Assembly (NCBI RefSeq): GCF_000337735.1
Contig: NZ_AOHX01000041.1
Span: 13,111 to 77,110 of the forward strand
Origin: Natronorubrum sulfidifaciens JCM 14089
Lineage (GTDB): Archaea > Halobacteriota > Halobacteria > Halobacteriales > Natrialbaceae
DNA length: 64,000 nt
Reading direction: 5' to 3'
Shown here piece by piece: positions 1 through 64,000 of the stretch; positions within the stretch are counted from its first letter, which is position 1, and every line of letters begins with the position of its first letter. The notes under the pieces are model-generated. The model searched no databases, was not told the DNA's origin, and saw nothing but the letters and a program-made list of their open reading frames with translations. Position numbers and translations under genes: made by a program.

Positions 1-11
1 CTGTCGGGCAT

Positions 12-135
12 CCGCGAGCGAAGCGAGCGGTTCTCCGCCGGAGCGGGGTGAAACCCCGCGACGGCGGCCTTTTGGCATCAACGGGTTTTGCCGGGGGTTG
101 AGGCTGGCGTCGCAGACGCCAGCCGATGCCCCCGG
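12..135. repeat. Three consecutive hairpins at the window edge
   Basis: Three strong inverted repeats follow one another with no credible gene. A GCGAGCGAAGCGAGCG-type dyad lies at about 12-30. A stem CCGCCG/CGGCGG enclosing CGGGG/CCCCG lies at 35-67. A long stem lies at 91-135, with arms CCGGGGG and GGCTGGCGTC closing on a GCA loop. This could be a terminator cluster or the end of a mobile or REP-like element cut by the window edge; the sequence alone does not decide. Confidence 0.5.
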
Positions 136-191
136 TAAAAGAGGTTGCTGTACTTATCGCTGAGAATGGCCCACGGACTCTCGAGTTGCTG

Positions 192-743
192 TCAGGTCTC
201 CAGTTCGGGCGGCTCGCTGTCGCGTCGCGACTCGAGGAACTGTTCTTCGTCGTCAGAAAGATCGCGCTCGCGAAACTGCTCGAGGCCGGCCTGATAGCGT
301 GCCCGCGCGTCCTCGATAGCAGGAGTCGGGTACTCGAGGAGCAGTTCGGCAATCCCCGTCTGCTCGCCGGTGTAGGCGAAGCCGGTTCGATACAGTGCCT
401 CGTAGGCGAACGGATTGTTGACCGCGATCCGAAGTCGCTCGTAGCCGCGCTCTACGGCACGGTCACGAACGTGTCGCAGTAGCGTCGGGCCGATGCCCTC
501 GCCACGGCGCTCGCGGTCGACGGTGACGTAGCGCAGCCACAGCGTGTCCGCGTCAGTGCGGTCCTCGTTGAACGCGACGGCGGCGACGATCGTGTCGTCG
601 GCTCGAGCCACGGCTTTCCCGGTGTTCGTCATGACGAACTTGCCGGCGTAGCTGAATCGTTTGTAATCGAGACGCAGTTTCGGCCCGTCGGGCGGCCAGC
701 CGAGCAGATCGTACTCCACACAGAGGGGTTCGTGGGCCAGCAC
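192..743 (-). CDS. GNAT family N-acetyltransferase
   Basis: 183-residue protein of the GCN5-related acetyltransferase fold, which moves an acetyl group from acetyl-CoA to an amine. The acetyl-CoA loop RRGEGIG is at residues 79-85 after the beta strand WLRYVTVD. It is followed by the amphipathic helix and the VNNPFAYEALYRTGF segment typical of the last part of the fold. The C-terminal 50 residues are a charged helix. The start is a GTG at 743, because no ATG lies early enough to keep the conserved N-terminal strand. It is transcribed divergently from the propeller gene. The substrate is unknown. Confidence 0.85.
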   Translation of the reverse strand: MLAHEPLCVEYDLLGWPPDGPKLRLDYKRFSYAGKFVMTNTGKAVARADDTIVAAVAFNEDRTDADTLWLRYVTVDRERRGEGIGPTLLRHVRDRAVERGYERLRIAVNNPFAYEALYRTGFAYTGEQTGIAELLLEYPTPAIEDARARYQAGLEQFRERDLSDDEEQFLESRRDSEPPELET

Positions 744-877
744 GTAAGACTGGCGGCGGGCAGCCGTTTCCGGGATCGACTCGCTCGCCAGAGTCGTAGG
801 TATCCCTGCCAGTCCAACCCGTGATTGGGACGGCCTGATCAGAAGATGTTTGTGAAATGATTGTCTCGGTTTGCTGT

Positions 878-2083
878 ATGCCCTCCAGACGCTGGCTTCT
901 CGCGGGAGCGAGTGCTACACTCGCCGGCCTCATCGGTGGTCACGCGGTCGCCGATCAGGCTGGTACCGAGGCCGTCGATTGGCCGATGGCTCGCTACGAC
1001 GCTGCCGGGACCGGGCACAACCCCAACACGACGGGACCAAGAGACGACGTGCAGATCGCGTGGGACCGAGATCTGGCGGCGTCGGCTCGCGGCGTGCTCC
1101 CGCCAATCCTTCACACGGACACCCTCTACGTCGTCGGTGGTGCGGTTACCGCCCTCGAGGCCGAGACAGGCACGGTCGAGTTCACTCGAGACGGCGACTA
1201 TCAGTCGAGTCCCGCGCGGGCCGACGCCGACGTCTATCGGACCGACACGCTCGCGGTCAGTTCGCCAGACGGCCTCGCCGGGCTGAACGCTGGCGGTGGC
1301 ATCGACCTCCCATTGCTCGGCAGTCAGTTCGGCCTCGAGCGCTGGGACGGCCCGAGCGAGGTGTCGCGATCCAGCATCTTCGGCCCGCCGAACGCGCCGC
1401 CACCGATCGCCGTCGACGACACGATCTACGCGGCCGTTCCGGGAACGAACCACCTCGTCGCGCTCGCAGCCAACGACGGAACCGAACGGTGGCGCACTGT
1501 CCACGGGGCCGGCAGCGGCCTCTATCGGCCAGCCGTCCGAGACGGAATCGTCTACGCCGTCGACTACGCACACGAACTCGGCGCCTACGACGCCGAAACG
1601 GGCGAGAGACGGTGGCTCGAGGAGATCGACGACCGGCCACCCTACGCACCGACTGCGACCGACGAGGGCGTCGTCGTCCCGGGACGAGAATCAGTGACCT
1701 GTCTCGATGCCGACGAGGGGCGCATCCGCTGGACCTACGACCACGACGGCAACGTCTCCGACGCCGACCGCGCGGCCGCCGCCGTCGCCAACGGACGGGT
1801 TTTCGTCGTCGACAGCGTGGGGTCGCTACATGCGATCGATCTCGAGTCGGGCGAGGCAGTCTGGACCGCTGCTTTCGGTGGCGTGGCGTCGCCGGTCGTC
1901 GCCGACGGCGTCGTCTACGTCACCCGACGCACAGTCGGTCTCGACGCGTTCGACGCCGCAACCGGCGAGCACCGCTGGACGTTCGACGTAGAGTGGCCCA
2001 CCTCGGCACCGATCGTCAGCGGCGGACGGCTGTACGTCGTCCAGAACCGCCGCGTGCTCGCACTCGAGGAGGCCGACCGATGA
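878..2083 (+). CDS. PQQ-like beta-propeller protein, exported
   Basis: About 401 residues. The N-terminus (SRRWLLAGASATLAGLIGG) is a twin-arginine-type signal peptide without a lipobox cysteine, so a secreted or periplasm-facing protein is expected. The body is a series of PQQ-like propeller blades; repeats of the form A-x-D/E-x-G-T/E-x-x-W are visible (for example NDGTERWR, ETGERRW, ESGEAVW, ATGEHRW). BamB-like propellers usually act as protein-interaction platforms. The ATG at 878 is preferred over an in-frame ATG at 857 because it puts the signal peptide at the N-terminus. The stop overlaps the next start by ATGA, so the two genes are translationally coupled. Confidence 0.8.
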   Translation: MPSRRWLLAGASATLAGLIGGHAVADQAGTEAVDWPMARYDAAGTGHNPNTTGPRDDVQIAWDRDLAASARGVLPPILHTDTLYVVGGAVTALEAETGTVEFTRDGDYQSSPARADADVYRTDTLAVSSPDGLAGLNAGGGIDLPLLGSQFGLERWDGPSEVSRSSIFGPPNAPPPIAVDDTIYAAVPGTNHLVALAANDGTERWRTVHGAGSGLYRPAVRDGIVYAVDYAHELGAYDAETGERRWLEEIDDRPPYAPTATDEGVVVPGRESVTCLDADEGRIRWTYDHDGNVSDADRAAAAVANGRVFVVDSVGSLHAIDLESGEAVWTAAFGGVASPVVADGVVYVTRRTVGLDAFDAATGEHRWTFDVEWPTSAPIVSGGRLYVVQNRRVLALEEADR

Positions 2084-2883
2084 CCGACGAGCCGTTCGGG
2101 CCGCAGGCGTCGGGCGACCGAGAGCAGGAGTCGGAGCCGGGCGGTGCGCTCGCCCGGGCAGTGGCGCGAATTCGGGCCGATCCGTTTCTGCTGGTGCCGT
2201 TCGCGCTGGCTGGCCTGCTCCTCTCACTGCTCGACCAGCTTCGCCTGTGGGACCCGATCCCGACGCTGGTTACCGAGCGCCTTCCGGCGCTGGCGATCGA
2301 CTTCGAGTTTTCGATCTTCCCCACCGGGACGCCGGGCACCACGCGTCGAGTCGCCGCGCTGGTCGACCTCGAGACTCCGTACCTCCTCTGGGCAGTCAGC
2401 CTCGAGGTCGCCGCGGTTCTCGCCGTCTCGATCGCGGGCTGGTACACCATCGCTCGAGCCGCGGACGCTGACGCAACGACGACAGGGCTGCGGTCGTACG
2501 TCGGGTTCGTCGTCCTGATCGCGATCGGCGGACGGCTGCTGGGATCGATTGCCGAGGTCACGCTTTCCGGGATCGTCGGACTCGCGCTCTTTCTGTTGCT
2601 GTTCGTCCTCGCGCTAGTCGTCCTCGCACGACTGTTCGTCGCGCCCGCCATCGCTGCCCTCGGTTCCTCACCGTGGGTCGCCATCCGTCGGAGCGTGCGT
2701 CTCTCGAGTGGCCACGAGTACGGTCTCGTGGGACTCGTCCTGTTCTATGGCCTGCTGGGGTGGCTGCTCGGCAGCGTGCCCGCAATCGGCGCGGTCGTCA
2801 GCAGTGTCGGCGTTGCTGTCGTTCACGCCGTGTCGACGGTGACGGTCCTCGAGTCGGTGTCCGACAACGACCTGCTCGAGTAG
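2080..2883 (+). CDS. Multi-pass membrane protein coupled to the propeller gene
   Basis: 267 residues. After a charged, cytoplasm-like N-terminus of about 30 residues come roughly five or six hydrophobic segments (for example FLLVPFALAGLLLSLL, VALFLLLFVLALVVLA and LVGLVLFYGLLGWLLG). This resembles the haloarchaeal membrane proteins of the DUF7544/DUF4013 type, with a long extracytoplasmic loop between the first segments. No catalytic motif is seen. It starts inside the stop codon of the propeller gene, so the exported propeller and this protein probably form one complex. Function unknown. Confidence 0.75.
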   Translation: MTDEPFGPQASGDREQESEPGGALARAVARIRADPFLLVPFALAGLLLSLLDQLRLWDPIPTLVTERLPALAIDFEFSIFPTGTPGTTRRVAALVDLETPYLLWAVSLEVAAVLAVSIAGWYTIARAADADATTTGLRSYVGFVVLIAIGGRLLGSIAEVTLSGIVGLALFLLLFVLALVVLARLFVAPAIAALGSSPWVAIRRSVRLSSGHEYGLVGLVLFYGLLGWLLGSVPAIGAVVSSVGVAVVHAVSTVTVLESVSDNDLLE

Positions 2884-2940
2884 CACCACGGAACGTCAAA
2901 ACCAGTCCCACACCGGTCGCAACGCTGTCGCGTACGAACG

Positions 2941-2976
2941 TGCTCGCCGTAGAAGTGCGCGGACCGGGATTTGAAC
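2941..2976 (-). repeat. Direct repeat of the 3' end of tRNA-Gly (att-like)
   Basis: This segment repeats 3059-3094 at 33 of 36 positions, including 26 identical bases in a row. The copied part covers the discriminator, the 3' acceptor strand, the T-stem and the T-loop of the adjacent tRNA-Gly. The two copies are offset by 118 bp. Integrases of archaeal viruses and plasmids commonly use tRNA 3' ends and leave such duplications; a small tandem duplication is the alternative. Confidence 0.7.
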
Positions 2977-3073
2977 TCCCCCTGAGAACCTGCTCACTCT
3001 GCTCGCAGAACCTCAGTATAATTCACCCCCCTCGTTCGACTGCCGCTGCTCGCGGAGTTGCTCGCAGCAGAAG

Positions 3074-3144
3074 TGCGCGGACCGGGATTTGAACCCGGGC
3101 CATGAGCTTGGAAGGCTCAGGTCCTACCACTAGACCATCCGCGC
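3074..3144 (-). tRNA. tRNA-Gly (anticodon TCC)
   Basis: Read on the minus strand, the acceptor arm GCGCGGA pairs with TCCGCGC and is followed by discriminator A. The D arm contains GGTCTAGTGGTAGGAC. The anticodon stem TGAGC/GCTCA closes the loop CTTCCAA, giving anticodon TCC for Gly GGA/GGG codons. The T-loop TTCAAAT follows a GC-rich stem. The CCA end is not encoded. Length is 71 nt and there is no intron. Confidence 0.97.
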
Positions 3145-3245
3145 CTATCTCCCAGTTCTGGTTCCGTGTTTAAGATGCTTCCGTTTTCGATCAACCCGCT
3201 CGAGTCGGCCATTCCCGCCCTCACTTCCGACCGAACCAGACTCTC

Positions 3246-3326
3246 ATACGATTTGCTGTCGCCACTAACCGCCGATTGTCGACCCGTACTGGCGATCGGT
3301 GGGACACAGGGACAGCAATCCGTATC
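3246..3326. repeat. Palindromic 3'-flanking repeat, copy A
   Basis: First of four related palindromes in the window. The inner dyad ACCGCCGAT/ATCGGTGGG surrounds the core TCGACCCGTACTGG. An outer stem pairs ATACG-n-TTGCTGTC with GACAGCAA-n-CGTAT. The right arm reaches the stop codon of the methyltransferase gene that ends at 3325. The core differs from the other three copies at three of 25 positions. Confidence 0.75.
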
Positions 3327-4032
3327 ACTCCGCGTGCGGGCTCGAGTCGGCTGCGCCTGCCACGGTCGCATAGCAGTTGCCACTCGAAAGCTCCCACTCG
3401 AGGACCTCGAGGGCGCTGGTCTCGAGCGCCGCCTCGAACTCGTCGGGGCTGTAGATATGGTAGAATCGGTCGACGACGTCGCCGCCCGGGAGCGTCCACT
3501 CGACGGTCGTGTCGAACCCTTCCGTCTCGTCGAACGTGTCGTGGGCGGTTGACCACACACTGAGGAGGGCACGACCGTTGGGAGTGAGAACGCGCGCGAG
3601 TTCGTCGAGACTCTCCTGCCGTGTGCGCGTGGTCGGCAGGTGGTGGAGCGTCGCGACGTAGACGGCGAGGTCGACGCTGTCGGTGGCGAGCGGTATTCGG
3701 GCGGCGTCACCCTGACAGAGCGCGACGTCGAACTCGCGTTCGCGGGCGCGCTCACGCCCGATCTCGAGGAGTCCGCGACTGATATCGAGGCCGACGACGG
3801 GGTCACAGTGGGGAGCCAGCAGTTCGGCGTGCCGACAGTTGCCACAGCCGAGATCGAGACCCGTCCGGGCTGTGTCGTCCTCGAGGGCGGGCGCATGCGT
3901 CTCGACGAACGTCTCGACTTCGGGCCAGGCGTACTCCCTGGTCGCGGCGAAGTGGGTGGCGATCCGATCGTACGTGTCGCGAACGGCAGCCCGTCGCGAG
4001 CGCGTGGCAGTTCGTTCCGGCTCCTCGACCAT
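3325..4032 (-). CDS. Trm9-like class I SAM-dependent methyltransferase
   Basis: 235 residues from the ATG at 4032. A longer reading to 4188 adds an unconvincing extension. The Rossmann SAM-binding motif LDLGCGN is at 59-65, the acidic strand end GLDIS at 81-85, motif II around 105-112, and VATLHHLP (126-133) stands where the catalytic region begins. The C-terminal YHIY-x-EFE and GNCY segments resemble the Trm9/ALKBH8 family, which methylates carboxymethylated wobble uridines in tRNA, so a tRNA-modification role is plausible but inferred. Archaeal members are activated by the zinc protein Trm112, which is encoded at 12.7 kb in this window. Palindrome copy A abuts its 3' end. Confidence 0.75.
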   Translation of the reverse strand: MVEEPERTATRSRRAAVRDTYDRIATHFAATREYAWPEVETFVETHAPALEDDTARTGLDLGCGNCRHAELLAPHCDPVVGLDISRGLLEIGRERAREREFDVALCQGDAARIPLATDSVDLAVYVATLHHLPTTRTRQESLDELARVLTPNGRALLSVWSTAHDTFDETEGFDTTVEWTLPGGDVVDRFYHIYSPDEFEAALETSALEVLEWELSSGNCYATVAGAADSSPHAE

Positions 4033-4173
4033 CGTCCGTCCTCGTTTGGGCACGCGCAAAAAGCGTTCGCAATGCCGGCACGTACAGCCACCCAGTCGGG
4101 GTCGGATCGTCTCGATCGATGACCCATCGTGCGTTACGTTCATACGGTGTGAGTGCGAATCAGCAGGTACGGA

Positions 4174-4644
4174 ATGAGGCGCGAGCACTTCACGTTAGAT
4201 GTCAACAATGTCGGCTGGGTCGAAACCAACGGCGAACCGAGCAAACCCTCGGTATCGATCGACTTCACTGGCCCGGCGACGATGCTTCGCGAGCGCCTTA
4301 CCGGGCCTGACGGAGACGTTCTCGAGGCAGCAGAGACCGACGTCGCACTTCGGCTACAGGGTCCACTGGGCGACGATACCGCGGGTGTCGTCAGCGTCAC
4401 GAACCGAGTGACTGGCGAGTTCATTCTCGAACTCAACGAGGACGCCGACGACGTCTTAGCATTTATTCGGGCCGCCCGTGGCTACGGTGAGAGCGCCCCT
4501 GACGAAGAAGGGCGGTATACAGTCGAGATCAGCCTCGACAGCGACCAGTTTGTCACCTACGACAAACGGACGTTTCTCGTCTACGACGACGAAGGGGATC
4601 TGCTTCGCCAGCACAGTTTGATCCCAAGCGGCGTCGAACTCTGA
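4174..4644 (+). CDS. Conserved haloarchaeal protein, DUF5793-type
   Basis: About 156 residues starting MRREHFTLDV; the ATG at 4174 is chosen because the haloarchaeal family begins at this point. No signal peptide, membrane segment or known catalytic motif is present. Conserved-looking stretches are SIDFTGPA, LRLQGPLGD, VSVTNRVTGEFILELNEDA and the end RQHSLIPSGVEL. The family is restricted to haloarchaea as far as I know, and its function is unknown. It lies between the divergent methyltransferase gene and the iron-box ABC ATPase, with no sign of an operon with either. Confidence 0.75.
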   Translation: MRREHFTLDVNNVGWVETNGEPSKPSVSIDFTGPATMLRERLTGPDGDVLEAAETDVALRLQGPLGDDTAGVVSVTNRVTGEFILELNEDADDVLAFIRAARGYGESAPDEEGRYTVEISLDSDQFVTYDKRTFLVYDDEGDLLRQHSLIPSGVEL

Positions 4645-4696
4645 TCGGCCGCACACTGGTTTCCGGCCGTTCGGAACTGACCGGCAGATATAAGTA

Positions 4697-4714
4697 TTTT
4701 AGGCACACCTAAAA
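4697..4714. promoter_or_regulatory. Iron-repressor-type palindrome (DtxR/SirR/Idr box)
   Basis: A perfect 18-bp palindrome TTTTAGG-CACA-CCTAAAA. It contains TTAGG-N4-CCTAA, the established half-site layout of DtxR/IdeR-type metal repressors, which haloarchaea also possess. It overlaps the downstream part of an AT-rich TATA-like element (about 4688-4700) and ends 35 bp before the ATPase start. Bound repressor would therefore block promoter access, consistent with derepression when iron is scarce. Confidence 0.85.
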
Positions 4715-4749
4715 CAAATGAACGCCGGCAGATGCCGGAGGGTCGATCA

Positions 4750-5910
4750 ATGGCGAACGGACAACTACTCACCACGGCGGCTGACGGACAACCGGAGACT
4801 CCGACGACACCGGTCGATGACATCGTGCTCGAACTCGAGGACGTCGGCAAACGGTACGGGACTGAAGAGGTCATTCCGGAGCTCTCCTTGTCCGTCCGCG
4901 ACGGCGAGATTCTCACGCTTCTTGGCCCATCGGGCTGTGGCAAAACGACGACGCTGCGGCTCATCGCTGGCCTCGAGAAACCCAACGACGGGGAGATACG
5001 ACTTCGGGGCGACGACGTCGCGGGCAACGGCCGCTTCGTGCCGCCGGAAGAACGCGGTGTCGGCGTCGTCTTCCAGGAGTTCGCGCTGTTTCCACATCTG
5101 ACCGCCCGCGAGAACATCGCCTTCGGCCTGCAGGAGTGGGCCGATGCCGAACGGGATGCTCGCGTCGACGAACTGCTCGAACTCGTCGGCCTCGAGGCCC
5201 AAGGCGAAGCCTATCCGGACGAACTCTCCGGCGGGCAACAACAGCGGATCGCACTTGCCCGCTCGCTCGCCCCCGAACCCGAGATGCTGTTGCTCGACGA
5301 ACCGTTCTCGAATCTGGACGTGGACCTTCGCGTCGAGATGCGCGAGGAGGTCCGCCGGATCATCAAAGAAGCCGGTGTCACCGCCATCTCGGTCACCCAC
5401 GATCAGGAGGAAGCGCTCTCGATTTCCGATCGCGTCGCCGTGATGAACGACGGCGACATCGAACAGATCGACACGCCACAGCAGGTCTTCCAGCAGCCGG
5501 AATCGCGGTTCGTCGCCGGTTTTCTCGGCCACGCCAGCTTTCTCTCGGGAGCGGTCCACGGAGACAGCGTCGACACCGCACTCGGACGTGTCCTTCGTGA
5601 CGACGTCAACGGCCTCGCCCATCAGTACGACGGCACCAACATCGACTTGCTCGTCCGTCCCGACGACGTGACGGCGTTCCCGTCCGAGGACACCGAAGCC
5701 AACGGGCACGTCGTCTATCGACGGTATCTCGGCCCAACCGTCCTCTATCGCGTCGAACTCGATTCGGGTGAAACCATCGAGTGTATGCACAACCACTCCG
5801 ACCGGATCGACCTCGACGAGCGTGTCGCCGTCCGCGTCACGGCTGACCACGAACTCGCGTGGTTCCCGGCCGACCAGCGCGACCGAACGACACAGGTGGC
5901 TGCGGACTAA
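4750..5910 (+). CDS. ABC transporter ATP-binding protein, probable iron uptake (FbpC-like)
   Basis: 386 residues. It has all the ABC ATPase motifs: Walker A GPSGCGKTT, the Q-loop within VVFQEFALFPH, signature LSGGQQQR, Walker B LLLDEPFSNLD and switch VTHDQEEA. A C-terminal TOBE-like region follows, as in Fe3+/spermidine/maltose-type importers. The start at 4750 is favoured over 4732 because a GGAGG Shine-Dalgarno sequence sits at 4737-4741. The iron-box palindrome in the promoter points to ferric iron import. Oddly, no permease or binding-protein gene is adjacent on either side, so it must serve a transporter encoded elsewhere, or be shared. Confidence 0.88.
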   Translation: MANGQLLTTAADGQPETPTTPVDDIVLELEDVGKRYGTEEVIPELSLSVRDGEILTLLGPSGCGKTTTLRLIAGLEKPNDGEIRLRGDDVAGNGRFVPPEERGVGVVFQEFALFPHLTARENIAFGLQEWADAERDARVDELLELVGLEAQGEAYPDELSGGQQQRIALARSLAPEPEMLLLDEPFSNLDVDLRVEMREEVRRIIKEAGVTAISVTHDQEEALSISDRVAVMNDGDIEQIDTPQQVFQQPESRFVAGFLGHASFLSGAVHGDSVDTALGRVLRDDVNGLAHQYDGTNIDLLVRPDDVTAFPSEDTEANGHVVYRRYLGPTVLYRVELDSGETIECMHNHSDRIDLDERVAVRVTADHELAWFPADQRDRTTQVAAD

Positions 5911-6073
5911 GTCATCACTCGTCCGCAGTCGCGTCCGATCGATCCATTCCGTACTCGTTTTCCGCCACGTTCTCGAGCGTACCATCTGCGTTGGACCACT
6001 TTCGATCCCGAGTGAGAGCCATCTCGCTGGACGAACACGCAGTTTGATACGTTCTCGGCGCGACCTGCATACG

Positions 6074-6724
6074 ATGGCCAACAGAAACTGGCGGCGACTT
6101 GCAACGGGGTGTGGACTCGCTGCGCCCGCGATCGCACTGGGGGCAATCGTCCTCGCGACCCTGCTCGCTGCGCCGGAGACGTTCACGTGGCGCGACCGCG
6201 CACTCTCGGATATGGGCCGCTACGGCACCCGAACGTTTCTGCTTTTCAACGGCGGGCTGATCGTCGGCGGCCTGCTCGGTGTCCCGTTCGGCTGGCGACT
6301 CTGGATCGCGAGTCACACCCTCCTCGAGCGCGTCGGCGTCGGCTTGCTGTGGGTGGCGACTATCGGTCTGGTCGGCGTTGGCGTCTTCTTTCTCGACCAC
6401 ACCGAGTTCTATCTCGCGACGAGTCTGCACGGACCGGCCGCGCTGTTGTTTTTCGGACTTGCACCGTTTGCACAGTGGCTCTACGGGAGTGGACTGGTCC
6501 TCGCCGAAGCGCCCCGACTCGGGCTCGCCTCCATCTGGCTCGGGCTGCTCCATCCGATCGGCTGGCTGGGCTGGCTGCTGTACCGAATCGGGAGCGACGA
6601 CCCGATGGCGTGGTTCGCCGTCCCGGAGTTCGTCGCCGCCGTCGCCTTCGGTGGTTGGGTCCTCCTCGTCGCCGGCACACAGTGGCGACAGGAGACGGGC
6701 AGATCCACCGTATCGAGCCGCTGA
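6074..6724 (+). CDS. DUF998 family membrane protein
   Basis: 216 residues with about six transmembrane segments. The order of features (LSDMGR after the first segment, then FNGGLIVGGLLG, and FLDHTEFYLATSLHGPAALLFF) matches the DUF998 family of bacterial and archaeal integral membrane proteins, whose function is unknown. The ATG at 6074 starts MANRNWRRL, giving a short positively charged cytoplasmic end before the first membrane helix. It stands alone after the ATPase gene; about 160 bp separate them and a promoter fits there. Confidence 0.75.
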   Translation: MANRNWRRLATGCGLAAPAIALGAIVLATLLAAPETFTWRDRALSDMGRYGTRTFLLFNGGLIVGGLLGVPFGWRLWIASHTLLERVGVGLLWVATIGLVGVGVFFLDHTEFYLATSLHGPAALLFFGLAPFAQWLYGSGLVLAEAPRLGLASIWLGLLHPIGWLGWLLYRIGSDDPMAWFAVPEFVAAVAFGGWVLLVAGTQWRQETGRSTVSSR

Positions 6725-6793
6725 GCCCCCGAGACGGGTTTTGCGACTGAAACGCACACAACGCTTAAATCGAAACCGTTCATACAACGGTGT

Positions 6794-7072
6794 ATGCATA
6801 AAGACGAACTCCTCGAGCTCCACGAAGAACTCGTCGTCATCATGGAGCACTTCTCCCAGCGAGAGGACGTCGACGAGACGCTCTTCGATCCGTACCACCA
6901 GCTCGACGTCGACCCATCACACGTCCACAAATCGAAAAGCGAGCACAAACACGCCGTCTTCATCCTCGGCAACGCCCTCGCAAACGGCATGAGCGAAGAC
7001 GAGTTCTCGAGCGCCGGTCGAATCGGCAAACGGATGAAAGAACTCGCCGAAGACGCCGAGTCGAAAATCTAG
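6794..7072 (+). CDS. UPF0058 family protein
   Basis: 92-residue acidic, helical protein beginning MHKDELLELHEEL. Length and sequence match the archaeal UPF0058 family, whose structures are small helical bundles of unknown function. A TATA-like CTTAAAT lies about 30 bp upstream, so the leader is very short or absent. No membrane segment or catalytic motif is present. Confidence 0.85.
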   Translation: MHKDELLELHEELVVIMEHFSQREDVDETLFDPYHQLDVDPSHVHKSKSEHKHAVFILGNALANGMSEDEFSSAGRIGKRMKELAEDAESKI

Positions 7073-7109
7073 GCGAAACGTATTTGTTTCAGTTGCCGTT
7101 TGTTGAACT

Positions 7110-9680
7110 ATGAACTCGCGCACGCAAGAGCGCGTCGAACAATGGGATTCTCATCAGTTCGATGGCGGGTACGACGGCCTTGCTGATCTCGCTGCTGCTG
7201 ACTTCTCGGGCGCTGTTGTCGCCGCTGGGACGTGGCTGTTTCTGCTCAACGGCCGCATCGTCGGCGTCGTCGACGGCTCGATCTCGGATTTCGAGACCTC
7301 GTCTGGGACCGTCTACGAGGCACCCCATCCATCGCTCCCGCTGCTCTCGGCGATGGAGGAAGGCAACGGCGACACACGGGCGAAGTACTACACGAACGAG
7401 ACACCGCTGCACGAAGTCGACGAGACGCTCCAGAGCGGTTCGTTCACCGGCTACGTCGAACTGAGCGAAAACGTCCTCAGCGGGGACTACTACGCCGTCT
7501 ACTACGGCGGCCGCCGGATGGCCGCGGCCTACATCGGCAACGCCGAGCAACTGCTCACCGGCGATGAGGCGTTCGACCGAGCCGACGACGAGGTCGGCAT
7601 CTACGAAGTGATCGACGTCGATATCGACGTTACCGACGTGCCGGGCACCGACGCAACCGAGAGTGTCGCCGACGAGCACACTGACGACACCGAACCGGAG
7701 TCACCGTCGACCGCCATCGCCGACGACGGACAGTCCACGCAGACCCAATCGGACCCCACGTCGGAACTGAGCGCTGACCCGACGGAGTCGGCTATCGAAT
7801 CGATCGACATCTCCGGAACGGAGCCGACGACGGACGATGAGACGCCGTCGAGCGCGTCGATTGAGGATCTCAGCCTCGAGGAGCCCGCGACGGAGTCGAC
7901 AGCCGAGACGACGGATATCAAATCAGAAACGTCGACGGACGACCGGGCAAGCATCACGGCACCCGACGACTCAGAGCCAGCTCCACCCTCGAGTGGGATC
8001 ACCGACACAGCGGTGACGACCGGCGAAACCGAGTCGACCCCGGCAGTCGACGACCGCTCGTCACTCGCGTCGTCGTCCAGCGAATCCGTCGTCGAACAGG
8101 CAGCGACGGACGAGAGCAGCGACGACGCGGTCGATCAGGAAGCGGCCGAACGCGACTCCATGCCGGACGTCGACGATGTTGCCATCTCGGATACCGACAC
8201 CGACGGTGACGACGAGACCGTCGAAGCGACGACGGGCGACGCCGCGCACGACGGCGACGCGGTAGCCGAGGCCGAGACCGAGGAACACGGCCGCTCCGCG
8301 CTCGATCCCGCCACGGTCGAAAAAGCCGCAGCACAACTGGATCAAAACGACATCTCTTGGACCGAAGACGACGTCGACTCGGCGTCCGACGACGTAGACG
8401 TAGCTGACAGTGAACGGTTCGAACAGGAGGCACAGTGGCGTGAAACCCGACGCATCCCGTCGATCGACCCGGACAACACCGAGACGGCAGCGTCGACTCG
8501 AGACGGACGAGATGGCGGTCGCGGCGACACGAGCGCACAGCCACGGTCCACACGGCCGTCGTCGGAGTCGACGGCCACCGAGCCGGCGTCGACACACCGT
8601 CAACAGTCCGAGACCACGACTCAAACGCGCGAGGAGTCGTCTCGAGCGGCTCGCGCCGAGCCCGACTCGAGCACGAGCAACGCGGCGTCGACAGCCGACA
8701 CGCCGTCACGATCCGAACACGAACAACGGATCGCCGCGCTGACCCAGCGACTGGAAACGCGCGAGCAACAACGCGAGACGCTCGTCGCCACCGTCGAAGA
8801 GCTCGAGGCCGAACGCGACCGACTTCGGGCGGAAAACGAGGAGCTATCGACGACGGTCGACCGACTCCGGGCGCGGATCGAGGAGCTCCAGACCGACCTC
8901 GAGGACGCTCGCGCGGCGACCGCCGAGTCGGCGACGAACACGCCCGAGACGAGCACATCACTTCCGGCCCAACAGGCCCTCGCCGAAACGAACCTCTTCG
9001 TCCGCTACGGCTCGAAGAGCCAGCCGACCCTCGAGACGGCCCACGACGGCGAGGCCGACCGCACGGAGGTCGCATCGAACCTTCGGCTCGAGTATCACAC
9101 CGGCTTCGACGCGAGCGACGTCGCCGTCGACGGCACGCCCTATGAGGAGTTTCTCACCGCAACGATGGAGTACCGCTTTGTCGACTGGCTTACCGAACTG
9201 GTGCTCTATGAGATCCGAGATACTGGCAACGCCAACGGGCTCGGTGATCTCTACGATGCGATCCCGCGGATCGACCGCGCCGAACTCGACGCGACGATCT
9301 CGCTTGCGGACGACGACACTGAGGACGTCCCCGAGCGCGTGACGTTCGATATCGTCGCGTTCGATAAGATGGGGAATCCGTTGGTCGTCGTGAACTTGAA
9401 CGATTCGCGCGAGCCCGCAACGCAGGGGATGCTCGAGGAGATGGAAGAAGCTGCCTCGGCGGTCAAAGCGAACTACCCCGACCTCGCGGCGGCGACCGTC
9501 GTCACCTCGAGTTACTTCGAACCCGGCGCACTCGAGGTCGCCGAACAGGCGACAAGCGGCGGCTTTCTTAGCCGGAGTTCGAAGCTGAGCTACGTCAATC
9601 TCTCGCGCAAGCAGGGGTATCACCTCTGTCTGGTCGAGTCACGTTCGGAAGGGTTCCATATGAACGTGCCCGAACTGTGA
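7110..9680 (+). CDS. Large acidic multidomain haloarchaeal protein (probably DUF7527)
   Basis: 856 residues in four parts. A folded N-terminal domain (about 1-175) is rich in aromatic residues and has a WLFLLNGRIVGVVDG strand pair. A long acidic low-complexity segment of Asp, Thr, Ser and Glu (about 176-525) is probably disordered. A coiled coil follows (about 530-610, heptads such as LEAERDRLRAENEELSTTVD). A folded C-terminal domain (about 630-856) contains VTFDIVAFDKMGNPLVVVN. I recognise the general type as a haloarchaeal DUF7527-like protein, but no activity is established. The C-terminal Asp and hydrophobic-strand pattern could be a nuclease-like fold, which is speculation. Confidence 0.7.
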   Translation: MNSRTQERVEQWDSHQFDGGYDGLADLAAADFSGAVVAAGTWLFLLNGRIVGVVDGSISDFETSSGTVYEAPHPSLPLLSAMEEGNGDTRAKYYTNETPLHEVDETLQSGSFTGYVELSENVLSGDYYAVYYGGRRMAAAYIGNAEQLLTGDEAFDRADDEVGIYEVIDVDIDVTDVPGTDATESVADEHTDDTEPESPSTAIADDGQSTQTQSDPTSELSADPTESAIESIDISGTEPTTDDETPSSASIEDLSLEEPATESTAETTDIKSETSTDDRASITAPDDSEPAPPSSGITDTAVTTGETESTPAVDDRSSLASSSSESVVEQAATDESSDDAVDQEAAERDSMPDVDDVAISDTDTDGDDETVEATTGDAAHDGDAVAEAETEEHGRSALDPATVEKAAAQLDQNDISWTEDDVDSASDDVDVADSERFEQEAQWRETRRIPSIDPDNTETAASTRDGRDGGRGDTSAQPRSTRPSSESTATEPASTHRQQSETTTQTREESSRAARAEPDSSTSNAASTADTPSRSEHEQRIAALTQRLETREQQRETLVATVEELEAERDRLRAENEELSTTVDRLRARIEELQTDLEDARAATAESATNTPETSTSLPAQQALAETNLFVRYGSKSQPTLETAHDGEADRTEVASNLRLEYHTGFDASDVAVDGTPYEEFLTATMEYRFVDWLTELVLYEIRDTGNANGLGDLYDAIPRIDRAELDATISLADDDTEDVPERVTFDIVAFDKMGNPLVVVNLNDSREPATQGMLEEMEEAASAVKANYPDLAAATVVTSSYFEPGALEVAEQATSGGFLSRSSKLSYVNLSRKQGYHLCLVESRSEGFHMNVPEL

Positions 9681-9876
9681 CCGTTAGAATGGATTGAGCC
9701 AGTTGCGGTCGATTTTTGGAACGACTGAGACGGATACCGTGCGGGTCGCTACGTCAGTGATGGTACCTGAAAAGAACCCACCCCAAAGCGGGTGCTGCAC
9801 AGCGCGGCATCGGGTGCACATGAGACGCCCCTGACCGGCCAGTATCGCGCGGACAGTCTCATGGCGACGCCGATTG

Positions 9877-9898
9877 GAGGTCGAGGCACAGCGACCTC
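9877..9898. terminator. Hairpin between convergent genes
   Basis: Perfect 7-bp stem GAGGTCG/CGACCTC with an 8-nt loop, in the 276-bp gap between two genes that point at each other. It may help 3'-end formation. Apart from this hairpin I see nothing gene-like in 9681-9956. Confidence 0.4.
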
Positions 9899-9956
9899 GA
9901 TAGTTCCGGCCCGGGGACGGACGCACAGAGTCAGGCCGGCGCGGTGCGAAGAGAGA

Positions 9957-10262
9957 TTAGCCTTCGATCTCTGCGACGTCTTCGATCTTCATACCGTCGA
10001 GTTTGTCCATAATGTCGTCGAGCTTGCCGTCGAGTTCGTCGACGAACTCTGCGGTGCGCTCGGTCTTGATTGCACCTTGGCTGGAGGGCTCGATGAGGTT
10101 TTCCTCCTCGAGGACACGAAGCGAGTACCGAACTTTGTGGTGTGGGTAGCCCGTCTCGTTCGACATCTTCACGATCCCGATCGGTTCGTTCTCGATAACC
10201 ATCTTCAGGACCTGCAGATGTCGTTCCAACATATCGACTTCCTTCTCAAGTCGGTCTATCAT
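9957..10262 (-). CDS. Winged-helix transcriptional regulator, haloarchaeal type
   Basis: 101 residues. An N-terminal helix MIDRLEKEVDMLERHLQVL leads into a winged helix: the segment MSNETGYPHHKVRYSLRVLEEENLI has the recognition-helix pattern and the wing follows. A C-terminal helix (FVDELDGKLDDIMDKLDGM) probably dimerises. It is transcribed divergently from purA; this small regulator beside purA is common in haloarchaea, but whether it controls purA is inference. A TATA-like TTTTAAAAG lies about 25 bp upstream of the ATG, so the transcript is nearly leaderless. Confidence 0.8.
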   Translation of the reverse strand: MIDRLEKEVDMLERHLQVLKMVIENEPIGIVKMSNETGYPHHKVRYSLRVLEEENLIEPSSQGAIKTERTAEFVDELDGKLDDIMDKLDGMKIEDVAEIEG

Positions 10263-10639
10263 GGCATTTGTTAACTTGTCTTTGGGCCTTTTAAAAGTTA
10301 CTCTCGATCGCTGACCGGTTTCCGCTCAACTGACATCTCAGTCCTGTCAGTAGTTAACGGTTCCGTTCCCAGCATGGCCGAACGATTCACTGGGCTATCA
10401 CGTCGGCGGAATCGCCCGACGAAACGGTGATGATTTCGCGCGTGACCGACCACCAACTCCGCGCCCGCGGTCGGACGGTCGTGGTCCGGTTCGAATGACG
10501 AACACGGCGTCACTCGAGTCACGGTGATCGTCACCTGGGACGTTTCAGCTCGATCTATACACGTCTGTGTACATCAACACGGACTCACCCCGGCCATACC
10601 GTAATCTGTTTATCGACCGGGCAAGAATCCGCCGCTGTT
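10263..10639. promoter_or_regulatory. Divergent promoter region, regulator/purA
   Basis: 377 bp without a credible gene. At the left end TTTTAAAAG (about 10285-10293) is a TATA box for the minus-strand regulator. At the right end GTTTATCG (about 10608-10615) is about 28 bp before the purA ATG, so purA is expected to be leaderless or nearly so. The middle is GC-rich with no repeat or operator that I can defend. Confidence 0.6.
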
Positions 10640-12004
10640 ATGACCGTCACAATCGTCGGGTCGCAACTCGGCGACGAAGGCAAGGGTGGAGTCGTCGACG
10701 TTTACGGCGACGCCGCTGACGTCGTCGCTCGGTATCAGGGCGGCGACAACGCAGGCCATACCGTCGTTCACGACGGTAAGAAGTACAAACTATCACTCGT
10801 GCCGTCCGGCGCCGTTCGGGGGAAGATCGGCGTCCTCGGCAACGGCTGTGTCGTCAACCCCGAGACGCTGTTCGACGAGATCGACACACTCCGAGAGCGC
10901 GGCCTCGAGCCAGACGTGCGCGTGGCCGAACGCGCACACGTCATTCTCCCGTACCACCGTGCGCTCGACGGCATCGAGGAAGCCGAAAAGGAAGACCTCG
11001 CGGCCGGGACGACCAAACGCGGCATCGGCCCGACCTACGAGGACAAGGCCGGTCGACGCGGTGTCCGCATCGGGGACTTGCTCGATCCCGACGTGCTCCG
11101 TGAGCGACTCGAGTACGTCGTCCCCCAGAAGAAAGCCCTCGCAGAGGAGGTCTTCGACAAGGAGACGGGCGAGGCGTTCGATATCGACCACCTCTACGAA
11201 ACCTACCGCGAGTACGGGAAGCGACTCGAGGAAGAAGGCATGACCGTCGACTGCGGAACGTTCCTCCAAGAGCGCATCGACGACGGCGACAACGTCATGC
11301 TCGAGGGCGCACAGGGAACGTCGCTCGACATCGACCACGGCGTCTACCCCTACGTCACCTCCTCGAACCCGAGTTCGGGTGGCGCGACCGTCGGCACGGG
11401 ACTCGGCCCGACTGTCGTCGGACAGGGCGACGTTATCGGTATCGTCAAGGCCTATCTCTCGCGTGTCGGCACGGGGCCGCTCCCGACCGAACTCGGCGGC
11501 GTCGAGGACCAGACGCCCGACTACGACCCGGAAGAGGGTGCTGGCGAGGACGAAGAAGCGCTCGCGACCCAGATTCGAGACGAGGGTGGCGAGTACGGTA
11601 CCGTCACCGGTCGCCCGCGCCGTGTCGGGTGGCTCGACATGCCGATGTTGCGCCACGCCACGCGTGCGAACGGCTTTACGGGACTCGCAATCAACCACAT
11701 CGACGTGCTGGCCGGACTCGATGAAGTGAAAGTCGGCCACAGCTACGAGTTCGACGGCGAGGAGATCTTCACCGTGCCCCCAACGACCGAGCAGTGGGGC
11801 CGCTGTGAAGCGACGTTCAAGTCCTTCGACGGCTGGCCCGACGTCGACTGGGCCGAGGTCGCAGACAACGGCTACGAGGCAATTCCGGAAAACGCTCGCA
11901 CCTACCTCGAGTACATCAGCGACGAACTCGACACGCCGATCTACGCCGTCGGCGTCGGTCCCGGCCGTGGCGAGACCGTCATCGTCGAGAACCCGTACGA
12001 ATAA
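10640..12004 (+). CDS. purA: Adenylosuccinate synthetase
   Basis: 454 residues, full length for the family. It joins IMP and aspartate using GTP, the first committed step from IMP to AMP. The GTP-binding loop GSQLGDEGKGG is at residues 7-17, and YQGGDNAGHTVV, RGIGPTYEDKAGRRG and EGAQGTSLDIDHGVYPYVTSS are family signatures. A segment rich in Glu and Asp (about residues 295-312, PDYDPEEGAGEDEEAL) is a haloarchaeal insertion. Start at the first ATG, close behind the TATA box. A single gene with its own terminator. Confidence 0.97.
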   Translation: MTVTIVGSQLGDEGKGGVVDVYGDAADVVARYQGGDNAGHTVVHDGKKYKLSLVPSGAVRGKIGVLGNGCVVNPETLFDEIDTLRERGLEPDVRVAERAHVILPYHRALDGIEEAEKEDLAAGTTKRGIGPTYEDKAGRRGVRIGDLLDPDVLRERLEYVVPQKKALAEEVFDKETGEAFDIDHLYETYREYGKRLEEEGMTVDCGTFLQERIDDGDNVMLEGAQGTSLDIDHGVYPYVTSSNPSSGGATVGTGLGPTVVGQGDVIGIVKAYLSRVGTGPLPTELGGVEDQTPDYDPEEGAGEDEEALATQIRDEGGEYGTVTGRPRRVGWLDMPMLRHATRANGFTGLAINHIDVLAGLDEVKVGHSYEFDGEEIFTVPPTTEQWGRCEATFKSFDGWPDVDWAEVADNGYEAIPENARTYLEYISDELDTPIYAVGVGPGRGETVIVENPYE

Positions 12005-12025
12005 CGCTTCGACCTCGTTTTTTGC
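12005..12025 (+). terminator. T-tract terminator after purA
   Basis: A run of six T (12018-12023) follows the purA stop within 20 bp. Archaeal RNA polymerase terminates at such T tracts without needing a hairpin. Confidence 0.6.
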
Positions 12026-12116
12026 GGGTCGCTGACTGGCGACAGTCGCATCTCCCCCGAGTATACACACCGCGACCTTTTGCTCGCGGGCATCGTGCGG
12101 TTGACACGAGAACCGC

Positions 12117-12626
12117 ATGCGTGATCCATTCGCAGCACTCGTCCGCCGACTCGAGTCAGCCCTTGGCGTGCCGGTGGAGACGATCCGCCGCGCCGAAGCG
12201 GTCGACCGCGCGATCGCCGACTGGATGGGACGGTGGGGGCTGCCGACGCTCCGTATCGCACTTGGGATCGTCTTCATCTGGTTCGGCGGGCTGAAGGTGT
12301 TCGGTGTGAGCCCGGCCGCAGAACTCGTCGCTGCGACGGTGTACGTCGTCCCGCCGGAGCTGTTCGTCCCGATACTGGGCATCTGGGAGGTGCTGATCGG
12401 CATCTGTTTGCTCTACCGGCCGCTGGTCCGGCTCGGTATCCTCCTGTTGTTCCTCCAGATGCCCGGCACCTTCCTCCCGCTCGTACTCCTGCCGGAGGTG
12501 ACGTTCACGACGATTCCATACGGGCTGACCGTTGAGGGCCAATATATCGTCAAAAACCTCGTCATCATCGGGGCCGCACTCGTCGTCGGCAGTACCGTCC
12601 GCGAGGAACGAACACGATCGGACTGA
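12117..12626 (+). CDS. DoxX family membrane protein
   Basis: 169 residues with four hydrophobic helices after a 40-residue soluble start. LRIALGIVFIWFGGLKVFG, FVPILGIWEVLIGICLL and the later LGILLLFLQMPGTFLPLVLLP and NLVIIGAALVVGSTV segments match the DoxX/SURF4-like fold. The name comes from thiosulfate:quinone oxidoreductase, but most members have no proven role. The start is the first ATG (MRDPFAAL). No operon partner is apparent; trm112 follows after about 80 bp. Confidence 0.8.
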   Translation: MRDPFAALVRRLESALGVPVETIRRAEAVDRAIADWMGRWGLPTLRIALGIVFIWFGGLKVFGVSPAAELVAATVYVVPPELFVPILGIWEVLIGICLLYRPLVRLGILLLFLQMPGTFLPLVLLPEVTFTTIPYGLTVEGQYIVKNLVIIGAALVVGSTVREERTRSD

Positions 12627-12709
12627 GCGCAGTCTCACGACCGTCCGGTGGGCAGTCATCTCCGGTTCGTTCCCGAAGCCTTTTGCTGTCTGCGGTAAGC
12701 CTGTCTATC

Positions 12710-12910
12710 ATGAAGGAGTCGTTGCTGGAGATCCTCTGCTGTCCGCTGGACAAACACGACGTCGAACTCGAGGACGCCGAGTACGGCGATGACGACGAGG
12801 AAATCGTCGCGGGCACGCTCGTCTGTTCCGAATGCGGCGAGCGATACCCGATCGAAGACGGCATCCCGAACCTGCTGCCGCCGGATATGCGCGGAGAAAC
12901 CCCGGCCTGA
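12710..12910 (+). CDS. Trm112 family methyltransferase activator
   Basis: 66 residues. Zinc ligands are expected at Cys10 or Cys11 and at Cys39 and Cys42 (LEILCCP and VCSECGERYPIEDGIPNLLP), the family signature. Trm112 proteins bind and stabilise several SAM-dependent methyltransferases acting on tRNA, rRNA and release factor; in haloarchaea Trm112 is known to have many partners. The acidic insert between the zinc half-sites (DDDEE) is a halophilic feature. Start at MKESLLEIL; an in-frame ATG at 12683 would add nine residues with no family support. The Trm9-like protein at 3.3 kb is a possible partner. Confidence 0.88.
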   Translation: MKESLLEILCCPLDKHDVELEDAEYGDDDEEIVAGTLVCSECGERYPIEDGIPNLLPPDMRGETPA

Positions 12911-12925
12911 TCGGCCGCTCGAACC

Positions 12926-13501
12926 GTGTCCCGGGAGGTCGCCGTCCACGTCAATCGCGGGTCCGCCGAATCCCTCGAGACAGCCGTCGATACGCTCGAG
13001 GTCCGTGGCTCGTTCGACCTTCGATTGCAGAGTCACGGCCCCCCTGCACACGTCCACTGTCGGCTCGAGGGCGACATCGAGCGCGTCGTAACGCTCCCCG
13101 AGTCGAACTACTACGTCGAGGCTGACGGCGAAACGGTCGTCCTCGTCCGTGTCTCCGCCGAGGCGATCGAGCGCCCACTCGAGGGCACACTCGAGGTGCT
13201 GACCGGATACGGCTCGGAGTCGCTGTCGATTCCGCTCACTGTCAAGCCAGCGCCGGGCGATGTCGACGTCGACGAATCGCTCGCGAAACCCGCACAGAAC
13301 GCGCCCGAACGGAGCGACCTTGAGCGACTGGTCGCCACTGTCGGCCTCGAGCCGGCGACACTCGGCGTCGTCGCGCTCGGGCTCGTCGCCGTCGGGATCG
13401 CGGTGCTGACGGCGGCCACGATCGGTGGCCCGGTCGCGATGGCCGGGCTCGCCATCGTTTCGGTCGGGTTTCTCGTGGCACTCATGTTACTGATCCGATA
13501 A
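12926..13501 (+). CDS. Haloarchaeal protein with two C-terminal membrane helices (DUF7524-like)
   Basis: 191 residues from a GTG start 15 bp after trm112. The first 125 residues are an all-beta soluble domain (AVHVNRGSAESLE, HCRLEGDIERVVTLPESNYYV, EGTLEVLTGYGSESLSIPLTV) resembling an immunoglobulin-like fold. Two hydrophobic helices at about 146-190 (LGVVALGLVAVGIAVLTAA and VAMAGLAIVSVGFLVALMLLI) end the protein. The close spacing suggests co-transcription with trm112. I do not know its function. Confidence 0.7.
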   Translation: MSREVAVHVNRGSAESLETAVDTLEVRGSFDLRLQSHGPPAHVHCRLEGDIERVVTLPESNYYVEADGETVVLVRVSAEAIERPLEGTLEVLTGYGSESLSIPLTVKPAPGDVDVDESLAKPAQNAPERSDLERLVATVGLEPATLGVVALGLVAVGIAVLTAATIGGPVAMAGLAIVSVGFLVALMLLIR

Positions 13502-13531
13502 TCAGAGCGTTCGCGGGAGACGCACCCGTCG

Positions 13532-14689
13532 TCAGTCGTCGTGGCGCTCTTGCGCCTCGAGAGAGCCCTCGTCGTCGAACCGTTTTGCTCGGAGGTATCG
13601 CGCCCGATAGCGGTTCGCACCGTCGTAGACGTCAGCTTCGCGGATCTCGTCGGTTCGGCCCTCGGCGACGGCGTCGATCAGTTCCTCGAGTTGGTTCAGT
13701 TCGCTCGTGGTCAACTCGAGTTCGTAGGTGTGTTCCTCCTCGGACTCGAGGACGGTCCACTTGCGAGCGGCGGCGACGACGAGCGAACACGGCTCCCGAC
13801 ATGGGAACTGGCCGTCACCGCCGTCGACTTCGAGGTCGTCCCCCTCGTCGTACTGCCACTCGCGGCGGCGCAGACACTGAGAGTCGACACAGCAGGCTTC
13901 GGTCATCCACTCGACGGCCTCCCGCGGCAGTTCGTCGATCACGTCGTAGATTCCGGTCTGGCGCTCGGCGGTCTCGAGCCAGTGGTCGACGTCTAATGTC
14001 CCTCGCAGCTCTCGATGCCAGTTGGCGATCGTCGCCGGATAGAAGAAGCCGACCGCTTCGACGAGCTCAGCGCCTGAAAGCCCAATAAAGGCCCAGCCGG
14101 AGACCAGCGTCGGTGCGGTCTTCAGCGGCCGGTATCGACCGTCGTCGTCAGTCGTCGAGAGGTCGCGGGCATCCCGTGGGTCGTCGTAGACCTCGAGGTC
14201 GGCGAGGTCGGTATCGGCGTCGTCGACGTGCCAGAGATCGTAGACGCGCTCGCCAGCGGGGTCGTCAGCGTCGGCGTCGTCGACGAGCCGGGCCGTGAGA
14301 CACAGTTGTCCCCACTCGCGGTCGACTCCCTCTCGAAGCGCGTCGTATCGTGCCGGCACCTCGAGGGACTCGTCCGCAGTCGTCGACGGCTCGTCGGCGT
14401 CCGTCTCCGCCGCGAGCGGTGCCCGTTCACACCACCGCAAGAACGCACGGCGGGCAGTTCCCTCGCCGCCGACCGTCTCCTGCCAGTAGCGCCAGTTCGT
14501 GACGTACGCCGCACGCGGTTCGAGCGCTACCTCGAGGTCGTCCGCCTCGAGGCCCGTCTGTTCGCTCTCGGGCGTCTCGAGGGTGTACGTCTCGCCATCG
14601 CGCTCGATTCGGAGGCCGTCGAACGCGATCGTTGATTGGGACTCGAGCGTCTCGAGCAGTGCGTCGAAATCGAACTCGGCTGTTGCCAT
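13532..14689 (-). CDS. DR2241-family Fe-S protein, partner of cobaltochelatase
   Basis: About 385 residues from ATG 14689 (a GTG six bases upstream is possible). The N-terminal part is acidic. The central region has the FYPATIANWHREL block of the DR2241 stabilising domain. A cysteine cluster follows (EACCVDSQC and, after an acidic spacer, FPCREPC), which the family uses for a 4Fe-4S cluster. DR2241-type domains occur fused or next to CbiX chelatases and are thought to stabilise them. Here the gene follows cbiX directly on the same strand with about 10 bp between them, so they form an operon for sirohydrochlorin metal insertion. Confidence 0.8.
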   Translation of the reverse strand: MATAEFDFDALLETLESQSTIAFDGLRIERDGETYTLETPESEQTGLEADDLEVALEPRAAYVTNWRYWQETVGGEGTARRAFLRWCERAPLAAETDADEPSTTADESLEVPARYDALREGVDREWGQLCLTARLVDDADADDPAGERVYDLWHVDDADTDLADLEVYDDPRDARDLSTTDDDGRYRPLKTAPTLVSGWAFIGLSGAELVEAVGFFYPATIANWHRELRGTLDVDHWLETAERQTGIYDVIDELPREAVEWMTEACCVDSQCLRRREWQYDEGDDLEVDGGDGQFPCREPCSLVVAAARKWTVLESEEEHTYELELTTSELNQLEELIDAVAEGRTDEIREADVYDGANRYRARYLRAKRFDDEGSLEAQERHDD

Positions 14690-14698
14690 CGTCACGCG

Positions 14699-15604
14699 TC
14701 AGTCCCCCGCACCCGTGCTCGGTTCGAGATCCGACCCGCGGCTACCGTCGGACGCCGTCGCCGCCCGGACTGACTCGAGTGCACCGCCGATGTCCGCGCC
14801 GGCGTCGGCCGCACGCTCGAGGACGACGTCGGCCATCAGTCCCTCGGTGCCGACAGCGCCGGCGTACCAGATGTGGTGGCCGTCGACCTCGGCCGGAACC
14901 GACCAGCCGAGGCGGTAGTCCTCGGTCAGGCCCATGTCCTCGGGGATGTCCTCCTGTGTATGATAGCCGTCGGCGATAAACAGCGGGACGACGACAATAT
15001 CGTCCGTCTCGAAGTAGTCCGTAACGTCGTCGACCTCGGGTTCCTCGTCCATGAACAGGGCCTTGACCTCGTCGAATCGGTCCTGCTGGCGGATTCGTTC
15101 GGTGTGGTACTCGACTGCCTTCGCCGAGTTTTCGTTGCGTTCGGTACCGTGGCCGACGACCGCGAGGCCGACCCCCTCCCCGACATCCGGGTCGTCCGTC
15201 ACGTTCTCGGCACGCTGGACGATCACGTCGGTCATCGCATCGTGGGTTCCAACGGGACCGCAGTAGTGGATCGTCTTGTCGACGTCTTCTGCCTCGAGGG
15301 TCGCCTGTGAGGCGTCGGTTCCATCGGAGTCCCACTGCTCCGGGTCCCAGTTCTCGAGGCGGAGTTCGCGGGGAATCACCTGCTCGGTGAAATACCCCTC
15401 GCTGATAAACAGCGGGACGACGAACACCTCGTTGGCCTCGAGCGTGCGGATCACGTCACGAAAGTGTGGTTCTTCTTTCCAGAACGCCTCGCGGACCTCG
15501 TCGAACGCCCCCGTCTCGCGGACGGTGTCCGCGTGGGCGTAGGTCGGATCCGACGCGTCCGGATTGAGGTGCGATCCGTGCGCTACGATGACCAGCGCTT
15601 GCAT
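14699..15604 (-). CDS. cbiX: CbiX-type sirohydrochlorin cobaltochelatase
   Basis: 301 residues in two homologous halves. Each begins with a metal-binding histidine motif: VIVAHGSH at 5-12 and VVGHGTER in the second half. VVPLFISEGYFTEQ and VVPLFIADGYHTQED repeat the second pair of histidine-containing loops. The enzyme inserts Co2+ (or Fe2+) into sirohydrochlorin on the way to cobalamin or siroheme. The duplicated length matches the long archaeal/bacterial form, with one active site per monomer. It is the first gene of a two-gene operon with the DR2241 protein. Confidence 0.9.
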   Translation of the reverse strand: MQALVIVAHGSHLNPDASDPTYAHADTVRETGAFDEVREAFWKEEPHFRDVIRTLEANEVFVVPLFISEGYFTEQVIPRELRLENWDPEQWDSDGTDASQATLEAEDVDKTIHYCGPVGTHDAMTDVIVQRAENVTDDPDVGEGVGLAVVGHGTERNENSAKAVEYHTERIRQQDRFDEVKALFMDEEPEVDDVTDYFETDDIVVVPLFIADGYHTQEDIPEDMGLTEDYRLGWSVPAEVDGHHIWYAGAVGTEGLMADVVLERAADAGADIGGALESVRAATASDGSRGSDLEPSTGAGD

Positions 15605-15689
15605 GCGTCGACGTTAGGAGGGGGATGGTTTAGGGACTTCGCTGCCGGCGCGGGTCGCCGCGTCCACCCTGCAGTCGGCCGCGCTTTGA

Positions 15690-16040
15690 CTACCGAACGG
15701 CGAAATTCGTCTGTGCACCACAGGTCGTCTCCTGTGCCCGCAACTCGGCGACAGCGACGTACCCGCCCGGCTGGGGCGTCATCCACTCCGCCTCGTAAGT
15801 CGCCGTCTCGTCCGGTGAGAGCGTCTCCGTGGTGTGTAGCTGTGCGAACGCATGGCCCTCCGTGAATCGCCAGACGTCACGCCCGTCGTCGCGCACGACG
15901 AACTCCGCTTTGCACGCGTCCGGAAACTGTAGTTCGACCGGCGTCGACCCTGTATTGGTGACCGTAAACACGAACTGAACCAGTGTCGTCCCGTCATCGG
16001 CCGTCGAGACAGTCGCCTCGAGTCGTCCGTCGAGTGTCAT
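15690..16040 (-). CDS. BsuPI-domain protein (putative proteinase inhibitor)
   Basis: 116 residues starting MTLDGRLEATV. An all-beta domain of the BsuPI (intracellular proteinase inhibitor) family: VQFVFTVTNTGSTPVELQFPDACKAEFVV, then GRDVWRF, LSPDETATYEAEW and a final PGGYVAVAEL strand match the family pattern. No signal peptide is present, so it acts in the cytoplasm if translated from this ATG; a start at 16076 would add a basic dozen residues without support. Two cysteines (in DAC and TTC) could form a disulfide. Inhibitor activity in archaea is unproven. Confidence 0.75.
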   Translation of the reverse strand: MTLDGRLEATVSTADDGTTLVQFVFTVTNTGSTPVELQFPDACKAEFVVRDDGRDVWRFTEGHAFAQLHTTETLSPDETATYEAEWMTPQPGGYVAVAELRAQETTCGAQTNFAVR

Positions 16041-16154
16041 ACGTCGACTTCGGCGCCGAGACGGAAATACTGTCACAGATCCCGACTATCAGGAAGTCGC
16101 CACCGGCCGTCGAACAGCGAACCATATATTTCCAGCCACAGCCAAATCTGACCC

Positions 16155-16907
16155 GTGCAACTGGTGGGCTACGAGCCGAGTGGACGCGGATCGGCGCTGC
16201 TGGTCGGTGACGACGGAGCGATCGAGCGCCACCCCATAGAATCCGGCGACGCGCTTGCCTACACACTCGAGTCGCGACACTGTGCCGGCACGATCCACGA
16301 CGGCGAGCACCGTTCGTGTACGCGCCCGTCGGCTCCCTACTGTGAGTTCCATACGCGTACGTGGGTGTGTGCGCGCTGTACTGGCACCTGCCTGAAAGAC
16401 GAAATGGACTGCTATCAGGACCACGCCGTCTACATCGCCGCGTTCGCACCCGACACGTTCAAAGTCGGCGTCACCAAACTCCGGCGACTCGAGACCCGCC
16501 TCCGCGAGCAGGGGGCCGATCGCGGGGCCCACGTCCACACCGTCTCGAACGGCCGCATCGCCCGCGAAATCGAAGCCGAGATCGCCCAGCGGCTGGTCGA
16601 CCGCGTCCGAACGCCGACAAAAATCGCCTCGCTCGCAACGACGGTCGACGAGGGCGCGTGGAACGCCACACTCGAGGAGTTCGAAGTGATCGACCGCTTT
16701 GCGTTCGACTACGGCCTCGAGTGTACAAGCCAGCCGGTTCCCGAGACGATCGCCGCCGGCACCGTCGTCGGCGTGAAAGGCCGCCTGCTCGTCCTCGAGA
16801 ACGGGGGGACGACCTACGCCGTCGACATGCGCGACCTCGTGGGGTACGACGTGACCGAGGGAACGACGGACCGGGATCTCCAGTCGTCGCTCGACTCGTT
16901 CGGGTAG
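16155..16907 (+). CDS. DUF2797 protein with zinc-finger-like N-terminus
   Basis: 250 residues from a GTG start that is close behind an AT-rich promoter (ATATATTT about 25 bp upstream). Cysteines and histidines in HCAG, RSCTR, YCEFH, CARCTGTC and DCYQDH suggest one or two zinc sites. They are followed by VYIAAFAPDTFKVGVTK, which resembles GIY-YIG/T5orf172-like strands; an Arg-rich helix (RRLETRLREQGA) comes next. This layout is DUF2797, a family of unknown function. A nucleic-acid-related role is an inference from the fold. Confidence 0.8.
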   Translation: MQLVGYEPSGRGSALLVGDDGAIERHPIESGDALAYTLESRHCAGTIHDGEHRSCTRPSAPYCEFHTRTWVCARCTGTCLKDEMDCYQDHAVYIAAFAPDTFKVGVTKLRRLETRLREQGADRGAHVHTVSNGRIAREIEAEIAQRLVDRVRTPTKIASLATTVDEGAWNATLEEFEVIDRFAFDYGLECTSQPVPETIAAGTVVGVKGRLLVLENGGTTYAVDMRDLVGYDVTEGTTDRDLQSSLDSFG

Positions 16908-17031
16908 CGCCGATCCGGTCGGCCCGTGGGGCGCGTCTGTGAGTGGGATTACTAACGTCGCTGTCAGGTCAGTGTGCGCCAGCGTAGCTAACACAGAAAT
17001 CCTTTTCCGCGGCGGCGCAGAATCCGAAGGT

Positions 17032-17400
17032 ATGGCTGACGAAAACGAATCCACCGACGCGGGAGACGAGGGCGGCGAAGAGAAGTCGTTCCGCGAACGA
17101 GTCGAAGAGATTCGCGAAAAACGCGCCGAGGAAGGCGAGGGCGAGGGCGAGCCACCGGAAAGCCCGTTCGGCGGCGGCCCTGGCGGCCCCGGCGGCATGG
17201 GTGGTGGCGGCAACCCGTTCGCACAGATGATGGGCGGCATGATGGGCGGTGGCCCTGGCGGCCCGGGCGGCGCACCGGGTGGCCGCAGCGAGGAGGCCGG
17301 CAACGAAGAACTCGTCCGTGAAGTCCGACAGCTCCGTGACGAGATGCGCGACCAGACGCGCGCGCTCAAGCGGATCGCCGACGCACTCGAGGACAACTAA
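17032..17400 (+). CDS. Small acidic Gly/Met-rich protein with C-terminal coiled coil
   Basis: 122 residues: an acidic N-terminus, a charged helix (FRERVEEIREKRAEEG), a low-complexity Gly/Pro/Met segment of about 35 residues (GGPGGPGGMGGGGNPFAQMM and similar), and a final helix (LVREVRQLRDEMRDQTRALK) likely to form a coiled coil. ATG at 17032 follows a TATA-like element. I do not recognise a family with known function. The Met/Gly-rich linker between two helices suggests a flexible scaffold, which is speculative. Confidence 0.7.
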   Translation: MADENESTDAGDEGGEEKSFRERVEEIREKRAEEGEGEGEPPESPFGGGPGGPGGMGGGGNPFAQMMGGMMGGGPGGPGGAPGGRSEEAGNEELVREVRQLRDEMRDQTRALKRIADALEDN

Positions 17401-17511
17401 CGACCCACCAGCCGCCGATTCTTTCCGACTCAGTGTTCGACCAGCGACAGCTCGCGGTTTGGCACGGTCTCGAGACGAACAGCGGCTGTCGACTCGCGAG
17501 CGAAAAAAGAT

Positions 17512-18348
17512 TCAGCGCCGGCGCAGCGATTGGACACGGCCGTCGAGCCACGCCGAAATCGACCAGCGGCCGACGAGGACGTGAGCGAGTTCGACGCTGA
17601 CGTACGCGAGCGCGATTCCGGCGAGGACGTCGATTACCCAGTGTATGCCGAGATACATCGTCGAGATCGCGACGGAGATTCCGAGGACCGCCGCAACGAT
17701 GTTCCACCCCGGATACTGCACACGGGTTCGATACGCCAGGATGGAGACGGTCGCTGCAAGCGAGGTGTGCAGCGACGGGAAGACGTTGGTGTTGCGGTTG
17801 ACCTGCCGGGTGAGGTGTTGGTACTGCGGATACGTATCGTACAGCAGTGCCTCGACGAGTTCTGGCATCATGTTTCGTGGCCCGTAGGCGATGACGAAGA
17901 CGTAGAGGAGCAGGCCAATGGTGTAGTTCAGCGTGTACGCCGTCAGGAGTTCCCTGAGCGGGCGCGTCTCCGAGAGCGCGAAGTACGCCACGAGCGGAAA
18001 CACCAGCAAGAAGACGTACCCGTATATGTAAATAAACGAAAAGTACGCCGTCACCGCCGGCGTCGCCTGTGCTTGCAGCCAAATAATGAACTCCCCCTCG
18101 AGATCGTAAATCGGGAAGGTGAGGTTCCAGTCGATGATCCACGAAAAATCCGGGACGATCTGTCTGGCGACGCTATTAAAGAGCAAGACGGCGGCGAGAG
18201 CGATCGTGATCGGTGTGGCGGCACGCACTCGCTGTCGCCACGCGCCGCGTGTCTTCCGGAGTCGGTCCCGGCCAACGAACAACGCGGTCGAGACACCGAC
18301 GAGCAGCGTAACGACGACGACCAACTGTGTCAATACCTGTGCTAACAT
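17512..18348 (-). CDS. PAP2/Aur1-like membrane phosphatase or phosphotransferase, copy 1
   Basis: 278 residues, about seven hydrophobic helices. The PAP2 active-site motifs are NVFPSLHTS (189-196, His194) and STMYLGIHWVIDVLAG (229-244, His236 and Asp240). PSLH in place of the classical PSGH, together with HxxxD in HWVIDVLAG, resembles the PAP2_3/Aur1 group, which moves phospho-headgroups between lipids rather than only hydrolysing them. The active site should face outside. The start codon shares one base with the stop of the upstream binding-protein gene (TGATG), so the two are translationally coupled. Substrate unknown; see the module described in the findings. Confidence 0.82.
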   Translation of the reverse strand: MLAQVLTQLVVVVTLLVGVSTALFVGRDRLRKTRGAWRQRVRAATPITIALAAVLLFNSVARQIVPDFSWIIDWNLTFPIYDLEGEFIIWLQAQATPAVTAYFSFIYIYGYVFLLVFPLVAYFALSETRPLRELLTAYTLNYTIGLLLYVFVIAYGPRNMMPELVEALLYDTYPQYQHLTRQVNRNTNVFPSLHTSLAATVSILAYRTRVQYPGWNIVAAVLGISVAISTMYLGIHWVIDVLAGIALAYVSVELAHVLVGRWSISAWLDGRVQSLRRR

Positions 18349-20144
18349 CACTGTCTCACCCGCAGGTTGCCGTCGGCGTCGTACCGAAAGCCAGCCTCCT
18401 CGAACGCCGTCCGTGCCGCGTCGACGTCGACCTCGCCGTTCGAGCCGAGAAACGGCATCGCTGGATCCGCGCCGTCCCACTCGAGGGCGTCGGGGACCCA
18501 CTCGTCGGCCACTGGCGTCGCGATCGGCCTCGCGTAGCCGTGAAACACGTCCTCGACTAGCCACGCCTTGTCGATCAGCTGTGCGACGACCTGTCGAAAT
18601 CGAGGATTGCCAAACGGTGCCGACCGGGCATTGAAGCCGAGGTGGTAGAACGCCCACGACGGCGACTCGAGCAGCCCAACGGCGTCCGTTTCGTCGACGT
18701 CGTCGATGACGTAGCTCTCGAGGGGTGAACTCGTGACGTCGGCGCTGTCGGCTTCGATCAGTTGCATCGCCGACGTACTCCGTGGGTCGATGCCCACTCG
18801 CAGTTCGTCGACGGTCGGCTCGGGGAGGGCCACGTCCGCACGCAGTGTGAAATGGTCGTCGAAGCGCTCGAGTGTCACGTGCTCGCGCTCGGTGTGATCG
18901 TGGTACTGAAACGGCCCGCTGCCGACCGGCGGCAGGTTGTCCGTGACGACTGCATCGGTCGTCCCCTGTGCGATGCGAACGCCGGGGATGGTGGCGGCTG
19001 CTGCCCGCTCCGACCAGTGGTGTTCGGGGAGAATCGGAACTGTCAACGCCTGTTCGCCGACGTCCTGTCCCGTCCCGACCGTGAGTTCGAGTGTGGTCTC
19101 GTCCTGAACGTCGATGTCGTCGACTGCCGCGACGCGGCCGCGATAGCGCGGGGCGGGTGCGGGGGCGGCGCTTCCACCGAGTGCGGTATCCTCGAGGAAT
19201 CGGTAGGTGAAGGCGACGTCGTCGGCCGTCAGCGCCTCGCCGTCGTGGAACGTACAGTCGGGTCGAAGCGAGACACGCAGCGTCGACTCGTCGAGCCACT
19301 CCCAGTCGTCGGCGAGCCAGGGTTCGAGTGAGTGGTCGCCGTCGGTCGCAACGAGGTCAGCTGCGAGCGAGTCGTACAGCAGTTCGATGACCGTTCCTCG
19401 GTCACGATACTCCACGTTCAGGGGATTGAGGTTCTGTGACGGGCGAGCGTCCATGTGGACGGCCCGGAGCTGGTCGGCGCTATCGTCGGTCTGTGGCTCG
19501 AGCCCGAGATACCCCGTTCGTGTCGCGAGATGGCCGTCGGCCCAGCCGTCGAATCGGTCGTCTCTGACGAGTCGGTGCTCGAGCGGCGTACAGATCGGAA
19601 CGAACGGCTGTTCGATCGCCAGTGCCTCGAGTGTCGCTTCGACGGCGTCACGGCGCTGCTCGCCGTCGGCGTCGCGCTGGGCCTCGAGGAGATCATCGAC
19701 CAGTAGATTGGTGAAGCCGAAGGGGTTCTGCCAGCCCGGCTCGTCCGCATACAGCGAGTGGAGCGTCTCGTAGAGAAAGTCCGGATCGAGACCGCCGGGG
19801 TGCGGGCCCACGTAGACATCGAAGTCGTGGTTGATCACCACTGCCCGCCTGAACTCCTCTTGAGAGCGCATCTCGATCGAGACGTCGATGCCGACGGCCT
19901 CGAGAGTCGCGGCGATTTCTCGGGCGAGCAGAATGCTTTCCCGGTCACCATCTGCGGGAAGCGTGGTGATCGTCAGCGAGAGCGGCTCGAGGTCGTCTCG
20001 GTTGACGGTGCTTCGAAATTCACGGACACAGCCGCTGGTCGACGCCATCACTCCAGCAGCACCGGCCAGCGCAGCTCGGCGGCTGATGCCGCCGGCACTG
20101 TCACCGTCGACCTTTCGGCGCGAACCGCTCCGTTGCGTATCCAT
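18348..20144 (-). CDS. Tat lipoprotein, family-5 peptide-binding protein with permuted halves, copy 1
   Basis: 598 residues. Twin-arginine motif SRRAALAG at 21-28 and lipobox with Cys39 (STSGC) predict an exported lipid-anchored protein. Homology to SBP_bac_5 (DppA/OppA) is clear, but the order is rotated. Residues 54-205 match the normal C-terminal part (LSLTITTLP, LEAVGIDVSI, DPDFLYETL, NPFGFTN). Residues 228-598 match the normal N-terminal and middle parts (NLNPLN, FHDGEALTADDVAFTY at 299-314, GSGPFQY, a FRQVVAQLIDKAWL helix). The protein ends at the AFEEAGF hinge point. No permease or ATPase gene is nearby. Coupled to the PAP2 gene downstream. Confidence 0.85.
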   Translation of the reverse strand: MDTQRSGSRRKVDGDSAGGISRRAALAGAAGVMASTSGCVREFRSTVNRDDLEPLSLTITTLPADGDRESILLAREIAATLEAVGIDVSIEMRSQEEFRRAVVINHDFDVYVGPHPGGLDPDFLYETLHSLYADEPGWQNPFGFTNLLVDDLLEAQRDADGEQRRDAVEATLEALAIEQPFVPICTPLEHRLVRDDRFDGWADGHLATRTGYLGLEPQTDDSADQLRAVHMDARPSQNLNPLNVEYRDRGTVIELLYDSLAADLVATDGDHSLEPWLADDWEWLDESTLRVSLRPDCTFHDGEALTADDVAFTYRFLEDTALGGSAAPAPAPRYRGRVAAVDDIDVQDETTLELTVGTGQDVGEQALTVPILPEHHWSERAAAATIPGVRIAQGTTDAVVTDNLPPVGSGPFQYHDHTEREHVTLERFDDHFTLRADVALPEPTVDELRVGIDPRSTSAMQLIEADSADVTSSPLESYVIDDVDETDAVGLLESPSWAFYHLGFNARSAPFGNPRFRQVVAQLIDKAWLVEDVFHGYARPIATPVADEWVPDALEWDGADPAMPFLGSNGEVDVDAARTAFEEAGFRYDADGNLRVRQ

Positions 20145-20176
20145 TTCGTTCGTTTGATACCGTTCGCAGGGAGCAA

Positions 20177-20192
20177 TATAACAACATTGTGC
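20177..20192 (-). promoter_or_regulatory. Promoter/operator of module 1
   Basis: Minus-strand sequence GCACAATGTTGTTATA matches the site in front of module 2 at 14 of 16 positions. TTATA serves as a TATA box about 33 bp before the start codon, and the CAATnTTG dyad sits at the BRE position, where a regulator would overlap TFB. The shared site implies joint control of the two modules. Confidence 0.65.
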
Positions 20193-20249
20193 TACCGGAA
20201 CGCGGTCTCGGACTCGGTAGAGGGTCCGACCGGCGGCGACTCATGCGGG

Positions 20250-20324
20250 TCCCTGGAGTCACTGCCCGCCGGTCGCCGACCCGTGCTGGCGATCGGCGGG
20301 CCATCGGGACAGCACTCCGTCTCA
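20250..20324. repeat. Palindromic 3'-flanking repeat, copy B
   Basis: Stem GCCCGCCGGTCGCC/GGCGATCGGCGGGC (13 of 14 pairs) at 20264-20301 around ACCCGTGCT, followed by the GGGACAGCACTCCGT arm. That arm runs into the stop codon of the second PAP2 gene at 20322. The 25-base core at 20276-20300 is identical in copies C and D. Confidence 0.8.
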
Positions 20325-21167
20325 GAACCACTTGGACTCGAGGAGTTGCCCGTACAGCTCCGAGAGCGACCAGCGCCCGACGATCTGATACGAGAGTGCG
20401 ACACAGAGTACTGCAAGCACCAGCCCGGCAAGGACGTCGATCCCCCAGTGAAGCCCCAGATACATCGTCGAGATGATGACGCTAACGGCGATCACACCGG
20501 CGACGGGGAACCATTTCGGATAGCTCGAGCGAGTGAGATAGGCGAAGATGCCGACCGTCGCCGACAGCGAGGTGTGTAGCGACGGGAAGACGTTGGTGTT
20601 TTGGTTGACTTCCCGGGTCAGATACCTGTACTCGACGCTGTGTTCGTAGATCATCGGTGACGATCCTGACCCCGTAAGCAGCTGTTCGACGAAGACGTTG
20701 CGCGGACCGTACGCGATGACGAGTACGTAAAACACGAGTCCGATCGCGTAGTTGAACGCATACGCAGTGAGCAGCCGCCGGAACATCGTGGTGTCCGACA
20801 GGGCGAAATACGCGATAACCGGGAAGACCAGCAAGAACGTGTAGCCGTAGATGTAGATCGCCGTCAGATACGACGTCAACTCCGGCGTCGCCACTTGCAA
20901 AAAGAGCAGAACGAACTCGCCTTCGGTCTGACGAATCGTCTCGGTCATATGGAACCCGATGTCCGAATCGACACCGCCCCACCGGATCAGTCGGCTGGCC
21001 AGCAACACGACCGAGAGAACGAGAATTGCCGGCGCAGCGACTCGAATTCGGGAGCGCCACTCCGTTCGCGTCGTCGTGAGTCGCGTTCGCCCGACGAACA
21101 ACCCAAGGGCAATCGGGAGCAAGAGTCCGACGACGAGGACGACTCTCGTCAGTACCTCAACGAGCAT
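20322..21167 (-). CDS. PAP2/Aur1-like membrane phosphatase or phosphotransferase, copy 2
   Basis: 281 residues, a paralogue of the protein at 17512-18348 along its whole length. Shared blocks include IYIYGYTFLLVFPVIAYFALS, VIAYGPRNV, TREVNQNTNVFPSLHTS and STMYLGLHWGIDVLAG, so the catalytic His/His/Asp set is kept. Differences lie mainly in the first two helices and in the loop after GPRN, which may set substrate choice. Its ATG shares one base with the stop of the upstream binding-protein gene (TAATG), the same coupling as in copy 1. Palindrome copy B marks its 3' end. Confidence 0.82.
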   Translation of the reverse strand: MLVEVLTRVVLVVGLLLPIALGLFVGRTRLTTTRTEWRSRIRVAAPAILVLSVVLLASRLIRWGGVDSDIGFHMTETIRQTEGEFVLLFLQVATPELTSYLTAIYIYGYTFLLVFPVIAYFALSDTTMFRRLLTAYAFNYAIGLVFYVLVIAYGPRNVFVEQLLTGSGSSPMIYEHSVEYRYLTREVNQNTNVFPSLHTSLSATVGIFAYLTRSSYPKWFPVAGVIAVSVIISTMYLGLHWGIDVLAGLVLAVLCVALSYQIVGRWSLSELYGQLLESKWF

Positions 21168-22987
21168 TAGTTTCGAACACGGAGTCGGCCATTATCGTCG
21201 TACCGAAAGTTGCCCGCCGACTCGAACACCGCGCGTGCCGCCTCGACGTTTACCATCCCATCGGTCCCGATAAACGGTGTGGTCGGGTCTTCACCGTCCC
21301 ACTCGATGTCGTCGGGAACCCAGTCATCGGCGACCGGACTCGAGAGCGGCGTTGCACGGTTGTAGAAGATCCGCTCGGTGATCCACACTTTGTCGAGCAG
21401 CCGGCACACCGCCTGTCGGAACTCCGGATCGCTACACGGCGACACACTCGTGTTGAAGCCGAGATGATAGAACGTCCACGAGGGCGACTCGAGGCGGACG
21501 GCGTCGGAATCATCCGAAATGTCACCGACCGCGTGTGCCTCGAGCATCGATGACGTTAGATCTGCGTCGCCACTTTCGACCCGTGACACCGAGGAGGTAC
21601 TGCCGGGATCGACGCTGAATCGGAGTTCCTCGACGGTCGGCTCGGGGAGGGCCACGTCCGCACGCAGTGTGAAATGGTCGTCGAAGCGCTCGAGATGCAG
21701 GAAGTTCCGTTGGGACTGACTCTCGAACTGGAAGGGGCCGCTCCCGACCGGGGGCACTGAGCTGGTCGTGACGAGCCCCCAGTCCCCCTGTGGTGCCGAG
21801 AAGGAATCGAGGTCGCTAATTCGATCCTGCAGCTCCGCTCGCCAGACGTGTCGCGGGAGGATCGGCACCGTCAGTGCACGATCACCGACTTCAGCACCGG
21901 CATCGACGGTGATCTGGAACTGGTACGGGTCGTCCTCGTCGAGGACGATGTCATCGACTGCGCTTACCTGCCCGCGATATCGCGGTGCCGGCGATGGGGT
22001 GTCGGATTGGCCCCATGCGGTATCGTTGAGAAACGCATACGTGAACTCGACGTCCTCGGCTGTGACCGGCTGGCTGTCGTACTCGTCGCTCTCGTGGAAC
22101 AGACACTCCTCTCGGAGGTGTACTGTCGCCGTCATCCGGCCATCGTCGGTCGGCTCCCACTCCCACTCGCGGGCGAGCCACGGCTCGACGTCGTAGCTCA
22201 CGCCATCGTCGTCTTCGGTGACGACGAGCGTCCCAAGGGAGTCATACAGCAAGTCGACGACCGTCCCTCGCTCACGGATCGTCGCCGAAAGCGGGTTGAC
22301 GTTTTGGCTCGGCCGTGCGTCGGTCACGAGCGCGTGCAGTCGGTCGACATCGTCTTCGGGTTCGAGGCCGAGATAACCACGACGGGTCGCGGGGTGGTCG
22401 TCGCCCCAGCCGTCAAAGCGAGTGTTGGCGACGCGATACTCGTCGGGACGACAGATCGGATCGAACGGCTTCTCCTCGGCGAGCGCTCGCAACACTGGCT
22501 TGAGGAGCTGACGCCGTTCGTCGCCGTCAGCCCGGCGCTGTGCCTCGAGGGACGGGTCGACAAACGTCGGCTGTTTGTATTGGAAGGGGTTCTGCCAGCC
22601 GGCTTCGTCAGCGTACGCGGAGTGGAGGGCCTCGTACAGGAAGTCAGGATCGTAGTCGGCGGGGTGGCGACCGACGTAGAGGTCGAAGTCGTGATCGATC
22701 AGGATCATTTCCAGAAACTCGGAGGGCGACCGCCAGGCGATGGAGGTGTCGATACCGACCGCCTCGAGGTTCCGCTCGAGATGGCGTGCGATGCGGACGG
22801 TCTCTCTGTTGCCATCGTCGGGGACCGTGACGATCGACAGTGAGAGCTGGTCGTCCTCGTCATCGCTGACGACACTTTCGACGGTATCGATACACCCGCT
22901 CAGCGAGAGCGACAGCCCTGCCCCGGTAGCAGCGAGGACTGACCGCCGGTCGATACCGTCAACGTGGTCGGTTGTGTCACAGTTCAT
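21167..22987 (-). CDS. Tat lipoprotein, family-5 peptide-binding protein with permuted halves, copy 2
   Basis: 606 residues, with the same rotated SBP_bac_5 architecture as copy 1. Twin-arginine DRRSVLAAT at 13-21 and lipobox Cys32 (LSLSGC) come first. The C-terminal-type lobe follows (LSLSIVTVP, NLEAVGIDTSI, YDPDFLYEALHSAYAD, FDPICRP), then the N-terminal-type region (NVNPLSA, FHESDEYDSQPVTAEDVEFTY, GSGPFQF). It ends VFESAGNFRYDDNGRLRVRN. Copy 2 has a longer spacer in the FHD/E-ADDV region, so ligand specificity may differ. It is upstream of its own PAP2 gene and has its own promoter site. Confidence 0.85.
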   Translation of the reverse strand: MNCDTTDHVDGIDRRSVLAATGAGLSLSLSGCIDTVESVVSDDEDDQLSLSIVTVPDDGNRETVRIARHLERNLEAVGIDTSIAWRSPSEFLEMILIDHDFDLYVGRHPADYDPDFLYEALHSAYADEAGWQNPFQYKQPTFVDPSLEAQRRADGDERRQLLKPVLRALAEEKPFDPICRPDEYRVANTRFDGWGDDHPATRRGYLGLEPEDDVDRLHALVTDARPSQNVNPLSATIRERGTVVDLLYDSLGTLVVTEDDDGVSYDVEPWLAREWEWEPTDDGRMTATVHLREECLFHESDEYDSQPVTAEDVEFTYAFLNDTAWGQSDTPSPAPRYRGQVSAVDDIVLDEDDPYQFQITVDAGAEVGDRALTVPILPRHVWRAELQDRISDLDSFSAPQGDWGLVTTSSVPPVGSGPFQFESQSQRNFLHLERFDDHFTLRADVALPEPTVEELRFSVDPGSTSSVSRVESGDADLTSSMLEAHAVGDISDDSDAVRLESPSWTFYHLGFNTSVSPCSDPEFRQAVCRLLDKVWITERIFYNRATPLSSPVADDWVPDDIEWDGEDPTTPFIGTDGMVNVEAARAVFESAGNFRYDDNGRLRVRN

Positions 22988-23017
22988 TCAGTCTAATATA
23001 CAGCTTTGCTGTTTCTC

Positions 23018-23033
23018 TATAACAATATTGCGC
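23018..23033 (-). promoter_or_regulatory. Promoter/operator of module 2
   Basis: Minus-strand GCGCAATATTGTTATA, 14 of 16 identical to the module 1 site. The CAATATTG part is a perfect palindrome directly upstream of TTATA, which lies about 31 bp from the start codon. Confidence 0.65.
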
Positions 23034-23216
23034 ATTGTCGTTGGCTATAGAGAACCATCGAAACGTTCTTCGTTGTCGTTTTCTTCCCTCTCGCCCACAT
23101 TTGTGTGCTCTTCTAGCATGAAACTCGCCGTTTGCAATCAAGGGACCCGATCGAGAACTGGGCAACAGCGGTTCCGAGAACACAACAGCAATAGGCGACC
23201 CGAAAAAACGTGCAGT

Positions 23217-23495
23217 ATGGATATCGCCGCCGAACGAATCGAGCGCCTCCACGAGTTGGCTCGAGCGGCGGCAACAGAGGGCGACGATGATCGAGCGCGG
23301 TACTACGTCCGACTGGCCCGTCGCGTCGCAGAGCGAAACCGGCTGACACTGCCACGGACGTTCCGGCGGTTCACCTGTGACCGCTGTGATGCGTACCTGC
23401 GACCGGGACAGAACGCCCGCGTGAGACTCCAGAACGGACACGTCGTGATCACTTGTGACTGCGGTGCACACGCACGATACCCCTACGAGGAGTGA
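23217..23495 (+). CDS. rnp4: RNase P protein component 4 (Rpr2/Rpp21)
   Basis: 92 residues from ATG 23217. N-terminal helices (AAERIERLHELARAAATEGD, ARYYVRLARRVAERN) precede a zinc ribbon with CDRCDAYLRPG and ITCDCGAHARYPY, the Rpr2/Snm1/Rpp21 pattern. The protein binds the specificity domain of RNase P RNA together with Rpp29 and supports tRNA 5'-end processing. It heads the row rnp4, yhbY-like and mscS on the plus strand; such RNA-processing neighbours are common in archaea. Longer readings upstream enter the region before the promoter and are not supported. Confidence 0.88.
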   Translation: MDIAAERIERLHELARAAATEGDDDRARYYVRLARRVAERNRLTLPRTFRRFTCDRCDAYLRPGQNARVRLQNGHVVITCDCGAHARYPYEE

Positions 23496-23615
23496 CCGAC
23501 TCCGACCCGCTTGCATGCCGTCGATTCGGTCCGTTGGGACGGGACGTTTCCCTCGAGTCGCGGGTGACATTCCGAATCGGGAAGATTGAAACGGCTCGCT
23601 TCGCTAGTGAGGGCC

Positions 23616-23864
23616 ATGGATACACAGCAACTCAAGCGAGAAGCACATGACCTCGACGTTACCGTCTGGGTCGGCAAGAGCGGTCTCGAGGCAGTCGTCG
23701 ACGAACTCAACGACCAGCTTTCGAACGAACAGCTCGTAAAGGTCAAGTTCCTCCGTGCGGCCCGTGCCGGGAGCTCGACCGAGGAGAAGGCGGCTGATCT
23801 CGCTGATCGTGTGAATGCTGAGCTAATCGATACCCGCGGCCATACGGCAGTCTTTCACCGATGA
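23616..23864 (+). CDS. YhbY/CRM-domain RNA-binding protein
   Basis: 82 residues starting MDTQQLKREAHDLDVTVWVGKSGL. The VGKSGL loop stands in place of the GxxG loop of the CRM domain, and LVKVKFLRAARAG and LIDTRGHTAVFHR are the remaining family blocks. CRM proteins bind structured RNA, often during ribosome assembly. The start is the ATG that gives the standard domain length; one ten codons earlier is possible. Its stop overlaps the mscS start by ATGA. Confidence 0.85.
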   Translation: MDTQQLKREAHDLDVTVWVGKSGLEAVVDELNDQLSNEQLVKVKFLRAARAGSSTEEKAADLADRVNAELIDTRGHTAVFHR

Positions 23865-24793
23865 GCGTCGGGGGTAGTTCGGTCCTGCTCCAAGCGATGG
23901 AACTCGGTGCGATCGGAGAGGCCTTAGCGGACGCCGGGCTTGATGAGACACTCGCCGGGAGTGCAGAGAGTGCGATCAAGTTCGTCATCGCGTTCGTCGC
24001 GATCTGGATCATCGGTCGACTGGTCGTGTTGCCACTCGTCAAACGAGCGTTCGACAAACGGGACCTCGACAAACACGCACAGAACCCGCTGTTGATGCTG
24101 ACGAAGTTCGGTATCGCGTTCGTTGCGATCGCGATCGCCTTCGGCTTCGCCAACTACGGCAACTTCCTCGTGTCGATGGCCGGCATCGCTGCAGCCGGAG
24201 CACTCGCGATCGGGCTGGCGATGCAAAACGTCATCGCGAACTTCGTCGCGGGTGTGTTCATCTACACCGACAAACCGTTCCGCATCGGCGACTGGATCGA
24301 GTGGGATGACGGCACCTATTCGGGTGTCGTCGAAGATATCAGTCTTCGTGTGACGCGTGTGCGAACGTTCGACAACGAACTGCTGACAGTGCCGAACTCG
24401 GCGCTGACCGACAGCGTCCTCAAAAACCCCGTCGACGCCGACAAGCTTCGGCTGAAGTTCGTCTTCGGAATCGGCTACGACGACGATATCGAACAGGCAA
24501 CGGACATCATCGTCGAGGAGGCCGAGCGCCATCCCGACATCATGACTGATCCAGCACCGTCCGTTCGCCTGACCGAGCTCGGTGACTCCGACGTCGGTCT
24601 CCAGTCACGGTTCTGGATCGCCAACCCGTCCCGTGCCGACTTCGTTCGGACGCGCGGCGAGTACGTCACCGCGGTCAAGAAACGATTCGACGAGGAAGGG
24701 ATCGACATCCCCTACCCCGTCCGGACACTCGAGGGTGGCCTCGAGCTTGCAGACAGACAGCGACTCGGACAGACGGCCGAGCCGGCCGAGTAA
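23861..24793 (+). CDS. Small-conductance mechanosensitive channel (MscS family)
   Basis: 310 residues. Three or four membrane helices (FVIAFVAIWIIGRLVVLPLV, FGIAFVAIAIAFGFANYG, MAGIAAAGALAIGLAMQ) end in the pore-lining helix rich in Gly and Ala. QNVIANFVAGVFIYTDKPFRIGD then begins the conserved beta domain, and a C-terminal alpha/beta domain follows (LRLKFVFGIGYDDDIEQATD). The channel opens under membrane tension and releases solutes on osmotic downshock. Translationally coupled to the yhbY-like gene. A T-tract follows at about 24815. Confidence 0.92.
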   Translation: MSVGGSSVLLQAMELGAIGEALADAGLDETLAGSAESAIKFVIAFVAIWIIGRLVVLPLVKRAFDKRDLDKHAQNPLLMLTKFGIAFVAIAIAFGFANYGNFLVSMAGIAAAGALAIGLAMQNVIANFVAGVFIYTDKPFRIGDWIEWDDGTYSGVVEDISLRVTRVRTFDNELLTVPNSALTDSVLKNPVDADKLRLKFVFGIGYDDDIEQATDIIVEEAERHPDIMTDPAPSVRLTELGDSDVGLQSRFWIANPSRADFVRTRGEYVTAVKKRFDEEGIDIPYPVRTLEGGLELADRQRLGQTAEPAE

Positions 24794-25135
24794 CGACGCT
24801 CGTTGTCGACTCGCTTTTTGACGCCACCGACACAGCCACTCGAGTCACGCGACCGTCGGTGGCGATCGGGGACACACGTGTGCTCTACCAGTCAGACAGC
24901 CTGCTGTCCGTCAGTTCCGGTGCGATCGGGAACTGTCGGCGATCGCACCGGGAACATCGGTACCGCAGACCGTCTCACACGAGCGGTGTTCAGTGACAGC
25001 GATCGCGTGAAACGAGTCCGGGAGTCGGGTTTTGTGACTTCGCTTGTGACAGAACACAACTAGAGTTGTACTACAGCAAGCTAAATTGGAAACAATTATA
25101 ACATAACGACGAGACGGTTGTGACGACGCTTCACC
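24794..25135. other. Intergenic region with hairpins and a dyad
   Basis: No gene is seen in these 342 bp. A T5 tract just after mscS (24817-24821) is a likely terminator. A small hairpin GACAGC/GCTGTC lies at 24895-24908. An 11-bp perfect inverted repeat CCGGTGCGATC/GATCGCACCGG lies at 24917-24951. It is similar in layout to the palindromic 3'-flanking repeats but diverged in sequence. AT-rich promoter sequence (CAATTATAACATAA) lies at about 25095-25108, before the small membrane protein. Confidence 0.55.
25056..25070. promoter_or_regulatory. ACAAC-N4-GTTGT dyad
   Basis: Palindrome ACAAC-TAGA-GTTGT about 35 bp upstream of a TATA-like ATTATAA and 65 bp before the 49-aa gene. The same half-sites with the same 4-bp spacer occur in front of the aldolase gene at 47707-47722. 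It may be a binding site for a shared regulator; which one is unknown. Confidence 0.5.
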
Positions 25136-25285
25136 ATGGAACCAATACTCCTACACCACGTCAGTCACGGAACGCTACTCGGAATCACTGCCCTCGTCGG
25201 CACGCTCAGCTTTGCTGGCGGGATGAGTTTTGCAAAACGCCAGGCACAACAGCGGACGAACAACACCTCGACGCTCGAGGAGTAA
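25136..25285 (+). CDS. Small membrane protein, 49 residues
   Basis: Reads MEPILLHHVSHGTLLGITAL, then VGTLSFAGGMSFAKRQAQQR and a short polar tail ending TSTLEE. One hydrophobic helix (about 12-32) with small residues (GTLSFAGGMSFA) is followed by a basic, cytoplasm-like stretch. A TATA-like ATTATAACATAA stands about 30-40 bp upstream and the ACAAC/GTTGT dyad lies further up, so there is a complete promoter. Codon use is GC-rich at third positions (though less so than in its neighbours). I do not recognise a family. Short hydrophobic proteins of this sort often regulate membrane complexes, but no role can be assigned. Confidence 0.6.
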   Translation: MEPILLHHVSHGTLLGITALVGTLSFAGGMSFAKRQAQQRTNNTSTLEE

Positions 25286-25581
25286 TACGACTACAAGTCC
25301 CCTCGAGCGGTGCCCGTAGGATCGACTCGAAATCCACACCCACACCAACACCTAGTCGATACCGCGGGATCGGACCACACCGGTGGGGTTGCAAGCGCCC
25401 TCATCGACCTGTCCACTCGAGGCGATGGTTCTGTCACTGGACACGCAGGCTGAGCACCGTTGCTCGTCAGATCCAACAGTCGACGAGCGTCGCTCATCGG
25501 ACTCGAGTGAGTACTGTCGGTGCTCGAGCGCGACACGCCGCGCTCGGAGTACTGACTGTCCACGAGTAAAATCGGTATGAA
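25286..25581. other. No gene seen between small ORF and SRP RNA 3' end
   Basis: These 296 bp contain no convincing coding frame. A T-run on the minus strand (AAAA at 25568-25571 on the plus strand) just past the SRP RNA end is a likely terminator for that RNA. A dyad with arms GTACT/AGTAC flanks a GC-rich segment at about 25511-25555. Confidence 0.5.
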
Positions 25582-25890
25582 TGTGGAAGCCGCGATTGCC
25601 CGGCGTTCCGATCGGAGGAATCCCGGTTGCCTTCTCCACCCCGCGACCCGTCGAGCGACAGGTGTCCGGCGGTCCACTGCTCGCTTCCGCGCCTGATGGG
25701 CTGTCACCAGCTAACCACGATGGGACGTCCCTGCGGACGGCCATCGTGGACCGCTGTCCCCGACGGACGAGGCTTCTATGTTGGCTCCCGGGGCTCCGGC
25801 CGGTCTGACCGGACGCCCACGGTGTTCGGTCCCCGCTGATGACCATAGCGCGGGTAACGAGCAGGGCCAAACTGCCCGACCTATCCACTC
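25582..25890 (-). ncRNA. Signal recognition particle 7S RNA
   Basis: About 309 nt on the minus strand, the usual archaeal size. Helix 8 is diagnostic: CAGGCGCGGAAGCGAGCAG (25677-25695) has the GGAA tetraloop closed by CGC/GCG and the AGG/AGCAG internal loop that binds SRP54. Helix 6 (arms 25715-25723 and 25741-25749) ends in a GCAG tetraloop of the GNAR type for SRP19. The Alu part shows helix 3 (GGGC/GCCC) and helix 4 (CCCGC/GCGGG). GTGGA/TCCAC joins the two ends, as in archaeal helix 1. A TATA-like CTTAAG at 25909-25914 lies about 24 bp upstream of the 5' end. Ends are accurate to a few bases. Confidence 0.92.
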
Positions 25891-26014
25891 GACTGTACGA
25901 GGGTGCAACTTAAGGGCCTTTCGCCTCTCGATCGCTCGAGCGTCTGCGGAACCGACAGCAGTGAGCGGGACGGTCGCTCGAGGAGAGACGAAAAGAGACG
26001 GGAAATCGCTCGTG

Positions 26015-26085
26015 TTTCAGTGGCTCTAAGTAGCCACTGAAAGTCAATGCACACCGCATCGCACGACAGCTGTGCGATGCGTGTG
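26015..26085. other. Two tandem perfect hairpins between SRP RNA promoter and DUF5798
   Basis: The first stem, TTTCAGTGGCT/AGCCACTGAAA (11 bp, no mismatch, loop CTAAGT), is at 26015-26042. The second, GCATCGCAC/GTGCGATGC (9 bp, extended by ACAC/GTGT with one bulge, 7-nt loop), is at 26055-26085. They lie in a 272-bp gap with no gene, ahead of the TATA-like TATATATA at about 26106. This could be a small RNA or an upstream control element; there is no match to a known RNA family that I recognise. Confidence 0.5.
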
Positions 26086-26162
26086 TAAATCGTTTCAGTT
26101 GTTACTATATATACAAGCGAGAGAGGAAAAGGCCCATTATCCAGCCACCACATCTCGTACCT

Positions 26163-26492
26163 ATGGGACTTGGCAGCACTGCAAAGAAGATTCAGAGCCT
26201 CTCCGACCGCGCCGAAGCGATGTACAAACAGGTACAACAGCTCCAACAGCGGATTATCGGGCTCGAAGAGGAGATGGACGAGACCCACGAGACGGTCAAC
26301 CGAATGGACCATCAGCTCACAGAACAGCGTGCCCTCTTGCTTGCGATCGCTGAAGAACAGGGACTCGATGGCGAAGAGATCCTCGCAGAGGCAGCAATCG
26401 ACGAGGCAGAACTCGAGGCCGAGAGCGAAGCGAGCGACGAAGACGCCGACGCTGCCACCGACTCCGAGACAGACGAGATGACAGCCGAGTAA
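26163..26492 (+). CDS. DUF5798 family haloarchaeal coiled-coil protein
   Basis: 109 residues, starting MGLGSTAKKIQSLSDRAEAM. A long helix (about 5-75) with heptads (VQQLQQRIIGLEEEMDETHETVNRMDHQLTEQ split over the helix) forms a coiled coil. A very acidic tail (EADEDADAATDSETDEM-like) follows. The family is haloarchaeal and uncharacterised. It has its own TATA box (TACTATATATAC) about 55 bp upstream. Confidence 0.75.
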   Translation: MGLGSTAKKIQSLSDRAEAMYKQVQQLQQRIIGLEEEMDETHETVNRMDHQLTEQRALLLAIAEEQGLDGEEILAEAAIDEAELEAESEASDEDADAATDSETDEMTAE

Positions 26493-26590
26493 GCTCGCGC
26501 TGTCGTGGTGTCTCGTACCAACGGAACCGAGGTCAGCGACGAGCGTCGTCTCGAGTGAGAATCAGTACGCTGCCTGTGGGAGGCCCACAG

Positions 26591-27223
26591 TCAGGTCGAG
26601 AATCCGGCCGTCCGGATCTGTGGCCCGTTGTCGTCACTGCCTTCTGAGAGTTCGATAACGGCGTCGAACAGCTGTTTGAGCGTGTTCATCGTCTGGTCGT
26701 CGTGTGACGTCGAGTCGATGATATAGACACCCATCGCGTCTGCACTCTGAATGCGTCCGGTAAAGACGTGGAGAAACCGGAACACAGTCTGGAGATCCGA
26801 GTACATGAGCAGCGTCGAAACGGAGTACAACAGGACCCGATTCTCGGTCACGCCACGTCCTTCATAAAACTCCTGGAGAAACTCGGAGAGTTTGATCCCG
26901 ATGCCGGTCATATCGACGGGTGACGAAGCGTACTTGATCCGCGGGTCTTCCTCGATGGAGCCGATCCCGCGCTGTTTGGTCACACAGTCGACGACACCGA
27001 TATGTGGCTCAACGCCGGGGGTGACCGAGTCGGTAATCGACCCGAGAACCTTGTTGGCGCTGTCTTTGGTCGTCACGACGATTGCGCCGTCACCGCGGTT
27101 GGCACCGCTCGCGAGGATATCGAACGCCATCCGGCGTTTCCCTGTCAGTGGCGGGCCTGCGATGAGCAGGTTCGTCCCGGGATCGATTTCGGTGTCCGGT
27201 AGGACATCTGCGAGGTCATACAT
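26591..27223 (-). CDS. RecA-superfamily ATPase (RAD55/KaiC-like)
   Basis: 210 residues. Walker A AGPPLTGKRR is at about 23-32, and a hydrophobic strand VLLYSVSTLLMYSD stands in place of Walker B, lacking a clear acidic pair. VYIIDSTSHDD (about 170-180) is a second strand that ends in Asp. This is the compact single-domain RAD55/GvpD-type ATPase found in many paralogues in haloarchaea, often linked to signalling or regulation. The lysine of Walker A is followed by Arg-Arg instead of Thr/Ser, so ATP hydrolysis may be weak. A dyad GTAGT-N5-ACTAC lies about 70 bp upstream. Confidence 0.72.
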   Translation of the reverse strand: MYDLADVLPDTEIDPGTNLLIAGPPLTGKRRMAFDILASGANRGDGAIVVTTKDSANKVLGSITDSVTPGVEPHIGVVDCVTKQRGIGSIEEDPRIKYASSPVDMTGIGIKLSEFLQEFYEGRGVTENRVLLYSVSTLLMYSDLQTVFRFLHVFTGRIQSADAMGVYIIDSTSHDDQTMNTLKQLFDAVIELSEGSDDNGPQIRTAGFST

Positions 27224-27397
27224 ACCAGATACTCACATTCCCCTGCAGCCATACCGATGCTGCTGCGACGTACGTTGGCTACTCTAGCGTGTAGTATGAA
27301 ACTACGGCAACCAGCTTATATTACTTTTGATTGTGCAGCTACCAACAATAGCAATTACCAGCAACAACACACCTGTTTGGTCCGGAATAGATCCGGG

Positions 27398-28252
27398 TTA
27401 GAGAGCCGCTGGGACGATGACTGAGAGCCGACCGATAATAAACGCCAGCGCAGCGAGAAACATGCCATACTTGAGGTGTGACTGGCCAGCCGTCGGATCG
27501 TCGAAACTCTCGAGCGCCGCATATAGCATCACTGCGTCCGCGGGAATCACCACCAGAAGGTACGCACTCCCGAAATACTCGAGGAAGTACGGGACCGGAC
27601 TCGCGATGACACCTACGACGAGTAGTCCAGCCGCGACCTGGAGCGCACGTCGCTCGCCGATCGCGATCGGGAGCGTGTTCAACCCCTCCTCACGGTCGCC
27701 CGTGATGTCTTCGACGTCCTTGATGATCTCTCGAGTCAGCGTCGCAATCGCCGAGAGAACGAACAACACGACGGCGGGACCCACGTTTCCCACAGCCGCA
27801 GCCCCAAAGAGAAAGGTACTCCCGACGAGATAGGCGACGAGCGCGTTCCCTACCCCGGGCAGTCCCTTGAAGAACTCAGTGTACGCCACCAGCGCAATGA
27901 GATTGATCGCTGCAATAGCGATGGCGACCACCGGAAGCGTGATGGCGAGGGCAACAGCACCGACGAAGAGCACGAGACTAAAGCCGAGCGCGCCGCGTGG
28001 ACTCACCGCTCCACGAGGGATCGCCCGTTCGGGCTGGTTGATCCGGTCGATCTCTCGATCGAAATAGTCGTTGATCGCGTTCCCGGCACCGACTGCACAC
28101 CCTGTCGCAACGATCGCTGCGATCACCGCAAGCGGCTCGGCAGTGACACCACCGGCAACGAACGCCCCAATAAACGTCAAGACACTCGCTGCAACCACGT
28201 TTATCGGCCGCGTCAACTCGAGCAACCCACGAATCGTCTCACCCGCTGTCAT
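27398..28252 (-). CDS. UbiA prenyltransferase, probable geranylgeranylglycerol-phosphate geranylgeranyltransferase
   Basis: 284 residues with about nine membrane helices. The two Asp-rich motifs for Mg2+-prenyl diphosphate are NAINDYFDREID (first) and KDVEDITGDREEG (second). In archaea the closest members catalyse the second ether-bond step of membrane lipid synthesis, adding geranylgeranyl to GGGP to give DGGGP. The length, the PERAIPRG segment and the LPIAIG region fit that group. Single gene; stop and start are well defined. Other UbiA activities (menaquinone, heme) are less likely given the absence of their neighbours. Confidence 0.85.
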   Translation of the reverse strand: MTAGETIRGLLELTRPINVVAASVLTFIGAFVAGGVTAEPLAVIAAIVATGCAVGAGNAINDYFDREIDRINQPERAIPRGAVSPRGALGFSLVLFVGAVALAITLPVVAIAIAAINLIALVAYTEFFKGLPGVGNALVAYLVGSTFLFGAAAVGNVGPAVVLFVLSAIATLTREIIKDVEDITGDREEGLNTLPIAIGERRALQVAAGLLVVGVIASPVPYFLEYFGSAYLLVVIPADAVMLYAALESFDDPTAGQSHLKYGMFLAALAFIIGRLSVIVPAAL

Positions 28253-28387
28253 GCACGGGAGTGCTCAGTCGGGCTGGTTAAACGGTCCGGTCCACAGTCA
28301 GAACGCATCCCGAGACGGGGCTACTCGACGAACGAGAAACGGCGATCGCGCGTGGAGCGACCAGACCTCCGCGAGAACTGTCCGGCG

Positions 28388-28573
28388 TTAGCGCCACGCC
28401 TCGAGATCACAGAGCGTATCGGCATCGACCGAGAGCCACCTAGAGACCCGCTCGTCGCCGGTGGCATCGGCGGGGACGGCAGTCCAGACCTCGTTTTCGT
28501 CGTCGGTGAGCAACTCGAGCGGTGCATCTACAGACCAGCTATCGTCGGAAACCGGGGTCTCGTTCACCGTCAT
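28388..28573 (-). CDS. Small haloarchaeal protein (DUF7511-like)
   Basis: About 61 residues from ATG 28573 (MTVNETPVSDDSWSVDAPLE); an ATG at 28579 or a GTG at 28594 are alternatives. A TTTATGA element about 25-30 bp upstream of 28573 favours a leaderless start here. The sequence is acidic with DENEVWTAVPADATGDERVSRWLSVD-like content split by short polar stretches. It matches small single-domain haloarchaeal proteins without known function. No cysteine or membrane segment. Confidence 0.65.
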   Translation of the reverse strand: MTVNETPVSDDSWSVDAPLELLTDDENEVWTAVPADATGDERVSRWLSVDADTLCDLEAWR

Positions 28574-28741
28574 TGACATCCATGCGTTGGACACACATCA
28601 TAAAGACCCCGTGTGATAATTTTCACCGACTGAGAAGTGGAAACCGATGGAACCACTCGAGGGACGTGTGGTGTGCTGGATAGTGTCGAAAGCGCTCCGA
28701 ATCGAGTGACTTATACCGGGTGGCAAGAAACGTGATGATGA

Positions 28742-28816
28742 GGGCGCTTAGCTCAGTCTGGACAGAGTGCTTGGCTTCGGACCAAGTTGCCACGGGTTCA
28801 AATCCTGTAGCGCCCA
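28742..28816 (+). tRNA. tRNA-Arg (anticodon TCG)
   Basis: Acceptor GGGCGCT pairs with AGCGCCC, followed by discriminator A; the D arm has AGCTCAGTCTGGACAGAG. The anticodon stem CTTGG/CCAAG closes loop CTTCGGA, giving TCG for CGA (and related CGN) Arg codons. The T-loop TTCAAAT follows CACGG. 75 nt, no intron, CCA not encoded. A TATA-like CTTATACC about 35 bp upstream is the promoter. Confidence 0.97.
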
Positions 28817-29149
28817 CTCGCAAACGGCTCGGTTCTCAACCAATACTACTTCCTCCGGACAGCGTTCGCTATCCGTTGTTTCGGCACTTTCGTCCGTTTC
28901 ACAGACGGTGGTAGAATCTGATCCCAACGGGCAACGGGTTGCGCCCCTGTTACGTCGCGCGATTCTCGTCACAAACTGGGGGTGGTCGGTGTGACGAGCT
29001 CGCTTCAGTCGTCAGTCGATGGCTCGCCGATTGCCGACCCGTGCTGGCGATCGGCGGGCAGTGACTCCAGGAAACCGCATCAAACAACGAGCGGCTCGAG
29101 TCAGAGCGAACTCACACATCGACGACACCGTCCGGAGAGCGACCGGACG
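28817..29149. other. Gap between tRNA-Arg and the ketoreductase 3' end
   Basis: 333 bp without a gene. Its main content is palindrome copy C (29017-29075). The stretch just after the tRNA (CAACCAATACTACTTCCTC) is less GC-rich and could hold the tRNA 3' trailer. Nothing else is recognised. Confidence 0.5.
29017..29075. repeat. Palindromic 3'-flanking repeat, copy C
   Basis: Core at 29034-29058 identical over 25 bases to copies B and D (contains CCGACCCGTGCTGG and GATCGGCGGG). The right-hand flank GGCGGGCAGTGACTCCAG is the reverse complement of the left-hand flank of copy B. Copy C therefore lies in inverted arm order, as expected for a palindromic element that can be read either way. It sits about 75 bp 3' of the ketoreductase gene. 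Confidence 0.78.
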
Positions 29150-29950
29150 TTAGAGGTCGATGCCGCCGTTGACGTCGATCACTTCGCCGGTGATGTAGCC
29201 GGACTGCTCGCTCGCGAGATACTGGACGAGACTGGCGATTTCCTCAACAGTTGCGAAGCGCTCGAGCGGGATGTCTGCGCGCAGGTCGTCCTGAATCCCG
29301 TCCGGGATGGCGTCGACCATCTCCGTGCGCGTAAAGCCGGGGGCGATACAGTTCGCCGTCGTGCCGGTGCCCGCCAACTCGAGGGCGAGCGAGCGGGTAA
29401 AGCCGAAGAGGCCGCTTTTGGCCGCGGCGTAGTTGGCCTGGCCGACGTTGCCCTGTTTGCCGATCACGCTCGAGATGTTGATGATTCGGCCGGCATCGAC
29501 GGCCTCGAAGTCGTCATAAAACGCTTTGGTGCAGTTGAACGTCCCGTGGAGCGAAACGTCGAAGACGCGATGCCACTCGTCGGCGCTCATGTTGGCGAAC
29601 GTACAGTCGGATGTGATCCCGGCGTTGTTGACCAGCACGTCGATCGGACCGAACTCGTCGTGAACGGCGTCGCTCATCGCGTCGACGGCGGCTCGGTCAG
29701 TGACGTCGGCCCGAGCCGGATGGCCTGTGCCGTCGGCGTCGCTGTCGGTGATCGCGTCGGCGACTGCCTGTGCTTCGGCCTCCGAGGAGCGGTAGTTGAT
29801 GATGACGGTCGCACCGTAGCGGCCCAGTTCACGAGCGATGCCACGGCCGATTCCGCGAGAGGCACCGGTCACCAGACACGTCCGTCCCGAAAGCGGTTGT
29901 CGTGGCGGCAGTTCCAACGCGGCCGGTTTCGTGGGCGTCACTGTGCTCAT
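29150..29950 (-). CDS. SDR-family 3-oxoacyl/acetoacetyl-CoA reductase (FabG/PhaB-like)
   Basis: 266 residues. NADPH-binding motif TGASRGIGRGIA, then NNAG, the catalytic Ser in INISSVIG and the YxxxK pair in QANYAAAKSG. C-terminal SGYITGEVIDVNGG completes the family pattern. In haloarchaea this subgroup reduces acetoacetyl-CoA for polyhydroxyalkanoate synthesis, so a PhaB role is plausible; no pha synthase genes are in the window to confirm it. About 18 extra N-terminal residues (STVTPTKPAALELPPRQPL) precede the fold. Its start overlaps the stop of the upstream HTH gene, so it is the last gene of a three-gene operon with two regulators. Confidence 0.88.
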   Translation of the reverse strand: MSTVTPTKPAALELPPRQPLSGRTCLVTGASRGIGRGIARELGRYGATVIINYRSSEAEAQAVADAITDSDADGTGHPARADVTDRAAVDAMSDAVHDEFGPIDVLVNNAGITSDCTFANMSADEWHRVFDVSLHGTFNCTKAFYDDFEAVDAGRIINISSVIGKQGNVGQANYAAAKSGLFGFTRSLALELAGTGTTANCIAPGFTRTEMVDAIPDGIQDDLRADIPLERFATVEEIASLVQYLASEQSGYITGEVIDVNGGIDL

Positions 29951-30534
29951 TGGTGGCTCTCCAGTCGCGTTGGCTGCTCGGCCGACAGACGCCGGGTAGC
30001 GGTCGGTTCAACCGTAGACAGCCAGTCGTCGACGGTGTACGTCCGTTCGTCGCCGGTCTGTGGCTGTTCCGTATACGGAAGTACACCGCGGAGTGTCTCG
30101 TCGGCCGTCTCATCGTCGGTCTCGTAGATCGCAAGTGAGACGAACGGAACCCGCAGTTGCTCACGCGGCTCGTCACAGCCGAGTCCAAACGGCGTCTGCT
30201 GAATCTCGCGACGACGGAACGCCGGCTCGAGTGAGTGACCATGTCGTGCAGCCCAGCGCTCGAACTCACCGACGAGGTCGGCGCGTGTTTCCGGACGGGC
30301 ATCGGCTGTCGGTGTCGGCTCGACGGTGTGACACGCCGGTGGCCAGTGCGTAGTCCGATAGCTGTCGATCCGCCCGGCCTCGGCGAGTCGCTGTAGCCGG
30401 TCGACGACATCGTTGATCGTTCCGGTGACGGTCGGCGGAACCGTCGATCGCACGTAGCAGTCGATTCGAAGAGAGGCCTCCGAGTCGAGATCAACGGTCG
30501 GCGACGCCGTCACAGGCGCGTTATTGGCTGGCAT
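29947..30534 (-). CDS. HTH-domain protein in the ketoreductase operon
   Basis: About 195 residues from ATG 30534 (MPANNAPVTAS). The first 60 residues carry VTGTINDVVDRLQRLAEAGRIDSY, the look of a winged-helix half. The remainder (LVGEFERWAARHGHSLEPAF, VPFVSLAIYE, ending in WLSTVEPTA) matches the haloarchaeal HTH-domain proteins that often sit beside phb/pha-like or stress genes. It overlaps the preceding regulator gene by 14 bp and the ketoreductase by ATGA. It probably senses a metabolite or partners the short regulator; that is inference. Confidence 0.65.
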   Translation of the reverse strand: MPANNAPVTASPTVDLDSEASLRIDCYVRSTVPPTVTGTINDVVDRLQRLAEAGRIDSYRTTHWPPACHTVEPTPTADARPETRADLVGEFERWAARHGHSLEPAFRRREIQQTPFGLGCDEPREQLRVPFVSLAIYETDDETADETLRGVLPYTEQPQTGDERTYTVDDWLSTVEPTATRRLSAEQPTRLESHQ

Positions 30535-30739
30535 AGCCACCCTCCGTCCGTCGTGCAAATCCGCTCGAGACGAGTGACTCGAGGACGGACAGTAGCGTCA
30601 GTTTCGGGAGCGCTAACAGGTCCTGAAGTTCCGTCACGGTCGCTTCCTCCATCACACGGAGGGAGAGATAGACGAGTTTGGTCTGCGGTGCCGTGAGATC
30701 GTCTGGAACAGAGAACTGTTGTGTGTTCGTGGACATCAT
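30521..30739 (-). CDS. Short winged-helix regulator (TrmB/MarR-like)
   Basis: About 72 residues from the ATG pair at 30736-30739. Helix-turn-helix: LTAPQTKLVYLSLRVMEEA, TVTELQDLLALPKLTLLSVL and ESLVSSGFARRTEGG give the three helices and the wing, close to a full minimal domain with no sensor part. Longer reading frames upstream would add a Cys-rich stretch with no similarity. A TATA-like TTTATATG is about 30 bp upstream. It heads the operon that ends in the ketoreductase gene and is a likely autoregulator. Confidence 0.72.
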   Translation of the reverse strand: MMSTNTQQFSVPDDLTAPQTKLVYLSLRVMEEATVTELQDLLALPKLTLLSVLESLVSSGFARRTEGGYASQ

Positions 30740-31067
30740 CCATGGCAGATGGCAACAAACGGTCATATAAATTTGACCGAGGTATGTACACAAACGACAT
30801 AGAATGCACGAAGGCAATACGACCAACGGGTAGTATCACTGAGCAGTACTATGAAGTAGTAGATTGGTTTAATACACAGTATTATCGTCAGAAAGCGGGG
30901 GTAGTGTGAGGAGCCAGCGCTGGAGTGGTCGAAATACCACCGGGTTCGCCACGAATGTCGTGGCCGTTACAGTAGCCACTGCAGTCATTGTAGACCTGAT
31001 CGCAGACGACACGGATCAGTCGATGTCACCGTGCTAACGTGGTGTCTACTGCCCGTAGCTGTCGACG
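30740..31067. other. AT-rich gap with divergent promoters
   Basis: 328 bp. The left part holds the minus-strand TATA box for the regulator operon. The middle (30780-30900) has unusually low GC for this genome, with GTTTAATACACAGTATTATCG at about 30867-30886. A possible short plus-strand gene follows (30906-31037, listed separately). No repeat or RNA is recognised. Confidence 0.45.
30906..31037 (+). CDS. Possible 43-residue membrane peptide
   Basis: GTG-initiated frame: a basic start (VRSQRWSGRN), then a hydrophobic segment VVAVTVATAVIVDLIA long enough for one helix, and an acidic end DDTDQSMSPC. A TATA-like TTTAATA is about 32-38 bp upstream. Support is only the promoter position and the sensible membrane topology; the frame could be chance. 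Confidence 0.3.
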   Translation: MRSQRWSGRNTTGFATNVVAVTVATAVIVDLIADDTDQSMSPC

Positions 31068-31367
31068 CTACATACCCAAATCTTCGGCAGCGGTCGGGAT
31101 CGGCAGTTCGTGCTGGGAGACCCCCAGCAACTCCGCGGCGTGATCTAAGGCCATCTCGAACCCGTAGTACCGCTCGAGTTCGTCGCCGTCGGCTGTCGGG
31201 CGAACCTTCAACATCGCGTACCCGTCACGATTCTGGGCGATTGTGGCGGTGGTCCCGGCTCGCGCCGCCCCCTCGCCGGTCGCCGCAAACTCGAGGAGGC
31301 GTTCGGTCTCGGTTTCGTCGTAGTTCGCCGTGATGCCGTTGGCCTCGGCCGTTCGGTCGTCGGTCAT
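31068..31367 (-). CDS. Small conserved haloarchaeal protein (DUF7111-like)
   Basis: 99 residues, MTDDRTAEANGITANYDETETERLLEF at the start shown in parts, then an ATIAQNRDGYAMLKVRPTAD block and a helix LERYYGFEMALDHAAELLG. Mixed alpha/beta, acidic, no membrane segment or cysteine. Haloarchaeal proteins of this length and look are annotated as uncharacterised. It is divergent from the metallopeptidase-like gene; no operon. Confidence 0.6.
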   Translation of the reverse strand: MTDDRTAEANGITANYDETETERLLEFAATGEGAARAGTTATIAQNRDGYAMLKVRPTADGDELERYYGFEMALDHAAELLGVSQHELPIPTAAEDLGM

Positions 31368-31485
31368 GGCCGATACTCACGGATCGATGACCGGGAAGCT
31401 ATCGATTCCGGCATGCCACGAGTGTCACAGCACTGTCGACCTCGAGGCCGGAACCGATACCGATTTTTTCGTTCCTCGAGAGGGT

Positions 31486-32412
31486 ATGGTCGTGGGCCAG
31501 ACGGAGTCACGGAGGACGGCACGACAGATCGCGACGTTTCGCCAGACTCGGTCAGTTGCGATCCAGTGGCTCGTCGCCGCCGTGGTCGGCTGGTTCGCCT
31601 TCGCCTACGCGTTCGGATACGTCCTCGCCGTGATTCGAGGAACCACGTTCGAACCGATCGTTATCTCACCGTTCGCGCCATCGGCTGTCGCCGGGTGGCT
31701 CGTGATCTCGGGTGTGCTGATCGCGCTCGTCGTCGTGTTTCATGAACTGCTACACGGCGTATTCATGGCCCGCTACGGCGGCACCCCGGCATACGGTGTC
31801 GGCGTCTCGCATTTCCTCTTCCCGTACGCCTACGCGAGGACCCAGACTGCAAGCTACACGCGAAACCAGTTGCTCGTTGCCCTGCTGGCACCGTTCGTGG
31901 GCATCACGTCCGTCGGTCTTGGAGTGATGGCCGTCTATCCGACACCGTTATTGATCGTCCCGCTTGCGGCCAACGCCGCCGGCTCGATCGGTGACCTCTG
32001 GATGGCTGCCGTCCTCGTGCAGTATCCCGCCGACGTTCGCGTCGCGCCCCTTCCCGATACCGACGTACAGGGCTTTGGCATCTACGGCTCGAGCGATCAC
32101 GATCACAGCCGCCTTCCGGGAGCACGCCTCATCTCGACGGTCGTCGCCGGGGCGGTCGGCACGCTCTCGACGCTCTCGATTGCAGTTCTCGGCTGGGTGC
32201 TGGTCTCGCTCGCCGTCGGCTCGGGGACCGTCGTGATCGGCGACCCGAGCAGCAGCTGGCTCCTCTTTCGGCACGAGCGCCACGCGAGCGGTGCCGTCTC
32301 GCTCGAGATCGGTGCGACGCTGGTACTCGGCGTCGCGATGCTCGGTGGCCTCGTCTGGACGCTCCTCCTCGAGGGGTATCGAGTCCTCGCGACAGCGACT
32401 GCGTCGTCGTGA
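31486..32412 (+). CDS. Membrane zinc metallopeptidase-like protein (DUF3267 type)
   Basis: About 308 residues and five or six membrane helices. VVFHELLHGVFMARYGG carries HELLH, a zinc-peptidase HExxH motif, at the end of the second or third helix, as in the site-2-protease-like DUF3267 family. A later DVQGFGIYGSSDHDHSR segment is a soluble loop with histidines. Start ATG 31486 follows GAGAGGGT and gives a short charged N-terminus; in-frame starts up to 31330 would overlap the divergent gene. Whether it is proteolytically active is not shown; the third zinc ligand is not obvious. Confidence 0.72.
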   Translation: MVVGQTESRRTARQIATFRQTRSVAIQWLVAAVVGWFAFAYAFGYVLAVIRGTTFEPIVISPFAPSAVAGWLVISGVLIALVVVFHELLHGVFMARYGGTPAYGVGVSHFLFPYAYARTQTASYTRNQLLVALLAPFVGITSVGLGVMAVYPTPLLIVPLAANAAGSIGDLWMAAVLVQYPADVRVAPLPDTDVQGFGIYGSSDHDHSRLPGARLISTVVAGAVGTLSTLSIAVLGWVLVSLAVGSGTVVIGDPSSSWLLFRHERHASGAVSLEIGATLVLGVAMLGGLVWTLLLEGYRVLATATASS

Positions 32413-32459
32413 CGGGGAGAAACCGTAACGCTCGAGCGGCCTCCAGACCAAGTCGTCGT

Positions 32460-32759
32460 ATGAGCAAGTGGCTCCAGAGCGGCCGCCGCCGCGACATTTG
32501 TGTGTTGCTTGCCGGCGCAGCCGACGGCGAACTGCGCGGGCAGCAGCTGAAATCGCGCCTCGAGTCTCACTACGACGACCACCTCGAGCCGAAGGCGTTC
32601 TACGGCTCGCTGTCGGCGCTGGTCGAGTCGGGCTTCGTCGAGAAACGAACGGACGGGATACACGACGTGTACGCGCTCACGGACGGTGGCGAACAACGGC
32701 TTCGAGACCACGCCGAATGGGTACAGACGGCTCTCGATCGTCCCGACTTTGGACAGTGA
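32460..32759 (+). CDS. PadR-like winged-helix regulator
   Basis: 99 residues. RRDICVLLAGAADGELRGQQLKSRLESHY and PKAFYGSLSALVESGFVEKRTDGIHDVYALTDGG show the PadR/winged-helix core (helices 2-3, then the wing with ALTDGG). A short C-terminal helix serves for dimerisation. About 50 bp after the metallopeptidase gene on the same strand, so perhaps co-transcribed. Ligand and target are unknown. Confidence 0.8.
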   Translation: MSKWLQSGRRRDICVLLAGAADGELRGQQLKSRLESHYDDHLEPKAFYGSLSALVESGFVEKRTDGIHDVYALTDGGEQRLRDHAEWVQTALDRPDFGQ

Positions 32760-32904
32760 ATTGACAGGTCTCGGAACCAATGGGCAACGGGTGAACCGTT
32801 TACTGGACGACGGAACCGCGACCGCGGTGTGACCGCCCGGAAATGGAATATCCCGCCGGGACCGGGGTATTTTTCCGGGATGGGAACAAAGCGAAAACGA
32901 GTAG

Positions 32905-33951
32905 ATGACCACGGGCCAGCCCGAATTCACAACTGACGCCGATCTGGAGTGGTGTTATGACGCGGTTCACGGCGTCTCGCGGACTTTCTCGATCACTATC
33001 GATCGGCTCGAGGAGCCGATGGCGAGACACATCTGTATCGGATACCTCCTCTGTCGTGTCGCAGACACGATCGAAGACGCGGGACACATCCCGCCGGACA
33101 CACAGACCGAGTTGCTCACGACGTACGACCAGTTACTCGATCCGGAAACGGACCAGTCGGTCTCGGCGTTTATGGACGACCTCGAGCCATGGATTCCTGA
33201 CGAGCGCTCTGAGGATTGGAACGTCGTCGCCGAGACGCCACGCGTACTGCGAACGTTCGAATCACTCGACGAAGAGCCACGGGAGATCATGCGCGAGCCC
33301 GTCCGGGAACTCGTCGATGGGATGGCGATGTTCACGAGCCGCTATGCCGACGAAGGCGGACTGCGCCTGCAGACGCTCGAGGAACTCGAGGAGTACTGCT
33401 GGTACGCTGCAGGCACCGTCGGGACGCTCATCACGGGGCTGGTCGCCCGGGGGGCCTCCCCGAACCGTGCCGAAGAGATGCGGGAGAACGCCCGCTCGTT
33501 TGCGCTGTTGTTACAACTGGTCAACATCGCCAAAGACGTCGAGTCGGATTACCACGACGAGAACAACGTCTATCTGCCAGCCGAATGGCTCGAGGCGGAA
33601 GACGTCGACGTTGAGCAGGTCACCGACGCGGACAACCACGGCGGCGTGACGAACGTCATCAAACGCGTCACCGGACGGGCAGAGACCTATCTCGACGACG
33701 CCCATCGCTATCTCGAAGTCGTCCCCGAGACCCACGGCAACCGACTCTCGGCGTGGGCGATTCCGTATCTGCTTGCGGTCGGAACGATGCGTGAACTCCG
33801 CGAGCGGCCGGAAGACGTCATCCGTGAGGGCGATGTCAAGGTCTCTCGGTCGGAAGTGTACGCCCTCCTCCAGACGTTCGAAGGGGACGTCTCACGGTCG
33901 ACGCTCGCCGACCTCCGCAAGGAGATGGCGGAGAAACCGCTCCATCAGTGA
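32905..33951 (+). CDS. Squalene/phytoene synthase family protein, probably squalene synthase
   Basis: 348 residues. The two substrate-Mg2+ motifs are RVADTIED (about 51-58) and NIAKDVESDYHDENNVYLP. VSRTFSITIDRL at the start and the ARSFALLLQLVNIAKD helix are family hallmarks. The enzyme condenses two prenyl diphosphates head-to-head. In haloarchaea one paralogue makes squalene (for respiratory lipids) and another phytoene (bacterioruberin); the E-x-E-EYCWYAAGTVG region and lack of carotenoid neighbours favour squalene, though this is not certain. TATA-like TATTTTTCC is about 35 bp upstream. Confidence 0.85.
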   Translation: MTTGQPEFTTDADLEWCYDAVHGVSRTFSITIDRLEEPMARHICIGYLLCRVADTIEDAGHIPPDTQTELLTTYDQLLDPETDQSVSAFMDDLEPWIPDERSEDWNVVAETPRVLRTFESLDEEPREIMREPVRELVDGMAMFTSRYADEGGLRLQTLEELEEYCWYAAGTVGTLITGLVARGASPNRAEEMRENARSFALLLQLVNIAKDVESDYHDENNVYLPAEWLEAEDVDVEQVTDADNHGGVTNVIKRVTGRAETYLDDAHRYLEVVPETHGNRLSAWAIPYLLAVGTMRELRERPEDVIREGDVKVSRSEVYALLQTFEGDVSRSTLADLRKEMAEKPLHQ

Positions 33952-33954
33952 TCG

Positions 33955-33975
33955 ATCCGTTCGTTGTTTTTCACC
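33955..33975 (+). terminator. T-tract terminator after the synthase gene
   Basis: A run of five T at 33967-33971, about 15 bp after the stop codon. Confidence 0.5.
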
Positions 33976-34038
33976 GACAGATCAGCACGAGACGACGGTC
34001 GTCAGAAACTATAACATCGCTCCGTTCGACTACCCCTC

Positions 34039-34332
34039 ATGTGTCGGGAAACGAAGCGTGAACCCGCATGGGTGTCAGCCATCCGGCTGGCATTTCTGCG
34101 GGGACAGGTCACCGTCGACGGCGTAATGGACGAGGCAAACCTCCCCGCCGGATACGAACGGACCGTTCGAGACGTCCTGTCGACGATGGCCGACCGGCGA
34201 CTCCTCGAGCCGGTCGGCGAGACCGGTGAGCGGTACGTTCCGGGGCCGGTCCTCATCGAATCCGGCCGCTTCGACCTCGACTACTCCAAGGCGTCCGACG
34301 GCGGTGCCCATCGGTGGCACTCGAGCGGCTGA
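34039..34332 (+). CDS. Small wHTH-like haloarchaeal protein
   Basis: 97 residues, MCRETKREPAWVSAIRLAFL at the start. VTVDGVMDEANLPAGYERTVRDVLSTMADRRLLEPVGE has the spacing of a winged helix with a following strand pair. Weak similarity only; I do not recognise a named family. An AT-rich stretch about 25 bp upstream (ACTATAACATC) is a good promoter. It may be a small DNA-binding protein. Confidence 0.6.
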   Translation: MCRETKREPAWVSAIRLAFLRGQVTVDGVMDEANLPAGYERTVRDVLSTMADRRLLEPVGETGERYVPGPVLIESGRFDLDYSKASDGGAHRWHSSG

Positions 34333-34384
34333 GACGGGTTCCATAGCGTAAACTATGTATTGACTACGACAGTACACTGTGGCA

Positions 34385-34537
34385 ATGGGTACGCTTACGG
34401 ATACGAAGATTTCCTCGAAGAACTTGACAACCGTGCCGAAACCGGTCCGGAACTTCCTCGATGTCGGTGCGGGCGACCGAGTCGAGTGGCACGTCGAAGA
34501 CGGACAGATCGTCGTCAGAAAACGCGACGACGAGTAG
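34385..34537 (+). CDS. AbrB/SpoVT-type DNA-binding protein, 50 residues
   Basis: Reads MGTLTDTKISSKNLTTVPKP, then VRNFLDVGAGDRVEWHVEDG and QIVVRKRDDE. This is a complete swapped-hairpin AbrB domain: the TTVPKPVRNFLDVGAGDRV block is the family signature. Such dimeric regulators or antitoxins bind AT-rich DNA; no toxin gene is adjacent, so an independent regulator is more likely. It lies 18 bp before the convergent mobA-like gene. The start is the ATG with TATGTATTGAC promoter sequence upstream. Confidence 0.82.
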   Translation: MGTLTDTKISSKNLTTVPKPVRNFLDVGAGDRVEWHVEDGQIVVRKRDDE

Positions 34538-34555
34538 TCCCGACGACGCGATTGA

Positions 34556-35155
34556 TTAGAGATCGTCGGGAACGTCGATATCGCGACGAACGCCAGCGTC
34601 GTCGACCTCGATGAGCGCACTCGAGTCACTCTCGAGGAAGATTTCCCGACCCCCGATGTCGCCGTCGACGTCAGTGAGCGCGTCGAAAAAGCGCGCATCG
34701 AACACCACCGGGTTGCCGCGGTCCCCATCGAACGCCGCGGCGAGGGCCTCGCCAGCGCCGGCGGCGTACGCCGACACGAGCGTCTCGATCGTCTCGGGTG
34801 CGACGAAGGGCATATCGCCGAGCGCGACGAGGACGGCATCGACGTCGCCGCGATCGCAGACGGCCTCGATGCCGGCCCGAAGCGACGACGCCTGCCCGGT
34901 GTCGTAGGCCTCGTTGACGACTGGGTCGACCGCCAGCCCCTCGAGTGCGGCCTGCACACGATCGGCCTCGTGGCCGAGGACGACGACGACCGGGTCGACG
35001 CTGCTGTGAACGAGCGTTCGGGCGGCGTGACGGACGATTGGCTCTCCCTCGAGCGTCGCCAGCAGTTTGTTCTCACCGCCGTAGCGGCTGCTCGTGCCGG
35101 CGGCGAGGATCACCCCGGCGACGGCTGGCTCGTCGGTGGGCTCGCGCTTGTTCAT
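34556..35155 (-). CDS. Molybdenum cofactor nucleotidyltransferase (MobA/MocA-like)
   Basis: 199 residues. GVILAAGTSSRYGGENKLLA is the nucleotide-binding start, the GDMPF motif (in VALGDMPFVAP) binds metal, and GNPVVFD is the third family block. The MocA/CoxC-type enzymes put CMP on molybdopterin, the form used by CO dehydrogenases; that fits the neighbouring cox operon better than GMP-type MobA. The start overlaps the end of moeA by ATGA. It is the second gene of a two-gene Mo cofactor operon divergent from cox. Confidence 0.85.
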   Translation of the reverse strand: MNKREPTDEPAVAGVILAAGTSSRYGGENKLLATLEGEPIVRHAARTLVHSSVDPVVVVLGHEADRVQAALEGLAVDPVVNEAYDTGQASSLRAGIEAVCDRGDVDAVLVALGDMPFVAPETIETLVSAYAAGAGEALAAAFDGDRGNPVVFDARFFDALTDVDGDIGGREIFLESDSSALIEVDDAGVRRDIDVPDDL

Positions 35156-36381
35156 CGCTCCAGCACGGGGTACGGCACGACTCGGACCTGTTCGTCGGCG
35201 GCGACGCCGTCCGTCGTGATGACGACCCCATCGGCCTGACTCGCGCGCGTACTCGAGGAGAGCACGCTCGGATCGAACGTCTCCTCGTAGACCGACAGCG
35301 GCGAGTCGACGTGGCCCAGTGGCATCGCGACGCCGTCCTCGAGCGTGACGGGGATGCCGTAGGTGAAGCCGGCAGTGGAAATATCGACGTTTCGAGCCAT
35401 CCGCGCGGCGACGGTCGGCAGCGCCGTCTCGCCGGTAAAGAACGGGCGGGCGACGAGCGCCGTTACCAGATGGGCACCGATGGGTTTGCCCGGAATGGCA
35501 AACGCCACGGCGTCGTGGTCGGGCAGTTCCGCGACCGCGATGGGTTTTCCCGGTCGGAGTCGCACCCGGTGGAACAGCACGTCGCCGAGGGCATCGAGCG
35601 AACGGATGACGTAATCTTTGTCGCCGACGCTGGTGCCGCCGGTCGTGATGACGACGTCGTACGCGTCGGCCAACTCGGCGATCCGTTCTTCGACCCGGTC
35701 GTCGATGTCGGGAACCGATCCCTCGTACGTCGCCTCGTGACCCCACGAGCGCACGAGGCCGGCGAGCATCGGCGAGTCGAGGTCTCGGTGGCGACCTTCG
35801 TGGATCTCCGTCCCGGTCGCCAGCAGACCGACCGAGAGACGCTCGGTGACGGGAACCGTCTCGATTTCGAGGTCGCCGAGCAACAGCGCGTCCTTCGCGC
35901 CGAGTCGCTCGCCCGCATCGAACAGCCTTTCGCCCTCCGCGACGTTACTCCCGCGCTCGTAGACGTACGTTCCGGGCTCGAGGTCGGGGCCCGTGAGCTG
36001 GCCGTTTTCGACCGTCGCCTCCTCGCGTTTGAGCACCGCGTTCGCCGACGGCGGCAGCGGCGAGCCGGTGGCGATCCGAACCGCCGTACCGCCCTCGAGT
36101 GGGGCTGGCTCGTCTTCGGGAAACACCGGCGTCTCGACGACCTCGAGGGGGTATTCGTCGGTCGCATCGAACGCGAAGCCGTCCATCGTCGCGTGGCTCT
36201 GAACGGGGACGTCGACCGGGGCCGAAATCGGTTCGGCGAGGGTTCGCCCGGCGAGGTCGTCGAGGGGGACGTGCGCCGTCTCGAGTCGTGACAGCCACGC
36301 CGTTCGGAGCGCCCGAACGCGGTCGACAGCCGCATCGACGTCGATCAGATCGGCACCTCCATGTGAGTCAATACCTGTCAT
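35152..36381 (-). CDS. moeA: Molybdopterin molybdenumtransferase MoeA
   Basis: 409 residues. HATMDGFAFDATDE is the substrate-binding segment, VITTGGTSVGDKDYV the molybdopterin-binding motif, and LRPGKPIAVAEL and FAIPGKPIGAHLV complete domain III. The PGKP in place of PGNP is common in this family. MoeA inserts molybdate into adenylylated molybdopterin. The gene starts 160 bp from the cox operon on the opposite strand, sharing the control region, and is followed by the nucleotidyltransferase gene: together they supply cofactor for the CO dehydrogenase. Confidence 0.92.
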   Translation of the reverse strand: MTGIDSHGGADLIDVDAAVDRVRALRTAWLSRLETAHVPLDDLAGRTLAEPISAPVDVPVQSHATMDGFAFDATDEYPLEVVETPVFPEDEPAPLEGGTAVRIATGSPLPPSANAVLKREEATVENGQLTGPDLEPGTYVYERGSNVAEGERLFDAGERLGAKDALLLGDLEIETVPVTERLSVGLLATGTEIHEGRHRDLDSPMLAGLVRSWGHEATYEGSVPDIDDRVEERIAELADAYDVVITTGGTSVGDKDYVIRSLDALGDVLFHRVRLRPGKPIAVAELPDHDAVAFAIPGKPIGAHLVTALVARPFFTGETALPTVAARMARNVDISTAGFTYGIPVTLEDGVAMPLGHVDSPLSVYEETFDPSVLSSSTRASQADGVVITTDGVAADEQVRVVPYPVLER

Positions 36382-36541
36382 TTTAAAACCCTATTTTCAG
36401 ATATGATATTCGAGAAACACTAATGTTTATTTGTGTGCTATGGGAAATCATAGAGTGTGGTAAATAGTATGCACATAGTGCAGGGTTATAAAAGATGAGA
36501 TCGATCGAGACACAGCCACGGCGGCGACGAAACGGGTGGGT
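36382..36541. promoter_or_regulatory. Control region between moeA and the cox operon
   Basis: AT-rich. For cox, a TATA box TTATAAAA (36486-36493) lies next to the palindrome TGCAC-ATA-GTGCA (36470-36482), which overlaps the BRE position. A further dyad CTATG-GGAAAT-CATAG is at 36438-36453. For moeA, AATAAACA (minus strand, about 36425-36432) can serve as TATA. The palindromes are good candidates for a regulator acting on both sides. Confidence 0.7.
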
Positions 36542-37138
36542 ATGATGGAGTTCAGTGGCGAATTCGAACTCGAGGACGTCCCGCCGGAGAAAGCGTGGGT
36601 CGTGCTCTCAGACCCCATTGCCGTCCGAAACGCGCTGAAGGGCTGTCAGTACATCACGCCGATGGACGACGACTTCGGTTTCGACGACTACGAACCCGAA
36701 GAGGACGTCGAAACACTGCCCGAAGCCGACCCGGAAGACGTCGCCGCACGCGCGTTTAAAGAAGGGCAGGAGTACGCGGCGTTGATGCAAGTCGGCGTCG
36801 GCAGCGTCAAGCCCCGCTTCGAGACCTCAGTAACGATCGACGAACGCGACCACGACGACTTCATCATGACCGCAACCGGCAGCGGCACCGCAAGCGGGAG
36901 CAGCTTCAGCATGGAGTCGGGGATGCAGATCCACTCGCTCGAGGACGGCGAGGGGTCGCGCATCGAGTGGTGGACCGAGGCCGACATCTCGGGTCGGATC
37001 GCCCAGCTCGGCTCGCGGGTGATCAAGCCCGTCGCGAACAAGATCGTGGGCAACTTCTTCAGTAACATCGAACAACAGATGTCAGACGTCGAAGAGACGG
37101 ATTCGAGCATCACGGATCGAATCCGCGGGATGTTATGA
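36542..37138 (+). CDS. coxG: CO dehydrogenase subunit G (CoxG, SRPBCC fold)
   Basis: 198 residues. Helix-grip (SRPBCC) fold: MEFSGEFELEDVPPEKAWVVLSDP and ALKGCQYITPM at the start, a beta sheet ending TGSGTASGSSFSMESG, and a C-terminal helix KPVANKIVGNFFSNIEQQM that can attach to the membrane. CoxG is thought to recruit CO dehydrogenase to the membrane. The acidic loop DDDFGFDDYEPEEDVETLPE is a haloarchaeal insertion. ATG 36542 (36545 also possible). First gene of the operon, overlapping coxM by ATGA. Confidence 0.87.
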   Translation: MMEFSGEFELEDVPPEKAWVVLSDPIAVRNALKGCQYITPMDDDFGFDDYEPEEDVETLPEADPEDVAARAFKEGQEYAALMQVGVGSVKPRFETSVTIDERDHDDFIMTATGSGTASGSSFSMESGMQIHSLEDGEGSRIEWWTEADISGRIAQLGSRVIKPVANKIVGNFFSNIEQQMSDVEETDSSITDRIRGML

Positions 37139-38022
37139 AACCAGCACAGTTCGAACAGCACGAACCCAAGACCGTCGAAGAGGCTGTCAGCCTGCTCGAG
37201 AGCTTAGACGACCGGGCGATCCTCTCCGGCGGACAGAGTATGGTCCCGATGCTCCGGTTCCGGCTTGCGGTGCCGGAGACGATCATCGATATCAACCGCA
37301 TCGAGAGCCTCGACTACCTCGAGGAAGACGACGGCTGGCTCAAAATCGGCGCGCTCGCCCGTCACGCGGACGTCGAACACTCCAAACTGGTCGCCGAGAA
37401 CTACGGGAGCTTCGCCGACACGGCACCGCTGGTCGCGGACCCACAGATTCGAAACCGGGGGACAGTCGCGGGCTCTATCGCACAGGCGGACCCGAAAGGC
37501 GACTGGGGCAGCGTCTTACTCGCCCACGAGGGCGAGGTCGTCGCACAGGGGCCCGACGGCGAGCGAGTGATTCCGGCTGATGAGTTCTTCTTGCTGCCGT
37601 ACGATACGACTCTCGACGAGAACGAACTCCTCACCGAAATTCGGGTACCGACACCCGCGCCTCGAGAGGGCAGCGCCTATCACAAACTGAAACGGAAGGT
37701 GGGCGACTACGCGATGGCCGGCTCGGCCGCACGGCTCGTCCTCGACGACGAGGGCCGGATCGAGCAGGCCGGCATCGGGCTGACCGCTGTCGACATCACG
37801 AACGTCCGGGCGACCGACGCCGAGGAGCACCTCGAGGGCGAACGGCCGAGCAGCGAGCTGTTCAAACGTGCTGGCGAGTTGGCAGCCGAACAGTCGAACC
37901 CGGAATCCGACGAACACGGTGACGCGGGCTACAAAGAACGAATGGTAAACGTCCTCACCCAGCGCGCACTCGGCGACGCCGCCGAACGCGCCGGACTCGT
38001 CAAACGGAGGGTATCACAGTGA
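37135..38022 (+). CDS. coxM: CO dehydrogenase medium subunit (FAD)
   Basis: 295 residues. FAD-binding parts are [16 protein letters not shown] (about 31-47) and the second motif [16 protein letters not shown]. The C-terminal region [11 protein letters not shown] matches the CoxM/xanthine dehydrogenase FAD subunit fold. It takes electrons from the 2Fe-2S subunit to the quinone side. An acidic tail insert ([13 protein letters not shown]) is halophilic. It overlaps coxG upstream and coxS downstream by ATGA/GTGA type overlaps. Confidence 0.93.
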
Positions 38023-38639
38023 CGAACACACGAGAGATCACGCTGACGGTCAACGGCACTGAACACACGATCGACGTCGAACCGCGCCAACTGCTGGTGC
38101 ACGCGATCAGGGAGGAGTTGGACATGACCGGCACGCACATCGGCTGTGACACCGGCAACTGCGGGGCCTGTACAGTCCTCAAAGACGGGGAGCCAGTCAA
38201 GTCCTGTCTCATGTTCGCGACGCAAGCCGACGGGAGCGACCTCATGACCGTCGAAGGGATGGAGGAACTGCCCGAAGCGCGCGGTGACTTGCATCCGCTG
38301 CAGGAAGGCTTCCGCGAGGAACACGGCCTGCAGTGTGGCTACTGTACGCCCGGCATGCTGATGTCCGGGAAGGCGTTGCTCGACGAGAACCCGGACCCGA
38401 GCGAGGCGGAGATCCGCGAGGCAATCAGCGGCAACCTCTGTCGGTGTACCGGCTACCAGAACATCGTGCGCTCGATTGAGTACGCCGCGGAGGAACTCGA
38501 GGAGGTCGCGGCTGCCGACGGCGGCACGACCGCGGCATCGACGTTCGACGGCGAGTTCGACTGCGGCGCAGCGAACTGCTGTGGCGGCCCGTCGACCGAT
38601 CGCGATCACGACGCCACCGAAGGCGGTGAACACAGATGA
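38019..38639 (+). CDS. coxS: CO dehydrogenase small subunit (2Fe-2S) with Cys-rich tail
   Basis: 206 residues from a GTG at 38019, longer than the usual ~160. Plant-type 2Fe-2S cluster: Cys43, 48, 51 and 63 ([13 protein letters not shown]). Second cluster: [10 protein letters not shown] (106, 109) and CRCTG (141, 143). After the normal end comes an extension of about 45 residues with Cys182, Cys187 and Cys188 ([14 protein letters not shown]) and a His/Asp tail. A similar CCGG motif occurs in the XdhC/YHS protein of the same operon. The tail may bind metal or regulate assembly; this is inference. Confidence 0.92.
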
Positions 38640-41119
38640 GCAGTGATTCAGAGCGGTTCGCGGAGGCGGAAGACGGCGGCCCCCAGCCCGAAAAACACTG
38701 CGGCCACGGCCGCGGCGGGATGGGCGAGGACGTCAAACGAAAGGAAGACCAGCGCTTCATCACGGGGCGTGGCAACTACGTCGACGACATCAAGAAGCCG
38801 GACATGCTTCACTGCGAGATCGTTCGCAGTCCACACGCCCACGCCCGCATCGAGAACATCGACAAATCTCGAGCGCTGGACGTCGACGGCGTCGTCGCCG
38901 TCCTCACCGCGGACGACTTGCGCGAGTACGATCTCGCGACGATGCCGACGCTGATGGCCGACACCCAGGACGTCCTTGTCAACGACAAAGTCAAGTTCCA
39001 GTCCCAGGAGGTCGCCGCCGTCATCGCGACCGATCGGTACACGGCCAAAGACGGCGCACAGAAGGTCGTCGTCGACTACGACGTACTCGAGCCGGTCGTC
39101 GACGCCGAGGAGTCACTCGAGGACGACGCACCGCTGATCAGAGACGACATCGAGGGCCAAGAAGACAACCACTGTCTCGACTGGGAGACGGGTGACGAGG
39201 AGGCCACCGCCGAGGTCTTCGAGGAGGCCGACGTCACGGTCAAAGAGCAGATGCTCTACCAGCGCCTGCATCCCGCGCCGATCGAGACCTGTGGCGCACT
39301 CGGCGACTACGACCCCGGCAAGGACAAGCTGACCGTCCACATGACCTCGCAGGCACCCCACATCCACCGAACCCTGTTCGCACAGGTCTCGGGCATCCCC
39401 GAACACAAGATCCGGATCGTCAGCCCGGACGTTGGAGGTGGCTTTGGCAACAAGGTGCCGATCTATCCCGGCTACGTCGTCGCCGCCGCAGCGTCGTACG
39501 TCTTAGAACAGCCAGTGAAGTGGGTCGAAGAACGCTCGGAGAACATCCAGTCGACCGGCTTCGCCCGTGACTACGACATGACGGGCGAACTTGCCGCGAC
39601 CGACGACGGCGAGATTCTGGCGGTTCGAACCGACGTGCTCGCAGACCACGGCGCGTACAATGCCGTCGCCCAGCCGTCGAAGTTCCCCGCCGGGTTCTTC
39701 AACATCTTCACGGGGTCGTACGATATCGACACGGCATATGGCTCGCTGACCGCGGCCTACACCAACACCGCACCCGGCGGCGTCGCCTACCGGTGTTCGT
39801 TCCGCGTCACGGAAGCCGTCTACCTCATCGAGCGGATGGTGAAAGTCCTCGCGGACGAACTCGGGATGGACCCCGCCGAGATCCGCCGGAAGAACTTCAT
39901 CCAGCCCGAGCAGTTCCCCTACGAGAGTCCGACCGGGTGGAACTACGACTCGGGTGACTACGAGGGGGCACTGGACAAAGCCCTCGAGATGGCCGACTAC
40001 GACCACTACCGCGAGGAACAACAGCGCCGGATCGACGAGGACGCCGACACACTGCTCGGCATCGGGATCTCCTCGTTCACCGAAGTCGTCGGCGCTGGCC
40101 CCGGCAAGACCTGCGACATCGCGGGCGTCGAGATGTTCGACTCCGCCGAGATCCGGGTCCACCCGACCGGCAACGCGACGGTTCGGGTCGGCGTCCAGAC
40201 GCAGGGACAGGGTCACGAGACCACGTTCGCCCAGATCGTCGCCGAGGAACTCGGCATGGACGTCGACGACATCACCGTCGAACACGGCGACACCGACACC
40301 GATCCGTACGGCCTCGGGACCTACGGCTCCCGAAGTACGCCCGTCGCCGGCGCGGCGGCCGCCGTCGCCTCGCGCAAAGTGCGCGAGAAGGCCAAAGCCA
40401 TCGCCGCGAACGAACTCGAGGCCGCCGAAGAAGACATCACCTGGGACCGAGAAACTGGCGAGTTCCACGTCGCTGGCGCACCGGATCGATCGATCACGAT
40501 CACCGAGATCGCCGCTGGCGCGTACATGAACCATCCCTCGAGCGAAGAGCCGGGCCTCGAGGCGGTCAACTACTACGACCCACCGGAAATGACGTATCCG
40601 TTCGGCTCCTACATCGTCGTCGTGGAAGTCGACCGCGAGACCGGCGAGGTCGAGTTCGAGAAGTTCGTCGCCGTCGACGACTGTGGCAACCGCATCAACC
40701 CGATGATCATCGAGGGCCAGATCCACGGCGGACTCGCCCAGGGAATCGGGACGGCGATGTTAGAGCACGTCACCTTCGACGACAACGGCAACGTCACCGG
40801 CGGTGACTTCATGAACTATCTGCTGCCGACGTCGATGGAGATCCCGAACTTCGAGACGGGCCACACCGTGACGCCGTCGCCCCACCACCCGATCGGGGCG
40901 AAAGGGGTCGGCGAGTCGCCAACGGTTGGCTCGCCGCCGGCGATCGTCAACGCTGTCGTCGACGCGATGAGCCATGCCGGCATCACCCACGTCGAGATGC
41001 CGATGACGCCCGACACCGTCTGGGAGAAACTCGACGAAGCGGGGCTCTCGACCGACCCCGCCGACTACGTCTCCCTCGAGTTCGAGGACCAATCGAGCGA
41101 CACCACGGCTGACGACTGA
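38636..41119 (+). CDS. coxL: Form I aerobic CO dehydrogenase large subunit
   Basis: 827 residues; molybdopterin-cytosine-dinucleotide subunit that oxidises CO to CO2. The active-site loop AYRCSFR (384-390, Cys387) is the diagnostic form I AYxCSFR motif; Cys carries the Mo-S-Cu bridge. The catalytic Glu760 is in [26 protein letters not shown] and the [16 protein letters not shown] block bind the cofactor. An N-terminal extension with [12 protein letters not shown] precedes the normal start and adds another Cys/His site. ATGA overlap with coxS. Form II (xanthine-dehydrogenase-like) is excluded by the loop. Confidence 0.95.
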
Positions 41120-41149
41120 TCAGATCGTGCTCACAGACCACCCACCGAC

Positions 41150-42280
41150 ATGACACCAGACACCGCATCCGACGCCGACCTCGCGGCGCGCGAGCGAGCG
41201 CTGCAAGCGCGTGAGGAACCGTACGCACAGGCGACCGTCGTCCGCCGTGAGCCACCAGTGTCAGCAACCGTCGGCGATCGGGCGCTCGTGACCGCCGACG
41301 GCGAGTTACACGGCTGGATCGGCGGCGTCTCCTGTGCACAATCGCGGGTGGCCGACGAGGCCCAGTCGGCTATCGCCGACGGCGAGCCACGACTGATCGG
41401 CATCGCCCCCGATCCCGACGCGATCGATCGGCCCGGCCTCGAGGCGTTCCCGATGCAGTGTCACAGTCAGGGCACCCTCGAGGTGTTCATCGACCCCGTG
41501 CGTCCGGCGACACGACTGCTCGTCGTGGGTGGATCACCGATCGCCCACTCGCTGGTCAGGCTGGCAAGCGAACTTGACGTCGAGGTAGTGCTCGTCGATC
41601 CCGACGGAGCCGACGCCGATATCCCGACGGAGACGACCGTTTTGACGACGCTCGAGTCCGACGAGATCGTCGAGGCAGTCGGCAGCGGGCCGCTCGTCGC
41701 CATCGCTTCGATGGGCGAGTACGACGCCCGCGGCGTCGTCGCCGGCATCCGCGCTGGAGCACCGTACATCGGCCTCGTAGCCAGTGAGACGCGGGCCGCA
41801 GAGACCGTCGACCACGTTGCCGGACTCCTCGAGGAAGCGCCGGACACCGTGCGCGACGCGGTCACGAGCCCGGCGGGGATCGACATCTCGGCCTCGAGCG
41901 CACCGGAGATCGCGACGAGCCTGCTCGCCGAACTGGTCGAGGTTCGAGCGACCACCAGTGGGGTGGCGGCCTCGAGCGGGCTGGCTACCCACACGGCTGC
42001 CAGCAACGCCTGCGATGCAGACACTGCCGACACCAGCGAGTCGGCGACGGAGACAGCCTCGTGCTGTGGCGGCGGCGAGCGCCCATCGACAACAGAAGCG
42101 AGTGACGAGTCGGCCGTCGATCCCGTCTGTGGGATGACGGTCGACCCGGACGAGGCACCGCAGATCACCCACCAGAAGACGACCTACTACTTCTGTTGTC
42201 ACGGCTGTGCCGACGCCTTTCGAACCGAGCCCGACGAGTATCTCGAGGAATCCACGACCGAAACGATGAACTCAGTATGA
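41150..42280 (+). CDS. XdhC/CoxI-like protein fused to a YHS metal-binding domain
   Basis: 376 residues. The XdhC domain covers about 1-290: WIGGVSCAQSR, FPMQCHSQGTLEVFIDPV and a Rossmann fold LLVVGGSPIAHSLVRLA. It is used in cofactor sulfuration and delivery. A linker with CCGGGERPST (around 305) follows, then a YHS domain: DPVCGMTVDPDEAP at about 324 and FCCHGCADAF near 348. YHS domains in copper ATPases bind copper or other soft metals. In a CO dehydrogenase locus this suggests sulfur and/or copper supply to the Mo-S-Cu centre. It follows coxL by 30 bp and overlaps coxD. Confidence 0.88.
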   Translation: MTPDTASDADLAARERALQAREEPYAQATVVRREPPVSATVGDRALVTADGELHGWIGGVSCAQSRVADEAQSAIADGEPRLIGIAPDPDAIDRPGLEAFPMQCHSQGTLEVFIDPVRPATRLLVVGGSPIAHSLVRLASELDVEVVLVDPDGADADIPTETTVLTTLESDEIVEAVGSGPLVAIASMGEYDARGVVAGIRAGAPYIGLVASETRAAETVDHVAGLLEEAPDTVRDAVTSPAGIDISASSAPEIATSLLAELVEVRATTSGVAASSGLATHTAASNACDADTADTSESATETASCCGGGERPSTTEASDESAVDPVCGMTVDPDEAPQITHQKTTYYFCCHGCADAFRTEPDEYLEESTTETMNSV

Positions 42281-43242
42281 CAGGGGAGACGCCGGAGCTC
42301 GCCGTCGAGGCGATCGACGAGGCGACATTGCGCGAGCGATTCGAGGCCCAACACTACGTCGCGGACGACCGCGTGGTCACGACCGTCCAGCTCGCGTTAC
42401 AGCTCGGCCGGCCGCTGCTCGTCGAGGGCGAACCCGGCAGCGGAAAGACCGAACTGGGGAAAGTCCTCGCCGACGGGTTCGAGACGGAACTGATCCGCCT
42501 CCAGTGTTACGAAGGACTGACTGCCGAAAACGCGCTCTACGAGTGGAACTACACGAAACAGCTGCTTGCCGTCCAGTCGAACGAGGGAACAGTCACCGCC
42601 GACTCCGCGGACGCTGGGGGGACTCGATCCGTCTTCGACGACGAGTATCTGCTCGAGCGGCCGCTGTTGCGTGCGCTGACGGCTGGTGGCGATCGATCAC
42701 CGATCTTGCTGATCGACGAGATCGACCGCGCCGATGAGGCGTTCGAGGCGTTCTTGCTCGAGTTGCTGTCGGAGTATCAGGTGTCGATTCCGGAACTCGG
42801 GACGATCCGCGCGGAGAACCCGCCGATCGTCATCCTCACGTCGAACCGAACTCGCGGGCTCAGCGACGCACTCAAGCGGCGCTGTCTGTATCTCCACGTC
42901 GAGCCGCCGTCGTTCGAGACGGAGTACGAGATCGTCTCGCGCAAAGTGCCCGAACTCGATGCAGCGATCGCAGCCGAAGTCTGTGCCGTCGTCGAACGCC
43001 TCCGCGAGGAGTCGTTCCTCAAACGGCCGGGTGTCGCCGAGACACTCGACTGGGCGCGGGCGGTGGCGACGCTGCGAGCCAACGGCAGCGACGAGCCGTT
43101 GTCGACCGACGAGATCGAACGGACGATCGGCTGTCTGCTCAAGGAGGTCGAAGACGTCACCCGCGTCGACACCGCGTTGCTCGAACAGCTCCATGCGGCC
43201 GCCGCCGCGGCCGACGACCGACTCGAGTCCGCCGAGACATGA
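42277..43242 (+). CDS. coxD: MoxR-type AAA+ ATPase CoxD
   Basis: 321 residues. Walker A GEPGSGKTELGK, Walker B ILLIDEIDRADEAFEAFLLELL, sensor 1 VILTSNRTRGLSDALKRRC and the arginine finger region follow in order. CoxD is the AAA+ chaperone needed to build the [CuSMoO2] cluster in the best-studied bacterium. ATGA overlap with the upstream XdhC/YHS gene and with coxE (CoxD and CoxE work together). Confidence 0.92.
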   Translation: MTGETPELAVEAIDEATLRERFEAQHYVADDRVVTTVQLALQLGRPLLVEGEPGSGKTELGKVLADGFETELIRLQCYEGLTAENALYEWNYTKQLLAVQSNEGTVTADSADAGGTRSVFDDEYLLERPLLRALTAGGDRSPILLIDEIDRADEAFEAFLLELLSEYQVSIPELGTIRAENPPIVILTSNRTRGLSDALKRRCLYLHVEPPSFETEYEIVSRKVPELDAAIAAEVCAVVERLREESFLKRPGVAETLDWARAVATLRANGSDEPLSTDEIERTIGCLLKEVEDVTRVDTALLEQLHAAAAAADDRLESAET

Positions 43243-44672
43243 CGCCACGCGAGCACGCCTCTGAGAACGCCACCGAATCAGATCGGCCTCGAGGCGACCG
43301 TGGCGGGCTCGACCAGCCGACGGGACTCCACACCGTCCCCGACTTCGAGGCTGCACGCACGCACGTCCTGACGGAACTCGTGCGATTTACCGACGAGCTC
43401 CGACAGGCTGGTGTCGACGTGCCGGCGACGGGCACGCTCGAGGGGGCACGAGCGCTCGCCGTCGTCGGGTTTGCCGACCGCGAGCCCGCTGGCGACGCAC
43501 TGCGAGCGGCGTTGCTCTCCGAGGCAGCCGACCGCGAGGCGTTCGACGAGGCGTTTCCACCCTTTTGGCACCGGCTTCGAACAGGCATCGACCGAATCGC
43601 AACCCACGAGGGGACGAGCACGTCGGATGACGACGAGCCGGAACCAGCGGGGTCCGTCGCGCTCGAGGGAGAGGCGTCCGAACTGCTCTCGGAGACGGAG
43701 CCGCCGTCGCTCGAGGGCGACGACGGCGACGGCTCGGAGCGCGCCGAGGTTCGACTGCAGACCGGCCGTCGCCACGCCACGGGCGAACGCCCGATCGACG
43801 AGGATGAGGACGGCGACGCCGTGCGGCGGTATAGCGCCGTTGGCGGGCGCGAACGGGTGGCCGCAACGCCGGCATCGCTGACGGACGCCGAGCGTGACGC
43901 CATCGATCGGTTCGTGAACGCACTGGCGACCGTCCCCGGCCGACGGACCCAGCAGGCCACCGCCGGCGAGCGAATCGACGCGCGACGAGCGCTCCGGTCG
44001 AGTCTCGGAACTGGCGGGACGCCGATGGACCTCCCGACTCGAGACCCAGTCCCGAGCGAGCTACACTGCTGTCTGCTGATCGACGTCAGCGGCTCCGTGC
44101 TGGATACGGTCGACCGCGATACACTCCTTGCCGTTGCCGAACGGCTCCAGACCGTTGCCCGTCGGAGTTCGGTCTTCCTGTTCGATACCGACCTCGTCGA
44201 CGCGACCGAGCAGTTCGAACGCGCTGGCGGTGATCCCGCCGCGGCCCTTCGTGCGGCCGAAATTTCTTGGGGCGGCGGCACGCAGATCGGCGACGCATTT
44301 GAAACGCTGCGGCGACAGCACCGCGACGCGGTGGATCGCCGGACTGTCGTCATCGTCATCAGCGATGGGCTCGACGTCGGCGAGCAGTCGGTCCTCGAGG
44401 AACAGATCACGTGGCTTGCTCGCCGGGCCGCGGCGGTGCTCTGGCTCAACCCGCTCGCCGTCGCGTCGACGTACGAGCCACGAACGCGGGGGATGGAAAC
44501 CTGTCTGCCGTACGTCGACGGCCTCTTTGGCTTCGCTGAGCCGACCGATCTGGCCGAGATCGCCCGCCAACTCGAGCGCCGTGGACTCGACGGCCCGATC
44601 GGCTACGAGTACGATCCACGCCGACAGCAGCCGGCAGAACCCACGCCCAAAAGCGGGGAAGGCCACGAATGA
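43239..44672 (+). CDS. coxE: VWA-domain protein CoxE
   Basis: 477 residues. The N-terminal part is acidic and partly disordered (to about 250). The von Willebrand A domain has the metal site LLIDVSGSVLDTVD (DxSxS) and the later ISDGLDVGE. It is the partner of CoxD; the pair transfers copper or remodels the enzyme at maturation. The long acidic N-terminal region is longer than in many bacterial CoxE proteins. ATGA overlap on both sides. Confidence 0.9.
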   Translation: MTPREHASENATESDRPRGDRGGLDQPTGLHTVPDFEAARTHVLTELVRFTDELRQAGVDVPATGTLEGARALAVVGFADREPAGDALRAALLSEAADREAFDEAFPPFWHRLRTGIDRIATHEGTSTSDDDEPEPAGSVALEGEASELLSETEPPSLEGDDGDGSERAEVRLQTGRRHATGERPIDEDEDGDAVRRYSAVGGRERVAATPASLTDAERDAIDRFVNALATVPGRRTQQATAGERIDARRALRSSLGTGGTPMDLPTRDPVPSELHCCLLIDVSGSVLDTVDRDTLLAVAERLQTVARRSSVFLFDTDLVDATEQFERAGGDPAAALRAAEISWGGGTQIGDAFETLRRQHRDAVDRRTVVIVISDGLDVGEQSVLEEQITWLARRAAAVLWLNPLAVASTYEPRTRGMETCLPYVDGLFGFAEPTDLAEIARQLERRGLDGPIGYEYDPRRQQPAEPTPKSGEGHE

Positions 44673-45598
44673 GCGCTCCGATCCTCCCCACCGTCGTCGA
44701 CCGACTCCGCGAGCGCGGAGCCACTGACGAGGCGACGGTAGCACAGATCACGATCGGGCGATCGACGCTCATGGTCGAACTGGCCGGCGTGGATGGCCGC
44801 GCCGATGATGGGGAGCGCGAAAAGCGACGGACCGCCGGCCTCGCCCACCGCCCGCTGGGGGACGAGCCGTCGACGGCCGATCTCGACCTCGAGACGCTGC
44901 TCGAGTGGGCGACCCAGCCGCCCGCCGATTCGATGCCGGATCGCGATGCCGGATCGATGTCGGACGCCACGACGCTCGAGGTCGCCCTCGGCGTCGCCGC
45001 CGTCAACGCGCTGTCGGTCCCGTTCCTCGAGTGGCAGACGGGCGACCCGATGGCACTGCTTGACTCAGACGTCGACACGATCGCGACCGTCGGACTCTTT
45101 CGGCCCGCATTTCGGAAGTTTTCCGGCGTCGACGTGCGCGTGGTCGAACGCAAACCCGTCGGCGACGTCTCGACGCCCGACGGCGTCACTGTCACGACCT
45201 ACCGGCCGGCCGACGCGGCCGCCGCGATGGCGGGTGCCGAGGTCGTTTTCATCACTGGTTCGACGTTCGTCTACGGCGGCCTCGAGCAATACCTCGAGGC
45301 CGCCCCGGAGACGGCGACGGTCGTCGTGATCGGGGCGACTGCGTCCATGCTTCCGGAGCCGGCGTTTACGGCCGGTGTGACGGTCGTCGCCGGCGCGTCG
45401 GTCACCGATCCCAGTCGAGTTCGCGAGGCGATCCGCGCCGATGCGTGCGGAACTGAGTTACACGAGGCTGGCGTAGAGAAAGTATACACAGTGACTGATC
45501 GTCCCACCGGTGTCGGTCGGAGGCTACAGCTGTCACGCGCGGACTCACCGGACCGAGACGAACCGAACGACGACCGATCAAAAAGACCCAACCGATGA
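44669..45598 (+). CDS. DUF364/DUF4213 putative heavy-metal-chelation protein
   Basis: 309 residues. The first third (SAPILPTVVDRL, TIGRSTLMVELAG) resembles DUF4213. The rest is a Rossmann-like DUF364 domain: IATVGLFRPAFRKF, VVERKP, AEVVFITGSTFVYGGLEQYL, VVVIGATASMLPE. Members are thought to bind heavy metals or carry nucleotides, without proof. Its presence between coxE and an XdhC gene, coupled by ATGA overlaps on both ends, ties it to CO dehydrogenase maturation; a role in Mo or Cu handling is inferred. This partner is not part of the classic bacterial cox set as I know it. Confidence 0.78.
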   Translation: MSAPILPTVVDRLRERGATDEATVAQITIGRSTLMVELAGVDGRADDGEREKRRTAGLAHRPLGDEPSTADLDLETLLEWATQPPADSMPDRDAGSMSDATTLEVALGVAAVNALSVPFLEWQTGDPMALLDSDVDTIATVGLFRPAFRKFSGVDVRVVERKPVGDVSTPDGVTVTTYRPADAAAAMAGAEVVFITGSTFVYGGLEQYLEAAPETATVVVIGATASMLPEPAFTAGVTVVAGASVTDPSRVREAIRADACGTELHEAGVEKVYTVTDRPTGVGRRLQLSRADSPDRDEPNDDRSKRPNR

Positions 45599-46752
45599 CA
45601 CGAAACAACTGGAGTGTACCGGAGACCGAAGTACTACAGCGCGTCCACGAGCGACTCGAGGGCGACGGCGCGGACGTCCTCGCGACGATCGTCGACGTCG
45701 AAGGCAACGCCTACCGTCGACCGGGGGCGAAGATGCTCCTCGACGAAGCGGGCGAGGGCGTCGGCGCGATTACGGCCGGCTGTCTCGAGGACGATCTGCT
45801 CGCGGCAGCCGAGTCAGTCCGCGAGCACGGCCAGCCGGAACTGCTCACGTACGATCTGATGGACGACGAAGACGACGTCTGGGGACTCGGCGTCGGCTGC
45901 AACGGGATCATCGACGTCCTGCTCGAGCCCCTGACCGAGACGTATCGGCCAGCGATCGAGGCGTTTGCCGACGGCCGAGACGTCGCCGTCCTCACCGTAC
46001 TCGAGGGTGGCGACGGCCCACTGAGCCGTGGCGATCGAGTGTACTACCACCCGGAGGATGGGGAGTTGACGACGCCGGACGGAGAGCCAGCAACGGCGTG
46101 GCCCGAGACCCTCGCTGCCCCCGCCGCGTCCCTCGCCGAGCGCGGTCGAGCCGACATCGTCGAGCTCACCGAGCAGGGACAGGACCTCGAGGTGTTCATC
46201 GACGGGCTGGCCGCGCCGACGGAGCTGGTCGTCTTCGGCTCCGGCCACGACGTGGGGCCGGTCACCGAACTGGCGGCGAAAAACGATTTCCGCGTGACTG
46301 TCGTCGGCTTTCGGGGGAGTGTCGACCTCGAGGAGCGGTTCCCCGACGCCGACGAGACGCTGACGACCTCGCCGGCAGCCGTCGACGACGACCTCACCCT
46401 CGACGAGCGAACCTACGCGGTCGTGATGACGCACAACTTCATCGACGATCGCCTGACGGTCGAGCAGTTGCTTGATTCGTCGGCTGCGTACATCGGCCTG
46501 ATGGGACCACACGACCGCTTCGAGAAGATGCTCACGGAGTTCGACGAGGAAGGCCGAACGTTCGACGAGGAGGCGCTGTCGTCGCTGTACACCCCGATCG
46601 GCCTCGATCTCGGCGGGGGGTCGCCGTACCAGATCGCCCACAGCATCGTCGCGGAGGTGTTGGCGGTCTCGAACGACCGAGCGCCACAACATCTGAAAGC
46701 CCGCGAGGGCCACATCCACGACCGCATCACTGTCGACTCCCCGACACAGTAA
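45595..46752 (+). CDS. XdhC/CoxF-family protein
   Basis: 385 residues. Two-part XdhC layout: the N-terminal part has VLATIVDVEGNAYRRPGAKMLL and GAITAGCLEDDLL, and GLGVGCNGIIDVLLEP is the Cys-containing block. The C-terminal Rossmann domain has LVVFGSGHDVGPVTELA and AYIGLMGPHDRFEKML. XdhC proteins bind the molybdenum cofactor and pass it, with sulfur, to the apoenzyme. This is the second XdhC-type protein of the cluster, without a YHS domain. Last gene of the operon. Confidence 0.9.
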   Translation: MTRNNWSVPETEVLQRVHERLEGDGADVLATIVDVEGNAYRRPGAKMLLDEAGEGVGAITAGCLEDDLLAAAESVREHGQPELLTYDLMDDEDDVWGLGVGCNGIIDVLLEPLTETYRPAIEAFADGRDVAVLTVLEGGDGPLSRGDRVYYHPEDGELTTPDGEPATAWPETLAAPAASLAERGRADIVELTEQGQDLEVFIDGLAAPTELVVFGSGHDVGPVTELAAKNDFRVTVVGFRGSVDLEERFPDADETLTTSPAAVDDDLTLDERTYAVVMTHNFIDDRLTVEQLLDSSAAYIGLMGPHDRFEKMLTEFDEEGRTFDEEALSSLYTPIGLDLGGGSPYQIAHSIVAEVLAVSNDRAPQHLKAREGHIHDRITVDSPTQ

Positions 46753-46823
46753 CGTCTGTTTCATCATGTCGGTCTGCGGGAGAAAAATTCAAGGATGATG
46801 GCTGTAAGATCCAGACAGGTTCG

Positions 46824-47555
46824 GTGAATCGCGTGAGCAATAACGACGTCGCTGCCGAAACGGAGTCGAAGTCGGAAGTCGACACAGCGCCGAGTCGCAG
46901 TGTCGATCTCGGACTCGGGATCGACATCGAACTCGAGGCACTCGAGTCGACCGGCACCGATATCGAACTCACGTTCGACGAGGAGACGCTGCTCGAGGCG
47001 ACCGACGTGTCCGCACACGAGACGCCAGCCAGCGATGGCCCGCACCTCGAGGGCGACGAACGAGCACAACTCGAGGCGGTCGGCGTCGATGTCGAGATGT
47101 TCCGAGAGAAAGCGTACTCCTACCAGATGTTGCTTGATGCCGGCGTCGACGAGTCGACCGCAAAGCGCTTGCGACGGCGATTCTCGCTCCCGTGGACGTT
47201 CGACCACGACGGCGACCTCGAGCAGCGCTCGAGTGCGGTCCGCGGCCTCGGTGCGGCCGAGCGGGAGTGGATCGCCAAAAGTGGTGACGAGGGATGGCAG
47301 ACCTTCGAGTACGACGAGTCACCCATCGCGGCCGTTGCTCGAGAGAAACCCACAGAACGACCGTGGCCGAAGCCGACGCCGGTGACGGCGGTGACGGGTG
47401 TCGGCCCCGACGACGCCGACACACTGGCCGACGCCGGCATCCGCTCGGCGGAACGACTGGCGACGATCAACGCCTTCGAGGTCGCCAGCGTGCTCGACCT
47501 CGATGTCGTCCACGTTCGGACATGGCGACACAACGCACGGGAACTGCTCGCGTGA
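46824..47555 (+). CDS. Helix-hairpin-helix protein of haloarchaea (DUF7409-like)
   Basis: About 243 residues from a GTG (a second GTG at 46833 is possible). Acidic N-terminal region (to about 80), a helical middle with VDVEMFREKAYSYQMLLDAGVDESTAKRLRRRFSLPWTF split over two helices, and a C-terminal helix-hairpin-helix VTAVTGVGPDDADTLADAGI followed by ASVLDLDVVHVRTWRHNA. HhH elements bind DNA or RNA backbones without sequence choice. Family function is not known. Transcribed separately from cox (own short gap of about 70 bp). Confidence 0.72.
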   Translation: MNRVSNNDVAAETESKSEVDTAPSRSVDLGLGIDIELEALESTGTDIELTFDEETLLEATDVSAHETPASDGPHLEGDERAQLEAVGVDVEMFREKAYSYQMLLDAGVDESTAKRLRRRFSLPWTFDHDGDLEQRSSAVRGLGAAEREWIAKSGDEGWQTFEYDESPIAAVAREKPTERPWPKPTPVTAVTGVGPDDADTLADAGIRSAERLATINAFEVASVLDLDVVHVRTWRHNARELLA

Positions 47556-47706
47556 CACATCTCGACGTCGACGGACGCCGGTTCGTTGTGGCTAGTACGA
47601 GGTCCGTACAGCGACGTTTCCTCGAGAAACCACCCATCTCACGTGCGCTCGAGTAGATCTGTACGGACTGCAGTTGATGGCCACCATCCCACCACAACCG
47701 TCAACT

Positions 47707-47722
47707 TACAACTACAGTTGTA
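47707..47722. promoter_or_regulatory. Palindrome TACAAC-N4-GTTGTA in front of the aldolase operon
   Basis: Perfect 16-bp palindrome about 30 bp upstream of the TATA box TTTATA (47753-47758). The TATA box stands about 25 bp before the aldolase ATG, so the messenger is leaderless. The same ACAAC-N4-GTTGT core is seen at 25056-25070. It is a candidate site for a sugar- or carbon-state regulator. Confidence 0.65.
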
Positions 47723-47782
47723 CGCAATTTCGATAGCTCGGACCATCAAAGATTTATAGCGGCCAGTTGGACCGACTAACAG

Positions 47783-48571
47783 ATGATTCCGATCGACGAC
47801 TCTCCGATCGTTCGCGACGGCAAGTCACTGATTCTCGCGATGGACCACGGGTTAGAGCACGGACCGGTCGACTTCAAAGACGTCCCGGAGAAACTCGACC
47901 CAGCGACGGTCTTCGAGACGGCTACCCACGACGCCGTCACCGCGATGGCCGTCCAGAAAGGCGTCGCCGAGGGCTACTACCCGAGCTACGAGGACGACGT
48001 CAACCTCCTGCTCAAACTCAACGGCACGTCGAACCTCTGGATGGGCGAGCCCGACTCGCCAGTCAACTGCTCGGTCGATTACGCCGCCGAACTCGGCGCT
48101 GATGCGGTCGGCTTTACCGTCTACAGCGGTTCGAACCACGAAGTCGAGATGTTCGAGGAGTTCCGCGACGCCCAAGAGAGCGCTCGCGAACACGACCTCC
48201 CGATGGTCATGTGGTCGTACCCCCGCGGACAGGGCCTGAAAAACGACACCAAGCCAAGCACCATCTCCTATGCGACCCGTATCGCCCTCGAGGTCGGTGC
48301 CGACATCGCGAAGGTCAAGTATCCCGGCAGCAAGGACGCGATGGCCCACGCCGTCAAATCCGCCGGTGACATGAAAGTCGTCATGAGCGGCGGCTCGAAG
48401 ACCTCCGACTACGAGTTCCTCTCGACGATCGAAGCCGTGATGGACGCCGGTGCGAGCGGACTCGCCGTCGGCCGTAACGTCTGGCAGCGCGAGGACCCGA
48501 CCCAGCTGCTCGACGCGCTGGAGAAGGTCATCTACGAGGGCGAAACCGCCGACGCCGCACTCGAGGAATGA
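47783..48571 (+). CDS. Archaeal class I fructose-bisphosphate aldolase (DhnA family)
   Basis: 262 residues, a TIM barrel. ILAMDHGLEHGP starts strand 1. AKVKYPG (about 176-182) carries the Schiff-base lysine. VVMSGGSKTSDYEFL and ASGLAVGRNVWQRED form the phosphate-binding end. The enzyme interconverts fructose 1,6-bisphosphate with DHAP and glyceraldehyde 3-phosphate. Its stop overlaps the fructose-bisphosphatase start (ATGA), so both are made together for gluconeogenesis. The leaderless promoter and palindrome upstream suggest regulated expression. Confidence 0.9.
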   Translation: MIPIDDSPIVRDGKSLILAMDHGLEHGPVDFKDVPEKLDPATVFETATHDAVTAMAVQKGVAEGYYPSYEDDVNLLLKLNGTSNLWMGEPDSPVNCSVDYAAELGADAVGFTVYSGSNHEVEMFEEFRDAQESAREHDLPMVMWSYPRGQGLKNDTKPSTISYATRIALEVGADIAKVKYPGSKDAMAHAVKSAGDMKVVMSGGSKTSDYEFLSTIEAVMDAGASGLAVGRNVWQREDPTQLLDALEKVIYEGETADAALEE

Positions 48572-49425
48572 CGGTGTCCGATCCAGTCGAGGATATCGTC
48601 GCGACGATCAGCCGTTCGGCGACCGAAATCCGACAGGGACTGGTCGGCCGACGGGGGAAAGCCGACGAGGAAAACCCAAGCGGCGAGACCCAAGCCGAGG
48701 CGGACGTCTGGGCCGACGACTTACTCGCCGAGCGACTGTCGTCGATCGACGGCGTCGCCCAGTATGCAAGCGAGGAACGCGCGGAGATCATCGACTGTGA
48801 CGACGACGGCTTCTCCGTGGCCGTCGACCCGCTCGATGGCTCTTCGAACCTCAAATCGAACAACACGATGGGGACGGTGTTTGGCATCTATGACGAGCCG
48901 CTTCCCGCCCCGGGCGCTGCCCTCGTTGCCGCGGGCTACGTGCTCTACGGCCCGATCACCACGATGGTGTACGCTCGCGACGGAACGGCCACGAAGTACG
49001 AACTCACCGGCGGCGAACGGACGATCGTCGAGCAGGATATCACGCTCCCCGACGATCCGATCACCTACGGTTTCGGCGGGCGCGTCCCCGACTGGCCCGA
49101 CGACTTCGAGGCGTACGTCCGCGAAATCGAGTCCAACCCCAAACACAAGCTCCGCTACGGCGGCGCGATGATCGGCGACGTCAATCAGGTCCTCACCTAC
49201 GGCGGCATCTTCGCCTACCCCGCCCTCGAGGACAGCCCCAACGGGAAACTCCGCCTGCAGTTCGAGGGGAACCCGATCGCCTACGTCATCGAGGCCGCGG
49301 GCGGCCGCTCCTCGAACGGCGAGCACTCGATCCTCGAGGTCGAGGCGACCGACCTCCACCAGCGCGTGCCGCTCCACGTCGGCAACACGAGCCTGATCGA
49401 CCGCCTCGAGGCTGCACTCGCGTAA
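48568..49425 (+). CDS. fbp: Fructose-1,6-bisphosphatase class I
   Basis: 285 residues. The metal-binding signature VAVDPLDGSSNLKSNN, the N-terminal Glu/Asp (ASEERAEI) and the substrate loop KHKLRYGGAMIGDVNQVL belong to the FBPase/inositol monophosphatase superfamily, in the FBPase class I branch. It hydrolyses fructose 1,6-bisphosphate to fructose 6-phosphate. Coupled to the aldolase upstream. A final ARG-free helix IDRLEAALA ends the protein. Confidence 0.9.
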   Translation: MTVSDPVEDIVATISRSATEIRQGLVGRRGKADEENPSGETQAEADVWADDLLAERLSSIDGVAQYASEERAEIIDCDDDGFSVAVDPLDGSSNLKSNNTMGTVFGIYDEPLPAPGAALVAAGYVLYGPITTMVYARDGTATKYELTGGERTIVEQDITLPDDPITYGFGGRVPDWPDDFEAYVREIESNPKHKLRYGGAMIGDVNQVLTYGGIFAYPALEDSPNGKLRLQFEGNPIAYVIEAAGGRSSNGEHSILEVEATDLHQRVPLHVGNTSLIDRLEAALA

Positions 49426-49573
49426 GCGACCGAGAGAATCGAGAGCGACACGCGCCGGTTCCGTCGGCCTCGAGTTTCATTCTCGAACTGGCCGTCATCA
49501 ACACCGACGAGCGCGCCGGCGTCGGACTCGCCGAAACGACCGTTCACAGCCGCGTTCGCGGTCGACTCGAGGG

Positions 49574-49813
49574 CTACGCTGTGTCGCTCGAGCGCCACGC
49601 CGCCGTGACGGTTACGTAGAGCCCGACACCGGCGATCAACAGCAGGTAAAACGTCCACCGTGGCCACGTGTTCTGGAGGAAGAACAAGACCAGAAACACG
49701 ACCCAGCCGGTGACGACGACGAGGTCGATCATGAGTCGAACGGCAGTGATCGCGGCTGCTTTCGTCGTACCATCGGAACGGGTGCTGGAACGGTCGGGAG
49801 TTTCGGAGGCCAT
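49574..49813 (-). CDS. Small two-helix membrane protein
   Basis: 79 residues; a charged N-terminal 25 residues, then AVRLMIDLVVVTGWVVFLVLFFLQ and FYLLLIAGVGLYVTVTAAW, two membrane helices joined by a short turn WPRW. Haloarchaeal proteins of this size are uncharacterised (possibly DUF8119). Single gene, its 3' end facing fbp; the gap of 148 bp between holds no gene. Confidence 0.7.
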   Translation of the reverse strand: MASETPDRSSTRSDGTTKAAAITAVRLMIDLVVVTGWVVFLVLFFLQNTWPRWTFYLLLIAGVGLYVTVTAAWRSSDTA

Positions 49814-49871
49814 TGCGATCAGTGTTGGGTGTGTGGTGGCGGGGGACGGTTCGAAACGAGCGACGACGGTT

Positions 49872-49955
49872 CATACGGAGTGCTGTCCCGATCTCCCGCC
49901 GATCGCCAGCACGGGTCGGCGATCGGCAGTCCGTGACGATAGCAGACTGTCTCAG
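49872..49955. repeat. Palindromic 3'-flanking repeat, copy D
   Basis: Core at 49895-49919, the reverse complement of the B/C core with no mismatch over 25 bases. Left arm ATACGGAGTGCTGTCCCG corresponds to the GGGACAGCACTCCGT arm of copies A and B. The right arm GTGACGATAGCAGACTGT resembles the left arm of copy A. The element ends about 10-15 bp 3' of the exported protease-like gene. Confidence 0.8.
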
Positions 49956-49965
49956 TCGTCATCGG

Positions 49966-51138
49966 TCAGAAGTAGTAGCCGTAGGTTTCGGTCAGTTCGT
50001 ACGCGCCGACACCCCAGACGTAGCTTTGTCCCGGCCACCACGTACGGGCGTTGTTGAAGCCCGCAACGAGGACGTCCCCCTCCTCACCGTCGGGGTCGGC
50101 GTGGTAGCTCACGGACCCGCTGTCGCCGTCGGTCAGATCCATCTCGCCGCCCCAGCGGATCTGCCCACGCCGGCAGAACTCGTCGGTGAAACAGGTCACC
50201 GCGTCGATCCCCTGAATCGCGCCGGTCGTATGCCCGGTGACTGCACCGACTTTCTCGAGTTCTTCGTCTCGAGCGATGAGATCGGCGAGTCCAAGCCGAG
50301 TGAACTGGCCACGGATACGAGTCGGCGTCGGCGTGTCGATCGTGTTCGAGGGCCTGTACCGGTCCGCAGGGGTGACAGCGACGATGTCTTCGATCGGGTG
50401 GGCGCGCTCAACAGGACCCAGTTCGACGGTTTCTGACCCCTCGACCGGCAGCGACAGGCGATCACCGTTCGAATCGGCCTCGTCTTCGAACGCGTGCTCG
50501 GCCGTCACGAAAAACTCCTCGCGCGTGTTCGGATCGTACAGCACGGGACCGAGCGTGGCGATGCTCCGCGGTGTTTCACAGGCCACACCGCTTGGAATGT
50601 CGGCGCTCGAGACAGAATCGACGAACCGCGGCTCGAACCCCTCGTGTTCGTCGTCGATGTCCTCGATGTCGATGATCGTCTCGACGTCGAGTGAGACGCC
50701 CTCGAACAGCCCGTCGAACGTCTCACGGAACGAACCGAGTCCGCTCGAGATACCGACGGAGACGGACGCCGTTTCGCTGGTGTACGATCCGGGAACCACT
50801 GCGCTCCCGAGATAGCCGGTCAAGGCGGTTCGGGCCAACAACTCGTTCAGTTCGAACGCCTTTTCGACGGCCGCATACCACGCGGCTGGCACGTATCGGA
50901 TCCGCTCCTCGAGCGACCACGGGTCGTCGGGGTCAGATCTGACGAGCGCGGTGACGATCGGGACCTCCCCATCGCCGGCTGCGAGGAAGTCGTCAACGCC
51001 GAGAAACTGGGCGACACCGAGTGCGTAGCCTCCGGTGAGCAGGGTTCGGAGGAACTCGCGACGGTCCATGCCCGCTTCGACTCGGTCACGAATCGTCGCG
51101 AGTCGGGAGACGAGGGACTCGGTGTGTGTGTTTTCCAT
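49966..51138 (-). CDS. Tat-exported trypsin-like serine protease-fold protein
   Basis: 390 residues. Twin-arginine signal around 25-45 (MDRREFLRTLLTGGYALGVAQ), without a lipobox, after a 24-residue cytoplasm-like leader. The body has the histidine motif VTAEHAF and the serine motif GDSGSVSYHAD, spaced as in chymotrypsin/streptogrisin-type domains; VGAVTGHTTGAIQGID and a Cys pair (VTCFTDEFCRRG) that can make a disulfide support the fold. The catalytic Asp is not assigned. The N-terminal region (about 55-170) may be a propeptide or interaction domain. A secreted protease or a protease-fold binding protein. Confidence 0.75.
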   Translation of the reverse strand: MENTHTESLVSRLATIRDRVEAGMDRREFLRTLLTGGYALGVAQFLGVDDFLAAGDGEVPIVTALVRSDPDDPWSLEERIRYVPAAWYAAVEKAFELNELLARTALTGYLGSAVVPGSYTSETASVSVGISSGLGSFRETFDGLFEGVSLDVETIIDIEDIDDEHEGFEPRFVDSVSSADIPSGVACETPRSIATLGPVLYDPNTREEFFVTAEHAFEDEADSNGDRLSLPVEGSETVELGPVERAHPIEDIVAVTPADRYRPSNTIDTPTPTRIRGQFTRLGLADLIARDEELEKVGAVTGHTTGAIQGIDAVTCFTDEFCRRGQIRWGGEMDLTDGDSGSVSYHADPDGEEGDVLVAGFNNARTWWPGQSYVWGVGAYELTETYGYYF

Positions 51139-51650
51139 ACCGCAGTACAGGTTCTCACTCGGGTGTTCTTCCCGTGCGGCCTAAGCTAATGTTCTCGTAC
51201 ACGAGACGGTCGATGACAGTAACAGATGACGGCAAACGGAGTCAAAGCCATTGTGCCTGCAACTGCTGATCAGCGCGTTGTCAGTACGGCACGCCGTCCC
51301 GCCGCGCGGTGGTGGGCCGTGTTCCCCCGTTCGAACGATCGGTCTCGACAGCTCCGGTGGCGAGTATCTGCTCCGTATCGATGACAACGGTCTGTTTCGC
51401 CCATCTTAACGGCACCGTCTCGACAGGGATATCGCTCACTACCGGTCGAAAACGGGACGCGTCGGTCTTTAGACGGACGAATCTGGGTGCGGCGATGTGG
51501 CACCTCGAGCGGTGTGTGTCGGGTGTTACCAGCGTGTTACGCCGTGCGTGGCGACCCTACGCCTGACATAACAATACCACACGTGGTGGAACCGTCGCAT
51601 ACGCTCCCGATGGGCGGTCCGACGACCGGTTCGATTCCGGTGGGGCGTCT
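51139..51650. other. 512-bp gap without a recognisable gene
   Basis: Short open frames on both strands lack family features and promoter fit. Small dyads (for example CTCGTACACGAG at about 51194-51205, and CACGTG at about 51579) are visible. The left end must hold the promoter of the protease-like gene. I see nothing else that I can defend. Confidence 0.5.
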
Positions 51651-52001
51651 ATGAGTTCCGACGGCACACACCTGCGCTATGCCCTGCCCGGCGGGATGTC
51701 GCCGGCCGCCCTCGAGCGAGTGCTATGGGTTCTCGTCGGCCTCTCGCTGATCGGTGACGTCGTGACGACGTTCGTCGGACTGCATCTCGGACTGGCCGAA
51801 TCGAACCCGGTCGCTCGGAGCGCGATCGAGGGGTACGGACTGGTCGGAATGCTCGCGCTAAAGGGCATTGCGATCGGTATCGGACTGCTCTGTCGACCCC
51901 TACTCCCCAGTGCCTACCAGCCAGTCGTTCCCGCAGGGCTTGCACTCCCGTGGACGGCGGCCGTCTGTATCAACGTCTACATGATCTCGACGGCGATCTG
52001 A
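51651..52001 (+). CDS. DUF5658 family membrane protein
   Basis: 116 residues and three or four membrane helices: VLWVLVGLSLIGDVVTTFVGLHLGLAESNPVA is the family mark (the LADVxTT-like helix followed by ExNP). LVGMLALKGIAIGIGLLC and VVPAGLALPWTAAVCINVYM follow. The ATG at 51651 follows a GGGGCG-type sequence. Function unknown. Ends convergent with the PH-domain gene (30 bp apart). Confidence 0.75.
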   Translation: MSSDGTHLRYALPGGMSPAALERVLWVLVGLSLIGDVVTTFVGLHLGLAESNPVARSAIEGYGLVGMLALKGIAIGIGLLCRPLLPSAYQPVVPAGLALPWTAAVCINVYMISTAI

Positions 52002-52031
52002 ACTGTGACGGGACGGACAACCGAGTTCGGG

Positions 52032-52733
52032 TTACTTGTTGCTGTCAGCGCACCCGCGCTCGAGGGCACCATCGTCGCTTGCAGTTGCCTCCGGTTGCGA
52101 CTCGGTTAAGCTACGCCTCTCGTCGGTCGTGGTTCCGCGCACGTCTGTTTCCTCCTCGAGGAGCGTTCGGATCGCTTGGAGTTCGTGGAGGATCTCCGCA
52201 AGGACCTCGTCGGTTGGGTCAGCCGTCGCTGGGCGGGCAGTGTCGGTACCGCGTGAGACGTGACTGGAGATCAACTGCTGAACCGATCGCGGCTCCGGCA
52301 CGGATCGAAACCGCATCTCGACGCCAGCGCCGCCGGCGGAGCTGACCTCGACATGACCGTATCCAAAGCGTGTCCCGAGCGCGCTCTGGCTGTAGGACGT
52401 GTTCTGGACTTTTTCGAAGTCGATCCGCTTGACGTCCCGCGAGAACACCCCCTGTTTCTCGTAGAGCCCAGCGGAGGTCACAACGTAGTCCGTGCTGCGA
52501 ATCCAGAGCACTGCCCACCCGACAATCGGGACTGTGACCGCCCCGAGAACGGCCGCAAGCGCCAGCCCAGCAACCGCATTGAACGGGACGACAGCGAGTG
52601 CAGCCACCGGCAACGCGAGCAACAGTACCGTCGGCATGATCGTCCGGCGGTCGGGCGAACCGGCCCAGAGCACCGACTCATCGCTGTCGAGCGATAGCCA
52701 CTCGAGGTCCGCCTCGTCGAACAGTCCAGTCAT
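52032..52733 (-). CDS. Membrane PH-domain protein (bPH2/YdbS-like)
   Basis: 233 residues from ATG 52733; longer readings enter promoter sequence. [19 protein letters not shown], then a membrane helix pair ([18 protein letters not shown] and [21 protein letters not shown]), then a bacterial PH (DUF304/bPH2) domain: [32 protein letters not shown] and [12 protein letters not shown] helix and an acidic tail end it. bPH2 proteins sit at the membrane and are poorly characterised; possibly a scaffold for export. Promoter region is shared with gdh, divergent. Confidence 0.8.
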
Positions 52734-52805
52734 ACGCTCGAGCACACACAGCGACGAGAAAAGCATGCTGTTAGCTGTGTGTCGAAACCACAAGACGCGT
52801 GTGCC

Positions 52806-52863
52806 GTGCAAATATTGCACGAACCTCGACAAAGTAGCAAGGATTATCTTTTCCGCCGGAAAA
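52806..52863. promoter_or_regulatory. Two palindromes between the PH-domain gene and gdh
   Basis: GTGCAA-ATA-TTGCAC (52806-52820) and TTTTCCG-C-CGGAAAA (52849-52863) are both perfect. They stand ahead of a TATA-like ATATCATAAG (about 52865-52874) for the plus-strand gdh. Their position suits operators, perhaps nitrogen- or carbon-responsive, for gdh and/or the divergent gene. Confidence 0.6.
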
Positions 52864-52964
52864 CATATCATAAGTACCCGGAGACGGTCGCCGCTGTCCG
52901 TGCGGCCGTCGAGAGCTGGTCACGGAGATCCGCTCGCTTCGGGCGCGCTATCTACGGCAACACT

Positions 52965-54239
52965 ATGACAACATCTGAACCTGCGTCGGAACTGGAAGAG
53001 GAGAGTGCCGTCGAAACAGCCCGCCGTCAACTCGAGCGTGCTGCCGCCCATCTCGACGTCGACGAGGGAATCGTCGAGCGCCTGCGCCACCCGACGAGCG
53101 TCTACCGCGTGACGATCCCACTCGAGCGCGATGACGGCAGCCGAGAGATGTTCACAGGGTATCGCGCCCACCACGACAGCGTCCGTGGGCCGTACAAAGG
53201 CGGCCTGCGCTACCACCCCGGTGTAACCGAGGAAGAGTGTGTCGGCCTCTCGATGTGGATGACCTGGAAGTGTGCCGTGATGGACCTCCCCTTCGGCGGC
53301 GCAAAAGGTGGCGTCGTCGTCGATCCGAAAGAACTCAGCGAGGACGAAACCGAGCGGCTCACCCGTCGCTTCGCGGAGGAACTGCGACCCGTTATCGGGC
53401 CGATGAAAGACATCCCTGCACCCGACATGGGGACCGGCCCACAGGAGATGGCGTGGTTCATGGACGCCTACTCGATGCAACAAGGCGAGACCGAACCCGG
53501 CGTCGTCACCGGCAAGCCGCCGGTTATCGGTGGCTCCTACGGCCGCGAGCGCGCACCCGGCCGGAGCGTCGGCATCGTCGCTCGAGAAGCGATCGACTAC
53601 TACGACTGGGACATCGAAGACACGACCGTCGCTGTCCAAGGGTTCGGGAGCGTCGGCGCAAACGCCGCTCGCTATCTCGACGACCTCGGGGCGTCGATCG
53701 TCGCTGTCTCGGACATCGACGGCGCGATCTACGACCCTGATGGCCTCGACACGACCGACGTCGAAGACCACGACGAAACCCCAGGTATGGTTTCGGGGTA
53801 CGACGCCCCCGAAACGCTTGCGAACGACGAACTGCTCGAACTCGACGTCGATATCCTCATTCCGGCCGCGATCGGGAACGTTCTGACCGGCGAGAACGCA
53901 CGCGACATCAGTGCGAACCTAATCGTCGAAGGCGCGAACGGACCGACGACCTCGACGGCCGACCAGATCTTCGAGGAACGAGACATCCCGGTCATCCCCG
54001 ACATCGTCGCCAACGCCGGCGGTGTCACCGTCAGCTACTTCGAGTGGCTCCAAGACATCAACCGTCGCAAGTGGAGCCTCGAGCGCGTCCACCAAGAACT
54101 CGAAGACGAGATGCTGCAGGCGTGGACCGCCATCCGCAAGGAGTACGACGCTCGAGACGTCACCTGGCGCGATGCGACCTACATCGTCGCACTGTCGCGG
54201 ATCGCCGAGGCCCACGACGCCCGCGGGCTCTGGCCATAG
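52965..54239 (+). CDS. Glutamate dehydrogenase, copy 1
   Basis: 424 residues from ATG 52965 (an upstream in-frame extension is not supported). Substrate part: [33 protein letters not shown] with the catalytic Lys, [13 protein letters not shown](P) part: [30 protein letters not shown] near the end. It interconverts 2-oxoglutarate plus ammonium and glutamate. GGAKGG in place of GGGKGG distinguishes it from copy 2 at 57.6 kb; the two may serve opposite directions or cofactors. Long leader with two palindromes suggests regulation. Confidence 0.92.
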
Positions 54240-54281
54240 TCTCGAGCGGCCCAGTTAGCGATCAGTTGCAGCGACAGCTCA

Positions 54282-54306
54282 CCCACCCCCCTCGTTCAGA
54301 CTGAAA
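54282..54306 (-). repeat. Origin recognition box 1
   Basis: CACCCCCCTCGTTCAGACTGAAAC (reported in two parts: CACCCCCCTCGTTC and AGACTGAAAC). The dyad TTCA-n-TGAA with the G/C-run flank is the haloarchaeal ORB pattern. Lies 3' of orc1/cdc6, outside the main cluster. Confidence 0.8.
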
Positions 54307-54389
54307 CAGGAACGCAGATCGTTCGTCGGTGTCTGTGGTCGTCCCCCAACCGATCTCGGTCTATCGGACCTGACGGCCACACGACGGTC

Positions 54390-55673
54390 TCAGGAAAACG
54401 AGGTAAGATCGACGTCACGGTTGCCCGTCCCGTGACCCGTCTCCACCAGTTGATCGTACGCCGGCAGTTCCTCGAGTGAGTCATCTCGACGAACGGCTTT
54501 GATGATGTGTTTTGGGTCGGTGACGAGCCGATGCAGGAGATAACTGCCCTGTGAGCGGCCGCCACCGGTCTTTTCGGACTCGATCACGCCGAGGAAGGCC
54601 TGCTCTTTGAGCTGGCGATAGAGGCCGTTTTCGGTGATGGGGTCGGTCGTAACCATGTTACAGATGCCGACGTAGCGCTCGTAGATCTCTCGGGTCTTGT
54701 GGGTCTCGCGGTCGCCGGTGATGATCCGACTCGCCAGCGCGTACAGCGCGAGTTTCGCGTGGACGGTTGCCCCGCTGGTGAGTTCCTCGATGCGGTTGAT
54801 CTCGGCGACCTCCTGGGCCTGCTGAATGTGCTCCTCGGAGACGGTCTCCGAGCCGGTTCGACGGGCGAGTTCGCCGGCTTCTTTCAGGATCTCGATCGCT
54901 TTGCGGGCGTCGCCGTGTTTCTTGGCGGCCAGCGCCGCACAGAGTTCGATCGTGCCGTCTTCTAAGACCTCGGGCTGAAACGCGTCCTCGCGGTTTCGCA
55001 TGATCTCCCGAAGCTGTGAGGCGTCGTACGGGTGAAAGAACAGCTCCCGGTGGCCAAAGCTGCTGTCGATACGTTCGTCGAGCGTCTCCCTGTATTTGAC
55101 CTTGTTACTGATGCCGATGACGCCGATGTAGGTGTCCGTCTTCTGAGCCTCACGGGCTCGTGAGAGCTGCATCAAGATATTGCTGTTGTCCAGTTTGTCG
55201 ATCTCGTCTAGAATAACGATGATCGCATCGAAAAAGCCCTCGAGAATCCCCCAGATGTGCTGGTAGTACTCCATCGTTCCGACACCCCGCAGTGGGATGT
55301 TCTCTTGATAGCCCGTCTGATCTTTCAAGCTGAGTGCCAACTGTCGCGTCGCACGCGTTTCCGTGTTCGCTTCGGAACAGTCGATATAGAGCACACCACA
55401 GTCGATTTCGTTGTCTCGAGCGGCCGTCTGTGCTCGTGTGGCGACGTGCCTCGAGATGAGGCTCTTTCCGGTGCCGGTCTTGCCGTAGATCATCACGTTG
55501 TTCGGCGGATCACCTCGCGTGATCGCCCCGACCTCGGCGGCGACGGACTGGATCTCGTCGTCCCGACCGACGATGCGGTCTTCGTCGGGGACGTGACCCA
55601 CGTGGAGGAGTTCCTTCCGATCGAAGATCGGATCGTGAGATTGGAAAAGCGGGTCCCCTGCCTGTTCAGCCAT
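54390..55673 (-). CDS. Orc1/Cdc6 replication initiator
   Basis: 427 residues from ATG 55673; an ATG at 55697 lies inside the TATA region (TTTTATTA at about 55698-55705), so 55673 is a leaderless start about 25 bp downstream. Walker A MIYGKTGTGKSL, Walker B IIVILDEIDKLD, sensor 1 IGISNKV, and a C-terminal winged helix (about 330-420, ITENGLYRQLKEQAFLGVIE). It binds origin recognition boxes and starts DNA replication; the ORB repeats on both sides make this the cognate initiator of the adjoining origin. The mixed GC context shows no sign of recent transfer. Confidence 0.95.
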   Translation of the reverse strand: MAEQAGDPLFQSHDPIFDRKELLHVGHVPDEDRIVGRDDEIQSVAAEVGAITRGDPPNNVMIYGKTGTGKSLISRHVATRAQTAARDNEIDCGVLYIDCSEANTETRATRQLALSLKDQTGYQENIPLRGVGTMEYYQHIWGILEGFFDAIIVILDEIDKLDNSNILMQLSRAREAQKTDTYIGVIGISNKVKYRETLDERIDSSFGHRELFFHPYDASQLREIMRNREDAFQPEVLEDGTIELCAALAAKKHGDARKAIEILKEAGELARRTGSETVSEEHIQQAQEVAEINRIEELTSGATVHAKLALYALASRIITGDRETHKTREIYERYVGICNMVTTDPITENGLYRQLKEQAFLGVIESEKTGGGRSQGSYLLHRLVTDPKHIIKAVRRDDSLEELPAYDQLVETGHGTGNRDVDLTSFS

Positions 55674-55837
55674 ATCTCCGTTCTTGGAGACACACATAAT
55701 AAAACTATGGAAGGTAGTTCAGACTGATAACGACCGAGTAGACGTTTTCAGACGGAGCTTTTCGCCTGTCTCAGCTACAACCGCCGCTGATCCGGATGCA
55801 GACTGTACTGTCCAGTCAGGGAAGGGATCGATCGAGA

Positions 55838-55864
55838 CCCCCACACCCCTCGTTCAGAGTGAAA
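55838..55864 (-). repeat. Origin recognition box 2
   Basis: CACACCCCTCGTTCAGAGTG followed by AAAA; the same orientation as box 1. The nearest box to the orc1/cdc6 promoter side of the origin. Confidence 0.85.
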
Positions 55865-56138
55865 AGCCGTCCGAGGGGGGGTGGGGGTGGTGTGGGCTGC
55901 GTGGCGACGTGAGTACGACTGGGCAACAACAACCGAGGACGCAAGCAGTGAGTTCCCGTTTCGCTTCGGTATCTATCTAGAGCTACACACCTAGCTAGTA
56001 TAGTAGTATTATATCTTACGATAGAAGCGATTTCTGCCACAAAAGAACGAATGCTATCGTAGAACACTCCCGCTCTCGAGCGTCCTTTATATGTCTGGTC
56101 CGAAATATGCCGACACCGGGACACTCTCTCGAGCTCGC

Positions 56139-56165
56139 TTTCACTCTGAACGAGGGGGGTGGGGG
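56139..56165 (+). repeat. Origin recognition box 3
   Basis: TTTCACTCTGAACGAGGGGG then GTGGGGG, the best-conserved copy and in the opposite orientation to box 2, with the AT-rich stretch between the two. Confidence 0.88.
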
Positions 56166-56252
56166 TCCACCAACCAGCACGACATAATGCGGCGTGTTGC
56201 ATAGTTCGACGTGTTGTATCCAATACGGGCAGACACTCGCTCACTCTCGAGT

Positions 56253-56273
56253 CACCCCTTGTTCAGTCTGAAA
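56253..56273 (-). repeat. Origin recognition box 4
   Basis: CACCCCTTGTTCAGTCTGAA; one C to T change in the CTCG part relative to boxes 1 and 2. Confidence 0.75.
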
Positions 56274-56315
56274 TTCGACAGGCACGAGACGGGGGCGAGC
56301 AGTCTTGACGGCTTC

Positions 56316-56339
56316 GTTTCACTCTGAACGACGGGTCCC
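56316..56339 (+). repeat. Origin recognition box 5
   Basis: GTTTCACTCTGAACGACGGG; same orientation as box 3, with an ACGGG instead of AGGGG flank. Confidence 0.78.
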
Positions 56340-56464
56340 TCCGTTTCGGTGTCTGACCATGACTCGCGCCTGCTGGCAGTCGCAACTATCTCACCGAATC
56401 TACTGCCATCGCCGATTCCACAGCGACAGTCGTCACCGACAGCTCGAGCGAAACGTCCCGAACG

Positions 56465-56488
56465 ATTTTTCACTCTGAATCAGGGGTG
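56465..56488 (+). repeat. Origin recognition box 6
   Basis: TTTTTCACTCTGAATCAGGG; same orientation as boxes 3 and 5, with ATCA in place of ACGA. Confidence 0.75.
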
Positions 56489-56602
56489 CCTGTCAACGTA
56501 CGTTCCGGTTCAGGACATCGGAACAGGAGCCCGTCTCACTTGCCAGTACACCCGTCGCACTCGCCAGTACACCTTTACTTGTGGGTCGTAGAGTCACTCC
56601 GT

Positions 56603-57493
56603 ATGGGACGTAGAAGTGTCATGTTTACGCCAGGGGATCGCCCCGAAATGCTTCGAAAATCGCCCACTGCAGGGGCTGACGTACTTGTTTTCGACCTCGA
56701 GGACGCAGTCGCCCCACAGCGCAAGGCCGATGCACGTGAAACGGTGCGTGCGGTACTCACCGATCCGGCGTTCGATCCGGACTGTGAAGTCTGTGTTCGG
56801 GTCAACGCCAGCGAATCCGCGATTGCGGCTGATCTCGAGGGACTTCTCCAGCCTGCCGATGACGAGCTTCGACTCGATAGCCTCATGCTTCCGAAAGTCG
56901 ACTCGCCGGCGGATGTCGAGTGGCTTGCGGACGAACTCGAGGCCCACGACGGCTCGTTCCCTGTCTTTGCGCTGATCGAGAGCGCTGCAGGTGCCCTCGC
57001 TGCACCGGCGATCGCCGCCGTTCCGGCGACCGATGCGCTCGTGTTCGGTGCCGAAGACCTCTCAGCGGACCTCGGCGCGACCCGCACGGCCGACGGAACC
57101 GAAGTCCTGTACGCACGCGAGCGTGTCGTCCTCGCCGCTGCTGCCCACGACTGTACGGCGATCGACACGCTGGTCACCGATTTCGGAAACGAAGCGCAAC
57201 TCCGGGAGGACACCGCGTTCTCGGTCCAACTCGGCTACGATGGGAAACTGGCGATCCACCCCTCACAGGTCGACCCGATCAACGAGGCGTTTACGCCCTC
57301 GGGATCGGATCGCGAGTGGGCTCGGCGTGTCCTCGAAGCCAAACAACACGCGGACGCCGAGGGTCGGGGCGTCTTCGAAGTCGACGGCGAGATGATCGAC
57401 GCGCCGCTGATCGCACAGGCTGAGCGAATCCGCTCTCGGGCCGTTGCAGCGGATCGGTGGCACGGGTCAAATGGGTCTGATGCCAGTCAGTGA
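56603..57493 (+). CDS. HpcH/HpaI-family CoA-ester lyase (CitE-like)
   Basis: 296 residues, a TIM barrel. MFTPGDRPEML at the start, metal and acid motifs LVFDLEDAVAPQRK, VRVNA, SLMLPKVDSP, FALIESAAGA and LVFGAEDLSADLG, and the C-terminal YDGKLAIHPSQVDPIN are typical of CitE/malyl-CoA-type lyases. Substrate candidates are beta-methylmalyl-CoA or malyl-CoA (methylaspartate cycle) or citramalyl-CoA. Two glutamate dehydrogenase genes within 5 kb fit the methylaspartate cycle, which passes through glutamate; this link is inference. Start at ATG 56603 just after the origin region. Confidence 0.85.
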   Translation: MGRRSVMFTPGDRPEMLRKSPTAGADVLVFDLEDAVAPQRKADARETVRAVLTDPAFDPDCEVCVRVNASESAIAADLEGLLQPADDELRLDSLMLPKVDSPADVEWLADELEAHDGSFPVFALIESAAGALAAPAIAAVPATDALVFGAEDLSADLGATRTADGTEVLYARERVVLAAAAHDCTAIDTLVTDFGNEAQLREDTAFSVQLGYDGKLAIHPSQVDPINEAFTPSGSDREWARRVLEAKQHADAEGRGVFEVDGEMIDAPLIAQAERIRSRAVAADRWHGSNGSDASQ

Positions 57494-57650
57494 TCGGTCC
57501 ACTCGTCGTGTGGCTCGACACCGCTGACGGCGACCGTTCCCGTGCACGACTCACGAATATATAACCGAATCCGAACACCTTATATTGAATATTATGCACT
57601 ATGAATAGCATTCGTCACGTTTATTTTGGTTTCCTTGGAAGGCATACTCA

Positions 57651-58907
57651 ATGTCAGGTGAAACAAACCCGTTCGAAAGTCTTCAGTCTCAGATCGATGA
57701 GGCTGCTATCCATCTCGATGTCGGCGACGACGTTATCGAGCGGCTCAAACACCCGGAACGAGTCCTCGAGACGAACCTCACGATCGAGCGCGACGACGGT
57801 AAACTCGAGCGATTCAAGGCGTTCCGGTCGCAGTTCAACGGCGACCGCGGCCCGTACAAGGGCGGCATTCGCTACCACCCACAGGTTTCCCGTGACGAAG
57901 TGAAGGCGCTGTCGGGCTGGATGGTCTACAAGTGTGCGACCGTCGGCATCCCCTACGGTGGCGGCAAAGGCGGGATCATCATCAACCCTGACGAGTACTC
58001 CGAGTCCGAACTCGAGCGCGTCACCCGTGCGTTCGCAAAGGAACTGCGCCCACTCATCGGCGTGGACCGTGACATCCCCGCGCCCGACGTGAACACGGGC
58101 CAGCGGGAGATGAACTGGATCAAAGACACTTACGAGACGCTCGAGAACACTACGGAGCCGGGTGTCATTACGGGCAAAAACATCGCCAGCGGTGGCAGCG
58201 AGGGCCGCGTCGAGGCAACCGGTCGCTCGACTGTGCTGGCCGCCCGCGAAGCGTTCGACTACCTCGACAAGGACCTCGAGGGCGCGACCGTCGCCGTGCA
58301 GGGCTACGGGAACGCCGGCTGGATCTCCGCGAAACTGATCGACGAGATGGGCGCGACCGTCGTCGCCGCCAGCGACTCGAGTGGTGGTATCTACAACCCC
58401 GACGGCTTCGACCCAGTCGCAGCGAAAGACCACAAAAACGAGACTGGCAGCATCGTCGGCTACGAGGAGGCAACGGAAGAAGTTACCAACGAAGACATCC
58501 TGACGATGGATGTCGATCTATTGATCCCTGCCGCCCTCGAGAACGCGATCGACGCCGACCTCGCCGAGGACGTCACAGCCGACGTCATCTCCGAGGCCGC
58601 AAACGGACCACTGACCCCCAAAGCGGACGCCGTCCTCGAGGACAAGGACGTCTTCGTGATTCCGGACATCCTCGCCAACGCCGGCGGTGTCACCGTCAGC
58701 TACTTCGAGTGGGTCCAGAACCGCCAGCGCTTCTCCTGGACCGAAGAGCGAGTCAACGAGGAACTCGAGGCGCTCATCGTCGACGCCTTCGACGCGCTCG
58801 TCGAAACGATCGAGGAACACGACCTCGACAACCCACGGACCGCAGCGTACGTGGTTGCGATCGAGCGAGTCGCGAACTCGTTCGAGGAAGCCGGCTCGTT
58901 CCCCTGA
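57651..58907 (+). CDS. Glutamate dehydrogenase, copy 2
   Basis: 418 residues. Signatures: [33 protein letters not shown] (catalytic Lys in GGGKGG), [10 protein letters not shown], the cofactor fold [17 protein letters not shown] and [13 protein letters not shown]. Clear paralogue of copy 1 but with the more usual active-site loop. TATA-like sequences TATTTTGG and AATATATAACC lie upstream. Together with copy 1 it frames the CitE-like gene and the origin. The difference in loops suggests the copies differ in cofactor or direction. Confidence 0.93.
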
Positions 58908-59095
58908 GACGGGCTGTTACCACGACTCCCGTGGACCCACGACCGTCTTCGGGTGCGCCGGTACTGACAGTTCTACGGCTGTGTTCTGCGTTCTGACACC
59001 ATTTCACTTTGTCGCGCCCGTTATCCACACTGGAAGTCGATTGCGAACTCGATGTCTTTTTCCCCGACGACTGGAAACTGAACGATAGTCCGTGA

Positions 59096-59596
59096 ATGGT
59101 ACGAAGACGACTGTCCCGGTATCGGGCTCGAGTTCGTCGGAAACTCCTCACTGCGTTCCGTGAAGAGCGAACGCCACGGCAGATCGCTGCGAGTTTCGCG
59201 CTCGGGATCTTTATCACTGCGCTGCCGACCGGCGGCGTCGGGATCGGGCTGTTTTTCGTCTTCATCTCGGTGTGGTCGTGGATCAGCAAGCCGGCAATCT
59301 TCGCCGCCGTCATCGTCCTCAACCCTGTCGTCAAGCCGGCAGTCTACCTCGCGAGTTTTCAAGTCGGCGCACTGGTGTTGGGACAGAACCGAGTTCGCTC
59401 GTCCGAGACGACCATGACTGAATCAGCGTGGGCCGGCATACAGCAACTGCTCGTAGGCAACGTCGTGCTCGCGGTCGCGCTCTCGGGGCTGGGATACGTG
59501 CTCCTCCTGTCGCTGACCCGACGATACCGTCGCCGATCGAACCAACAGTCCATACCCGCGCCGCCGTCCGATATTCGTGGTCTCTTTCGACGCTAG
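59096..59596 (+). CDS. DUF2062 family membrane protein
   Basis: 166 residues. A basic N-terminus (MVRRRLSRYRARVRRKLLTAF) precedes RTPRQIAASFALGIFITALPTGGVG, the DUF2062 hallmark. Three more hydrophobic stretches follow (SKPAIFAAVIVLNPVVKPAVYLA, LVGNVVLAVALSGLGYVLLL). A C-terminal basic segment ends the protein. Function unknown; proposed as a membrane-associated protein in many bacteria and archaea. Start close behind a promoter-like AACTGAACG. Confidence 0.8.
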   Translation: MVRRRLSRYRARVRRKLLTAFREERTPRQIAASFALGIFITALPTGGVGIGLFFVFISVWSWISKPAIFAAVIVLNPVVKPAVYLASFQVGALVLGQNRVRSSETTMTESAWAGIQQLLVGNVVLAVALSGLGYVLLLSLTRRYRRRSNQQSIPAPPSDIRGLFRR

Positions 59597-59707
59597 CCGC
59601 TTGATATCAGTCGAGACTGCGTTCAACCATCACAGACAGTCTCGTCTACTGACACCCAGCGGAGAATACAGTAAACACTTATGAACTCAACACTGATGTA
59701 GTCGGAA

Positions 59708-60511
59708 ATGAACCGACGAACGGTGCTCGGCGGACTCGGTGCGGTGGGGCTGGCTGCATTGTCCGGCTGTCTCGGTGTAGTCGGTATGGACGAACACGAA
59801 TCGTCGCCGGCTGGCGTCGACGAGAGCGTCCGATCGGAGACCGGCTACGACCAGACCGGTATCGATCCGATCGACATCGAAGAGGACGTTGGCGCTGGCC
59901 CCATCTCGGAGACGATTGCTGTCACGAACTACCTGACCGAACACGAGAAGGCAGTCGACATGGGGCCGCTTGGACGCCAGCGCGGTGCCATCTTCATGGT
60001 CCTGACGAGCCCCAAGATCGGTGCGGCTGGGCAAAATTTCAACCCCATCGAGGAGATGGATGCCGACGAACTCGTCGCGCTCGTCGAAGACAACTACGAC
60101 GATATCAGCGACATCACACGCGAGGAGCGAGACGAGGTCACGATCCTCGAGCAGTCGACGACGCGCTCGCGGTTCAGTGCCGATGCGACGTTCAGCGGCC
60201 AGTCCCTCGAGGTCGATCTCCACGTCAGCGAGGCCGTCGAGGCGGGCGACGATCTACTCGTCACGATCGGTGTCTACCCGCAGCGAGTCCGCAGTATGGA
60301 AGAAGCGAACGTGCTCGATCTGATGGCGGGCGTCACCACGGATATCGACGAGGGCGCTGCTGACGACGACGATGAGACCGCGGATGACGACACCGACGAT
60401 ATCGAGGACGGCGACGACGACTCGAGCGATGCGGACGGCACCGAGGAGGACGAGACGAGGGATGACGACGATGGCGACGGTGACGACGGGTTACTCGGCC
60501 GTCTCCCGTAG
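59708..60511 (+). CDS. DUF6517-type Tat lipoprotein with acidic tail
   Basis: 267 residues. Twin-arginine MNRRTVLGGLGAVGLAAL and lipobox LSGCLG (Cys about 21) mean export and lipid anchoring. The central domain (about 60-200) has a mixed sheet: PISETIAVTNYLTEHEK, GAIFMVLTSPKIG, VTILEQSTTRSRFSADATF and LLVTIGVYPQRV. A tail of about 60 residues is nearly all Asp and Glu with Thr/Ser, then LLGRLP. The family is haloarchaeal and uncharacterised. A TATA-like stretch AACACTTATG is upstream. Confidence 0.78.
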   Translation: MNRRTVLGGLGAVGLAALSGCLGVVGMDEHESSPAGVDESVRSETGYDQTGIDPIDIEEDVGAGPISETIAVTNYLTEHEKAVDMGPLGRQRGAIFMVLTSPKIGAAGQNFNPIEEMDADELVALVEDNYDDISDITREERDEVTILEQSTTRSRFSADATFSGQSLEVDLHVSEAVEAGDDLLVTIGVYPQRVRSMEEANVLDLMAGVTTDIDEGAADDDDETADDDTDDIEDGDDDSSDADGTEEDETRDDDDGDGDDGLLGRLP

Positions 60512-60678
60512 CGAACCCCCTCTGGTGTGCGCGTGCTCGGTGTTCCGGTCGACCGATCGCGAAGCGATAGACGACGCAGACGCACTCCGGGCCATCAGTG
60601 CCGGCACCTGCCGACTTTTGGGTGTCCCGGCCATCGGGACTGAAGACCGTCTCAGACGACCGTCAGGTACTCGAGTCG

Positions 60679-61860
60679 CTACCAGCCGCGGTCGTCGTCG
60701 CGGCCGTTCTCGTCGCGTTCTTGATCCCGTGTGTCGTCGCCCCACAGATCGTCCGGATCGTCGTCCCACGAGCGGCCGTCGTCGGTCGACCAGCGGTCCC
60801 GATCCTGTGAGTCGCGGTCGTCGTGGTCGGTGCGGGTGTCGCCGTTCCAGCCGTCGTCCTGGTCGGCCAGTTCACCGCCGTCGGAGCGAACTGCCGCTCG
60901 CTGGTCGGGAATCAGATCGAGGTCAGGGTCCGTATCGCCAAGCAGTAACAGCGCGTAGTACTGGAAGTACGTCGCGATCGGCGTCCAGACGAGTGCGATG
61001 AACAACAGGATGCTCACGACTGCCAACACCACGACCGGAACCGCCAACAATAGGCCGATATCGCCGATGAGCGCGAGCAAGACGAGTACGATCGCAAACG
61101 GTATCAGCAGTGCCAAGACACCGAACGCGATACCGAACCAGGCGGCGATCGAGATCGCGATCGAGAGAATCCAGACCAACAGCAGATAGACCACGTACTC
61201 GAGCCAGTTACCCCGTACTGTCGGCCAGAATCGACCCCAAGCGCTGAGCACGCCGCGGTCTTCTTTGAGCATGACCGGGACGACGAAGGCGCTGGTAAAG
61301 CGCTGGACGATCGAGTAGCCGACGAAGAGTCCGAACCCGTACAGAGCGTACGCCGCAACCAATCCCGCCGAGAGTCCGCCGAGTTCACCCTGGAAGAAGA
61401 CGATCGCACCCGGACCGACAGCCAAAACGCCGGTGACGAGTAACACCCCTAACTGGAACAGGAACAGCCGAACGCCGTTGCCAATGTTCGCGGAAAAGTA
61501 CCGTCTGAGATGCACCTCACTCGAGCGTAACGATTCGATGAAGACGAACTCCATGACCGCGCCAATGATCGTATAGAGCAGCCAGAACACCAGCACGATC
61601 CCGGCGACGATGAGCAGCCCCAGTATGAGCTCTTCGACCGGGAACTCGTCTCCGAACGCCGTTTCGAACTCGGTGGTGTCATCGATTGTCGGCTCGGTCA
61701 CCGTTCCAACGTCGCCGCCGGGCACCGTTGGGCCACTGAATCCGAGCGAACTCACGAAGAAGACGACGATTGCGAGTTTGACCCACAACCCGAATCGGAT
61801 CGGTGTCAGGAGGTTTCGCGTCGTGGCGAGTGCGTCACTCAGGTTGTCGATCGCGTCCAT
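60679..61860 (-). CDS. Multi-pass membrane protein (DUF7544/DUF4013-like)
   Basis: 393 residues from ATG 61860. About six to seven membrane helices: FGLWVKLAIVVFFVSSLGF, ELILGLLIVAGIVLVFWLLY, LFLFQLGVLLVTGVLAVGPG, LVAAYALYGFGLFVGYSIVQ, VVYLLLVWILSIAISIAAWF and VLVLLALIGDIGLLLAVPVVV. The end is a disordered acidic/Arg/Trp tail (DRWSTDDGRSWDDDPDDLWG). Haloarchaeal families with this outline have no known function. It resembles in outline the membrane protein at 2.1 kb. Own promoter, divergent from the kinase-like gene. Confidence 0.75.
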   Translation of the reverse strand: MDAIDNLSDALATTRNLLTPIRFGLWVKLAIVVFFVSSLGFSGPTVPGGDVGTVTEPTIDDTTEFETAFGDEFPVEELILGLLIVAGIVLVFWLLYTIIGAVMEFVFIESLRSSEVHLRRYFSANIGNGVRLFLFQLGVLLVTGVLAVGPGAIVFFQGELGGLSAGLVAAYALYGFGLFVGYSIVQRFTSAFVVPVMLKEDRGVLSAWGRFWPTVRGNWLEYVVYLLLVWILSIAISIAAWFGIAFGVLALLIPFAIVLVLLALIGDIGLLLAVPVVVLAVVSILLFIALVWTPIATYFQYYALLLLGDTDPDLDLIPDQRAAVRSDGGELADQDDGWNGDTRTDHDDRDSQDRDRWSTDDGRSWDDDPDDLWGDDTRDQERDENGRDDDRGW

Positions 61861-62046
61861 ACTCGGTTCCGTATTCCGTTGCGGGATTGATAATAATACT
61901 GCTCCGAGCACACCCCATCTCCGATTTTGGCTGTCGGCGTCGCCGTTCGAACGGTGGAGTGGACGGCTATTATTAACAGATGTATTATACGTCTCGATAG
62001 CGACAGTTCGAGACGCATTTAACTCCCAAGCCCTCACATCCGACGT

Positions 62047-62856
62047 ATGGATATCCGCCGGCTTGCACGAGGAACCGTCGAATGGAGCCGCCTCGAGCGT
62101 GTCATCCAGACGCTGGCGGATCGGTACGGTCGCGAGTGTGTCCGCGTCGAGTTTCTCGAGGCTGACAACTGGCTGTCGGTTCCCTGTGTGATCGAGGAGG
62201 AGTGGTTCGTCAAGATCGTCTCGCGACAGAACGCCCTCGTCCACGCCATGTTGACGACCGGACGCAACGTCGGCGCAGTCTCGGCGGGCACTGGCGGGTT
62301 TTTCGGCCGGTTCGACACGCCACGGGAGATGGTCGAACATGAGTACGAAGCGACCGAGCGAATGCGTGAGATCGGAATCAACGCACCACGCCCGATCGAC
62401 GCCTTCGAAGTCAACGGCCTCGGTGTGCTCGTCCTCGAGTATCTGCCCGACTTTCGATCGTTGGACGACGCACCCGACTGGCTCGTCGCCGAGCGGGCCT
62501 CGGAGCTGTTCGAGATGCTGGCGACACTGCGCGATCACGGCATGGCTCACGGCGATCTGCGGGCCGAAAATATCCTCCTGTGTGACGACGAGTTCTACTT
62601 CATCGACGCGACCAACGTCCACGACGACCGTGTCGAAGAGACCACCGCCTACGACCTCGCCTGTGCACTCGCCGTCCTCGAGCCACGGATCGGCGCTCAC
62701 GACGCCGTCGCGGCCGCCAAACCGGTGTACGAGCCCTCGGAATTGCTGCTTTCCCGTCGATTTCTCGATTTCGTCCGCCTGCGACCGGACCACGAGTTCG
62801 ATGCCGCGACGTTACGGACCGAACTCGAGCGGGCGGCCAACGTTGACCGACTGTAA
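62047..62856 (+). CDS. RIO-type atypical kinase-like protein
   Basis: 269 residues. WFVKIVSRQNALVH has the phosphate-binding Lys, EYEATERMREIGINAPRPID is helix C and the following strand, HGDLRAENILL is the catalytic loop (Asp as base, Asn for metal), and FYFIDATNVHD is the metal-binding Asp segment where RIO proteins have IDVSQ. A typical activation loop is missing, as expected for RIO-like kinases. Substrate unknown; archaeal RIO proteins act in ribosome maturation but this one is more divergent. TATA-like CATTTAACT lies about 30 bp upstream. Confidence 0.78.
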   Translation: MDIRRLARGTVEWSRLERVIQTLADRYGRECVRVEFLEADNWLSVPCVIEEEWFVKIVSRQNALVHAMLTTGRNVGAVSAGTGGFFGRFDTPREMVEHEYEATERMREIGINAPRPIDAFEVNGLGVLVLEYLPDFRSLDDAPDWLVAERASELFEMLATLRDHGMAHGDLRAENILLCDDEFYFIDATNVHDDRVEETTAYDLACALAVLEPRIGAHDAVAAAKPVYEPSELLLSRRFLDFVRLRPDHEFDAATLRTELERAANVDRL

Positions 62857-63043
62857 CGGGTCGTTGCCGACCCAACTGAAACCGGACTGATACCAACAAC
62901 CGTTACAGCCCATCAGTTGGTGAGATGTTGCCGGTCAGTGACGACCGTATTCGGTCGCCGGCGGCCAGACTGTTCGGGTTGGCTGGCTGCCGACCGTGTG
63001 AATCACCAGCACCGTTTTCAGGACAGTCGTCGTCTCTATTGGT

Positions 63044-64000
63044 ATGAGCCAACACGCAACAGCACACGTATCCGGCCACTACATCGGCGGCGAGTGGATC
63101 GACGGACACGGCTCTGTGACCTTCGAAAGCGAGAACCCGGCGACCGGCGAGTCGCTCGCGACGTTCCGGCGCGGGACGGCTGCCGACGTCGACGCAGCGC
63201 TTGCAGCCGCCGAGGACGCCTTCGAGGAGTGGCGGTCACTGTCGTACATCGACCGTGCGGAGTACCTCTGGGACATCTACCACGAACTGCGTGATCGCCA
63301 CGCGGAACTCGGCGAAATCGTCTCGAGGGAGTGTGGCAAGGAGATTTCGGAGGGGAAAGCCGATGTCACCGAAGCCTGGCACATGGTCGAGTGGGCGGCG
63401 GGCAACGCTCGCCATCCGCACGGCGATGTCGTCCCCTCGGAAGTCGCGGGCAAAGATTCCTACATGCGCCGCAAGCCCCGGGGCGTCGTCAGCTGTATCA
63501 CCCCGTGGAACTTCCCGGTCGCGATCCCGTTCTGGCATATGGCCATCGCGCTCGTCGAGGGCAACACCGTCGTCTGGAAGCCCGCCGAACAGACGCCGTG
63601 GTGTGGCCAGATCATCGCCGAGATGTTCGAAGACGCCGGCATTCCCGACGGCGTCTTCAACATGGTCCAGGGCTACGGCGATGCCGGCAGTGCGCTCGTC
63701 GACGATTCGAGGGTCGACACCGTTCTCTTTACCGGCTCCGCCGAAGTCGGCCACGAAATCGCCGACACGGTCGGCGGCGAACCCGGCAAACTCGCGGCCT
63801 GTGAGATGGGCGGCAAAAACGGGATCATCGTTACGGAGGACGCCGACCTCGACATCGCCGTCCACTCCGCAGTGATGTCCAGTTTCAAGACGACCGGCCA
63901 GCGCTGTGTCTCCGCCGAGCGCCTGATCGTCCACACCGACGTCTACGACGAGTTCAAAGCCCGATTCGTCGAGATCGCTGAAGACATCGCCGTCGGCGAC
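63044..64000 (+). CDS. Aldehyde dehydrogenase, 3' end outside the window
   Basis: The first 319 residues, with no stop before the window edge. Cofactor strand ITPWNFPVAIPFWHMA, FTGSAEVGHEIA (nucleotide loop), catalytic Glu254 in CEMGGKNGIIV and catalytic Cys288 in TTGQRCVSAERL. It is a member of the NAD(P)-dependent aldehyde dehydrogenase superfamily; full length should be near 500 residues. The specific aldehyde (for example aminoadipate or succinate semialdehyde) cannot be set. Start ATG 63044, promoter not obvious. The preceding 187 bp hold no gene. Confidence 0.9.
   Translation, partial: MSQHATAHVSGHYIGGEWIDGHGSVTFESENPATGESLATFRRGTAADVDAALAAAEDAFEEWRSLSYIDRAEYLWDIYHELRDRHAELGEIVSRECGKEISEGKADVTEAWHMVEWAAGNARHPHGDVVPSEVAGKDSYMRRKPRGVVSCITPWNFPVAIPFWHMAIALVEGNTVVWKPAEQTPWCGQIIAEMFEDAGIPDGVFNMVQGYGDAGSALVDDSRVDTVLFTGSAEVGHEIADTVGGEPGKLAACEMGGKNGIIVTEDADLDIAVHSAVMSSFKTTGQRCVSAERLIVHTDVYDEFKARFVEIAEDIAVGD

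Follow-up and report, generated by a model that had tools for sequence, protein, structure and literature searches.

The window, a stretch of 64,000 nucleotides from Natronorubrum sulfidifaciens JCM 14089 (Natrialbaceae), carries at positions 17512-22987 a minus-strand set of four genes, SBP1, PAP2-1, SBP2 and PAP2-2, arranged as two pairs of a substrate-binding protein (SBP) and a PAP2 protein. In public annotation, the former is an 'ABC transporter substrate-binding protein' and the latter a 'phosphatase PAP2 family protein' or an 'inositol phosphorylceramide synthase'. The two pairs comprise the following features:

21167..22987, minus strand: SBP1, circularly permuted SBP_bac_5 Tat lipoprotein, 606 aa (Pfam, DppA comparison, rotation test)
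22892..22948, minus strand: SBP1 twin-arginine motif to lipobox Cys, RRSVLAATGAGLSLSLSGC (sequence; pattern in 114/114 homologues)
22340..22846, minus strand: SBP1 residues 48-216, equivalent to the C-terminal segment of normal SBPs (DppA comparison, sequence, rotation test)
21170..22339, minus strand: SBP1 residues 217-606, equivalent to the N-terminal segment of normal SBPs (Pfam, DppA comparison, rotation test)
21165..21169, minus strand: TAATG, overlap of SBP1 stop and PAP2-1 start (sequence; -1 overlap in 36/97 pairs)
20322..21167, minus strand: PAP2-1, PAP2_3 (Aur1-type) integral membrane enzyme, 281 aa (Pfam, homologue alignment)
18348..20144, minus strand: SBP2, circularly permuted SBP_bac_5 Tat lipoprotein, 598 aa (Pfam, rotation test, AF2 model)
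20028..20081, minus strand: SBP2 twin-arginine motif to lipobox Cys, RRAALAGAAGVMASTSGC (sequence; homologue pattern)
19470..19982, minus strand: SBP2 residues 55-225, equivalent to the C-terminal segment of normal SBPs (sequence, rotation test, DppA comparison)
18351..19469, minus strand: SBP2 residues 226-598, equivalent to the N-terminal segment of normal SBPs (Pfam, rotation test, AF2 alignment to residues 1 to ~350 of solved SBPs)
18346..18350, minus strand: TGATG, overlap of SBP2 stop and PAP2-2 start (sequence)
17512..18348, minus strand: PAP2-2, PAP2_3 (Aur1-type) integral membrane enzyme, 278 aa (Pfam, AF2 model, structural matches)
17767..17778, minus strand: PAP2-2 motif C2, PSLH, with His194 (invariant in 65 homologues)
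17629..17643, minus strand: PAP2-2 motif C3, HWVID, with His236 and Asp240 (His and Asp invariant in 65 homologues)

Pair 1 and pair 2 are 53% identical, the same value for the SBP and the PAP2 genes. As the earlier note described, each SBP gene runs into its PAP2 gene through a one-base stop/start overlap (TAATG in pair 1, TGATG in pair 2), and the copies diverge most at SBP2 residues ~363-400 (32-38% identity) and PAP2 residues 41-75 (25%); the signal region is also among the least identical parts of the two SBP copies. Possibly, the two copies are tuned to different substrates. Several residues are kept across all SBP copies. Elsewhere in the window, a gene run at 36542-46752 resembles, as judged by eye, a molybdenum hydroxylase cluster (CO/xanthine dehydrogenase type) with maturation factors.

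SBP1 and SBP2 had been taken for Tat lipoproteins, and both indeed carry a twin arginine and a lipobox cysteine. This pattern was found in 114 of 114 SBP homologues, versus 3.9 expected in shuffles. Judged from these signals, the SBPs are expected to lie outside the cell through Tat export and a lipid anchor. The topology of PgpB, LpxE and Aur1 is established, with the active site outside, and by likeness to these enzymes the PAP2 active site is expected to face the same side.

The binding proteins had been described as rotated, with the lobe segments in swapped order, and the order of profile matches, the order of DppA blocks and a rotation test agree on this. SBP1 and SBP2 score 131 and 167 bits against the Pfam SBP_bac_5 profile (cut-off 32.4), and neither has the canonical N-to-C lobe order: profile positions 2-282/284 fall at residues 267-597, beyond which the chain is too short for the remainder, and a further profile search found the profile end (287-360) upstream of the main match. 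Likewise, phmmer aligned query residues 266-545 to DppA chain residues 45-303 and query residues 59-174 to chain residues 357-471. A full-length match was obtained only after rotation, which gave one contiguous and higher-scoring SBP_bac_5 match for each protein (SBP1: 2-357, 143.8 bits vs 131.3 native; SBP2: 2-360, 181.8 bits vs 167 native). As a control, this profile matched the normal SBPs of the same genome (loci L040 and L041) in the ordinary order. The chain ends at the segment EAGFRYDADGN, where the earlier note had placed its end.

The AF2 model of mature SBP2 (pLDDT 94.7, pTM 0.92) aligned through residues 182-560 to residues 1 to ~350 of NikZ, AppA and DppA with Z scores of 20-23.6, the pattern expected from a break near DppA residue 345. 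Foldseek and VIA-align, being sequential aligners, cannot reveal whether the permuted N-terminal segment superposes, and the rotation test was used instead. Among the phmmer matches listed, we saw no solved structure of a permuted SBP_bac_5 protein.

The rotation had also been read as a sign of departure from import, and this reading did not hold. Searching plasmids with tblastn returned full-length, one-piece matches at ~25% identity to SBPs that belong to complete importer operons from Alphaproteobacteria and haloarchaea, and both Pfam and DppA comparisons placed these in the same rotated order with the same breakpoint as SBP1 and SBP2. Further permuted SBPs came from haloarchaea and from a single methanogen family (f21), in which loci L154, L155, L156 and L157 encode them at full length next to permeases and ATPases; the breakpoint in the methanogens is again the same. 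A set of two permeases and two ATPases is present at nearly every permuted importer locus read. Permuted SBPs in complete importers mean that rotation by itself carries no signal of lost transport, and we rejected that reading. In the tree, six importer SBPs cluster with rotated normal SBPs; since the permuted SBPs of the f21 methanogens take such a position, there may have been more than one permutation event. Three importers with permuted SBPs (L119 7109-17446, L120 7887-17246 and L121 3038-14062) adjoin creatininase, hydantoinase/oxoprolinase, RraA, Rid, racemase and amidohydrolase genes, which suggests that they take up lactams, hydantoins or compounds resembling creatinine. The permutation predates the SBP-PAP2 unit and is more widespread than it; what is new in the unit is the swap of partner, from permeases to an Aur1/LpxE-like PAP2.

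Coupling of SBP to PAP2 proved far more general than the single locus at which it was noticed. In a set of 293 Halobacteriales genomes, 120 among the 150 SBP matches listed are followed immediately by a same-strand PAP2. Most of the remaining matches listed also adjoin a PAP2, following one in the order SBP-PAP2-SBP, in which ~18 of the SBPs listed stand. For further PAP2 matches without an SBP in the list, a permuted SBP adjoins every one read, one of these SBPs being partial. A PAP2 relative at E < 1e-45 occurs in ~171/293 genomes (counted from the table); such close relatives are kept in well over half of the sampled genomes, almost always in translational coupling with a permuted SBP. Haloferax gibbonsii is among the haloarchaea in which the pair occurs. 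The function of the pair is dispensable, because ~40% of the Halobacteriales genomes have no close PAP2 relative. Among 97 pairs read, the genes overlap by one base in 36 and by four in 17 (-1 or -4, 53/97).

PAP2-coupled SBPs form one clade with a support of 100/100 in a tree that includes importer and rotated normal SBPs, and 29 of their near-invariant residues, including W138, Q139, P141, F142, Y500, G503 and F565, are absent from importers. Distances between SBPs and between PAP2s correlate (r 0.86, a value that shared descent alone would also give), and tandem copies correspond as whole pairs in 6/6 comparisons. The SBP-PAP2 module is thus a unit of Halobacteria with a single origin. We considered a larger conserved operon and rejected it: flanking genes vary between families, and the pair itself is therefore the conserved unit.

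Several loci depart from the simple pair. Another contig of the same genome carries a third, diverged pair (L039 8714-11403, G000:C46; SBP identity 32%). An ABC transporter of two permeases and one ATPase is encoded ~5 kb from this pair but is unrelated to it. The order SBP-PAP2-SBP, from which a second PAP2 has apparently been lost, is found at L045 6790-11277 and in G193, G055, G134 and others. Two SBPs may share one enzyme at such loci, and a strict one-to-one stoichiometry is accordingly not needed. SBPs of the PAP2-coupled clade also occur with no adjoining PAP2 (L048 8526-10292; L118, G041:C1:437162-438925). In Natronorubrum bangense, one 17.8 kb region is present in both the chromosome and the plasmid record (L031, L032), with its genes at identical coordinates; this reflects either a recent duplication or an artefact of assembly.

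No Opp-type permease/ATPase set was found near PAP2-coupled SBPs in the 27 neighbourhoods examined (0/27), in agreement with the claim that no importer lies in reach of the pairs. SBP1 and SBP2 themselves are not linked to the two permeases and two ATPases that mark an Opp/Dpp receptor. The genome encodes five SBP_bac_5 proteins: two are normal and sit inside importer operons (L040, L041), while the other three are permuted and come with PAP2. Its four best BPD_transp_1 matches all lie inside these two operons, and its only OppC_N match lies in one of them. The idea that the SBP acts as a sensor or carrier which feeds a phosphatase or transferase, rather than as an import receptor, is plausible for the PAP2-coupled clade, because this clade never stands beside permeases and the top-scoring Opp-type permeases belong to the two operons with normal SBPs.

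As to the ligand, the peptide carboxylate is bound in DppA by Arg355 and the amino group by Asp408. Neither residue has a conserved counterpart in the permuted SBPs, where these positions are variable or aligned to G/A (the Asp408 loop was aligned by eye), so that recognition of dipeptides in the manner of DppA is unlikely. The structural neighbours of the SBP include AccA, a binder of agrocinopine and sugar phosphates; this likeness can serve only as a lead to the ligand.

The PAP2 proteins scored 63-65 bits against Pfam PAP2_3 (cut-off 27). The catalytic residues of the family, His194 of C2 and the His236 and Asp240 of C3, are invariant in 65 homologues, as is Arg158 of the YGPRN-type motif. 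The canonical C3 arginine (SR....H) is absent; an invariant Thr230 takes its place, and 'SR' reads 'ST'. The AF2 model of PAP2-2 (pLDDT 94.1) best matched fungal IPC synthase/Aur1 in the PDB (Z 18.8 and 17.5), followed by LpxE (16.1), a sphingomyelin-synthase-related protein (14.3) and a PgpB-type phosphatase (13.9). Sequence profiles reach PgpB and LpxE, and Aur1 weakly (E ~0.002). The kinship with Aur1/IPC synthase is a fold similarity of the model, and head-group transfer is putative.

Related methanogen PAP2s (~E 1e-30) adjoin, in several genomes, GT28-type glycosyltransferases, LPG_synthase_TM, UDP-sugar dehydrogenases or sugar nucleotidyltransferases. These neighbourhoods form a lipid or glycan setting; they suggest lipid- or polyprenol-linked substrates and do not tell hydrolase from transferase. 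No SBP adjoins these PAP2s, so that the link between PAP2 and SBP does not extend to them beyond Halobacteria. The closest PAP2 outside Halobacteriales (E 7.9e-49) lies on a low-GC archaeal contig (L124 1497-4201), next to a nitrilase-like gene and two TatC-like proteins.

We propose, with a probability of about 0.5, that the permuted SBP and the Aur1/LpxE-like PAP2 form a receptor-enzyme unit at the outer surface of the haloarchaeal membrane, in which a lipid-phosphate enzyme would be fed or gated by its receptor. The lipid-anchored SBP would bind a polar ligand other than a DppA-type dipeptide and would dock on the PAP2, which would take the role that permeases play in the importer relatives. 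The outward-facing PAP2 would act on a membrane or polyprenyl lipid by removing or transferring a head group attached through phosphate, and the SBP might supply or recognise the head group, the acceptor or the product. In Natrialbaceae, tandem duplication of the module looks as if it served two ligands or conditions. More tentatively, an importer-receptor lineage that was already permuted may have been recruited a single time, in Halobacteria, by a lipid phosphotransferase, and may now feed its ligand to the enzyme on the outer membrane face. The result would be a lipid-modifying machine that is fed by a receptor, works independently of ATP and has no described counterpart.

Instead of handing over a substrate, the SBP could be a ligand-responsive switch of PAP2 activity. 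SBP-family proteins with a non-transport partner do exist in haloarchaea, as in BasB/BasT, where such a protein serves a chemotaxis transducer (PMC2841640). The lack of a permease near the pair fits this reading, and SBP-PAP2-SBP loci would allow two inputs on one enzyme. However, the many residues common to all copies argue for one common ligand or partner and not for diverse signals. To our knowledge, there is also no earlier case of an SBP gating a PAP2 enzyme, and we regard a switch as unlikely.

Scavenging appears more doubtful still. Here the SBP would catch an exogenous phosphate ester, the PAP2 would dephosphorylate it at the membrane, and an unlinked transporter would import the product. 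AccA is among the close structural relatives of the SBP, the permuted relatives are importer SBPs, and PAP2 folds include soluble acid phosphatases; yet the best matches of the PAP2 are membrane lipid enzymes, and the best-scoring Opp-type permeases of the genome all adjoin the two normal SBPs. That the permuted SBPs are ordinary receptors for a permease encoded elsewhere, with a meaningless PAP2 link, is very improbable: permuted relatives do come with linked permeases, but order-wide coupling with overlapping frames and a clade apart from importers is hard to obtain by chance, and the genome has only two Opp-type operons, with a normal SBP in each.

We found no paper on permuted SBP_bac_5 proteins or on the SBP-PAP2 pair in a literature search that covered few subscription papers. 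The parts come from known families, and their arrangement is new. A circularly permuted OppA/DppA fold occurs naturally, in complete importer operons of archaea and bacteria, where it is hidden under a plain ABC transporter substrate-binding annotation. If the receptor-enzyme unit is real, it would be a third use of the SBP fold, after transport and chemotaxis, and a handle on haloarchaeal outer-leaflet lipid or glycolipid chemistry.

Both lobes of DppA/OppA/NikA-type SBPs match SBP1 and SBP2, which differ in their rotated lobe segments, in lacking conserved Arg355/Asp408 counterparts and in having no permease or ATPase. The permuted importer SBPs of Nitratireductor (L119, WP_206544944.1) and Halalkalicoccus jeotgali (L120, WP_238532955.1) share fold and breakpoint with SBP1 and SBP2 at ~25% identity over the whole chain, but they are followed by two permeases and two ATPases, have no PAP2 and fall outside the PAP2-coupled clade. 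Aur1/IPC synthase, LpxE and PgpB share with PAP2-2 the fold (Z 18.8 for IPC synthase, 16.1 for LpxE) and the catalytic His/His/Asp, whereas PAP2-2 is co-encoded with a binding lipoprotein, has 'ST' for 'SR' in C3 and resembles Aur1 weakly in sequence. CosB/CosT of haloarchaea is the same kind of pairing as BasB/BasT. Like the SBP-PAP2 pair, BasB/BasT joins an SBP-family lipoprotein to a non-transport membrane protein (PMC2841640); BasT, however, is a chemotaxis transducer, whereas the PAP2 partner is an enzyme.
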